38,587 nucleotides of DNA from an uncultured Bacilli bacterium (GTDB lineage Bacteria > Bacillota_I > Bacilli_A > RF39 > UBA660). The stretch is from the NCBI GenBank assembly GCA_947625625.1, contig CANQPC010000011.1, positions 1 through 38,587 on the forward strand, written 5' to 3'. Numbering within the stretch: position 1 is the first letter of the stretch; each line of letters opens with the position of its first letter. The notes beneath the pieces were generated by a model that was not told the DNA's origin, ran no database searches, and saw only the letters and a list, made by a program, of their open reading frames with translations. Below are positions 1-38,587 of this stretch, piece after piece. The translations under genes and the position numbers were made by a program.

Positions 1-93
1 AACATCATTTATTTCAACATAGTTATATCCCTGTCTTCTTAACTGATCTATCATTCTATCTTCAAGTTTTCTCTCACCCTCATAACTACTCAT
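1..93 (-). CDS. hsdR: Type I restriction R subunit, N-terminal fragment running off the window
   Basis: An ATG at 93, six bases after a GGAGG at 100-104, opens a frame that stays open for 31 codons to the window edge. The peptide starts MSSYEGERKLEDRMIDQLRR and continues QGYNYVEINDV. An acidic lead-in, then (L/F)E..(L/M)I.QL..QGY.Y..I.D, is how many HsdR-type restriction subunits begin. HsdR is the ATP-dependent translocase and nuclease subunit of a type I restriction-modification complex. The assignment rests on 31 residues only; the motor and nuclease motifs lie outside the window. Confidence 0.6.
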   Translation of the reverse strand, partial: MSSYEGERKLEDRMIDQLRRQGYNYVEINDV

Positions 94-162
94 ATACTAC
101 CTCCAACATTATCCAAAATTTACAAAACACATCATGTAAAAAATAAAATTAATTATATAACA

Positions 163-168
163 ATTATA
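163..168 (-). promoter_or_regulatory. Extended -10 promoter for the hsdR-like gene
   Basis: Read on the minus strand this is TATGCTATAAT, an extended -10 (TGnTATAAT) about 70 bases before the start codon at 93. No good -35 sits 17 bases further out. The rest of 94-329 holds no gene that I can support, only short A+T palindromes. Confidence 0.45.
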
Positions 169-329
169 GCATAATTATCGACAAAATTCGACTATTCACA
201 GTCAAGTTGTTTCCGATTTTGGATTTTATCTAATTTATCTTGTTATTTAGTATTTTATATATTAAATACTTTATAGTGTACTAAAATACCGCATATGGAA
301 TATCCAGATACCCTAAAAGGTAATCTGGA

Positions 330-623
330 CTAATCAAAAGGCTTTTCATATATGATATATTCATAATAAATTTTTCCATCATTTTTTCTCATTTCTTCTA
401 CTTTTAAATAATGCTTTTCTTTTAATTCTTTAATTACATTTCTAATTATAGTTTTACTTTCAACACAAATACTATTTATACCATTTAATGAATAATTCCA
501 ACTATCAGGAAGTGATAACATCATAGAAAGTAATCCTTTTGCTCTTAAACTTAATTCTTTATCTTTAAAATGATAATTACTCATTACTGTATAATCCTTA
601 TCTTTTTGTACTGTTATTTTCAT
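330..623 (-). CDS. Helix-turn-helix protein of plasmid/ICE type
   Basis: A 97-residue basic protein starting MKITVQKDKDYTVMSNYHFK, with the segment LSLRAKGLLSMMLSLPDSW and then a winged-helix-like stretch (SLNGINSICVESKTIIRNVIKELKE in two parts). This is the N-terminal helix-turn-helix module common in replication-initiator and DnaD-like proteins of Firmicute plasmids, phages and conjugative elements. Those proteins are usually longer, with a C-terminal domain after about residue 100; here the protein stops at once, so it is either a stand-alone DNA binder or a remnant. The start is supported by AAAGGAG nine bases upstream. A perfect 16-bp inverted repeat lies just before that ribosome site. 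It follows the Fic gene on the same strand. Confidence 0.7.
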   Translation of the reverse strand: MKITVQKDKDYTVMSNYHFKDKELSLRAKGLLSMMLSLPDSWNYSLNGINSICVESKTIIRNVIKELKEKHYLKVEEMRKNDGKIYYEYIIYEKPFD

Positions 624-644
624 TTGTTTTTTCTCCTTTTCTCC

Positions 645-687
645 ATAGTAAAAGAGTTTGCACTATCCACACAAACTCTTTTACTAT
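645..687. repeat. Perfect 16-bp inverted repeat (hairpin) between fic and the HTH gene
   Basis: Arms 645-660 (ATAGTAAAAGAGTTTG) and 672-687 are exact reverse complements, with an 11-base loop at 661-671. On the minus strand, where both neighbours are transcribed, it follows the fic stop (691) and ends one base before the ribosome site of the HTH gene, with no T-run after it. On the plus strand it is followed by TTTTTTATATTTTT-like sequence. It could be a terminator/attenuator for fic, an operator for the HTH protein, or a recombination or replication site. Confidence 0.75.
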
Positions 688-690
688 TTT

Positions 691-1503
691 TTATATTTTT
701 AAATCATCATTATTTAAACTATTATCTTTATTTAGTAACAAGTTTTCAAAAAACATAATTAAATAATTATTTGTTTCTTTAATGCCTTTACTATAATTGG
801 TATAATTTGCTCTTACTAAAGCATTTCTAAAATATAATGCATTCTCTTTAAACAATTCATTATTAATATTAAATCCCATACTGATTAAATATTTTTGAAT
901 AAATACAGCCGTCGTTCTAGTATTACCTTCTTGGAATGGATGCACTTGCCAGATTCTAGAGGTAAATTCAACAATTCTATTTATTAATTCTTCTTCATTA
1001 AATTTACTATAATCAATTTCTTTTTCTTCATTAAAATCATATTTTAAAGTTTCTTCAATTAAATCATACGATTGATATTGAACTGTATCTCCATTAAGTA
1101 CAAGCTCATCTTTTGTAAAATTATAAGTTCTAAATACTCCAGGATTATATTTTTCTCTATCCAAATTAGTAAATAATCTTTTATGATAATTTTTAAAAGT
1201 TAAGAAATCAAATCTAAATGATTTATCACTTAATATTTCATAGATAGCAGTTGCAACTTCATCTGCTTCTTCTTCATTATCGTCATCATGATTATCTTTA
1301 TTTTTACTATAATAGGAAGTTATTTCATTTTGAACTTCTTGATAAGTCTTTTTACCCTGAATATGTTCTTCAGATAGTTCTTGCATATATTTAGATGGTT
1401 TTAATCCATCAACATCTTGAAGACCAAATGCTATATTCCAATATAATTGTTTTACTTTTGGATTGCTTTCTTCTTGTACTTTATCATAAGTTATTTCATC
1501 CAT
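691..1503 (-). CDS. Fic family protein with VbhA-like N-terminal segment
   Basis: A 270-residue Fic protein. The active-site loop HPFQEGNTRTT (188-198) keeps the catalytic His, the anion-binding Gly-Asn and the Arg; GNTRT is a common variant of GNGRT. Fic enzymes usually transfer AMP from ATP to a hydroxyl on a target protein, but the target cannot be told here. The N-terminus (about 18-65, with AFGLQDVDGLKPSKYMQELS) resembles the VbhA antitoxin family, which normally blocks the ATP site through an S/TxxxE motif; that motif looks degenerate here. An acidic run (70-81, DNHDDDNEEEAD) links the two parts. I chose the start at 1503 because AGGAGG precedes it; an in-frame ATG at 1527 has no such site. 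It sits beside other accessory genes. Confidence 0.85.
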   Translation of the reverse strand: MDEITYDKVQEESNPKVKQLYWNIAFGLQDVDGLKPSKYMQELSEEHIQGKKTYQEVQNEITSYYSKNKDNHDDDNEEEADEVATAIYEILSDKSFRFDFLTFKNYHKRLFTNLDREKYNPGVFRTYNFTKDELVLNGDTVQYQSYDLIEETLKYDFNEEKEIDYSKFNEEELINRIVEFTSRIWQVHPFQEGNTRTTAVFIQKYLISMGFNINNELFKENALYFRNALVRANYTNYSKGIKETNNYLIMFFENLLLNKDNSLNNDDLKI

Positions 1504-1529
1504 AGAATTACCTCCTTTTTTATACATCT

Positions 1530-1535
1530 ATTATA
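1530..1535 (-). promoter_or_regulatory. Extended -10 promoter of fic
   Basis: Minus-strand TTTGGTATAAT (TGnTATAAT) lies 27 bases before the fic start codon at 1503; the -35 region is poor. Confidence 0.5.
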
Positions 1536-1648
1536 CCAAATTTTATGGAAATAATCACTACTACATAGTTAATTTAAGTACAAAATTTTTTGCATATATA
1601 TTCCAGTAAAATAGGAGCTTATCAAAGTCATACACCATTGCCATAATT

Positions 1649-1692
1649 TAATCACATATTACGCGTCCCGACCTCCGGAGTTTATGTGATTA
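1649..1692. repeat. 10-bp inverted repeat around a GC-rich core at the broken amidase end
   Basis: TAATCACATA at 1649-1658 and its exact reverse complement at 1683-1692 flank 24 bases containing ACGCGTCCCG and the palindrome CTCCGGAG. The right arm encodes SNHI of the amidase; the stop codon at 1659 sits next to the left arm. The GC content of the core stands out from the surroundings. Confidence 0.7.
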
Positions 1693-1949
1693 GATATCAC
1701 TATAACATCTTTGGAATCTCCAAACTTCGATAAAATACTATTTGTTCTATCCGTCGGAGATAAGGTTACGTCTTCTTCTCTCGTAATAGCAACTGGTATT
1801 CCTAAATCTCTAAATCTATCATACATGTATTTTGATATTAACAAAGTATAATCTTTTTCAAGTTTATTATTGCCAACAGCACCCGAGTCGCTTCCTCCAT
1901 GACCTGGGTCAATGACAACCTTTTTAGTAGCTCTATTTTCATTATTCAT
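1659..1949 (-). pseudogene. Amidase_3 (N-acetylmuramoyl-L-alanine amidase), 3'-truncated
   Basis: The 96 residues match the first half of a zinc amidase that cleaves the MurNAc-L-Ala bond of peptidoglycan: VVIDPGHGGSDSGAVG (zinc His), a Glu in NNKLEKDYTLL, and ISNHINSGG (second zinc His). Family members normally continue for another 80-100 residues with the catalytic Glu (an EVGFLSN-like motif); here translation ends at SGGRDA. I could not find the missing half in any frame downstream. The start has a GAAGGTG ribosome site. No signal peptide. Probably a truncated, inactive remnant, although the promoter-proximal part is undamaged. Confidence 0.75.
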
Positions 1950-2109
1950 TTTATAATCACCTTCAAAATAGTATATGTATAGTTATAAATTTGGTTAATT
2001 TGACTATATATATAAAATTATAATTTTTTTATTATACAAATAATTATAGAAAGCACTACTAAAAAATATATGAGTAAAATATATTAAGTTTTATTTTAAT
2101 GACAATTAA

Positions 2110-2134
2110 ATAGCATCTTATTTTAAGATGCTAT
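2110..2134 (-). terminator. Terminator after the phosphoesterase-fold gene
   Basis: ATAGCATCTTA (2110-2120) and TAAGATGCTAT (2124-2134) form an 11-bp stem with a 3-base loop, eight bases beyond the stop codon at 2142, followed on the minus strand by a T-leaning tract. Confidence 0.7.
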
Positions 2135-2141
2135 ACCCTAT

Positions 2142-2582
2142 TTATTCTTCTTTTAACATAATTGGTTTAAAACTTATTCTTTCGAGCGAAACACAAACAT
2201 AATTTTTATTTTTAAAATCTTTTATTTTTTCTTCATTAGTATTACTACCATAAATGTTTATTTTATTTGATTCTACATCTTTTGGATAATGTGTTAAGAC
2301 ATATTTACCAATAGTATGTTCTTCATCATATACTTCTTTGAAACCTAATCTTAGGAAAAAGTCTTTTCCAAAGCTAGTATCTTTTTCACCCATAATAAGG
2401 TACTTATTACCATTTAATTTATTAAAAATAGATTTTAATTCATCAAAAGATCCTGTACCGAAATTTCCTAAATGATAGATTAGGTCATCTTTTTCAACAG
2501 TATCATTCCAACTATTGATTGTTTCATTATTAACATTATCGCTATTAAAGTTTGTGTTCGCAATTAAATATATTTTTGCCAT
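2142..2582 (-). CDS. Metallophosphoesterase-fold protein lacking metal ligands (pseudoenzyme)
   Basis: This 146-residue protein follows the small calcineurin-like phosphoesterase pattern along its whole length, but the ligand motifs are changed. SDxH is ANTN (N9, N11), GDFx is GNFG (N40), GNHD is GEKD (E66, K67) and GHxH is GSNTN (112-116). Only the His of THYP (98) remains. The scaffold is well kept: SWNDTVEKDDLIYHLG, FNKLNGNKYLIMG and the final beta segment. Hydrolysis is therefore unlikely; a binding or regulatory role is an inference. I chose the start at 2582 (AAAGGAG eight bases upstream) over the in-frame codon at 2603. Monocistronic, with its own promoter and terminator. Confidence 0.75.
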   Translation of the reverse strand: MAKIYLIANTNFNSDNVNNETINSWNDTVEKDDLIYHLGNFGTGSFDELKSIFNKLNGNKYLIMGEKDTSFGKDFFLRLGFKEVYDEEHTIGKYVLTHYPKDVESNKINIYGSNTNEEKIKDFKNKNYVCVSLERISFKPIMLKEE

Positions 2583-2603
2583 AATATTTCTCCTTTCCGA
2601 CAT

Positions 2604-2609
2604 ATTATA
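2604..2609 (-). promoter_or_regulatory. Extended -10 promoter of the phosphoesterase-fold gene
   Basis: Minus-strand AATGTTATAAT (TGnTATAAT) sits 21 bases before the ATG at 2582. The -35 region is A-rich and unconvincing. Confidence 0.5.
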
Positions 2610-2677
2610 ACATTAAATTCTGATTTTTTATTTATATTTTTACTAATATTGGTAAATAATAGTAATAAGGAGGCATT

Positions 2678-3115
2678 ATGAAAGAAAATTTTAAGCTTGC
2701 TCTTCATATCTATCAGGATGCTGAAATGGCATCTTATACTCTAACTAAGCTTCTTAGAGATTTAGAGGATAGAGATAATAAAATAAAGAAAACGACTGAA
2801 GATGTCTTAAAAGAATATGAAGAATGGAAAAGTAAAATGGAAAAATTCTTGAAAAAGAATAACATAAAAATTGATGAAACGACACTATTTGAAAAAATGA
2901 TGGCTAACATGGGAATTAAAAAAGAAGTAAAGAAAGATAACAGTGACTCTTCGATTGCCGATATGCTTATTAAAGGTGTATCGATGGGGAGTATCGATAT
3001 GGAAAAAAAGATTAGCGAACATAAAGATGATGTTAGTAGTGAGGAATTAGGCTACGCTAAAGATTTTTTAAAGTTTCAAGAAAAAACTATAGATATATTT
3101 AAGAAGTATCTATAG
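2678..3115 (+). CDS. Helical protein of unknown function
   Basis: I do not recognise this 145-residue protein. It starts MKENFKLALHIYQDAEMASY and is almost entirely charged amphipathic helix: Lys/Glu-rich between 30 and 60, a short SSIADMLIKGVSMGS segment near 103-115, and a last helix LGYAKDFLKFQEKTIDIFKKYL in two parts. There is no signal peptide, membrane segment or Cys. The pattern of long helices with a conserved-looking N-terminal helix resembles four-helix-bundle proteins such as ferritin-like folds, but metal ligands are not evident. A perfect AAGGAGG lies seven bases before the ATG. It converges on the zinc-ribbon gene and shares its terminator. Confidence 0.75.
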   Translation: MKENFKLALHIYQDAEMASYTLTKLLRDLEDRDNKIKKTTEDVLKEYEEWKSKMEKFLKKNNIKIDETTLFEKMMANMGIKKEVKKDNSDSSIADMLIKGVSMGSIDMEKKISEHKDDVSSEELGYAKDFLKFQEKTIDIFKKYL

Positions 3116-3120
3116 TTTTT
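3083..3120. terminator. Bidirectional terminator between converging genes
   Basis: AAAACTATAGATA (3083-3095) pairs with TATCTATAGTTTT (3107-3119) as a perfect 13-bp stem with A-run before and T-run after. It overlaps the last codons of the plus-strand gene, so it can stop both transcripts. Confidence 0.8.
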
Positions 3121-3121
3121 A

Positions 3122-3496
3122 CTATTTATATTTTATTTCTTGAATAAATGGTTTGGCCGCTAGTAAACCCATTTTAGGTATAATATGAACCTCGACATTT
3201 CTTTGATTTTCATTTAATTCAATATCTTGAATGACATCTTTTTCAGTAGAAGTAAGTTTGATTTCATGAGTACCATAAGGAACATGGCAAGATAAAGTAC
3301 TATTATTAGGTAAACTTCCAAGTTTTGTATCATCGACATATGCTTCAAAGCCAATTGCAAAACCAAAAACTTTTTTCTCTCTTATAATGGTTATTTCGCC
3401 AACGTTATTTTCATCAGACATCTTAGTAGGAGCACCACAATGGGGACAAAACTTAACTTCTAAATCTAATTGACATCCACAATTTAAGCATATCAT
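3122..3496 (-). CDS. Zinc-ribbon protein with a C-terminal beta domain
   Basis: 124 residues. The first 22 form a zinc ribbon, MICLNCGCQ then KFCPHCGAP (Cys 3, 6, 17, 20). From about 34 a beta-rich domain follows, with YVDDTKLGSLPNNSTLSCHV and PYGTHEIKLTS, a pattern reminiscent of PEGA-type carbohydrate or surface modules and similar small beta sandwiches. No membrane segment is seen, so it is probably cytoplasmic. The function is not known. AGGAAGTG precedes the start, and a strong promoter lies about 20 bases upstream. The window carries two more zinc-ribbon proteins (32.6-33.9 kb), but those are membrane proteins and only the ribbon is shared. Confidence 0.75.
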   Translation of the reverse strand: MICLNCGCQLDLEVKFCPHCGAPTKMSDENNVGEITIIREKKVFGFAIGFEAYVDDTKLGSLPNNSTLSCHVPYGTHEIKLTSTEKDVIQDIELNENQRNVEVHIIPKMGLLAAKPFIQEIKYK

Positions 3497-3516
3497 ATTT
3501 TCACTTCCTATTTAAA

Positions 3517-3545
3517 ATGATAGCATATTTTTTTTGTTTTGACAA
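3517..3545 (-). promoter_or_regulatory. Sigma-A-type promoter of the zinc-ribbon gene
   Basis: On the minus strand TTGTCA (3540-3545), 17 bases, TATCAT (3517-3522); each box is one mismatch from consensus. The start codon at 3496 leaves a leader of only about 15 bases. Confidence 0.7.
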
Positions 3546-3599
3546 TTTGTTTATATACAATTTTTTATTTATGTGATAAAATTATAATAGGTGAAGAAT

Positions 3600-5366
3600 A
3601 TGACGGGGAATATGTTAGGAAGGATAATAGCTATTAACGAAGGCATTGTATCAGTTAAACTAGATGTCAATATCTACGAATATGAAGGACTAATTGGTAA
3701 AAATGTCGTCATTAAAGATACTTTATTTTCTAATGTTGGAGAAGTTATTGCTATAGGAAATGGTATTATGCAAATATCTCTAGTAGGTGAAATTAGAGAT
3801 AATAAATTTCTATTTGGCGATATAACTAAGCCTTCTTTTAAAGCTCCCTGTTATTTAATCGACGATGCTACTTTGAATATTATTTTAAATAATGATGCTC
3901 CTAATACAATAAAATTAGGAAAGTCTTATGTCTATCCAGATTATGATATAAAACTAGATGTGGGTAATTTCTTTTCGAATCACTTTGCTATACTCGGTAA
4001 TTCGGGTAGTGGTAAAAGTTATTCTGTCGCTAAAATTTTACAGGGAGTTTTTTATCAATGTAAAACACTTCCCTTTTATTCAAATATATTTCTATTCGAT
4101 GCGTATGGTGAATATCAAAGAGCATTTTCGAGAATTCATGAAGTTAATGAAAATATTAATTATAAAGTATATACAACAGATTTGAATAGTACAGAATTTG
4201 AAATACTTACTTATCCTTTTTGGCTTTTGGGAATTGATGATCTTGCTCTACTAATGGGTGTTACGACAAAAGAACAACTACCAATTATCGAAAAGGCTTT
4301 AAAACTAGTATCTTACTTTGCTAGAAAAGAAGATGAAGTTATTAATCAAAAAAATGATATTATAGCTAGATGTCTTTTAGATGTATTATTTTCTGGTAAA
4401 AGTCCAAGTATGATAAGAAATAAAATTGTCTCAATATTAACTAAGTTTAATACCGCTAATCTAAATTTGGAAGTAAAGCTTGAAAAAGGTGGCTGGACTA
4501 GAACTATAAGGCAATGTCTATTCGTCGAACAGGGGGGCGAGTTTGCAGATGTCGAGTTAGTTATCAGTTATTTAGAAAGCTTATGCCTAGATAATTTTGA
4601 GCTATCGCTTCCTAATGGAGAATACATGTATACAATGGCTAATTTTTCCACTGCACTAGAGTTTGCTTTAATTTCCGAAGGCTCTCTTAACAGTGATGCA
4701 GCTTTTGAACTTGGTAATACTCTCAAAGTTAGATTTAATAATCTTATGAATAGTGACTATTCAAGATATTTTGATTATAATGGCTATGTAAATAGAGAAA
4801 GTTATATTAATTTACTTTTGACATGTAATAATGGAAGAAAAGCTCAGATTGTTAATTTTAATATTAACTATGTCGATGATAGGTTTGCTAAAAATTTGGT
4901 TAAGATATATTCAAAGCTTCTCTTCGATTATATTGTATCTTTAAATCAAAGAGCTTCAATGCCTTTTCATATAGTACTTGAAGAGGCACATAGATACGTT
5001 CAAAATGATGATGATGTCGAAATACTAGGCTATAATATTTTTGAAAGAATTACAAAAGAAGGTAGAAAGTATGGGCTTCTACTAGGAATTGTTTCACAAA
5101 GGCCGTCGGAATTATCGGAAACGACGATATCGCAGTGTAGTAATTTCTTGGTATTTAAAATGTTTCATCCTAAAGATCTTCAGTTTATTAAAGATATTAT
5201 ATCAAGTGCAGATATTACTGTGACAAATAAAATTAAGACATTGCATCCCGGTACTTGTATAATGTTTGGAACAGCATTTAAAATGCCGACAATAGCTATT
5301 TTAGATAAGCCTAATCCAGAACCTTTAAGTCAAAGTTGTGACATTAATAGGACATGGTATTTATAG
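3600..5366 (+). CDS. HerA-type ATPase (DUF87 family helicase-like)
   Basis: 588 residues. The N-terminus (1-75) is a beta-rich HAS-barrel-like domain. Walker A GNSGSGKS is at 133-140, an acidic FLFDAYGEY strand follows, then Walker B-type HIVLEEAHRY near 455-465 and the sensor/arginine-finger region TKEGRKYG...GIVSQRPSEL, all typical of HerA/FtsK-like hexameric motors. Archaeal HerA works with the nuclease NurA in DNA end processing; bacterial members occur in defence pairs (with SIR2 or nuclease partners) or alone. No NurA, SIR2 or nuclease gene adjoins this one, so its partner and role are unknown. I prefer the ATG at 3600 (AGGTGA upstream) to the GTG at 3591. The genes on either side appear to have separate transcription. 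Confidence 0.85.
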   Translation: MTGNMLGRIIAINEGIVSVKLDVNIYEYEGLIGKNVVIKDTLFSNVGEVIAIGNGIMQISLVGEIRDNKFLFGDITKPSFKAPCYLIDDATLNIILNNDAPNTIKLGKSYVYPDYDIKLDVGNFFSNHFAILGNSGSGKSYSVAKILQGVFYQCKTLPFYSNIFLFDAYGEYQRAFSRIHEVNENINYKVYTTDLNSTEFEILTYPFWLLGIDDLALLMGVTTKEQLPIIEKALKLVSYFARKEDEVINQKNDIIARCLLDVLFSGKSPSMIRNKIVSILTKFNTANLNLEVKLEKGGWTRTIRQCLFVEQGGEFADVELVISYLESLCLDNFELSLPNGEYMYTMANFSTALEFALISEGSLNSDAAFELGNTLKVRFNNLMNSDYSRYFDYNGYVNRESYINLLLTCNNGRKAQIVNFNINYVDDRFAKNLVKIYSKLLFDYIVSLNQRASMPFHIVLEEAHRYVQNDDDVEILGYNIFERITKEGRKYGLLLGIVSQRPSELSETTISQCSNFLVFKMFHPKDLQFIKDIISSADITVTNKIKTLHPGTCIMFGTAFKMPTIAILDKPNPEPLSQSCDINRTWYL

Positions 5367-5434
5367 TAATTTGAAAATATGATATTTAAAAAATATGATA
5401 ATTTTAAATTACTTTTTATTTTTGTAAATTTTTA

Positions 5435-5464
5435 TTGCAGTTATCGTTACTGGCATGATATAAT
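5435..5464 (+). promoter_or_regulatory. Promoter of the F420 ligase-like gene
   Basis: TTGCAG (5435-5440), 18 bases, TATAAT (5459-5464) with an extended TGA before the -10. The start codon at 5496 follows by 31 bases. Confidence 0.7.
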
Positions 5465-5495
5465 ATCAATGTACGGTAGTACAATGGAGGTAAGA

Positions 5496-6683
5496 ATGAG
5501 AAATGTAGGTACAGTTGTCAGGGGAATTAGAACTCCGATAATTAAAGATGGTGATGATTTAGCTAATATCGTCGTCGATGCTCTTATGAAGGCAAAGGAA
5601 AGTGAAAAATTTGAATTTAGAGATAGAGATATAGTCGCGGTTACGGAAGCAGTCGTAGGCATAAGTGAAGGTAACTATGCTACGGTAGATGATATAGCTT
5701 TAGATTTGAAAGAAAAATTTCCATCAAAAAATATTGGTGTTGTTTTTCCAATACTTAGTAGAAATAGATTTTCAATGATGCTAAAGGGAATGGCTAGAGC
5801 AATGGATAAAATTACTATGCTTTTGAGTTTTCCTTCTGATGAAGTTGGCAATGGTATTTTAGATGAAGATATTTTAGAAAATAGTAAATATGATTTATCT
5901 AGTATTATTAGTGAAAAAGAATATACAGAAGTATTTGGAACTTTTAAACACCCTTTTACTGGTATTAATATGGTTGACTTTTATCGTGATTTGATAAAAA
6001 AAGAAGACTGTGAAGTAGAATTTGTCTTTGCTAATGATCCGAAAGTTATATTAAATTATACTGACGACGTATTAAACTGTGATATTCATACAAGATTTAG
6101 AACTAAAAAAATATTATTAGATGCGGGATGTAAAAATGTATATAGTTTACATGAAATTTTAAATCAGTCTGTAAATGGAAGTGGGTATAATCCAACTTAT
6201 GGTCTTTTGGGTTCTAATAAATCGACAGAGGAAAAATTAAAATTGTTTCCTAAAGATGGAGATAAATTAGTTTTAGATATTCAGAAACGTTTGAAAGATG
6301 AAACTGGCAAAAATATTGAAGTTATGGTATACGGAGATGGTGCATTTAAAGATCCTGTAGGTCATATTTGGGAACTTGCCGATCCTGTCGTTTCTCCATT
6401 TTATACTAAAGGATTAGAAGGTACTCCTAATGAATTGAAACTCAAGTATATTTCCGATAATAAATTTTCAGAATTAAGAGGAGAAGAACTTAAAACGGCA
6501 ATCAAAGAGGAAATAAAGAAAAAAGATGCTAACTTAAAAGGAAATATGTTATCGCAAGGGACTACTCCAAGAAGAATTACAGATTTAGTTGGATCTTTAT
6601 GTGATTTGACAAGTGGTAGCGGAGATAAAGGAACTCCTGTAGTATTTATTCAGGGTTACTTTGATAATTTAGCTGACGAGTAG
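5496..6683 (+). CDS. Coenzyme F420-0:L-glutamate ligase-like protein
   Basis: 395 residues related to the CofE/FbiB ligase family, which adds glutamate to F420-0 in archaea and actinobacteria. Visible family features are RGIRTPIIKDGDDLANIVVD at the start, RDRDIVAVTEAVVGISEGN near 47-65, VFPILSRNRFSMMLKGMARA, and VMVYGDGAFKDPVGHIWELA, followed by a C-terminal TSGSGDKGTP loop. Firmicute relatives are found in organisms with no known F420, so the real acceptor is probably different; that is inference. I chose the start at 5496 (GGAGG six bases upstream, after the promoter) over an upstream in-frame ATG at 5379 that precedes the promoter. It is followed by a terminator and the FAD dehydrogenase. 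Confidence 0.8.
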   Translation: MRNVGTVVRGIRTPIIKDGDDLANIVVDALMKAKESEKFEFRDRDIVAVTEAVVGISEGNYATVDDIALDLKEKFPSKNIGVVFPILSRNRFSMMLKGMARAMDKITMLLSFPSDEVGNGILDEDILENSKYDLSSIISEKEYTEVFGTFKHPFTGINMVDFYRDLIKKEDCEVEFVFANDPKVILNYTDDVLNCDIHTRFRTKKILLDAGCKNVYSLHEILNQSVNGSGYNPTYGLLGSNKSTEEKLKLFPKDGDKLVLDIQKRLKDETGKNIEVMVYGDGAFKDPVGHIWELADPVVSPFYTKGLEGTPNELKLKYISDNKFSELRGEELKTAIKEEIKKKDANLKGNMLSQGTTPRRITDLVGSLCDLTSGSGDKGTPVVFIQGYFDNLADE

Positions 6684-6706
6684 AAAGATTTTTTCTACTT
6701 TTTTAT
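6680..6706 (+). terminator. Terminator after the F420 ligase-like gene
   Basis: GTAGAAA (6680-6686) and TTTCTAC (6692-6698) form a short stem overlapping the stop codon, followed by TTTTTTA. Confidence 0.6.
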
Positions 6707-6740
6707 ATTATATATTGATTTAATTTAGGAAGGTGGTTTT

Positions 6741-8129
6741 ATGTACGATATTGTTATAATAGGAGCAGGGCCTGCTGGGTTATTTGCCTCCTACGAACTA
6801 GTTATGAAAGGAAAAGGCTTGAAGATTGCACTTTTCGATAAAGGTAAAAAGGCTGAAAAGAGAGTATGCCCGATGAATAAAAAGGGAATTAGTTGTACGA
6901 ATTGTAATCCTTGTAATATTTTATCGGGATATGGTGGTGCTGGTACTTTTTCTGATGGTAAACTTAATTTTATACCTAAACTTGGTAAAACTGATTTATA
7001 TAAATATATGGGAATCAGCGAAGCTAATAAAATAATTGACGATACTGAGGAAATTTTTAATAAATTTGGTATGGATAGTGAGGTCTATCCGACAAATATG
7101 GAAGAGGCTTTAAAAATTAAAGAAAAAATTGCTAAATTAGGAGATAATCTTTTAATAATTAAGCAAAAACATTTGGGTTCTGATAAGCTTCCAATGTATA
7201 TAAAAGGAATTAGTGACTTTTTGGAAAATAATGGGGTAACATTATTTGAAAATGCAAATGTACTCGATATAAATAATTGTAAAGATGGTTACGAAATAAC
7301 TTACAGTGACAATAAAGGTACTAAAAGTATAAAGAGTAAAAAAGTTATTGTTGCTCCGGGAAGAACTGGTGCTAAGTGGGTTCAAGAGCTTGCTGACAAA
7401 TACAATATTCCTTATACTTCTCAGAGTATTGAAATAGGGGTGAGAGTAGAAGTTAGAAAAGAAATTTTAAAAGATATTACTTCAATTATATACGATCCAA
7501 CGATATTTATTAAAACTAAAACTTACAATGATGAAATTAGAACTTTTTGTACTAATCCGGGAGGTTTTGTAGCAAAAGAGAACTATGAGGGATACATTTG
7601 TGTAAATGGTCATTCGCTAAAAGATGTTAAGTCTGATAATAGTAACTTTGCTTTTATATGTAAAGTTAATTTGACGCATCCTACTACTAATACGAGATTA
7701 TATGGAGAGTCGATAGCAAGAATTGCTAATGTTTTGGGTGATGGTAAACCGATAATTCAATCTCTTAAAGATTTACGACAAGGAAGAAGGAGTGAATGGC
7801 ATAGAATTAGTAAGGGCTTTATTGAACCAACACTTAAGGATTGTGTAGCGGGTGATTTAGCGCTAGTACTACCACATAGAATTTTGAAAAATATTCTCGA
7901 AGGACTGGAGGAATTAGATAAGATAATTCCCGGTGTCAACAATGATGAGACGCTTTTATATGGTCCAGAAATAAAATTTTTCAGTAATGAAATAACGACA
8001 GATAATAATATGAAACTTGAAAATGAAGATATTTACTTTATTGGTGATGGGGCCGGTAAAGCTGGTAATATTGTAAGTGCTGCAGCGACGGGGCTTATTG
8101 CTGCGAGAGATATTTTAAAAAGGAAATAA
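6741..8129 (+). CDS. FAD-dependent dehydrogenase (COG2509 type)
   Basis: 462 residues. The N-terminus MYDIVIIGAGPAGLFASYEL is a Rossmann fold with the GxGPAG dinucleotide motif. Next comes a Cys-rich stretch (CPMNKKGISCTNCNPCNILS, about 47-66) and GYGGAGTFSDGKLN, both hallmarks of the uncharacterised FAD-dependent dehydrogenase family COG2509. A second FAD contact, YFIGDGAGKAGNIVSAAATG, is near the C-terminus. The Cys cluster could bind iron-sulfur or zinc. The substrate is unknown in the family. It is cytoplasmic, with GGAAGGTGG before the ATG. It lies just downstream of the F420 ligase-like gene on the same strand, so the two may act together, though a terminator separates them. Confidence 0.85.
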   Translation: MYDIVIIGAGPAGLFASYELVMKGKGLKIALFDKGKKAEKRVCPMNKKGISCTNCNPCNILSGYGGAGTFSDGKLNFIPKLGKTDLYKYMGISEANKIIDDTEEIFNKFGMDSEVYPTNMEEALKIKEKIAKLGDNLLIIKQKHLGSDKLPMYIKGISDFLENNGVTLFENANVLDINNCKDGYEITYSDNKGTKSIKSKKVIVAPGRTGAKWVQELADKYNIPYTSQSIEIGVRVEVRKEILKDITSIIYDPTIFIKTKTYNDEIRTFCTNPGGFVAKENYEGYICVNGHSLKDVKSDNSNFAFICKVNLTHPTTNTRLYGESIARIANVLGDGKPIIQSLKDLRQGRRSEWHRISKGFIEPTLKDCVAGDLALVLPHRILKNILEGLEELDKIIPGVNNDETLLYGPEIKFFSNEITTDNNMKLENEDIYFIGDGAGKAGNIVSAAATGLIAARDILKRK

Positions 8130-8135
8130 TTAAAA

Positions 8136-8171
8136 AAAACAAGACTAAAGAAATTGGCTTAGTCTTGTTTT
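8136..8171. terminator. Bidirectional terminator between FAD dehydrogenase and uvrA
   Basis: AAAACAAGACTAA (8136-8148) and TTAGTCTTGTTTT (8159-8171) make a perfect 13-bp stem flanked by A- and T-runs, between two converging genes. Confidence 0.85.
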
Positions 8172-8176
8172 ACTTA

Positions 8177-10996
8177 TTAATTTTTTTCGAGTATATCTTT
8201 TAAGAAGGCTCCAGTATATGATTCTTTTACTTTTGATACTTCTTCAGGGGTACCGGTTGCAACGACTGTTCCTCCACCTACTCCACCTTCCGGACCTAAA
8301 TCGATAATATAGTCAGCGATTTTGATAACATCAAGATTATGTTCGATAATTATGACTGTATCGCCGTTATCGACAATCCTTTTAAGAATAACGAGAAGTT
8401 TTTTGATATCGTTTTGATGAAGTCCCGTCGTTGGCTCATCTAAAATGAAGAGACTTTTACCAGTTGGCCTTTTTTGTAATTCTTTGGCTAATTTGATACG
8501 AGCGGCTTCTCCTCCCGATAAGGTAGGAGCGGGCTGTCCTAATTTAACATATCCGAGACCAACATCATGGAGGACTTGTAATTTTCGAAGTACATGAGGA
8601 TGATTTTCGAAGAATTCCATTGCTTCATCAACACGTAAGTTTAAAACATCATAAATGCTTTTACCTTTATATTTGATTTCAAGTGTTTCTCTATTATATC
8701 TTGTTCCACCACATACTTCACATGGAACATAAACATCAGGTAAGAAGTGCATTTCTATTTTTTTGACACCATCACCCCAACAGGCTTCACATCTTCCACC
8801 TTTGACGTTGAAACTGAATCTTCCTTTATCATAGCCACGTATTTTAGCTTCTTTTGTTTCCGCAAAAATGTCTCGTATGTCATCAAAAACTCCTGTATAA
8901 GTGGCAGGATTACTACGTGGTGTTCGGCCAATTGGAACTTGAGTTATCTGAACTACTTTATCGATATTTTCAATACCTTTGATTAGTTTATGCTTGCCGG
9001 GTTTTTCTTTGGACTTGTATATGGTAGCCGCTACTTTCTTATATAATATTTCATTGATAAGGGTAGACTTTCCACTTCCAGAAACGCCTGTGACAAGAGT
9101 CATTGTACCAAGAGGAATTTTAACATTAATGTTTTTTAGATTATTTTCACTAGCGCCTCTTATTTCTAGGTATTTTTTATTTCCTTTTCTTCTTTTTGCT
9201 GGGATATCTATTTTTTCGATACCTTTTAAATATCTTCCAGTTATACTGTTTTCATTATTCATAACTTCTTCAGGAGTACCTGCCGCTACTACATAGCCTC
9301 CCTTTTCTCCAGCACCGGGACCGATATCAATTAGATAATCTGCCGCTAGCATAGTATCGGTATCGTGTTCGACAACGATTAGGGAATTACCGAGATCGCG
9401 CATTTCGAGAAGAGAATTTATAAGCTTTTGATTGTCTCTTTGATGGAGACCAATACTGGGTTCATCTAAGACATATAATACTCCTGTAAGTCGAGAGCCA
9501 ATCTGAGTAGCTAATCTTATACGCTGACTTTCGCCACCTGATAGACTTCCTGCATCACGTGATAAGGTTAAATAACCGAGACCGACATTATTTAAAAAGT
9601 TTAGACGGGATGATATTTCTTTGACAATAACGGAAGCTATTTCTTCTTTTTCTTTGCTAAGTTTAAGATTATTGATAAATTTATTTAATTCTTCGATAGA
9701 AAGACATGTTACTTCATATATGTTCTTTTTATTTACTAGGACGTTTAAGACGGATTCTTTTAATCGAGAACCATGGCATGTTTCACATGGGAGTTCGGTC
9801 ATATAACCTTCAATCCATTCTCTTATCCATGTACTTTTGGTTTCGATATATCTTCTTTCGAGATTAGTAATTATTCCCTCATAATAATTAGTAGTCTTTC
9901 TGGTATTTCCTGTTTTAGAGACATAGTTAAAAGTTATTAAATCTTTGGAACCGTAGAGAATAATATTTAATTCTTCTTTGGTTAAATCTTTGACTTTTTT
10001 ACTTAAATCAATATTATAAAAGGAAGCAACCGCTGTTAATTCAGTATAGGTAATACTCGACTCTTCATCAATATTAATTGGCTTTATAGCTCCTTCTAAA
10101 ATGGATTTGTCTTTATCGGGAATAACCAGATCGACATCTATTTTGTATTTAATTCCTAATCCTTTACAGTCATCACATGAACCATAGGGAGCATTGAAAG
10201 AAAAAATACGTGGTTCTAATTCGTCGAGAGAATAATCACAGTAAGGACAGGCATAATCTTCAGAAAAAAGTATTTCTTCACCACCGATAACATCAATAAT
10301 AACTTTGCCTCCACTTAATTTAGTAGCGGTTTCTAATGAAGAATAAAGCCTACTTCTAATTCCTTCTTTAATGACTAATCTATCAATAATGACCGAAATA
10401 TTATGTTTTTTATTTTTTTCTAGTTCAAAACTTTCTGATAAATCTTTTAGTTCATTATCAACTTTAATTCTAATATAACCTTCTTTACGTAATTTTTCGA
10501 GGGTATCTTTTTGAGTCCCTTTTTCTCCTTTGACAATAGGAGACATAACCATTATTTTAGTACCTTCTTCTAATTCTAAAATTTTAGTTGTCATCTCTTC
10601 AATAGACTGTGAAGTTATAGGAATGTGATGACGAGGACAATATGGTACACCTATTCGAGCGAATAACAGCCTTAAATAGTCATATATTTCAGTAACTGTT
10701 CCGACAGTGCTTCGGGGATTTTTATTAGTGGTTTTTTGATCGATGGAAATACTTGGTGATAATCCTTCTATTGTATCGACATCTGGCTTACTTGAATTAT
10801 CGAGAAATTGTCTTGCATAGGCTGACAAACTTTCGACATATCTTCTTTGTCCTTCGGCATAGATAGTATCAAATGCGAGGGATGATTTACCGCTTCCAGA
10901 GACACCGGTCATAACTACTAATTTATTTTTAGGTATTTCAATGTTAATATTTTTTAAATTATTTTCTCTAGCTCCTTTTATTACTATTTTATCCAT
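8177..10996 (-). CDS. uvrA: Excinuclease ABC subunit A
   Basis: 939 residues, full length for UvrA, the DNA-damage recognition ATPase of nucleotide excision repair that loads UvrB at lesions. Two ABC modules are complete: Walker A GVSGSGKSS at 31-39 and again GVSGSGKST in the C-terminal half, with signature motifs LSGGESQRI and LSGGEAARI. Zinc-binding Cys pairs are CPYC...CDDC in the first half and CEAC...CEVC in the second. ATG start with a GTAGGTG ribosome site. No uvrB or uvrC is adjacent. It appears to be monocistronic, with its own extended -10 promoter and a bidirectional terminator shared with the converging FAD dehydrogenase gene. Confidence 0.98.
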   Translation of the reverse strand: MDKIVIKGARENNLKNINIEIPKNKLVVMTGVSGSGKSSLAFDTIYAEGQRRYVESLSAYARQFLDNSSKPDVDTIEGLSPSISIDQKTTNKNPRSTVGTVTEIYDYLRLLFARIGVPYCPRHHIPITSQSIEEMTTKILELEEGTKIMVMSPIVKGEKGTQKDTLEKLRKEGYIRIKVDNELKDLSESFELEKNKKHNISVIIDRLVIKEGIRSRLYSSLETATKLSGGKVIIDVIGGEEILFSEDYACPYCDYSLDELEPRIFSFNAPYGSCDDCKGLGIKYKIDVDLVIPDKDKSILEGAIKPINIDEESSITYTELTAVASFYNIDLSKKVKDLTKEELNIILYGSKDLITFNYVSKTGNTRKTTNYYEGIITNLERRYIETKSTWIREWIEGYMTELPCETCHGSRLKESVLNVLVNKKNIYEVTCLSIEELNKFINNLKLSKEKEEIASVIVKEISSRLNFLNNVGLGYLTLSRDAGSLSGGESQRIRLATQIGSRLTGVLYVLDEPSIGLHQRDNQKLINSLLEMRDLGNSLIVVEHDTDTMLAADYLIDIGPGAGEKGGYVVAAGTPEEVMNNENSITGRYLKGIEKIDIPAKRRKGNKKYLEIRGASENNLKNINVKIPLGTMTLVTGVSGSGKSTLINEILYKKVAATIYKSKEKPGKHKLIKGIENIDKVVQITQVPIGRTPRSNPATYTGVFDDIRDIFAETKEAKIRGYDKGRFSFNVKGGRCEACWGDGVKKIEMHFLPDVYVPCEVCGGTRYNRETLEIKYKGKSIYDVLNLRVDEAMEFFENHPHVLRKLQVLHDVGLGYVKLGQPAPTLSGGEAARIKLAKELQKRPTGKSLFILDEPTTGLHQNDIKKLLVILKRIVDNGDTVIIIEHNLDVIKIADYIIDLGPEGGVGGGTVVATGTPEEVSKVKESYTGAFLKDILEKN

Positions 10997-11029
10997 AATT
11001 TATACACCTACTTTTTCTACACATTTGGT

Positions 11030-11035
11030 ATTATA
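11030..11035 (-). promoter_or_regulatory. Extended -10 promoter of uvrA
   Basis: Minus-strand TATGATATAAT lies 33 bases before the ATG; the best -35 candidate (TTGTTT) is spaced 20. I see no SOS-box-like palindrome in the leader. Confidence 0.5.
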
Positions 11036-11062
11036 TCATATTTTAAAAATTTTATAAACAAG

Positions 11063-11086
11063 AAAAAAATGCTAATTGAAGCATTT
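11063..11086 (-). terminator. Terminator after the 204-residue low-complexity protein
   Basis: AAATGCT (11067-11073) and AGCATTT (11080-11086) form a stem with T-rich sequence following on the minus strand (plus-strand A-run 11063-11069). Confidence 0.75.
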
Positions 11087-11096
11087 AATATATTTA

Positions 11097-11711
11097 TTAT
11101 AGTTTAGGAATATTTGTTTGAAGACTCTCTCCGGGAGTTGCTACTTTTAATTCGCCATATGGGTTTGGAATGGCCTCTATAGGAGGTATATTTTCTGTAC
11201 TGGCTTTAGGCGCTTCCCCGTATGGATTTGGTATAGGCATAGGATTATCTATTTTTTCATCTAAATATTCATAATTAAGACTCTCCTCTGGCAATGGTGA
11301 GTCTACTTTTACTGATGGTATATTAGGATTAGTTAATACTCTCGATTTGCCTTTAGGTAATTCAGGGCCTGCTTCATTATCCGCTATGACAGCAGAAATG
11401 GCACTGTCATTATATATTCCATTTCCATATTTTTCAGATGTTTCAGATATTTCAGGATTAGCGGGCATAGTATTTTCTTTTTCCTGCAAATCAATATCAC
11501 TATGAATCATTTCAGTATCAGATGTTTTAGGATTAATTGGCATGATATTTTCTTTTTCATTTGTATTAGTAATGCTGCGAGCTTCTTTAATTATTTCTTC
11601 AAGTTCAGCAATACCGGCGAGGCCATAATCTCTAAGAATTAAGCTTATAATAGCGGTAGATATTTCTCTCGTTTCTTTGGCAATTACACTTTTTACTTCT
11701 GTTTCTCCCAT
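11097..11711 (-). CDS. Low-complexity Pro/Asn/Glu-rich protein
   Basis: 204 residues, not recognised. The first 45 or so look structured and helical (VIAKETREISTAIISLILRD, then GLAGIAELEEIIKEA). The rest is disordered and repetitive: two copies of an EKEN(I/T)MP(I/A)NP(K/E) segment (about 52-95) and two of IPNPYGE (about 160-190). There is no signal peptide or membrane segment. AAAGGAGAGG precedes the ATG. It has its own promoter and terminator, downstream of the sigma-factor gene. A similar layout, an N-terminal domain with a long Pro-rich tail, is seen in the protein upstream of mrnC. The function is unknown. Confidence 0.7.
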   Translation of the reverse strand: MGETEVKSVIAKETREISTAIISLILRDYGLAGIAELEEIIKEARSITNTNEKENIMPINPKTSDTEMIHSDIDLQEKENTMPANPEISETSEKYGNGIYNDSAISAVIADNEAGPELPKGKSRVLTNPNIPSVKVDSPLPEESLNYEYLDEKIDNPMPIPNPYGEAPKASTENIPPIEAIPNPYGELKVATPGESLQTNIPKL

Positions 11712-11736
11712 AAAACCTCTCCTTTCTGATAACTTT

Positions 11737-11765
11737 AGTATATAGTAAAATTTGGTAAATGTAAA
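11737..11765 (-). promoter_or_regulatory. Promoter of the 204-residue protein gene
   Basis: Minus-strand TTTACA (11760-11765), 17 bases, TATACT (11737-11742); start codon 26 bases downstream. Confidence 0.7.
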
Positions 11766-11780
11766 TACTACTAGTTTTAA

Positions 11781-12353
11781 TTAATACGAACTTGACACTA
11801 TACTTGATATTTTATTTTGAATACGTTTAATTATATTATATATTTTTTTTATGTTATTATCCATTATTTCCGATATTTCACGAGGAGAATAGTTTTGTTC
11901 CCGCAAACTAAAAACTAGTTCTTCATCCCATGTAAGTTTAGTTATTATTTTATTTCTTAAGTTTTCATAAGATTCTTCTGCAAGTAAAATAGTCTCGGGA
12001 TTGCTACGATCGTCAGTAGGAATATTGTCGAAATTAAGTATGTCATCTAAAGATATTGCATCATTTAATGTCTTATTCTTGTTTCTTTCTAATGATTTAT
12101 GATAATTATTCATAGCATTATTGAGATAAGAGTTTATATAAGTGGAAAAAGCATAATTATCATGGTAATTATCAATAGCATTATAAAAGGCTAAGTTACC
12201 AATATTCATATAGTCGTCAAAATTTAATTCACCAATTTTGCAATACTTTGTTACCTTAATATATATTGTTCTAAAATATTTTTGATAGAGTAGCTCGATA
12301 GCATCTTCATTATTTTCTTTGGCAAGATATAGTAATTCATAGTCGTTATCCAT
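11781..12353 (-). CDS. sigH: Sigma-70 family factor, SigH-like
   Basis: 190 residues with sigma region 2 (LNFDDYMNIGNLAFYNAIDN and FSTYINSYLNNAMNNY) and a region-4 helix-turn-helix (LREQNYSPREISEIMDNNIK). Region 3 is absent. The position right after mrnC-rlmB matches sigH in Bacilli, where yacP often lies between; yacP is missing here. In Bacillus SigH directs transition-phase and early sporulation genes. The sequence is diverged, so the symbol rests mainly on gene order. It overlaps rlmB by eight bases, with AGGAGG just before the ATG, so the two are translationally linked. No hairpin terminator is seen before the next gene. Confidence 0.75.
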   Translation of the reverse strand: MDNDYELLYLAKENNEDAIELLYQKYFRTIYIKVTKYCKIGELNFDDYMNIGNLAFYNAIDNYHDNYAFSTYINSYLNNAMNNYHKSLERNKNKTLNDAISLDDILNFDNIPTDDRSNPETILLAEESYENLRNKIITKLTWDEELVFSLREQNYSPREISEIMDNNIKKIYNIIKRIQNKISSIVSSSY

Positions 12354-13059
12354 TTTGCCTCCTAGAACGATTTATTTCTGATAAAAATATGCCGCAGGCA
12401 ACTGATGCATTTAAGCTATTTACTGTCCCTACCATTGGTATTTTGGCAAGATAATCGCAATTTTCGCTGACAAGTCTACTGATCCCTTTACCTTCGTTTC
12501 CAATAACAATGGCTATTTTATCTTGATAGTCAATAGTAGTATAGTCTACTCCTTCCATGTCAGTTCCTACAATCCAATAGCCATTTTTCTTTAGTTTATT
12601 TATTGTCATATTGAGGTTTGGCACTTTGATTATTTTTACTTTATCAACAGTTCCTGTGGATGTTTTTACAACGGTACTTGTTATATCAACAGATCTGTCG
12701 TTAGGTATAATTATAGCATCGACACCGAAAGATTCACATGACCTAATTATTGCTCCAAAATTATGTGGATCTTCAATATGGTCTAAAATAACAATAAGAG
12801 GATACTGTTTAGAAATACTAGGTATTACTTCTTCAAATGAATAAGTTTTTATATCATCAACTTCAATTATAATTCCTTGATGTAGTCCTTTACACATACT
12901 ATCTAGTTTTTTATTATCTAAATATATGGGAACAATATTCCTCTTATTAATAAGTGATAAGATATTATTGTCGTTAAAATTATTACTTAAATATATCTTG
13001 TTTATTTTTTCTTTACTATTTAATCTTTCAATGGCAACATTTTTTCCATATATTTTCAT
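12346..13059 (-). CDS. rlmB: 23S rRNA 2'-O-ribose methyltransferase (TrmH/SpoU family)
   Basis: 237 residues. An N-terminal substrate-binding domain (1-75) precedes the SPOUT knot: LDHIEDPHNFGAIIRSCESF (motif 1), VIGNEGKGISRLV (motif 2) and IPMVGTVNSLNASVACGIFL (motif 3). RlmB-type enzymes methylate a ribose (G2251 in E. coli) in the 23S peptidyl-transferase region using S-adenosylmethionine. Other group-3 TrmH enzymes look alike, so the exact nucleotide is inferred. It starts one base into the mrnC stop (TAATG) with GAGGTG upstream. Confidence 0.93.
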   Translation of the reverse strand: MKIYGKNVAIERLNSKEKINKIYLSNNFNDNNILSLINKRNIVPIYLDNKKLDSMCKGLHQGIIIEVDDIKTYSFEEVIPSISKQYPLIVILDHIEDPHNFGAIIRSCESFGVDAIIIPNDRSVDITSTVVKTSTGTVDKVKIIKVPNLNMTINKLKKNGYWIVGTDMEGVDYTTIDYQDKIAIVIGNEGKGISRLVSENCDYLAKIPMVGTVNSLNASVACGIFLSEINRSRRQNG

Positions 13060-13430
13060 TATCTCACCTCTATTTTATCAAGAATTTCTTTTAATCTTTC
13101 TTTGTTATTGATGTATAAATCTCCTAGTAAAGCTTCAAAACCAGTAGATAATTTATAAGTTATTATATCGGTATTTTTGGGATGATTATCATTTTTATTG
13201 TTTCTTCCTCTTTTTACGATAGATAATTCTTCTTCGGTTAAAATATTATCTTTTATTAAATTATCTAGTATTTGTCTTTGACTTTTAGCGGATACATATT
13301 CTATAGACTTTTTTTGAAGTACATCCGAGTGATTTAATCCTGAAGTTAATAATTTTTCTCTTATATAGAGCGATAATACTGCATCCCCTAAGAAAGCTAA
13401 AGCTCTAATGTTTATTGTTTTTGTATTCAT
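13059..13430 (-). CDS. mrnC: Mini-ribonuclease III
   Basis: 123 residues: an RNase III catalytic domain without a double-stranded RNA-binding domain. Visible motifs are ALAFLGDAVLSLYIREKLL (the D of LGDA is catalytic), KRGRNNKN and the second acidic helix STGFEALLGDLYI. Mini-III matures the ends of 23S rRNA in Bacilli. I moved the start to 13430, where GAGG precedes the ATG and a consensus promoter lies just upstream; the longer frame to 13502 would run through that promoter. First gene of the mrnC-rlmB-sigma operon. Confidence 0.93.
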   Translation of the reverse strand: MNTKTINIRALAFLGDAVLSLYIREKLLTSGLNHSDVLQKKSIEYVSAKSQRQILDNLIKDNILTEEELSIVKRGRNNKNDNHPKNTDIITYKLSTGFEALLGDLYINNKERLKEILDKIEVR

Positions 13431-13451
13431 ATAAACCTCAATTCTTTTGTT

Positions 13452-13480
13452 ATTATATATTATTAAAATTGGAATGTCAA
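13452..13480 (-). promoter_or_regulatory. Consensus promoter of the mrnC-rlmB-sigma operon
   Basis: Minus-strand TTGACA (13475-13480), exactly 17 bases, TATAAT (13452-13457): a perfect match to the sigma-A consensus, 21 bases before the mrnC start. Confidence 0.85.
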
Positions 13481-13484
13481 TATA

Positions 13485-13515
13485 TAAAAATAAAAGTGAC
13501 ATTTACGCCACTTTT
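13485..13515 (-). terminator. Terminator after the repeat protein
   Basis: AAAAGTG (13492-13498) and CACTTTT (13509-13515) form a stem covering the stop codon at 13503, followed on the minus strand by ATTTTTATAT. Confidence 0.65.
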
Positions 13516-14537
13516 TGATAATCATTTTGAATTTGTCCGAACATAGTAGGTCCTATTATTTCTGGTTGTGGTTGGGGTTCAGTAATAGGAATCGGATTGT
13601 TAACTGGTGAACTATTGACATTTGGTCCAAAGAAGTTATTATTTTCTATTGGAACATTTGTACCTTGCATTTCGTTTACACCAAAGTTATCTGTCGTTTC
13701 CATCATTGCACTGGGATTAGTATTTGGCTGGGCAAATAGATTGCCATCAAATGGTACTGCACTATTATTGGTATTAGGAGTACTTGCGAATGTATTTAAA
13801 GGAGGAGTAACTGCCTCCGCCGTGTTTACTGTGTTTAGATTAGGTATATTATTAACTTCTACTGAAACATTTTCATTTGGAGCTGATAATGTAGGTACTT
13901 CAGGTGCTCCTAAAGGAATGTTTGAAGTATTTAATTCAGTATTTGGTAATTCTACGGGTTGTATATTTTCAGAATAAGTATTTAATTCAGGGGTAACTGG
14001 CTCTATAGTACCTTGATTAGGCATATTATTGGCTTCTACTGAAACATTTTCATTTGGAGGTGATAACGTAGGTACTTCAGGTGCTCCTAAAGGAACATTC
14101 GAAGTATTTAATTCAATATTTGGTAATTCTACGGGTTGTATATTCTCAGAATAAATATTTGATTCAGGGGTAACTGGCTCTATAGTACCTTGATTAGGCA
14201 TATTATTAACTTCTACTGAAACATTTTCATTTGGTGTCGATAACGTAGGTACTTCAATACCAGAATTAGTTGTTGTTGTACTCGTTTGAAGTGGTTCTTC
14301 TACAACTGGCTCAGTATTTGGTATAGAAACGACTATAGGTTCTTGAATAGGAACTTCTGGATTAGAAGTAATTTCAGAAGAAGAAGGTCCAGATGAATCC
14401 TCATTATTAGTTATATTGGCCGAAATAATATTATTACTATTATATCTATCATTTATTTTTTGAAGATTTTCGCGTGTTGGTTCACTTATTAAACTATTTG
14501 CGATATCATCTAATTCCTCTCTCGTAAAGTATGTCAT
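13503..14537 (-). CDS. Asn/Pro-rich protein with 59-residue tandem repeats
   Basis: 344 residues, not recognised. A short charged N-terminus (MTYFTREELDDIANSLISEP, 1-20) is followed by a disordered Pro/Asn/Thr/Glu-rich region. Residues 95-153, 154-212 and 213 to about 240 are tandem repeats opening EVPTLSxPNENVSVE; the first two are nearly identical. The end (KVA) follows PQPEIIGPTMFGQIQNDY. There is no signal peptide, transmembrane segment or sortase motif, so a cytoplasmic or division/scaffold role is possible but unproven. AAGGAGG precedes the start, and it has its own promoter. Confidence 0.75.
   Translation of the reverse strand: MTYFTREELDDIANSLISEPTRENLQKINDRYNSNNIISANITNNEDSSGPSSSEITSNPEVPIQEPIVVSIPNTEPVVEEPLQTSTTTTNSGIEVPTLSTPNENVSVEVNNMPNQGTIEPVTPESNIYSENIQPVELPNIELNTSNVPLGAPEVPTLSPPNENVSVEANNMPNQGTIEPVTPELNTYSENIQPVELPNTELNTSNIPLGAPEVPTLSAPNENVSVEVNNIPNLNTVNTAEAVTPPLNTFASTPNTNNSAVPFDGNLFAQPNTNPSAMMETTDNFGVNEMQGTNVPIENNNFFGPNVNSSPVNNPIPITEPQPQPEIIGPTMFGQIQNDYQKVA
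13818..14255. repeat. Tandem repeat of 177 bases (about 2.5 copies) inside the gene
   Basis: The string GTAGGTACTTCA recurs at 13891, 14068 and 14245, exactly 177 bases apart, matching the 59-residue protein period. The first two protein copies differ at only a few residues, implying recent duplication or homogenisation. Confidence 0.9.
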
Positions 14538-14561
14538 ACTGCCCCTCCTTATTATAAATAA

Positions 14562-14590
14562 ATTATAATATAAAAATTTAAAAAAGTAAA
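14562..14590 (-). promoter_or_regulatory. Promoter of the repeat-protein gene
   Basis: Minus-strand TTTACT (14585-14590), 17 bases, TATAAT (14562-14567). The -35 lies inside the arm of the yqeH terminator. Confidence 0.65.
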
Positions 14591-14607
14591 TAGAATTATT
14601 TACTTTT
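14582..14607 (-). terminator. Terminator after yqeH
   Basis: AAAAGTAAAT (14582-14591) and ATTTACTTTT (14598-14607), a perfect 10-bp stem with a 6-base loop, overlapping the yqeH stop codon and followed by T-rich sequence on the minus strand. Confidence 0.7.
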
Positions 14608-15580
14608 AAATTAAATTATCTCGCTCATAAATGTTTAATTTGTAAGGGCAAAATATATCTACACGACAGGATTTAGTAAACTTTATAAAGCATAAGTCTT
14701 CAATGACTATATCTTTATTCGCTGATAAGCTGAAAGAATATTCATAGTCTTTAGATATTTTTGAGTTATTTGGATTAATTTTTGTTATATTTATGTTATT
14801 AGCAATGTAGATGGTAATATTGGTATCATCATAATAGGTGATTGTCAATAAATTATCGATAGTAAAAGAATTATTTCCTTTTAGCTGATAACTTCGTGGT
14901 TTAATTTCCTTCTTGGGAGTTATCTTTTTTATTTCTGATGGTATTAAATAATTTAAAATACTTCCTGGACTTATGAAACCGGGAGTATCTATAATACTTA
15001 AATTATCAATTTTTAATTTTACTGTATTTAGTGTTGTCGAAGGGTACATACTTGTCGTTAATTCAGAGTTTTGATTAGAATAGTTTTTTATAAGTTTGTT
15101 AATTAAGGTAGACTTCCCTGAATTGGTCATTCCGACAATATATATGTCTTTGCTATGACTGTGTCTCTTTATTTTAGAGATAAGATTATCTAGATTATAA
15201 TTTTTTATTGAGCTTATTACTTCAATATCAAGATAATTTGGAATGATATTGGTAACATAATTAATTAATTTATAGTCTTTAACTGATTTTGGTAATAAAT
15301 CTTTTTTAGTTAAAACTATTAGAAGATGAGGAAATTTTTTTGCATAATCTAAATTTATATCTAAGACAGATGTTAAATAGACTACTAGAGATTCTTTAGG
15401 AATATTTTCAATTACCTTTAAATAGTCTTCATTATTTAAAGTTGTACTTTGATATTCACCATAATTTTTTATTTTAAAGCATCTTTCACAAAGATCTTTG
15501 TCTAAACTATCTACGTAACCTTCTTGACTTTTATCAATAGTCTGCAGTAATATGCCACAGCCAGAACATTTTTTAATCAT
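14606..15580 (-). CDS. yqeH: Ribosome biogenesis GTPase YqeH
   Basis: 324 residues. A zinc finger opens the protein (CSGCG at 5-9, then LCERC near 30). The GTPase is circularly permuted: G4 LTKKD comes first, then G1 GMTNSGKST, then G3 DTPGF. The C-terminal half is the beta-rich domain characteristic of YqeH/YlqF relatives. YqeH takes part in assembly of the 30S ribosomal subunit. It starts inside the end of yqeG (8-base overlap, GGAAG ribosome site), the usual yqeG-yqeH pair. In Bacilli aroE, yhbY and nadD often follow; here a terminator ends the operon. Confidence 0.95.
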   Translation of the reverse strand: MIKKCSGCGILLQTIDKSQEGYVDSLDKDLCERCFKIKNYGEYQSTTLNNEDYLKVIENIPKESLVVYLTSVLDINLDYAKKFPHLLIVLTKKDLLPKSVKDYKLINYVTNIIPNYLDIEVISSIKNYNLDNLISKIKRHSHSKDIYIVGMTNSGKSTLINKLIKNYSNQNSELTTSMYPSTTLNTVKLKIDNLSIIDTPGFISPGSILNYLIPSEIKKITPKKEIKPRSYQLKGNNSFTIDNLLTITYYDDTNITIYIANNINITKINPNNSKISKDYEYSFSLSANKDIVIEDLCFIKFTKSCRVDIFCPYKLNIYERDNLI

Positions 15581-16094
15581 AATATCTTCCTACCTTAAAT
15601 ATTTTTTGCTTAGTCATTTTAGCTATTTTCTTTTTTTCAATATAACGATATATTTTAGTGAATGGCATATCAATATCAGACATTGGATTTACTAATATGG
15701 TTGTTATTCCAACTTTGTTTCCGCCATATATATCAGTAACTAACTGATCGCCTATTATAGCTACTTCAGATAAATCGTAATTATATATTTTAAGTATTTT
15801 AAGAAATTTACTTTTTCTTGGTTTTCCGGCTTTAGCACAACAGTCCACAGCCAGAGCTTTTTTAAATGGTTCTAATCTTTTACGAGGAGAGTTTGAAAAA
15901 ATAATTACTTTGAACTCTTTTTCTTCCAAATTATAAAATAATTCTTTAAGTTTAGGAGTGGGCTCACTATCTGTATATGGAATGCAAGTATTGTCTAAAT
16001 CAAAGAGCAAGCATTTTATACCTCGTTCTTTTAGCTTATCGTAATTGATACTATAAATACTTTTTTGATAAATATCAGGAAAAAAATAGTTCAT
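15573..16094 (-). CDS. yqeG: YqeG family HAD phosphatase
   Basis: 173 residues of the HAD superfamily, subfamily IIIA. Motif I is LLFDLDNTCIPY with both catalytic Asp, motif II IIFSNSPRKR, the motif III Lys is in AGKPRKSKF, and motif IV is IIGDQLVTDI. The substrate is not established, but the pairing with yqeH is highly conserved in Firmicutes. I chose the start at 16094 (GAGGTG upstream) over the TTG at 16106. First gene of the operon, divergent from sigK. Confidence 0.93.
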   Translation of the reverse strand: MNYFFPDIYQKSIYSINYDKLKERGIKCLLFDLDNTCIPYTDSEPTPKLKELFYNLEEKEFKVIIFSNSPRKRLEPFKKALAVDCCAKAGKPRKSKFLKILKIYNYDLSEVAIIGDQLVTDIYGGNKVGITTILVNPMSDIDMPFTKIYRYIEKKKIAKMTKQKIFKVGRYYD

Positions 16095-16110
16095 ATTGCA
16101 CCTCAAAATA

Positions 16111-16146
16111 ATTATACTTTATTTTTATAGAAAAGAAAAGTATAAT
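16111..16146. promoter_or_regulatory. Divergent promoter region of yqeG and sigK within an inverted repeat
   Basis: ATTATACTTT (16111-16120) and AAAGTATAAT (16137-16146) are exact reverse complements, and each arm carries an outward-facing TATAAT: one for yqeG (minus), one toward sigK (plus). The -35 regions (TTTTCT and TTTATT) are weak and lie in the shared 16-base spacer, so the two promoters overlap. Confidence 0.55.
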
Positions 16147-16230
16147 ATTTTTAATAATTAATTGGAATAAAAATTATATAAGTAAATGAATGATTCTTTT
16201 AGCATATTATTTATTGGAGGTAATTTTTTA

Positions 16231-16941
16231 ATGCTTTTTAGTATTTTTAATTTCATTATAGATAATTTAACTTTTTTTACAGGTGCTTATTCAAATAATG
16301 TTTTTCCTGATCCTTTGTCTAAGGAAGAAGAAGAATTGTATATTAAAGAAATGCTTAATGGAAATAAAGAGGCAAGAGCAAAATTGATAGAACATAATTT
16401 ACGATTAGTGGCTCATATTGTTAAAAAATTTGAATCAAATACTAATGATATTGATGACTTAATTGGTATTGGTACGGTCGGATTAATTAAGGGAATAGAT
16501 AGTTTTTCTCCGAATAAGAACGTTAGACTTACTACTTATATAGCAAAGTGTTCGGAAAACGAAATTTTAATGCATTTTAGGGCTGATAAGAAGAATGCAA
16601 AGAATGTTAGTATTTACGACGGAATAAGCTACGATAAGGATGGTAATGAAATTACTATTTTAGATGTTTTGAAAACTAGTGATCCGGATTTTGCTGAAGA
16701 AATATATAAAAGTGACAATATTAAATTGCTTAAACAATATATGAAAATATTAACTCCTAGAGAAAATGAAGTCTTAACTAAAAGATATGGACTGAACGGG
16801 CACGATGAAATTACACAAAAAGAAATTGCTAAAGAACTTGGAATATCGAGAAGCTATGTATCGAGAATCGAGAAAAGGGCTATTACGAAAATACTTAGAG
16901 AATTTATAAAAAAAGAAAAACATACGACAGAAAAATATTAA
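16231..16941 (+). CDS. sigK: RNA polymerase sigma factor SigK
   Basis: 236 residues. It opens with a hydrophobic pro-sequence-like stretch (MLFSIFNFIIDNLTFFTGAY), then NNVFPDPLSKEEEELYIKEM as in SigK. Region 2 has RAKLIEHNLRLVAHIVKKFE and DLIGIGTVGLIKGIDSF; region 4 has KEIAKELGISRSYVSRIEKR. SigK is the late mother-cell sporulation sigma factor. The gene is continuous, with no skin-type insertion. I took the ATG at 16231 after GGAGG; an upstream in-frame ATG (16186) has no ribosome site. Divergent from yqeG and followed closely by a small basic protein gene. Confidence 0.93.
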   Translation: MLFSIFNFIIDNLTFFTGAYSNNVFPDPLSKEEEELYIKEMLNGNKEARAKLIEHNLRLVAHIVKKFESNTNDIDDLIGIGTVGLIKGIDSFSPNKNVRLTTYIAKCSENEILMHFRADKKNAKNVSIYDGISYDKDGNEITILDVLKTSDPDFAEEIYKSDNIKLLKQYMKILTPRENEVLTKRYGLNGHDEITQKEIAKELGISRSYVSRIEKRAITKILREFIKKEKHTTEKY

Positions 16942-16948
16942 ATAATTA

Positions 16949-16977
16949 TTGACTAAATGGTAATTTTATGGTAAAGT
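16949..16977 (+). promoter_or_regulatory. Promoter of the 59-residue protein gene
   Basis: TTGACT (16949-16954), 17 bases, TAAAGT (16972-16977) with TG before the -10. It starts eight bases after the sigK stop codon. Confidence 0.55.
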
Positions 16978-17006
16978 TAATATCGAACTGATGAGGAGGG
17001 AATACG

Positions 17007-17186
17007 ATGAAAAAGGTAACAACTAAAAAAACTAGATCTGTAAATAATAGACCTAATTGTTTAAAGATTACAAAAGGTACTCAAAAAGTTAATTATACTA
17101 CAGTAAAAGATAAAAACGGTAATAAAATTAAAACTAGTGTTAGAGAAGCTAGAACAATGAAAAAAAACAGCAAAGTTGCTGCTTAA
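17007..17186 (+). CDS. Small Lys/Thr/Asn-rich basic protein
   Basis: A 59-codon frame starting MKKVTTKKTRSVNNRPNCLK, with TKGTQKVNYTTVKDKNGNKI in the middle and a KKNSKVAA end. It is strongly basic, with one Cys and no membrane segment. AGGAGGG seven bases before the ATG, a promoter upstream and a hairpin terminator three bases after the stop all support real expression. I do not recognise the family. The charge suggests nucleic-acid or ribosome binding, which is inference. Its position behind sigK could mean a link to sporulation or simple adjacency. Confidence 0.75.
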   Translation: MKKVTTKKTRSVNNRPNCLKITKGTQKVNYTTVKDKNGNKIKTSVREARTMKKNSKVAA

Positions 17187-17188
17187 GG

Positions 17189-17213
17189 AAAGTAGATTTA
17201 TCTACTTTTTTTA
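17189..17213 (+). terminator. Terminator after the 59-residue protein
   Basis: AAAGTAGA (17189-17196), loop TTTA, TCTACTTT (17201-17208), then TTTTT. The T-run overlaps the end of the converging 41-codon gene. Confidence 0.8.
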
Positions 17214-17336
17214 TTTGTATTTTTGTTTATTTTCTTCTTTAGCTTTTTCTAATATATGGTTATAGTATTCCTTTCCTAACATATATTCTTCTTCGAGTAC
17301 TTCATCTTCGATGGTTTTTTGGTTTTCTTCTGGCAT
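17211..17336 (-). CDS. Small acidic protein of 41 residues
   Basis: MPEENQKTIEDEVLEEEYML then GKEYYNHILEKAKEENKQKYK: a short, highly charged helical peptide. AAAGGAG lies eight bases before the ATG. It follows rpe by 43 bases with no terminator between, so it is likely the last gene of the rlmN-rpe operon. I know no family for it. Confidence 0.6.
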   Translation of the reverse strand: MPEENQKTIEDEVLEEEYMLGKEYYNHILEKAKEENKQKYK

Positions 17337-17379
17337 AATAAAACTCCTTTCTTTATTATTATAAAGTTAGGAGCTTATT

Positions 17380-18006
17380 TTATACTAATAGAGTTTTAAT
17401 TTTTTCAATTGGGTTTTGGCTTTGAGTTATATATGAACCTACAACAAAGATATCTGCCTGTGATATATCTTTAATGGTTTCGTTATTTATGCCTCCATCG
17501 ACTTCAATAGTAATGTTTCTATTCTCGACGAGATTCTTTAGTTTTAGTAATCTCTCTTTACTTTGAGGTAAGATTTTTTGACCTCCTAAACCAGGTTCGA
17601 CAGTCATTAAAAGGATTAAATCGACATTATCTATATAGGGAATAATATCTTCGATTTTGGTATTTGGTTTTATCGATAATCCTCTTTTAAAGCCAAGCTC
17701 TTTAATTCTCGTCAATATACTATTTATATCTTTATCTATTTCAAAATGAATGGTTATGTTTTCTATATTGGGTATGTTTTTTAGAGCTTCAATATATAAT
17801 AGAGGATTATCAACCATCAAATGAATATCAAGTGGTTTTTCTGATATGGTAGATAACTTTACTATTTCATCTGATGAAAAAGCTTTTTGAGAGACAAAAT
17901 TGCCATCCATAACGTCTATGTGAAAATATGATATTTCTGTTTTATTTAAAGCTATTATGTCTTCTTTTCGATCTTTAGAATTTAAAATTGATACAGAAAT
18001 TTTCAT
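17380..18006 (-). CDS. rpe: Ribulose-phosphate 3-epimerase
   Basis: 208 residues, a TIM barrel of the pentose phosphate pathway that interconverts ribulose 5-phosphate and xylulose 5-phosphate. Motifs: YFHIDVMDGNFV (metal His and catalytic Asp), DIHLMVDNP, ITIHFE, LLMTVEPGLGGQ (usually SVNPGFGGQ) and IEVDGGIN (second catalytic Asp). The start at 18006 has GGAGG and begins one base after the rsgA stop, so it is coupled to rsgA; a longer frame to 18075 would overlap rsgA deeply. Confidence 0.95.
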   Translation of the reverse strand: MKISVSILNSKDRKEDIIALNKTEISYFHIDVMDGNFVSQKAFSSDEIVKLSTISEKPLDIHLMVDNPLLYIEALKNIPNIENITIHFEIDKDINSILTRIKELGFKRGLSIKPNTKIEDIIPYIDNVDLILLMTVEPGLGGQKILPQSKERLLKLKNLVENRNITIEVDGGINNETIKDISQADIFVVGSYITQSQNPIEKIKTLLV

Positions 18007-18007
18007 G

Positions 18008-18844
18008 TTATTTTCCTCCAATAAAACTTTTATAGTTATCATATCTAGATGGTAGAATGTCTCCACATGAGACAAGTTTTTTTATATAACAATCAGCTTC
18101 TTTGATATGCATACAATCACGATATTTGCATTTATCTTGATTTTCTTTGATTTCTTTCATATTATTTTTAATATCTATTTTGGTCATTTCTCGAAAATCT
18201 ACCGATGAAAAGCCGGGGGTATCAGCAATAAAGGTATTATTATCTATTTCGTATAGTGTTACACATCTGGTAGTATGTTTGCCTCTTCCTAAAGCTTTAG
18301 ATATTTCATTAGTAGATAGTGATAAGTTTTTATCGAGCTTATTTAATAGGGAAGATTTTCCCGCTCCAGACTGACCAGATAAGACAGTTACTTTTGATTT
18401 AAGTAATCTTTTGATTTCTTTAATATCAGTATTTTTAACGACAGGGTAACCTATTTTTTGGTAATATGAGGCTACTTCGTTTATTTTTTTTAATTCTTTG
18501 GAATTTAATAAATCTAATTTTGTTAAACAGATAATGGGGGTTATTTTCTTATATGATATAATCGTAAGTAATTTATCGAGAAGATTACAATCAAAATTGG
18601 GCTCTTTTACAGAAGTAACAACTAGAGCTATATCGACATTAGCTATTGGCGGGCGAAGTAACGAGTTGCGGCGGGGCATAATTGTGATGATATAGTTATT
18701 TATTTCATCTATATCTACTTTATCGCCAACAAGGGGAATTTGTTTTTCTAAACGAAATTTGCCTCGAGGTTTGCAAATATGAATACCCGATTTGGTTCTT
18801 ACGGTATAGTTATTACTTTCATTTTTTATGATAATGCCTTCCAT
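18008..18844 (-). CDS. rsgA: Small ribosomal subunit GTPase RsgA
   Basis: 278 residues. An OB-fold (1-65) precedes a circularly permuted GTPase: G4 LTKLDLL, then G1 GQSGAGKSSLLNKL, then G3 DTPGFSS. The C-terminal zinc site is CKYRDCMHIKEADC. RsgA (YloQ/CpgA) checks late 30S maturation. In Bacillus it is a substrate of PrkC, whose gene lies directly upstream, ten bases away, with AAAGGAG overlapping the prkC stop. Confidence 0.96.
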   Translation of the reverse strand: MEGIIIKNESNNYTVRTKSGIHICKPRGKFRLEKQIPLVGDKVDIDEINNYIITIMPRRNSLLRPPIANVDIALVVTSVKEPNFDCNLLDKLLTIISYKKITPIICLTKLDLLNSKELKKINEVASYYQKIGYPVVKNTDIKEIKRLLKSKVTVLSGQSGAGKSSLLNKLDKNLSLSTNEISKALGRGKHTTRCVTLYEIDNNTFIADTPGFSSVDFREMTKIDIKNNMKEIKENQDKCKYRDCMHIKEADCYIKKLVSCGDILPSRYDNYKSFIGGK

Positions 18845-18854
18845 TTATGCTCCT

Positions 18855-20618
18855 TTATTCAGTTTTTTTGTCTTCTGGAGTTTTATCTTCTTCAGGTAAG
18901 ACAGGATCGATAGGTTCTTCTTTAGCTTTCTTTTTAGATATGGTTACTTTTAAAGTGTATCCTTCATAAATAGGATCTCCCGCTACTCTTCCTTGATGCA
19001 AAACGATATTTTCATCGACAGTGTCATTTTCTTCATACGAAATATCTAATGTTAAATTATATTCTTTAGCAAAATCTTGAACTTGTGATAAGGTCCATTT
19101 TTCTTTTACCATATCTGGGTAAACATCAACTTCGGGGATGTAAAGAACAACACTATCACCATCATATAATTTTGTTTCTTCATCTTCTTTGGGTTTGGGC
19201 TCTTGGTCGATTATTAAATCTTCTTTGTCCTTATATTCTGATGCATCTTCGACACTTTTTGTTTTCATTTCTACTCTTATACCATTTAATTCAAGTTTGG
19301 CTTTTATTTCATAATAATTTTTTCCTGTATAATCTTCGAGAACTAAATATTTTTTACCGGTCGATTCGACGATGGTAATGGTACTTCCTTTAGTTTTGGT
19401 CGAACCACTTTTAGGTTCTGTCCTAATTACCAAGCCTTCTTCGATGTCTTTACTCTCTTCACTTTTGGTAGTGTATTTTAAGCCGGCATCTTCTATTTTA
19501 GCAATGGCTTCTTCGGTAGTTAAGCCTATTACATCTGGTACTTTAACTTCTTTAACATCATTATTATTGATTAATAGAACGACGATTGCTAAAACGATTA
19601 GGACAACAAGTAAAACTATGGCAAGAATAATTGGTAATTTATTTTTTTCTTTTGTTTTTTCTTGAGAATCTTCATCTTTAGTATCTAATGGCTTATCAAC
19701 GGTACTTTTCTTTGCTTCTTTATTTATTGTCGGAACGACTTTAGTCTCCTCTAAGTCATTTTCGGGATATTCATATACTAATCTTTTCTCGTTTGTTCTA
19801 TCCATGGCAGTTTGTAAATCATTATACATTTCTCTTACATTATCATATCTGTTCTTAGGGTTTTTGGCAGTCGCTTTTAAAAGAATATTTTCAACTGATT
19901 GAGGTATTGTCGGATTTTGCTTGCGGACGCTAGGTAATTTTTCTTTCATATGTTTTAATGCTATTTCGACCGCTGTATCACCTTTAAAAGGTACTGAACC
20001 GGTAAGTAATTCGTACATTAATATTCCAAGAGAATAAATATCACTTTTTATGGTAGAACCTTTTCCATTGGCTTGTTCGGGTGGTAAGTAATGAACCGAA
20101 CCCATAACGGAATTGGTTTGTGTAAGTTGAGTGGAATTTAAGGCCATAGCTATTCCGAAGTCGGTTATTTTGATTAGACCATTATCTTCAATCATAATGT
20201 TTTGAGGCTTAATATCACGATGAATTATATAAGCTTCATGAGCATGTGATAGTCCATCAGTTAGCTGACTCATAATGTCAATTACTTCAGTTAAGGTTAG
20301 AGCTCCTCTTTTTTGAAGAAGCTGTTTTAAGGTTTTTCCTTCAATATATTCCATGACAATATAATAGTTTCCATCTTCTTCCCCAACGTCATATACTTCA
20401 ACAATATTAGGGTGTGACAAATTAGAAACTGATAGGGCTTCCCTTTTGAATCTACGAATAAATTTTTCATCAGTAGAGAGATCTCCCCTTAATACTTTAA
20501 TGGCTACTTTGCGGTCAAGAATGGTATCATTAGCTAAGTAAACATTAGCCATTCCGCCTTCACCAATCGTTTTGATTATTTCATATCTTTCATTTATTTT
20601 TTGACCTCTTGATAACAT
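18855..20618 (-). CDS. prkC: Ser/Thr protein kinase with PASTA domains
   Basis: 587 residues. The kinase domain (12-270) is complete: GEGGMANVY, VAIKVL (K41), HRDIKPQN (D135) and DFG (153-155). A Lys-rich linker, one membrane span (about 328-351) and three PASTA-like units (from about 357, 420 and 490) follow, ending in an acidic Pro/Lys tail. Such kinases sense muropeptides or lipid II outside and phosphorylate growth and translation factors inside. The start overlaps the prpC stop (TAATG). Kinase, phosphatase and RsgA in one operon is the classical arrangement. Confidence 0.96.
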   Translation of the reverse strand: MLSRGQKINERYEIIKTIGEGGMANVYLANDTILDRKVAIKVLRGDLSTDEKFIRRFKREALSVSNLSHPNIVEVYDVGEEDGNYYIVMEYIEGKTLKQLLQKRGALTLTEVIDIMSQLTDGLSHAHEAYIIHRDIKPQNIMIEDNGLIKITDFGIAMALNSTQLTQTNSVMGSVHYLPPEQANGKGSTIKSDIYSLGILMYELLTGSVPFKGDTAVEIALKHMKEKLPSVRKQNPTIPQSVENILLKATAKNPKNRYDNVREMYNDLQTAMDRTNEKRLVYEYPENDLEETKVVPTINKEAKKSTVDKPLDTKDEDSQEKTKEKNKLPIILAIVLLVVLIVLAIVVLLINNNDVKEVKVPDVIGLTTEEAIAKIEDAGLKYTTKSEESKDIEEGLVIRTEPKSGSTKTKGSTITIVESTGKKYLVLEDYTGKNYYEIKAKLELNGIRVEMKTKSVEDASEYKDKEDLIIDQEPKPKEDEETKLYDGDSVVLYIPEVDVYPDMVKEKWTLSQVQDFAKEYNLTLDISYEENDTVDENIVLHQGRVAGDPIYEGYTLKVTISKKKAKEEPIDPVLPEEDKTPEDKKTE

Positions 20619-21358
20619 TATAAATCACCAGTTTCCTTTATTAGATAAGCAATTGATATATTATCTGTTCCTCCACGCATATTGCTTTTTTTGATTAATT
20701 TTTCAACTTGTTCTTCAATTCCAAGATTACTATTTAATACTTTTTCAATCTGCTCGTCATTTACCATATTAGTTAAACCATCACTACATAGAAATAAGGC
20801 CCTTACGGTGTTGTCAACATCAAAAATATCGATTTCTATTGGATCATTTGCTCCAAGGGCTCTTGTTAGTAAGTTCTTTCGAGGATGAAATTTAGCTTGC
20901 TCGGGAGTTAATTCACCAGTTGAAACAAGTAAATTTACTAAAGTATGATCCTTTGTTATTTTATGTAATTTTTCATTTTTCATGACATAACCAGATGAAT
21001 CGCCAATATTTCCATATAATATGTAATCATCAGTTTTTATTGCTACGACAAGAGTAGTTCCCATTCCTTTGCTTTCTGGATGCTCCTCGGTATAAGAAAA
21101 TATTTTGTCATTAATTTCTTTTACTATATTTCGAAGCCATTCGATACAATCTTCTTTTTTTCCGAGACTATCTTTCGATTCAAAGCTTTCGGTGAGATGT
21201 TCGATAGCAATATTTGAAGCTACTTCGCCAGCTTTATGTCCGCCCATACCATCCGCTACCGCTAACATAAACTCGTTATTTTTATTATTTACAATAATAA
21301 CATTATCTTCATTATGGGTTCTTACTTTTCCAGCGTCAGTCATATAAAAGGTCTGCAT
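20618..21358 (-). CDS. prpC: PP2C-type Ser/Thr phosphatase (PrpC/Stp)
   Basis: 246 residues of the PPM family, with the metal-binding Asp in ADGMGGHKAGEVAS, GNIGDSSGYV, CSDGLTNMV and GGTDNISIAYL. It opposes PrkC by removing phosphate from the same targets. The N-terminus MQTFYMTDAGKVRTHNEDN is typical. GGAAGTG lies before the ATG within the 11-base gap after rlmN. Confidence 0.96.
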   Translation of the reverse strand: MQTFYMTDAGKVRTHNEDNVIIVNNKNNEFMLAVADGMGGHKAGEVASNIAIEHLTESFESKDSLGKKEDCIEWLRNIVKEINDKIFSYTEEHPESKGMGTTLVVAIKTDDYILYGNIGDSSGYVMKNEKLHKITKDHTLVNLLVSTGELTPEQAKFHPRKNLLTRALGANDPIEIDIFDVDNTVRALFLCSDGLTNMVNDEQIEKVLNSNLGIEEQVEKLIKKSNMRGGTDNISIAYLIKETGDL

Positions 21359-21369
21359 ATATTCACTTC

Positions 21370-22386
21370 CTATTCTGTTTTGGCTCTTAGTTGACCGCAG
21401 GCAGCATCAACAGAACCACCAAATTCTTTTCTAATTGTTACATTTATCTTATTTGACTTTAGTATATCATAAAATTTTAAAATTTTCCACTCTTTTGTAC
21501 GCTTAAAAGAAGTATTCTCCGTTTCATTATAAGGAATTAAATTTACGTAGCAATTCATTCCTTTTAAAAGGTTTATTAATTCATTAGCTTCTTTTTCACT
21601 ATCGTTGATACCTTCGAGCATGATATATTCAAATGTTACTCGGCGATTGGTCTTTCTAATATATTCATTAATTGTCTTCATGAGTTCATCTAATTTATAA
21701 GCTCTATTTATTGGCATCAATTTGCTTCGCAACGTGTCATTAGGGGCATGTAAACTGATTGCTAAATTGACTTGACCTTTTTCATTCATAAATTTTTTAA
21801 TGCCTGGTATAACACCGCAAGTGGAAATGGTTATGTGTCTCGAACCAATATCGATACCTTTATTACAATTGATTATCTTGATAAAACGCATAACATTATC
21901 ATAATTATCGAATGGTTCTCCAATTCCCATAACGACGACATGGGTTATTCTCTTTTGAATATCTTGTTCGATAGTAAGTATTTGCTGTACGATTTCGTAG
22001 GCAAGAAGGTCGCGAACTTTTTTTAATCTTCCACTTTCACAAAAAGCACAAGTCATGTTACATCCTACTTGAGAAGAAACACAAATGCTAATTCCGTAAT
22101 TGTGAAACATCAATACAGATTCTATTTTATTGCCATCTTCTAATTCAAATAAGTATTTGTTTACGTTATCGCCCTTTTGTTTTACTAATAATTTTATGTG
22201 ATAGAAAGAAAAGGTATTAGTTAATTTTTCACGTAAATCTTTACTGATATTTGTCATTTCATAAAATGATGAGAATCTTTTTTTATAAAGGCCTTCGTAT
22301 AATTGACTTGCGCGAAAAGCTTTTTCTCCTATCTGCAAAAAATACTGTTCTAATTCTTCTAATGTTAAATCATATATATTTCTCAT
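21370..22386 (-). CDS. rlmN: 23S rRNA/tRNA adenine-C2 methyltransferase RlmN
   Basis: 338 residues, a radical SAM enzyme methylating C2 of A2503 in 23S rRNA and A37 of some tRNAs. The cluster motif CNMTCAFC is present, and the C-terminal methyl-carrying Cys is in DAACGQLRAK. GIGEPFDNYDNV and HITISTCGVIPG are family motifs. First gene of the operon. Its ribosome site is weak (GTGATG), unlike those of the following genes. Confidence 0.96.
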   Translation of the reverse strand: MRNIYDLTLEELEQYFLQIGEKAFRASQLYEGLYKKRFSSFYEMTNISKDLREKLTNTFSFYHIKLLVKQKGDNVNKYLFELEDGNKIESVLMFHNYGISICVSSQVGCNMTCAFCESGRLKKVRDLLAYEIVQQILTIEQDIQKRITHVVVMGIGEPFDNYDNVMRFIKIINCNKGIDIGSRHITISTCGVIPGIKKFMNEKGQVNLAISLHAPNDTLRSKLMPINRAYKLDELMKTINEYIRKTNRRVTFEYIMLEGINDSEKEANELINLLKGMNCYVNLIPYNETENTSFKRTKEWKILKFYDILKSNKINVTIRKEFGGSVDAACGQLRAKTE

Positions 22387-22404
22387 TAATTCATCACTAT
22401 ATAT

Positions 22405-22410
22405 ATTATA
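22405..22410 (-). promoter_or_regulatory. Promoter of the rlmN-prpC-prkC-rsgA-rpe operon
   Basis: Minus-strand TTTGCTATAAT (extended -10) with TTTTAA spaced 17 upstream, about 20 bases before the rlmN start. No other clear promoter is seen inside the operon. Confidence 0.55.
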
Positions 22411-22445
22411 GCAAAAAATATATGCTATTAAAACATATTTTTATA

Positions 22446-22471
22446 GAAAAAAGAAGATTGTGACATCTTCT
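22446..22471 (-). terminator. Terminator after the P-type ATPase gene
   Basis: AGAAGAT (22452-22458) and ATCTTCT (22465-22471) pair around a 6-base loop, with a T-run following on the minus strand (plus-strand A-run 22447-22452). Confidence 0.75.
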
Positions 22472-22476
22472 ATAAA

Positions 22477-24516
22477 CTATTTTTTTAATAATCGTAAAGT
22501 ATTTAATATACAAATAATAGTTACACCTACATCTGCAAAGACGGCTTCCCACATAGTTGATATACCAAATATGGTAAGTATTAAAACTGATACTTTAATA
22601 ATAAAGGCAAAGATAAGATTTTCTTTAATTATTTGACTAGTTCTTTTAGATATAGAGATAGCTTGAGTTATTTTCTCTAAATTATCATTCATGATAACGA
22701 CATCAGAAGCTTCGATAGCGGAGTCAGAGGCTATATTACCCATCGAGATACCGATATCTGAAAGGGTTATAACTGGAGCATCATTGATACCGTCTCCGAC
22801 AAAGGCTACTAGATATTTTTTATCTTTATTTTTAGCAATTATTTTTTCTAAGGAATTATATTTATCTTGAGGTAACATTTCATAACTGACATCATCTATT
22901 CCTACTATTGATGCTATTTCGTGAGCTTTTTCTTTGGAATCACCAGTAAACATACGAACTTTAATATTCATTTTTTTTAAGCTATCGATAGTGGTATGGG
23001 CGCCTTCTTTTATTTCATCTTTTATTTCGAGAGAAGATATGACTTTATTGTTTATGGAAAGATATATTTTTCCATGATTATCTTTTTCTTCGGAATGGCA
23101 AAAAGTAGGTGAACCAATTTTTATTTTTTGATTGTTATAAGTATAGCTTATTCCTTTACCAGAGTGTTCTTTATAGTCTTTGATATCAGAAGTTATCACT
23201 TCTTTTTGATATCTTTTAAGGATTGACTTAGCTATAGGATGATTTGATAATGATTCTCCTTTACTATATAGTTCTAGGATTTCATCTTCACGATATTTTT
23301 CATCATAAATATTGATATTTGATACGTAAAAGTCTCCAGTCGTAATCGTTCCTGTCTTATCAAAGACTATTTCTCTAATATTTCTAATGTTATCGAGATA
23401 ATTACTTCCTTTAATTAATATTCCTTCTTTAGATGCTCTTCCGATACCGGAAAAATATGATAGTGGTACAGAAATAGCAATGGAACATGGGCATGATATA
23501 ACTAAAACGGTTAAGGCTTTGTAGATACTATCTTTATATGTTACGGATGTAAAAAGAGGAAGAAACAAACCAATAAGAACTGATATAATTAATACGCCGA
23601 AAGTATAATATGAGGCATATTGGGAAACAAAGGTCTCGGTTTTGGCTTTTCTTTCGGTTGCTGCTTCAACGAGATTTAATATTTTACTGACAGTAGAATT
23701 TCGATAGGTCGACGTTACTTTTATTTCGATTAATCCTTTTTTGTTTATTGTTCCTGACAAAATATTATCTTGTTCTTTTACTTCCATAAGACGTGACTCA
23801 CCAGTTATACTACTAGTATCTAAAAGGGCTTCTCCTTTTACAACAATGCCATCCAATGGTACTTTTTCGCCAACTTTGACGACAATAATGTCGTTTACTT
23901 CTATACTTTCCGTAGGTACTTTGACTATTTTGTTTCCTTTTTTGAGATTGGAAATTTCTTCTTTGATATTCATTAAATCAGATACTGATTTTCGGCTTTT
24001 ATTTATGGCTTTTTCTTCTAATACTTTGCCTAATTCGTATAAGAAAATAACCATGAGTCCCTCTAATAATTCACTAAGGAAAAAGGCTCCAGTAGCAGAT
24101 ACTATCAAGAGAAAGTTTTCATCAATATTTTTGTGAGATAATTTTTTTAAACTTATGATAAATGTTTTATATATGAGTATAATGTATCCTAAAATTACAA
24201 AGACAAGATTTAATTTATGTGGCAATTTAATTATAATTCCTAATATTCCTAAAATAAAGCCTACTATTAAACGAAGAAAAGGGCTTGTTTTTTCTTTGCT
24301 TTCTTTTTCTTGATGTAAGGTAGCTTCAGGTTCGACTTTAGATATAATTTTTTTTATATAGGCGTAAGGATTGGAAATGTCTGTTTCCACAGTTACTGTT
24401 GATGTAGCAAAACTTACAGATGCCGACTTGATATTTTGATTCTTTTTTAATTCATTTTCTATTTTTTCGGCACAAGTAGAACATTCGAGCCCCTCTATTT
24501 TATAACTATATTGCAT
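22477..24516 (-). CDS. Heavy-metal P1B-type ATPase, Zn/Cd class
   Basis: 679 residues. An N-terminal HMA domain carries the metal pair ECSTC (Cys 12 and 15). The membrane metal site is CPC (342-344); the phosphorylated Asp is 386 in DKTGT, with the actuator TGES (238-241) and SNHPIA of the nucleotide domain. The last helix MWEAVFADVGVTIICILNTL with its DVG motif is typical of ZntA/CadA pumps, which export Zn2+, Cd2+ or Pb2+, rather than CopA (which has other terminal motifs). No ArsR/CmtR-type regulator gene adjoins. It lies 64 bases after the VanY-like gene on the same strand. Confidence 0.92.
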   Translation of the reverse strand: MQYSYKIEGLECSTCAEKIENELKKNQNIKSASVSFATSTVTVETDISNPYAYIKKIISKVEPEATLHQEKESKEKTSPFLRLIVGFILGILGIIIKLPHKLNLVFVILGYIILIYKTFIISLKKLSHKNIDENFLLIVSATGAFFLSELLEGLMVIFLYELGKVLEEKAINKSRKSVSDLMNIKEEISNLKKGNKIVKVPTESIEVNDIIVVKVGEKVPLDGIVVKGEALLDTSSITGESRLMEVKEQDNILSGTINKKGLIEIKVTSTYRNSTVSKILNLVEAATERKAKTETFVSQYASYYTFGVLIISVLIGLFLPLFTSVTYKDSIYKALTVLVISCPCSIAISVPLSYFSGIGRASKEGILIKGSNYLDNIRNIREIVFDKTGTITTGDFYVSNINIYDEKYREDEILELYSKGESLSNHPIAKSILKRYQKEVITSDIKDYKEHSGKGISYTYNNQKIKIGSPTFCHSEEKDNHGKIYLSINNKVISSLEIKDEIKEGAHTTIDSLKKMNIKVRMFTGDSKEKAHEIASIVGIDDVSYEMLPQDKYNSLEKIIAKNKDKKYLVAFVGDGINDAPVITLSDIGISMGNIASDSAIEASDVVIMNDNLEKITQAISISKRTSQIIKENLIFAFIIKVSVLILTIFGISTMWEAVFADVGVTIICILNTLRLLKK

Positions 24517-24569
24517 TTTAATACTTCCTTTCTTTTTTAGTAATTGAATAAACAGTAATATTGTTTGTA

Positions 24570-24600
24570 AAAAGGAAAAGTTAAGATATCTTTTCCTTTT
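24570..24600 (-). terminator. Hairpin at the end of the VanY-like gene
   Basis: AAAAGGAAAAG (24570-24580) and CTTTTCCTTTT (24590-24600) form an 11-bp stem whose loop holds the stop codon at 24581. No long T-run follows, so termination may be partial, letting transcription reach the P-type ATPase gene. Confidence 0.5.
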
Positions 24601-25141
24601 CTTGGTAATATTCTTCTAGCGTCAGATTATTATTATATAAATATTCCGCTAGTGAACCGATATATCTTAAATGCCAAGGTTCATAGCTATATTTTGTTAT
24701 GTCTTCCTTTCCTTCGGGGTATCTTAGAATGAATCCGTATTTATGAGCATTTTCATGAACCCATTGGGTTTCTTCAAAATCTTCTATTTCATTTTCGATA
24801 TAACACTTTTCATCTCGATAGATACAAAAGTCAAGGGCTAAAGCTGTTTGGTGTTCGGATTTTCCCGGCTCAGCAATTCTCGTTATAGCATAGCTAAACC
24901 CTTTCTCGGCCGCTAATCTATTATATATTTTTTCTTGATAATCATAATCACGATAGCCACTTTCGATATCAATATAGTACCCTTTTTTTAAGGCTTCTTC
25001 TTTTAGCATATCGAAAGATTCTTTTACTTTAGTATTTAGCTTGATACCTTCTTTATACTTACTTCCTACATCAATTAAGTCATTAGGTATATGTGCTCTA
25101 GGTAGGGGATTATTTTTATTTACTAAAATGTGATAATCCAT
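24581..25141 (-). CDS. VanY-like D,D-carboxypeptidase (M15B family)
   Basis: 186 residues. Zinc ligands and catalytic residues fit M15B: SGYRDYDYQ (61-69), SEHQTALALD (H97, D104) and EPWHLR (E154, H157). These enzymes remove the terminal D-Ala from peptidoglycan precursors or stem peptides. There is no signal peptide or membrane anchor, unlike VanY and DacY, so the protein looks cytoplasmic, more like VanXY-type enzymes, or it leaves the cell another way. The start at 25141 follows GGAGG; the 25153 codon lacks a site. It lies 67 bases after pcrA and may be co-transcribed. Confidence 0.88.
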   Translation of the reverse strand: MDYHILVNKNNPLPRAHIPNDLIDVGSKYKEGIKLNTKVKESFDMLKEEALKKGYYIDIESGYRDYDYQEKIYNRLAAEKGFSYAITRIAEPGKSEHQTALALDFCIYRDEKCYIENEIEDFEETQWVHENAHKYGFILRYPEGKEDITKYSYEPWHLRYIGSLAEYLYNNNLTLEEYYQEKEKIS

Positions 25142-25208
25142 ATTTACCTCCACTATAATATATTCAGTGGAAAGAAAAGTGATACTACTTTAAGCTTGCT
25201 TATATTAG

Positions 25209-27308
25209 TTATAACTTAGTTATATTTGGATGCCCCTTCATAAGTTTTTTGATGCCTATAGGATGAGGAAAGGCTACAGTTATTATTGATTTATCAACAC
25301 TTATAATTATTCCTTCGCCAAACTCAGTATGGCTTATTCTTTCACCAACACTGTATTCAGCATTTTTATCGATAACTTTTTTTATTTTAGGTACAATCTT
25401 GTTGAATAATTTGTTTTCTTCAATATCTAAATATTCTCGATCAATTTCATTTATGAATCTACTTGGTTTATTAGAACTGGTGTTTCCAAAGAGCATACGC
25501 ATCTTAGCTGAAAGTAGATATAATTTTTTCTTAGCTCTAGTAATTGCTACATAACAAAGCCTTCTCTCTTCTTCGATAGCAGATAGGCTTCCATCATTTA
25601 TAGCATTATAATGAGGAAAAATACCCTCTTCCATACCGACAATAAAGACATAATCAAATTCTAATCCTTTGACAGAGTGTACTGTCATTAAGCTAACTCT
25701 ACCGGAACTGTCTTGATGTTCACTCATATCGCTGACAAGAGAAATTTCTTCGAGAAAATCTCCTAAAGTGGCAGATCCATATTCTTCTTCATAATTTTTA
25801 GTAATTGATTTAAATTCGTTTAAATTTTCTAATCTTATTTCATCTTCAAGAAGCTTAGAAGTAGACAACTCCTTTTTGATACCGCTTTTTTCTAATATGG
25901 CATCAACTAACTCGGTAATTGTTAGAGTTTCACTTAAAGAAGTTAAATTTTCGATCATTTTTTTGAATTCTAATTCTTTTCCTGAAGTGATAGCTTCATA
26001 GATAGAAGTACCATTTTCATAGGCTCTATTAGTTAAATTTTCGATAGTTTTTTCGCCAATGCCCCTCTTTGGAACATTGATTATTCTAAGAAGGCTGATA
26101 TCATCTTTTTGATTATTAATTAATCTTAGATAACATAATAAATCTTTTATTTCTTTTCGATTATAAAAATAAAAGCTTCCAACAACACGATATTTAATAT
26201 TATTTTTTAGCATTTCTTCTTCGATAGCACGCGATTGAGCATTAGTTCGATAAAGAATAGCAATATCTTCCTCATTTACACCGCTACTAACTAATTTTTT
26301 TATTTCTTCCGCTACAAAGTTTCCTTCTTCTTTTTCATTTCCTACTATTCGATAAACTATTTTATCGCCAGTTGGGTTATTACTCCATAGTTTTTTATCT
26401 TTACGTTCGGTATTGTTTCGAATAACGCAATTAGCGGCATTTAAGATAGTCTTAGTCGAACGATAGTTTTCTTCAAGCATAATGGTTTTGGCTTCGGGAT
26501 AATCTTTCTCAAAATTGAGAATATTCTTATAATTGGCTCCTCGAAAGGCATATATTGACTGGTCGTTATCACCAACAACAAAAAGATTTCGATATTTAGA
26601 GGCAAGAAGCTTACTAAAAGTGTATTGGGCTTCATTGGTGTCTTGATATTCATCAATTAAAATGTATTTGTACAAATCTTGATACTTTTCTAGAATGTTA
26701 GGGTAATTTTTAAATAGTTTGATGGGTAATACTAATAGGTCATCAAAATCGACGGAATTACCTCTTTTTAATTTATCTTGATATTCTCGGTATACTTCGA
26801 CAATTTTGGAATCAAATTCTACTTTGGAAAATGATTCAATTCCCATCATAGCATTTTTAGCGGAACTTATTTTATTTTTGATTTCTCTTGGATTATAGTA
26901 GTCTTTAGACATATTAAAATCTTTCATAATTTTTTTTATAATCGTCAATACATCATCACTATCAATAATGGAGAAATTTCTATCGTAACCTAATAGGTCA
27001 TAATTTTCTTTTAATATTTTTAAACCTAAAGAGTGAAAAGTAGAAATTTGAATGCTATAGGCAGATGAACCTATTAATTTTATTACTCTATCTTTCATTT
27101 CTTTGGCAGCTTTATTTGTAAATGTTATTGCTAAAATATTTAAAGGGGATACGCCTTTTTCAATAATATTGGCAATGCGATTTGTCAATACTTTGGTCTT
27201 CCCTGAACCAGCTCCCGCTAGGACGAGCATAGGGCCATCAATATGAGCTACAGCTTTAGCTTGCTCAGGATTTAATTCTTGTGTATGCATTTTGTCAACT
27301 TCTTTCAT
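25209..27308 (-). CDS. pcrA: ATP-dependent DNA helicase PcrA
   Basis: 699 residues, a UvrD/Rep superfamily 1 helicase used in repair and in removing RecA or stalled RNA polymerase. Motifs: GAGSGKT (32-38), ITFTNKAAKEMK (Ia), IDEYQDTN (II), GDNDQSIYAFRGA (III), YRSTKTI, LMTVHSVKGLEFDYV (V) and VAITRAKKKLYLL (VI). The C-terminus (about 650-699) has the Tudor-like GERISHTEFGEG segment that binds RNA polymerase. The start at 27308 lacks a clear ribosome site; an ATG at 27290 with a weak GAAG is an alternative. Confidence 0.96.
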   Translation of the reverse strand: MKEVDKMHTQELNPEQAKAVAHIDGPMLVLAGAGSGKTKVLTNRIANIIEKGVSPLNILAITFTNKAAKEMKDRVIKLIGSSAYSIQISTFHSLGLKILKENYDLLGYDRNFSIIDSDDVLTIIKKIMKDFNMSKDYYNPREIKNKISSAKNAMMGIESFSKVEFDSKIVEVYREYQDKLKRGNSVDFDDLLVLPIKLFKNYPNILEKYQDLYKYILIDEYQDTNEAQYTFSKLLASKYRNLFVVGDNDQSIYAFRGANYKNILNFEKDYPEAKTIMLEENYRSTKTILNAANCVIRNNTERKDKKLWSNNPTGDKIVYRIVGNEKEEGNFVAEEIKKLVSSGVNEEDIAILYRTNAQSRAIEEEMLKNNIKYRVVGSFYFYNRKEIKDLLCYLRLINNQKDDISLLRIINVPKRGIGEKTIENLTNRAYENGTSIYEAITSGKELEFKKMIENLTSLSETLTITELVDAILEKSGIKKELSTSKLLEDEIRLENLNEFKSITKNYEEEYGSATLGDFLEEISLVSDMSEHQDSSGRVSLMTVHSVKGLEFDYVFIVGMEEGIFPHYNAINDGSLSAIEEERRLCYVAITRAKKKLYLLSAKMRMLFGNTSSNKPSRFINEIDREYLDIEENKLFNKIVPKIKKVIDKNAEYSVGERISHTEFGEGIIISVDKSIITVAFPHPIGIKKLMKGHPNITKL

Positions 27309-27341
27309 TTGGTAGTATAGAAAATATTCTTTTCATAATAA

Positions 27342-27370
27342 ATTATACCATGTATAGTTAGCATTGACAA
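27342..27370 (-). promoter_or_regulatory. Sigma-A-type promoter of pcrA
   Basis: Minus-strand TTGTCA (27365-27370), 17 bases, TATAAT (27342-27347) with TG before the -10; the pcrA start codon is 33 bases downstream. Confidence 0.8.
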
Positions 27371-27390
27371 TTTAATAATTTAATTTTTGT

Positions 27391-27421
27391 AAAAAAAAGA
27401 AGAAAGTTTTGGTCTTTCTTC
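27391..27421 (-). terminator. Terminator of the holin/pseudo-amidase transcript
   Basis: GAAGAAAG (27399-27406) and CTTTCTTC (27414-27421) form a stem followed on the minus strand by eight T residues. It lies almost 200 bases beyond the pseudo-amidase stop. Confidence 0.8.
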
Positions 27422-27615
27422 ACAAAAGATTTGACTGGAGATTTTATTACTTTATTTACTTGGTTTAGAAGCTAGTTAAATTTTTAGATATTTTTTTCTT
27501 GTCTCTTTAATGATTATATTATTTGTTTCCTTAATTATATTTATTCTTTTTATATGAAACGTTTTCTATTATATTTGCTCTTTTGGCGGTTGTATCTTTC
27601 AATAATTCTATCTAA

Positions 27616-28293
27616 TTAATTTTCTTTTAATATAGTTGGTTTTTCAGTAGTAAACTTATATAGTTCGTCGGTCCAAGCTATATCATAATAGGTCTTTTCT
27701 TTGCCAAGAGCCATATATAATTTCTTGTTATAGTAATACTTTTTTACTACTGATTTACTGTTTTTCTTGAGTAGAGATAGATTGGTATCACAATCCGCTG
27801 CTTCTTTTAAATATAAATCTTCTTTATTATAGACTGTATCTCCTATTAAAAATGGACGCTCTTTAGATGATGATATTTTTTTATTTATTTTGGCGATAAA
27901 ACTATTCCATTCTGAATTAGTAATAAAGTAAGATTTATATTGATCTTTATGTTCTTGATATTTTACCACTTTATCGATAGTCAAATTATATCTATTTAAA
28001 ATGTCCGCGATTAAGGTGGCAGCGTTTTCTTCGGCCTTATTCTTTCTTTGGAAATTTTTTTTATATGAATATATTTTTATGGTAATGTTTTGGGAATTGT
28101 CTTCTTTGATATACTTAATAATTTTGCTATCATCAATAATATAGTTAAAATATATAGTATCTATCTCATTTGTTATTTTTTCATTAGTAATATTGTCTTT
28201 ATTGAGATAATAAACTGTTATTGTCGTTGGAAAATATGAAGAATTTAAGTCATATGTAAGTAATAAATCATGGTTCTTTAATATTTTAGCCAC
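27616..28293 (-). CDS. Amidase_2-fold protein without zinc ligands, with C-terminal SH3-like tail
   Basis: 225 residues. Residues 20-140 follow the T7-lysozyme/XlyA-type amidase pattern: TTITVYYLN, IYFNYIIDDSKIIKYI, KAEENAATLIADILNRYNL, then IDKVVKYQEHKDQYKS and SEWNSFIAKI. The three zinc ligands (His, His, Cys) appear replaced by Y28, Y112 and K120, so amidase activity is unlikely. The tail (146-225, with FLIGDTVYNKEDLYL) resembles a cell-wall-binding SH3-like module. I chose the GTG at 28293, preceded by AAGAAGG and overlapping the holin stop by eight bases; the ATG at 28323 has no site. It looks like a phage lysis pair that was kept after its enzyme died. Confidence 0.7.
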   Translation of the reverse strand: MAKILKNHDLLLTYDLNSSYFPTTITVYYLNKDNITNEKITNEIDTIYFNYIIDDSKIIKYIKEDNSQNITIKIYSYKKNFQRKNKAEENAATLIADILNRYNLTIDKVVKYQEHKDQYKSYFITNSEWNSFIAKINKKISSSKERPFLIGDTVYNKEDLYLKEAADCDTNLSLLKKNSKSVVKKYYYNKKLYMALGKEKTYYDIAWTDELYKFTTEKPTILKEN

Positions 28294-28561
28294 TTTTGCC
28301 TTCTTCGATAAGTTTTTCGACATTATGAATTAGATTATAGCCAGTTTCGGCAAAGACTCCGCTCATTGTTATAGCAAGATTAAAGTCTTTGGTAATGACA
28401 AAGTATACTAATGATGCACATAATCCAATAACAATATTTTGAATAATAATTAAATTGTTATTAATATATATGCTTTTCTTAGATAATGCTCCTAAAATCC
28501 AAGTTACAATCATTGTTATTAATGTTATGATAAGCTCGGCATTTTCAGTTATAATTTTCAA
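28286..28561 (-). CDS. Phage-type holin
   Basis: 91 residues with two or three membrane spans (about 8-28, 36-58, 60-75), the pattern IITLITMIVTWILGALSKK and a charged C-terminus KLIEEGKSG. This matches small phage holins of Firmicutes, which permeabilise the membrane or let the endolysin out. It starts with TTG after AAGGTG. It overlaps the pseudo-amidase gene, the order usual in phage lysis cassettes, but no other phage genes surround it. Confidence 0.7.
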   Translation of the reverse strand: MKIITENAELIITLITMIVTWILGALSKKSIYINNNLIIIQNIVIGLCASLVYFVITKDFNLAITMSGVFAETGYNLIHNVEKLIEEGKSG

Positions 28562-28589
28562 TTTTTCACCTTCTTTTTATAACTACTAT

Positions 28590-28618
28590 ATTTTATGAGA
28601 AGGTAATTTTTATTGTAA
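28590..28618 (-). promoter_or_regulatory. Promoter of the holin gene
   Basis: Minus-strand TTACAA (28613-28618), 17 bases, TAAAAT (28590-28595), about 29 bases before the TTG start. Confidence 0.45.
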
Positions 28619-28635
28619 TAATGATAGTCTAGGAG

Positions 28636-28676
28636 ACAAAAAAAAGATTGCTATTTTTTTTCAGTAGCAATCTTTT
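28636..28676 (-). terminator. Terminator after the surface-protein gene
   Basis: AAAAGATTGCTA (28642-28653) and TAGCAATCTTTT (28665-28676) form a 12-bp stem followed by a T-run on the minus strand. Confidence 0.85.
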
Positions 28677-28693
28677 ATTATCTAAATAATATT

Positions 28694-29920
28694 TTATACG
28701 GTTTTTGATTTCTTTAATTTATAGAAATAGTATCCAGAGTAACCGAGAGATCCTAATCCTACTAACCATGCAATAACTATTAAGAAACTACCTGTACCAG
28801 GATTTTTAGGAGCTTTACAAGTGTAGATTACTTCTTCTTTGAAGTCTTTTCCTTCGATTTTTATTTTTACTGTCTCTTGATCTGGAGTGCATCCTTCGAT
28901 TTTAGGAGAATCAACATCGTGAGTATAACCATCTTCTAGTTCTTCACGATGGTCGGGGTCGGGATCTCCACCAGGACATTCCATTTCTTCCCCATTTTCA
29001 TCGACACATTTATATGTTATATCAGAATTATAATCGGGTTCTGGTTCGTTAGGGACATCTTCACATATATCATATTCTATATAATATAATGCTGGAGATA
29101 ATACAGAATCTACTGGCTCATCAGTTTTGTTAGATCCTGTCCATTGATATTTGAAAGGTGTTATATTACTATTTTTCATAGCTTCACCAGTATATGTTCT
29201 ATGAACTACAGGTTTTATGTACCTTATATCACTTATAAAGGGATCATCAATTGTTGGTGTTTTGCCAGGAAAGAACGATCCGCTTACTAGTTTATCAGTA
29301 GAAACATTTTGATAATCTTCACCATTTCCTGCTACTTCTTCCCAATTTACAGAGTCATCGTCATTAGAGGTATACCATTTTCCATGTAATATATAATTAA
29401 TGACAGTTCCATCTTCAGCTGTCTCAGTAGCTATTTTGTATGTGAAGCTATTACTATCTGGTCCTTTTGTGGCAGCGCTTACAAATTCGTTTTTAACTGA
29501 ATCAAGTCTTTCAAAGCTTTGGCTAGCCGCTTTTTTCCAATTTGTATAAAACTCTTCTAAAGTCCAGGTGCCATTAGTAGAGCAATTATCACCCTCAACT
29601 AGCTCTCCCTTTTTTAAGCAAACTAAACCACTTTTTTTTATTTCTTCTTTAGTTACTTTATTAATGTTTGGAAAATAAGAACCACCTTTGGTTGACATTG
29701 TTCCAGTACAAGAACCCAAACTACTAGGATCTCCAGGGCATAAGGTCTTATTATTTAATAATGTACTAACCTTGTTTATTTGATTGAAGAAAAAATAATC
29801 TTTATGATGTATACAGTTTTTAGTTGTATTACTATCTTCGGCTTTAGCAATTCCAAGACTACTAATTCCTATTAGAGTAATAACTGATACCATACCAATT
29901 TTTAATAATTTATTTTTCAC
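28694..29920 (-). CDS. Secreted protein with NPGTG sorting signal
   Basis: 408 residues. Residues 1-27 are a signal peptide (KIGMVSVITLIGISSLGIAKA, in two stretches). The end reads KNPGTGSFLIVIAWLVGLGS, then a second hydrophobic stretch and KLKKSKTV: a five-residue motif, a membrane span and a basic tail, the layout of sortase substrates, with NPGTG in place of LPXTG. The ectodomain carries several Cys (for example CIHHKDYFFF, CPGDPSSLGSCTG, CEDVPNEPEPDYN and a CVDENGEEMECPGGDP repeat-like segment), unusual for Gram-positive exported proteins. It starts with GTG after GGAGG. The binding target is unknown, and no sortase gene is in the window. Confidence 0.78.
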   Translation of the reverse strand: MKNKLLKIGMVSVITLIGISSLGIAKAEDSNTTKNCIHHKDYFFFNQINKVSTLLNNKTLCPGDPSSLGSCTGTMSTKGGSYFPNINKVTKEEIKKSGLVCLKKGELVEGDNCSTNGTWTLEEFYTNWKKAASQSFERLDSVKNEFVSAATKGPDSNSFTYKIATETAEDGTVINYILHGKWYTSNDDDSVNWEEVAGNGEDYQNVSTDKLVSGSFFPGKTPTIDDPFISDIRYIKPVVHRTYTGEAMKNSNITPFKYQWTGSNKTDEPVDSVLSPALYYIEYDICEDVPNEPEPDYNSDITYKCVDENGEEMECPGGDPDPDHREELEDGYTHDVDSPKIEGCTPDQETVKIKIEGKDFKEEVIYTCKAPKNPGTGSFLIVIAWLVGLGSLGYSGYYFYKLKKSKTV

Positions 29921-29949
29921 TTATTATCCTCCTATCCTATGATGATTTA

Positions 29950-29978
29950 ATTATACAACAATTTTATTGGTAATGCAA
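29950..29978 (-). promoter_or_regulatory. Promoter of the NPGTG surface-protein gene
   Basis: Minus-strand TTGCAT (29973-29978), 17 bases, TATAAT (29950-29955) preceded by TTG; the GTG start is 30 bases downstream. Confidence 0.75.
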
Positions 29979-30024
29979 GGGAAAAACAAAAAATTATAAT
30001 TTTCTTGGCAATAGAATATATATT

Positions 30025-31035
30025 TTATTTATATAGTGTATCTGTTGCTACAGCAGTTAAAGTAAGATCAGATGTTATTCCTTTTTGGTAAGCATAATAA
30101 GCTGCCGCTCCAATCATAGCAGCATTATCAGTACAATAGCTAATTCTTGGGAACGATACTTCAATATTTTCTTTTTGGCATTCTTCTGTTAATTTTTCTC
30201 GGAGGCCTTTATTAGCGGAAACTCCGCCTGCTACAATTAGATTATGTACGTTCTTTTCCTTTAGTGCGGAGATAGTCTTTTTTACTAATACTGTCACTAC
30301 TCTATTTTGAAATGTGGTACATAAGTTTTCAATATTTACTTGGTTTCCTCTTTGATTTTCGTTATGAACTAAATTTATTACAGCGGATTTGATACCACTA
30401 AAACTGAAATTATAGCTTTTGTCATTTAATGGAATTGGTAAATCATAAGTATCTTTACCTAAATGAGCTAATTTATCTACTTTTGGTCCTCCTGGGTACT
30501 CTAAGCCAATTATTTTAGCTACTTTGTCATAACATTCGCCAATGGCGTCATCTAAAGTTCCACCAATTTTTTCAAATGAATAGTCTTCTTTCATATATAT
30601 TAATTCTGTATGCCCTCCACTTACTACTAAGGCTATTAAAGGGAAGGTGAGTCTATGTTCGAGATTATTAGCATATATGTGACCTGCTATATGGTGAACT
30701 GGAATAAGTGGCTTTCCAGTTACTAATGATATTGTCTTAGCTGCTTCGACACCTATCATAAGGCTTCCTATTAATCCAGGACCATATGTTACTCCAATAG
30801 CGGTAATATCTTCTATTTGCATTTTAGATTTCGTAAGTAGTTCTTCTAAAACGATCGTTATATTTTCTATATGGTTTCTACTAGCTATTTCTGGCACTAC
30901 TCCACCATAATTTTTATGAATGTCGATTTGGCTTAAGACAACAGTAGCAATTTCCCAAGTACCATTTTTGATAATACTCATACTAGTTTCATCACAGCTT
31001 GTCTCTATTCCTAATATATAAATATCTTTTTTCAT
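30025..31035 (-). CDS. tsaD: tRNA N6-threonylcarbamoyladenosine synthase subunit TsaD
   Basis: 336 residues of the ASKHA/Kae1 family. Metal site [10 protein letters not shown], phosphate loops IETSCDETS and VSGGHTEL, and [13 protein letters not shown] near the end. TsaD transfers threonylcarbamoyl to A37 of ANN-decoding tRNAs, working with TsaB and TsaE, whose genes precede it in the same operon. It starts three bases after the rimI stop, with AGGTGATG as ribosome site. Confidence 0.97.
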
Positions 31036-31038
31036 TTA

Positions 31039-31392
31039 CTACATCACCTGTTTTTCCATTAATATGGCATCTTCATCCCCATAATAAAATTTTCTTAAGG
31101 CTACTTCATGAAAACCATATTTTTTGTACAAATTGCGAGCTATTTCATTACTTATTCGGACTTCAAGAGTTATATTTTCAACGTGATTTTCAATAGCTAT
31201 AGAAATTAAATAACTCATAAGTTTATTTCCAATTCCTTTTTTTCTATTTTCTTCGGTAACAAAGAAATCATCTATTTCGATGCGGTCATAAATAAGACTG
31301 TATTTGAGATAACCTATCACTTCGTTTTTGTCAACATATTCAATGACTCTAAGGAAAGGGCTCAAGTCATTATTTCTTGTTTCTCTTAGCAC
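31039..31392 (-). CDS. rimI: GNAT acetyltransferase, RimI-type
   Basis: 117 residues, short for RimI (usually about 150) because the N-terminal strand and helix are abbreviated. The acetyl-CoA motif is RKKGIGNKLM, followed by ITLEVRISNEIARNLYKKYG, typical of N-alpha-acetyltransferases of ribosomal protein S18. The start is GTG after GGAGG, overlapping tsaB. The place between tsaB and tsaD is conserved in Firmicutes; the true substrate is inferred from that. Confidence 0.85.
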   Translation of the reverse strand: MLRETRNNDLSPFLRVIEYVDKNEVIGYLKYSLIYDRIEIDDFFVTEENRKKGIGNKLMSYLISIAIENHVENITLEVRISNEIARNLYKKYGFHEVALRKFYYGDEDAILMEKQVM

Positions 31393-31973
31393 TGTTTTTC
31401 CTCCATGGCTTGAGGTAATTTAAGATAAACTGGATTAACTGCATGTGGGTTAATGCTTTTTAAATTTTTAGCATAAGAGGCTATTTCTTCAATATTGTAT
31501 GCATTTGTTTTATCAATAACTACTGCTTGGTATTGCTCCTTTAACTTCATTACTTCATTACTGTTACCAAATTTTTCGATAATTGTATTATAGTTTTTAT
31601 CGTATAGTCCAATATAATAATTATCATGTTTAGCATCAATTACAGATAGTAAATAATCTTCTTTATGACCTATCACTCTAGCAAGAAGCGATGTTATGGG
31701 AATAATTCTTATATTAAGTAAATAAGCATATGTCTTAGCAATCGTTACTCCTATGCGAACACCAGTGAATGATCCTGGACCATTAATGATTATTATTTCG
31801 GTAACATCTTGAGGTGTAATATTATTTTCTTTCAAGATATCTTCAATGAATTTGACTACATAGGTAGAATGCTTACGAGGAATATCTTCATGGATTTTAG
31901 ATAATATTTTTTGATCTCTTATTAAGGCAATAGATACATCACTATCAGATGTATCTATAAATAAACTTATCAT
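31386..31973 (-). CDS. tsaB: TsaB, scaffold of the t6A synthase
   Basis: 195 residues, ASKHA fold: MISLFIDTSDSDVSIALI at the start and INGPGSFTGVRIGVTIAKTY, the signature of TsaB (YeaZ). TsaB has no catalytic metal site but bridges TsaD and TsaE. It overlaps tsaE by four bases (ATGA). Confidence 0.95.
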   Translation of the reverse strand: MISLFIDTSDSDVSIALIRDQKILSKIHEDIPRKHSTYVVKFIEDILKENNITPQDVTEIIIINGPGSFTGVRIGVTIAKTYAYLLNIRIIPITSLLARVIGHKEDYLLSVIDAKHDNYYIGLYDKNYNTIIEKFGNSNEVMKLKEQYQAVVIDKTNAYNIEEIASYAKNLKSINPHAVNPVYLKLPQAMEEKQC

Positions 31974-32419
31974 ATTATGGCCTCACAGATACTAATATAT
32001 TTTTCTCCATGGGGTGTAAGAATCATAACTCTCGTATTTTCTCCAGTTATTTTAAATTTGATATCTAATCTTTCTTCTGGAAGAATATCTTTAATCATAT
32101 CAGCCCACTCGATAATAGTTACACCGCCTTTGTCAAAATATTCTTCAATGCCAATATCTTCTTTTGAATCCTCTAATCTATACACATCCATGTGATATAG
32201 AGGAAGTTCACCTTCATACTCTTTAATTATAGTAAACGTAGGGGAAGTTATCTCTTCAATTCCCATCGAATGAGCAAAACCTTTAGTAAAAACTGTCTTA
32301 CCGCTTCCTAATTCACCGTTTAAGCAAATAACCATACCTGGGAATTTTTCAGATTCTATATTTTGGGCTATTGCGATTGTTTCATTATCACTATGTGTCG
32401 TTATTTTGTATTCTTCCAT
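31970..32419 (-). CDS. tsaE: TsaE, ATPase of the t6A synthase
   Basis: 149 residues with Walker A GELGSGKT, the TSPTFTIIKEYEG motif, and HMDVYRLED and IIEWADMI, which mark TsaE (YjeE). It drives the TsaB-TsaD complex by ATP hydrolysis. The start at 32419 (AAAGGTGAG upstream) is better than the GTG at 32428. First gene of tsaE-tsaB-rimI-tsaD. Confidence 0.96.
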   Translation of the reverse strand: MEEYKITTHSDNETIAIAQNIESEKFPGMVICLNGELGSGKTVFTKGFAHSMGIEEITSPTFTIIKEYEGELPLYHMDVYRLEDSKEDIGIEEYFDKGGVTIIEWADMIKDILPEERLDIKFKITGENTRVMILTPHGEKYISICEAII

Positions 32420-32449
32420 TTTTCTCACCTTTCTTTTTATGTCTATTTT

Positions 32450-32479
32450 ATTATATCAAATATCGAAGGTAAAATACAA
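32450..32479 (-). promoter_or_regulatory. Promoter of the tsaE-tsaB-rimI-tsaD operon
   Basis: Minus-strand TTGTAT (32474-32479), 18 bases, TATAAT (32450-32455) with an extended TGA before the -10. Confidence 0.6.
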
Positions 32480-32547
32480 TAGTTTTTTATACTTTTATAA
32501 TTTAATATTTGTAAAATATTGACTATACCTAAAAGTAAGATATTTAG

Positions 32548-32576
32548 TTGTGTGTTTAATCTTGGTATGTTATAAT
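32548..32576 (+). promoter_or_regulatory. Promoter of the zinc-ribbon membrane gene pair
   Basis: TTGTGT (32548-32553), 17 bases, TATAAT (32571-32576) with TATGT before the -10 (extended), 20 bases before the ATG at 32596. Confidence 0.7.
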
Positions 32577-32595
32577 TTAAACAGGAGGAAATACC

Positions 32596-33177
32596 ATGAA
32601 CTGCAGTAAATGTAAAAAGAAAAATATTAAGAAGGCTCTCTATTGTAAATATTGTGGAAATAAATTTACTCAGAGAGAAAAAGAAAAAGCCGAAAATGAA
32701 GGACTAGTAGCACTTCTAAAAAAAATAAAAAAATGGTATGAAGCATGTACTTTAAAAGTAATTACTGATAATATTATTTTTAAGTTATTAGTTCTCTTGT
32801 TAGTAATAGGTGCTGGAATATACAATTTTGTTAAAATTGGTAATTCTTCAAAGACACAAATACTAGATAGTGAAAAATACAATATTTTTTATAATAGTGA
32901 TAAAGAAGAATATTATATTGTCATAGATGATAATTTAAAAGATGAAGAACTTAGTATTCCACTTAATTTATATGTTCCCAATAAAGTAAATAATTTAAAT
33001 TTGACTTATTATAATGAAAAAAATGAAATAATCGGAGAGCATAAATATGATAAAAAAGAGGATATTGTACTTAGTGCTAATATATCTTCTGATAATTATT
33101 ATATTCTAAATGATGGAAATGATAAATTAAAAGTTTTTGTTTATTATGAGGTGAATGACAATGACATCGAAAAATAA
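32596..33177 (+). CDS. Zinc-ribbon membrane protein A
   Basis: 193 residues. A zinc ribbon (CSKCKKKNIKKALYCKYCG, Cys 3, 6, 17, 20) is followed by a basic helical linker, one membrane span (about 56-78, FKLLVLLLVIGAGIYNFV) and a polar C-terminal domain rich in Asp, Asn and Tyr (80-193). With a positive cytoplasmic side the ribbon stays inside and the C-terminal domain faces outward. GGAGG precedes the ATG. It overlaps the next gene, which has the same plan. The family is not recognised; some Firmicute proteins of this plan are general zinc-ribbon membrane sensors of unknown role. Confidence 0.75.
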   Translation: MNCSKCKKKNIKKALYCKYCGNKFTQREKEKAENEGLVALLKKIKKWYEACTLKVITDNIIFKLLVLLLVIGAGIYNFVKIGNSSKTQILDSEKYNIFYNSDKEEYYIVIDDNLKDEELSIPLNLYVPNKVNNLNLTYYNEKNEIIGEHKYDKKEDIVLSANISSDNYYILNDGNDKLKVFVYYEVNDNDIEK

Positions 33178-33853
33178 AATTTATTGTATATATTGTGGTA
33201 AGGTAAATGATATTGCCAATAAAAAATGCCGTAATTGCGGAAAAATATTAAATGAAGAAGAACATGAACTTCGAGATTTTATTTTTGAAGAAACTAAAAG
33301 CCAACTAGAAGGAAATATCTTTGATAAAATAGCTAATTTTATAAAAAAGTTAGTTACAAAACATTTATATGGAGTAATATTATCTGTATCAATTATTACT
33401 ACTTCGGTAGGGGTAATTTTAAATGCTACTAGTAATAGTACAACCAGTGATATTCCTCTAACTGATGAAAAATATGTTTTCAGTGAGCTTAATGATGCAG
33501 TCAAACTGACAGGATGCTGGAAAGGAAAAAGCAATATCGATACTGATAATAACACTAGATATATAAAATTTTACAACTATGAAAAAGCTCTCTCGACAGA
33601 AGTTAGCGAAAATTATAATAGTAAGTTTTATGAAAGCTATTATCTTGTCTTCGATGAAGAGACAACTTTTGGAACAACCAAAAACTTATATTTTGGCCCT
33701 TCAAAAGTAATTGAAGCTCAATATTTTAATATGCTTTGGGTTGATGATAATACATTTAGATATGGAGAACTTAATTATGCCGAAACAAAATATGAACGAA
33801 TAAGTTGCGACGAATTTCCTACTTATAATGAAGAAGATGTTATTAGATACTAA
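33161..33853 (+). CDS. Zinc-ribbon membrane protein B
   Basis: 230 residues with the same plan as its upstream neighbour: zinc ribbon (Cys 9, 12, 23, 26, in YCIYCGKVND and KKCRNCGKIL), an acidic then basic helix, one membrane span (about 70-90, GVILSVSIITTSVGVIL) and an exposed domain with LTGCWKGKSNIDTDNNTRYI and a closing WVDDNTFRYGELNYAETKYE. The W-x-G...F/Y pattern suggests a beta barrel of lipocalin-like size, which is only a guess. The start at 33161 follows GAGGTG; the ATG at 33155 is too close to it. The first 17 bases overlap the end of gene A. Confidence 0.72.
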   Translation: MTSKNKIYCIYCGKVNDIANKKCRNCGKILNEEEHELRDFIFEETKSQLEGNIFDKIANFIKKLVTKHLYGVILSVSIITTSVGVILNATSNSTTSDIPLTDEKYVFSELNDAVKLTGCWKGKSNIDTDNNTRYIKFYNYEKALSTEVSENYNSKFYESYYLVFDEETTFGTTKNLYFGPSKVIEAQYFNMLWVDDNTFRYGELNYAETKYERISCDEFPTYNEEDVIRY

Positions 33854-33873
33854 TAAAATATAACAATGGTACA

Positions 33874-33915
33874 AAAAAGAGACCTCTGAAATTTGAATTT
33901 CAAAGGTCTCTTTTT
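33874..33915. terminator. Bidirectional terminator between zinc-ribbon gene B and htrA
   Basis: AAAAAGAGACCT (33874-33885) and AGGTCTCTTTTT (33904-33915) form a strong stem, extended inward by further pairing (GAAATT/AATTTC), between converging genes. It overlaps the htrA stop. Confidence 0.85.
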
Positions 33916-35038
33916 ATTTGGCTTCACTTAAAGTTATTTCAACGGTATCTTCTTTTCCATTTCGATTATAAGTTATTTTAATTTTATCATTAGGAGCATG
34001 TTTATATAATTCATAACGAAGTTTAGCTACTGAAGTAGCATCTTCAACGTCAATCTTTGTGATAATATCACCTTTTTGAAGGCCGGCACTTGCTGCTGGA
34101 GAAGATGCTTCGACGTCGAGAACAGCAACACCGCTGGTAACATCTTTTGGTAATGTTATTCCCGCCTGCCATAAATAATAACTATCAGTTATATCTAACA
34201 TGCTTATTCCCATATATGGTCTTTTGACAGTTTCTCCTTTTTCGATAGTTTCAGCATAATATAGAGCATCTTCAATAGGAATAGCAAATCCCATACCTTC
34301 AACACTATATGTGCTAGTTACACTTGTTTTTTCCTGAGTTAATTTCAAAGAATTTACTCCGATAACTTCACCATTAACATTGCAGAGAGGACCACCGCTA
34401 TTACCAGGATTTAAAGCTGCATCTGTCTGAAGTACTTTCATGTAGTAATCGGAAGTACCACTATTTCCAAGGCTTACTGCTACTAAACGATCTTTTCCCG
34501 ATAATATTCCTTTTGTAACAGTTCCACTATAATTATCACCTAAAGGTGCACCAACCGCAAAAGTAGTGTCTCCTAATTTTATATTTTCTGTGTTTCCTAT
34601 AGTAGCTACTTGTTTTACATTCTTTGAACTTACTGTCAAAATTGCTATATCAGCATATGTCTCTCCGCCTAGAATATTAGTATCGGCACTTGTTCCATCA
34701 CTAAAGATTACTTTAGCAGAATCACCACCAGCAATAACATGGTTATTAGTCATTATATATGATGTCGAACCATCTTGCTTATAGACAAATCCCGTTCCTG
34801 TCGAAACAGGAGTATTATCTTTATACGTTGCCACTACTACAGTAGCATCATATATTTTGTCAACAGCAGCAGATATACTATTTTCATTAATAGTTACATT
34901 ATCTGCATTTCCTCCTATTAAAACACTTCCCTTATCTAACTGATTTATAACCAGATAAGTCCATGCTGCGCCAAGGACAAAAGAGATAAATACCAATATA
35001 GGTATCACTATTTTATTGTTATTACCATTTTTTTTCAT
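33914..35038 (-). CDS. htrA: HtrA/DegP-family membrane serine protease
   Basis: 374 residues. A short basic tail and one membrane span (10-33) anchor the protein; the protease domain follows with the catalytic triad H100 (TNNHVIAGG), D130 (YADIAIL) and S214 (NPGNSGGPL), then a PDZ domain (about 280-374, with ASSPAASAGLQKGDIITKID). HtrA degrades or refolds damaged exported proteins at the cell surface. The start at 35038 has GGGTGA upstream and begins five bases after the TGA of the abi gene, so the two genes form one transcription unit, with abi first. Confidence 0.95.
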   Translation of the reverse strand: MKKNGNNNKIVIPILVFISFVLGAAWTYLVINQLDKGSVLIGGNADNVTINENSISAAVDKIYDATVVVATYKDNTPVSTGTGFVYKQDGSTSYIMTNNHVIAGGDSAKVIFSDGTSADTNILGGETYADIAILTVSSKNVKQVATIGNTENIKLGDTTFAVGAPLGDNYSGTVTKGILSGKDRLVAVSLGNSGTSDYYMKVLQTDAALNPGNSGGPLCNVNGEVIGVNSLKLTQEKTSVTSTYSVEGMGFAIPIEDALYYAETIEKGETVKRPYMGISMLDITDSYYLWQAGITLPKDVTSGVAVLDVEASSPAASAGLQKGDIITKIDVEDATSVAKLRYELYKHAPNDKIKITYNRNGKEDTVEITLSEAK

Positions 35039-35043
35039 TTTTA

Positions 35044-35970
35044 TCACCCACTTATTATATTTATATAGTTTTTAGGAAAACCCATCTTATCTAAAATTTT
35101 TTCAATAGGTATTGTATCGATTCTTCCATCTAACAATTCTATTTCATATTCTATTTCTTTCATCATTAATCTAAATTCACTCTTTTTAAGTAATATTTTA
35201 AAAATAATAATGACTGCAAATAAATCATTTTTGCCATATATATACTCTCCATCCATCCGAGGAATATTCATATATTCATGATATTTTGTATCAGGAATTA
35301 TTCTCTCTGTACGATGATCATATACGATATCTTCATGAGCACATAAATTACGATAATTAGATAGTATAATTAGAATATCTTCCATTTCTTCAGGAGTAGT
35401 ACCAAATATTTCGGCAATTTCTATCTTATCTTCCTTTTTAAGAATAGTATATAGTTCACAGACAATTCCAAAGGACAGGACTTTTACTAGGACCCAAAGA
35501 GGAATATAACCATAATTATTCATATAGTGCATCGTAGCATTATGACTTCCCGCATTAATTCTAATTTGTCTCTTCATTTTATCGATTAAGTCGCGAACTC
35601 TTCGAGATTTATCATGTTCATTAGTAAAATTTTTAGGATTTAAATAATCTTTTTCTCGATAACCATATTTTTTAGATAATTGATACGAAATAACAGATTT
35701 AAGCTGATTTTCGATAACCAATACATTTTTAAAAATAATATTTCGAAAATTTCGATCAAAAAGAAACAAAGAATAAACCTCATCAAACGTCGTTCCAACA
35801 ATAAAATCATTACTTTTAGTAGAATTCATAAAAGGATGCCTGTAGCCCATGATGAAAAAATAATTTTCTCTAAGAAGTATTTCACTAGCGGCATCTTCAT
35901 CTTCGACGATAAGCTTTCTATCTCTAAGTATTTCCAGTTGCTCATTTATTGTCTTAAATATTTTTTCCAC
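35044..35970 (-). CDS. Abi_2 (AbiD/AbiF-like) protein with HEPN motif
   Basis: 308 residues of the Abi_2 family. Early motifs: LIVEDEDAASEILLRENYFF, MGYRHPF, LFLFDRNFRNIIFKNVLVIE. The HEPN-type RNase motif RNLCAH (R207, H212; Rx4H) is intact, followed by EDIVYDHRTE. Related AbiD/AbiF proteins abort phage growth in lactococci; recent work on this fold points to RNA cleavage. It starts with GTG (GGTG four bases upstream) and ends in TGA with a second in-frame TAA. No antitoxin or Cas13-like RNA is evident nearby. It lies directly upstream of htrA. Confidence 0.85.
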   Translation of the reverse strand: MEKIFKTINEQLEILRDRKLIVEDEDAASEILLRENYFFIMGYRHPFMNSTKSNDFIVGTTFDEVYSLFLFDRNFRNIIFKNVLVIENQLKSVISYQLSKKYGYREKDYLNPKNFTNEHDKSRRVRDLIDKMKRQIRINAGSHNATMHYMNNYGYIPLWVLVKVLSFGIVCELYTILKKEDKIEIAEIFGTTPEEMEDILIILSNYRNLCAHEDIVYDHRTERIIPDTKYHEYMNIPRMDGEYIYGKNDLFAVIIIFKILLKKSEFRLMMKEIEYEIELLDGRIDTIPIEKILDKMGFPKNYINIISG

Positions 35971-36001
35971 ACTACACCAACTTTCCTTTACCTACTTTTA
36001 A

Positions 36002-36007
36002 AGTATA
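36002..36007 (-). promoter_or_regulatory. Extended -10 promoter of the abi-htrA operon
   Basis: Minus-strand GTGATATACT (TGnTATACT) lies 31 bases before the GTG start of abi; no convincing -35 is present. The other half of 35971-36161 has only A+T-rich sequence. Confidence 0.45.
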
Positions 36008-36138
36008 TCACAATTTGAAGAAAAAATATATACTTTTTTTTAATCGATAATCTTCATCACTTCCCTTTCTATAATAATTCTAATATCAAATTATGGGATA
36101 ATTATCAAAAAATATATTATATTGTAAATTTTTTATGT

Positions 36139-36144
36139 TATAAT
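36139..36144 (+). promoter_or_regulatory. Extended -10 promoter of the phospholipase-like gene
   Basis: TATGTTATAAT ends at 36144, 17 bases before the ATG; the region 17 bases upstream is only weakly -35-like. Confidence 0.5.
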
Positions 36145-36161
36145 TCTATAGGAGGTATAAT

Positions 36162-37148
36162 ATGCCAAGTTCAATGACTCACAGTTATTTCTGTGTTGAT
36201 GTATATAATAAGTTAGACCAAAAAATAAAAAAAAATATTAGTAAGTACATTCCTCTTTTAAAAGCATTCGCTCAAGGACCGGATCCCTACTTTTTTTATG
36301 ACTTTCACTTGACAAGAAGATCTAAAAAAGTATTTGAAATGGATAGAGCTATGCAGCATACTAAAATAAATGAACATTTTCTATCCTTAATCAATTATAT
36401 TAATAAAAAAAAATATTATTCAGATCCTTTTGTCATGTCATACTTAATTGGTCAAATTTGTCATTACTCTTTAGACTCTACAGCCCACCCTTATATTGTT
36501 TATTTCAGTGGCAAATACGATAAAAATGATAAAAATTCCTATAAATATAATGGACTACATGAAAAAATAGAATATGCTATCGATAATTATTTCATTAGTG
36601 AAAGAGAAAATATTGAGCCAAGTAAATTCAAAGTACATCGTGAAGTTTTTGATATTTACAGATTTAATGATAATTTAAAAGATACTATCGATACAGTATT
36701 AAAAAAAGTATATAATTTCGAAAATGGTAGTACTATATATTATAAATCTCTTTCTGATATGAAAAAATTTTATCACGTTTTTAACTATGACCGCTGGGGT
36801 ATCAAGAAAAGGGCCTATCATATTCTTGATTTAATATGTAAAAATAAAACTGTTAAAAAAGAAGAACTATCTTTTCATATAAAGAAAGAAGATACTATAA
36901 AATATATGAATATCGATAAAAAAACTTGGTTTCATCCATGCAATGGTAAAGAAAAATATAATTACTCCTTTAATGATTTGTATTATATGGCACTTGATAA
37001 AGCTGTCCTTATTATTAATGAAGTATTTGATATGTTTGAAAAAAATAAAATTGACGATTCAAAAATCAAAGAGTTGTTCGGTGATTTAGATTACGGAACA
37101 GGAAAAAATTGGAAATTAAATCTCGATTTTAAGTATTTTGACTTTTAG
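36162..37148 (+). CDS. Zinc-dependent phospholipase C-like protein
   Basis: 328 residues. MPSSMTHSYFCVDVYNKLDQ begins the protein, and FAQGPDPYFFYDFHL, QHTKINEHFLSLI, IGQICHYSLDSTAHPYIVYF and LHEKIEYAIDNYFI give the spaced His/Asp pattern of the zinc-dependent phospholipase C family (bacterial and clostridial alpha-toxin type fold). Related proteins without signal peptides are common in Firmicutes and are of unclear substrate; this one also lacks a signal peptide, so a cytoplasmic role is likely. AGGAGG precedes the ATG. It is followed eight bases later by a GNAT gene and is probably co-transcribed with it. Confidence 0.82.
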   Translation: MPSSMTHSYFCVDVYNKLDQKIKKNISKYIPLLKAFAQGPDPYFFYDFHLTRRSKKVFEMDRAMQHTKINEHFLSLINYINKKKYYSDPFVMSYLIGQICHYSLDSTAHPYIVYFSGKYDKNDKNSYKYNGLHEKIEYAIDNYFISERENIEPSKFKVHREVFDIYRFNDNLKDTIDTVLKKVYNFENGSTIYYKSLSDMKKFYHVFNYDRWGIKKRAYHILDLICKNKTVKKEELSFHIKKEDTIKYMNIDKKTWFHPCNGKEKYNYSFNDLYYMALDKAVLIINEVFDMFEKNKIDDSKIKELFGDLDYGTGKNWKLNLDFKYFDF

Positions 37149-37156
37149 GAGGTATT

Positions 37157-37564
37157 ATGTTACAGTTTAGATTTATGAAAGAAGAAGATTTAGAAGAAGC
37201 AAATAAAATATATGAAGAGTGTTTTCCTGAAAATGGTGCCAAAGAAAGAATAGTAACTTATAGAGATGGAGTTCTTCTTGCTATAAGCGATAATCATATT
37301 GTTGGAATGGTAACTATTGACTATCTAATTGATAATTTTTCAGGAGAAAAATGTGCTTACATATCTAACGTTTGCATCTCTCCATTTCATCAAAGAAGAG
37401 GTATTGCCTATGAAATGATGAGAGAATGTGAAAAAATTTGCCGAAGAAACGGAATGAATGCTATGAAACTTACGTCTAACAAAAAAAGAGTAGCGGCCCA
37501 CAAACTATACGAAAAATGTGGATTTACTGTATATGATACTTCTGTATTTAAAAAGAATATATAA
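37157..37564 (+). CDS. GNAT family acetyltransferase
   Basis: 135 residues with a complete GNAT core: MLQFRFMKEEDLEEANKIYE, ISNVCISPFHQRRGIAYEMM (acetyl-CoA motif QRRGIA), and MKLTSNKKRVAAHKLYEKCG near the end. The acetyl acceptor is unknown. GGAGG is three bases before the ATG, and the gene directly follows the phospholipase-like gene. Confidence 0.85.
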   Translation: MLQFRFMKEEDLEEANKIYEECFPENGAKERIVTYRDGVLLAISDNHIVGMVTIDYLIDNFSGEKCAYISNVCISPFHQRRGIAYEMMRECEKICRRNGMNAMKLTSNKKRVAAHKLYEKCGFTVYDTSVFKKNI

Positions 37565-37568
37565 TAAA

Positions 37569-37925
37569 TTATTGTAATTTAAAATATATTCCTTTTTTTA
37601 TTAATAAATCAGAAGAATTATAATCGAGAGGGACATAACCTTTTTTCAAATAATCTTCAATGACAATCATATTATAGTTAAAAGCAAATAATAAATTTAT
37701 AATAAATAGCATAATTATACAAATACTAAGTCCCAATTTAAAGGGAATAAATAACATAATCAATGTTGAAACTGATACTTCAGTCATCAAAATAATATAA
37801 AACATTCGGTAATCTTTTTTAGTTAAAGGATATAAAAAACCCAAATATATCATTTTAAAAATAAAACCATAGTCACATTCAACAGGAGGAGTATAATCAT
37901 CATATTTTAAATATATCTTTTGCAT
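37569..37925 (-). CDS. Small membrane protein (possibly DUF2628-like)
   Basis: 118 residues with two strong membrane spans (about 43-60 and 66-86: MTEVSVSTLIMLFIPFKLGL, then SICIIMLFIINLLFAFNYNM) and a possible re-entrant segment near 20-33. The layout, a cytosolic N-terminus, KKDYRMFY before the spans and YLKKGYVPLD after, is similar to the DUF2628 family. Its role is unknown. AGGTG precedes the ATG. It converges on the GNAT gene and has only a four-base gap to it. Confidence 0.65.
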   Translation of the reverse strand: MQKIYLKYDDYTPPVECDYGFIFKMIYLGFLYPLTKKDYRMFYIILMTEVSVSTLIMLFIPFKLGLSICIIMLFIINLLFAFNYNMIVIEDYLKKGYVPLDYNSSDLLIKKGIYFKLQ

Positions 37926-37979
37926 CTATGATCACCTATTATGAGTATACACTATTTTTAACAATTTTGAAAGCCAATT

Positions 37980-38550
37980 TTATTTTTTTTGAAAGTAAAT
38001 TTCAATCGATTCAGCTATAGAAGTAATAAGTAAATCTTGATATTCTTCTTGTCTTAATGCATAATTTTCACCGGGATTGGAAATGAAGCCAGCTTCAATT
38101 AATACTCCTGGGTATTTTATAAATTTATACATATAATAAGTATTATCTTTTTTTATTTCTCTAACATTAGAGATTTTATTCTTCAAATGCTCTGTCATTA
38201 GTTCCGCTATTAACTTATTATTTTTATTTTTATCAGTATAAAAGACTTGAAGTCCCCGCCAAGAAGATGAAGTTGTCGAGTTTAAATGAAGCGATATATA
38301 CATGTCTGGAGATAGATCATTAATATACTTAGCTCTGTTATATAAATCATTTCGTTTACGATTGACAGTTGTCGTCGATAGATCTTTATCATCTTCTCTA
38401 GTTAAATAAACAATTGCCCCTCTCGATACTAACTCTTTCTCTAATTTTTTAGTAAGTATCAAATTAAGATTCTTTTCTATTATTGGTCCACTTTGAGCGC
38501 CAGCGTCGACTCCACCATGTGCAGGAATAGGAAAAGTCCAAAAATATCAT
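37980..38550 (-). pseudogene. CwlD-like N-acetylmuramoyl-L-alanine amidase, frameshifted near the N-terminus
   Basis: The open part (37980-38546) reads PAHGGVDAGAQSGP, IIEKNLNLI (zinc Glu), YISLHLNSTTSSSWRGLQVF (second zinc His), and GVLIEAGFISNPGENYALRQ (catalytic Glu): an Amidase_3 enzyme closest to CwlD, the spore cortex amidase, by its SSSWRGLQVFY segment. The ATG at 38550 opens MIFLD in another frame. Removing ten bases (38526-38535) joins it exactly into MIFLDPAHGGVDAGAQ. The frame has no other start codon of the usual kind except the internal TTG at 38462, which would lack the zinc His. Either a real frameshift or a sequence error near the window end. Confidence 0.65.
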
Positions 38551-38587
38551 TATTTCTTAAAATTCAATGTTCCATTCTATTTCTATA

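Follow-up and report, generated by a model that had tools for sequence, protein, structure and literature searches.

Between tsaD and pcrA, in a housekeeping region of the chromosome of an uncultured gut bacterium, a gene for a phage-like holin overlaps a gene derived from a peptidoglycan amidase whose active site is lost, raising the question whether the host has adopted this pair or is about to lose what a phage left behind. The original prediction, made on the whole stretch of 38,587 nucleotides analysed here (the window), held that the pair may have been adopted by the host, with protein release, envelope sensing or immunity to lysis as conceivable uses.

A holin gene overlaps an amidase-derived gene

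The locus comprises the following features, all on the minus strand:
25209..27308 (-), pcrA helicase, one flank of the conserved slot
27399..27421 (-), terminator-like hairpin downstream of the amidase-derived gene, from a scan (1 found, 1.3 expected)
27616..28293 (-), amidase-derived gene (pseudo-endolysin) for 225 aa, starting at GTG, active site lost
27619..27858 (-), C-terminal domain specific to the genus, with about 62% identity to intact orthologues
27859..28293 (-), degenerate Amidase_2 (PlyL-type) domain, residues 1-145
28286..28293 (-), 8-bp overlap of holin stop and amidase start, GTGGCTAA
28286..28561 (-), gene for a 91-aa Hol44-like holin with two hydrophobic segments, starting at TTG
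28590..28639 (-), promoter-like sites upstream of the holin, by consensus match only
28641..28676 (-), inverted repeat and T run between surface-protein gene and holin, read from the sequence
28694..29920 (-), neighbouring gene for a secreted surface protein with an NPGTG-type sorting signal
30025..31035 (-), tsaD, the opposite flank of the slot

As predicted, a phage-like holin gene overlaps a downstream amidase-like gene, both frames being open, and an equally long 8-bp holin/amidase overlap, ATGGTTAA, is present in the congener G004. We took the GTG at 28293 as start of the amidase-derived gene because the intact orthologues have their ATG start at the aligned position, and residues (Y28, K73, Y112, K120) are counted from it; an alternative ATG start, giving 235 aa, does not have this support from the orthologue alignment.

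The upstream gene encodes a small hydrophobic protein directly upstream of an endolysin-type gene, as a holin would be. Against Pfam PF16079 (Phage_holin_5_2 / Hol44) it scored 19.0 bits, below the gathering cut-off of 29.2, a value reached exactly by a more distant homologue from the same bacterial family; its orthologues in six congeners are 64-84% identical to it. The holin gene precedes the amidase gene in G004, G009 and G002 and in two phage-like modules (L092, L103), where the homologues occupy the holin position after tail-like genes and before the amidase. The identification of 28286-28561 as a holin gene rests on these homologues in phage lysis modules, and pore or lesion activity is predicted for its product.

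The amidase fold is retained without the active site

The 225-residue protein matched a PHROG amidase (E=1e-9) and, in the PDB, PlyL and PlyG (E=4e-6 to 2e-5; phmmer, PlyG E=4e-6). Its AF2 model is weak overall (mean pLDDT 56), consisting of an amidase core block with pLDDT of about 77-93 and a C-terminal part without resolved structure; the top Foldseek matches of this model were PlyL, PlyG and XlyA, with E values from about 3e-7 (PlyL) to 4e-6. AF2, Foldseek and phmmer thus identify the same Amidase_2 (PF01510) core fold, in agreement with the PHROG match and with the predicted retention of this fold. T7 lysozyme, originally proposed for comparison, was discarded as nearest template, as PlyL-type Amidase_2 enzymes rank first and it is not among the 50 best Foldseek matches listed. 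The PF01510 score is 15.9 bits, below the gathering cut-off of 26, compared to 75-86 bits for the intact orthologues.

The C-terminal domain gave no Pfam match, a single PDB match at chance level (E=0.5) and nothing in phages or IMG/VR, and its AF2 model, computed with three sequences, reached a pLDDT of 45. Near relatives of the 225-residue protein were not found in the viral contigs searched.

Alignment to the orthologues located the former active-site positions:
27934..27936 (-), codon for K120, zinc Cys position
27958..27960 (-), codon for Y112, second zinc His position
28075..28077 (-), codon for K73, catalytic Glu position (Glu90 of PlyL/EfAmi1)
28210..28212 (-), codon for Y28, first zinc His position

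The alignment with intact congeneric proteins confirmed the predicted replacement of the zinc ligands (H30>Y28, H130>Y112, C138>K120) and revealed that the damage is larger: the catalytic Glu is replaced by K73, a 14-residue active-site loop with a conserved Trp/His pair is deleted, and the second CxH His is changed to Y122. The His/His/Cys zinc site and the catalytic Glu of an active Amidase_2, positions whose roles are given by EfAmi1 and PlyL (PMC10167349), are therefore all missing. Of the 56 positions with a conservation of at least 90% among 17 homologues, each homologue keeps 53-56, compared to 15 in the 225-residue protein. A frameshift as source of the substitutions was rejected, because the in-frame homology is confined to a single reading frame. 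From the missing catalytic residues we infer that the protein is catalytically inactive.

Expression signals and neighbouring genes

The ATG start of the orthologous amidases is changed to GTG in the window, their Shine-Dalgarno sequence AGGAGG to the weaker AGAAGG, and the holin has a TTG start in the window as compared to ATG in the congeners. Frame, overlap, promoter and terminator had all been described as intact; the open frame and the overlap stand, but the expression signals are weakened. Promoter-like matches were in moderate excess (24 versus 17.3 expected in shuffles, sd 3.8) and terminator-like matches were not (1 versus 1.3), so neither kind of match is evidence of function. A TAAAAT box is found at about the same distance from the holin in most congeners. 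The inverted repeat with T run upstream of the holin, absent from the output of the terminator scan, is likely a terminator, and an Rfam scan of 26000-33000 gave no match. Elsewhere in the window, at 18855-21358, a PASTA-type Ser/Thr kinase and PP2C phosphatase pair adjoins rlmN in the same gene run.

The holin is conserved in the tsaD-pcrA slot

We compared the locus in 11 genomes of the genus, of which G007 was uninformative, both flanking genes being missing from its assembly. In the 10 informative genomes, with the locus divided between two contigs in G001, G002 and G008, the gene order is tsaE-tsaB-rimI-tsaD, an optional surface protein, an optional holin plus amidase, and pcrA. The holin occupies the same slot in 7 of the 10; the others, G001, G003 and G010, form one clade in which the surface protein is present and the holin absent. 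Searching for the pair in relatives, as had been suggested, identified an intact linked amidase in G004 and G009, one with zinc ligands kept and the catalytic Glu lost (E>K) in G002, and the holin alone in G005, G006 and G008. Decayed amidase remnants 3' of the holin were considered for these last three genomes and rejected, this region yielding only noise below 19 bits.

In the tree the window genome is sister to G008 and G002 is sister to G006, both with support of 100, the deeper branching being without resolution. Each of these sister pairs combines a dead or damaged amidase copy in one species with no copy in the other, so that an ancestral pair would imply repeated loss or inactivation of the amidase. 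The window protein groups with that of G002 (support 96); this grouping and the shared E>K change may stem from long-branch attraction or from convergence by a G-to-A change.

After tsaD, 6 of the 10 informative congeners encode a rapidly evolving surface protein with an NPxTG/xPxTG-like sorting signal (28694-29920 in the window; L070-L076); it is absent from G002, G004, G006 and G009. Further genes in the tsaD-pcrA interval (L077, L078, L081) differ by species and include symporter-like, zinc-ribbon and XRE regulator genes; with such different additions from species to species, the position following the amidase appears to acquire genes often.

The holin of the window is 84% identical to that of the sister G008, compared to 86% for tsaD and 85% for pcrA, and four-fold synonymous sites are near saturation even in this pair. 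Species without the amidase do not have consistently longer holin branches, the holin being equally conserved with or without it, and selection thus holds the holin in place. Around the locus, the parts of the window that were read contained no recognised phage gene, and neither did the slot of the congeners; instead of the phage structural or replication genes that would adjoin a prophage lysis module, tsaE-tsaB-rimI-tsaD and pcrA flank the locus in the congeners checked. Adoption of the holin by the host is well supported, because it is found in the same slot in seven species, is conserved like a core gene and has no phage genes nearby. The predicted adoption of the pair thus holds for the holin, but for its partner the picture is mixed, since relatives with intact zinc ligands exist and yet substitution in the window is not neutral, as described below. 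That the sister species G008 has no amidase at the locus argues against an essential part of the dead protein in the role of the holin, which probably does its job for the host without further need of the linked enzyme.

The two domains of the amidase-derived protein diverged unevenly

In the catalytic domain, identity to G009 and G004 has fallen to 36%, while these two share 83% with each other; in the C-terminal domain it is 62%, and G009 and G004 share 72%. Likewise, the window branch measures 1.16 substitutions/site in the catalytic domain (0.06-0.11 in G009/G004) and 0.35 in the C-terminal domain (0.15-0.26 in G009/G004), and separate branch lengths per domain fit better (partition LRT, 2dlnL 28.3, df 4, p=1.1e-5). 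This argues against drift of the whole gene, which would affect both domains alike. When neutral evolution was simulated to a similar divergence, at about 0.4 substitutions/site, none of 1000 frames stayed open and about 11-12 stops were expected, a conservative result as the simulation ignores indels.

The open frame and the constraint on the C-terminal domain thus speak against neutral substitution, named beforehand as a finding that would undermine adoption. For the same two reasons it is well supported that the 225-residue frame was kept long after constraint on the catalytic domain had been lifted; the gene has not been drifting for long as a pseudogene. Present-day maintenance of the frame is uncertain. 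In codon models (dN/dS) the synonymous sites are saturated and branch lengths meaningless, so that present selection is beyond measurement, and the relative result, with dN/dS raised on the focal branch (p=6e-5) and different from 1 (p=8e-4), is not relied on. The protein has also lost the acidic linker and the amphipathic C-terminal tail of the orthologues, and the net charge of its first 145 residues has changed from -4/-5 to +4.

Unlinked amidases in the genus

The sole Amidase_2 above the Pfam cut-off in the window genome is intact, unlinked and located on another contig (G000 contig C14:24242-24748; L011, L115), followed by an adjoining HNH gene and without a nearby holin; its C-terminal domain differs from that of the linked protein. 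Camelysin-like and glycosidase-like genes are its neighbours, and it has the appearance of a second relic from a phage lysis module. At the edge of the window itself (37980-38462) lies a gene for a CwlD-like N-acetylmuramoyl-L-alanine amidase, by eye of the Amidase_3 type. G005, which has no linked amidase, encodes one intact unlinked amidase, and a relocated or replacement amidase is plausible for the window genome and G005. Linked Amidase_2 proteins are the only ones in G004, G009 and G002. No Amidase_2 was found anywhere in the assemblies of G006 (93% complete) and G008 (65% complete), both of which keep the holin, nor in the holin-less genomes G001, G003 and G010. As G006 keeps the holin without any Amidase_2 found, replacement by another amidase does not apply throughout the genus.

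A proposed path from lysis cassette to host locus

The reading that we prefer, with a probability of roughly 0.5 for the scenario as a whole, is that a lysis cassette became a host locus in which the holin was kept and the linked amidase died and was then long retained. It builds on what is seen directly, namely the conserved locus, the dead active site, the uneven constraint and the repeated absence of the amidase beside a kept holin. A cassette of a Hol44-like holin and a PlyL-type amidase would have settled between tsaD and pcrA in the ancestor of most of the genus and become a host locus. The holin would have kept a host function, possibly as a regulated pore or lesion in the membrane that serves export or envelope turnover, for which the linked amidase was not needed; a role in export is suggested by analogy with TcdE/TcdL. 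In the lineage of the window the linked amidase would have lost catalysis and then been long kept via its C-terminal domain, which may bind the wall or a partner, and the remaining wall cutting may be carried out by the intact unlinked Amidase_2 on C14. Against this scenario speak G008, where the remnant is dispensable as there is no amidase at the locus, and the degraded start codon, ribosome site and C-terminal tail in the window.

These same points would be expected if the protein were functionless and the gene in late decay, catalysis being lost, signals weakened and the open frame the last stage before absence, an explanation we rate as a serious contender at somewhat under even odds. The complete absence of amidase remnants in G005, G006 and G008, the loss of the tail together with ATG>GTG and AGGAGG>AGAAGG, and G002 as an intermediate with E>K are consistent with it, but the frame is open despite a divergence that would have produced about 11-12 stops under neutrality, and the C-terminal domain, unlike the catalytic one, stayed under near-normal constraint. 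Any decay must therefore be recent and must have followed a long non-catalytic stage under selection. Conversely, the 225-residue protein could be a maintained full-length dead amidase, evolved from the active pair of two congeneric lineages and serving a host-owned holin as a partner without catalysis, be it adaptor, plug or wall anchor, a view that we hold only tentatively. That it actively regulates holin or lysis, either like an antiholin or by occupying the wall and so protecting the cell from prophage lysis, is unlikely: the kept overlap with the holin, the conserved C-terminal domain and the charge reversal of the first 145 residues would suit such a regulator, but in three congeners, where the holin is kept and no amidase is linked to it, no dedicated regulator is needed. 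Least probable are leftovers of an ordinary prophage without host function, since membership of both proteins in phage lysis families, with homologues in phage-like modules (L092, L103), is outweighed by the lack of recognised phage genes in the window parts read around the locus, by the same slot in seven species with near-saturated synonymous sites and by a holin conservation equal to that of core genes.

Comparison with known systems

The holin family was matched in 24 of 386 genomes of the bacterial family. In other genera of this family the holin is apparently an orphan among housekeeping-type genes (L093, L095, L096, L099, L100, L104), no lysin being recognised by eye within about 1.5 kb on either side. 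Also by eye, the gene that follows or adjoins it encodes a protein with SH3 or M23-like features in L094, L097, L102 and L105 and a GH25-like lysozyme in L101 and L098. This suggests that holin-only loci outside a phage context may be common in the family and easily misread as prophage debris.

The core of the 225-residue protein shares fold and sequence relationship with PlyL, PlyG and XlyA (PDB 1YB0, 2L47, 3HMB), but in contrast to these enzymes it has no zinc ligands, catalytic Glu or active-site loop, and its C-terminal domain is without known relatives. An Amidase_2 fold without catalytic zinc site also characterises the non-catalytic PGRPs, which are among the weaker fold matches; these are animal immune receptors, whereas the window protein, likened to them by its predicted fold, has the active-site loop deleted. 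Type 10 secretion systems (Serratia ChiW/ChiX) likewise represent host use of a phage lysis cassette of holin and wall hydrolase, but they combine an active endolysin with adjacent cargo in Gram-negative bacteria, whereas the window bacterium groups with MAGs labelled Bacilli/Tenericutes, its linked hydrolase lacks the catalytic residues or, in congeners, is absent, and no cargo was identified at the locus, the neighbouring surface protein having its own signal sequence.

The best precedent, by analogy, is TcdE/TcdL of Clostridioides difficile, where a holin used by the host lies beside a PlyL-like endolysin remnant, the endolysin being intact in other clades (PMC6200909, PMC12150058), and where TcdE secretion works without the TcdL remnant (PMC12150058). 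Both loci keep a chromosomal phage-derived holin beside an endolysin derivative that is inactive, here as judged from its residues; TcdE and the window holin are likened by locus arrangement and published role. TcdL is a fragment of 53 aa, whereas here the full frame and the C-terminal domain are kept, and the setting is the tsaD-pcrA housekeeping region, with no toxin and no known cargo. At one chromosomal address, a single genus presents the active pair, an amidase that has lost the Glu and kept the zinc site, a fully dead one and the holin alone, a series that opens the question posed by TcdE/TcdL, namely the host role of a holin whose lysin is dead or has disappeared, to testing by comparison and experiment.
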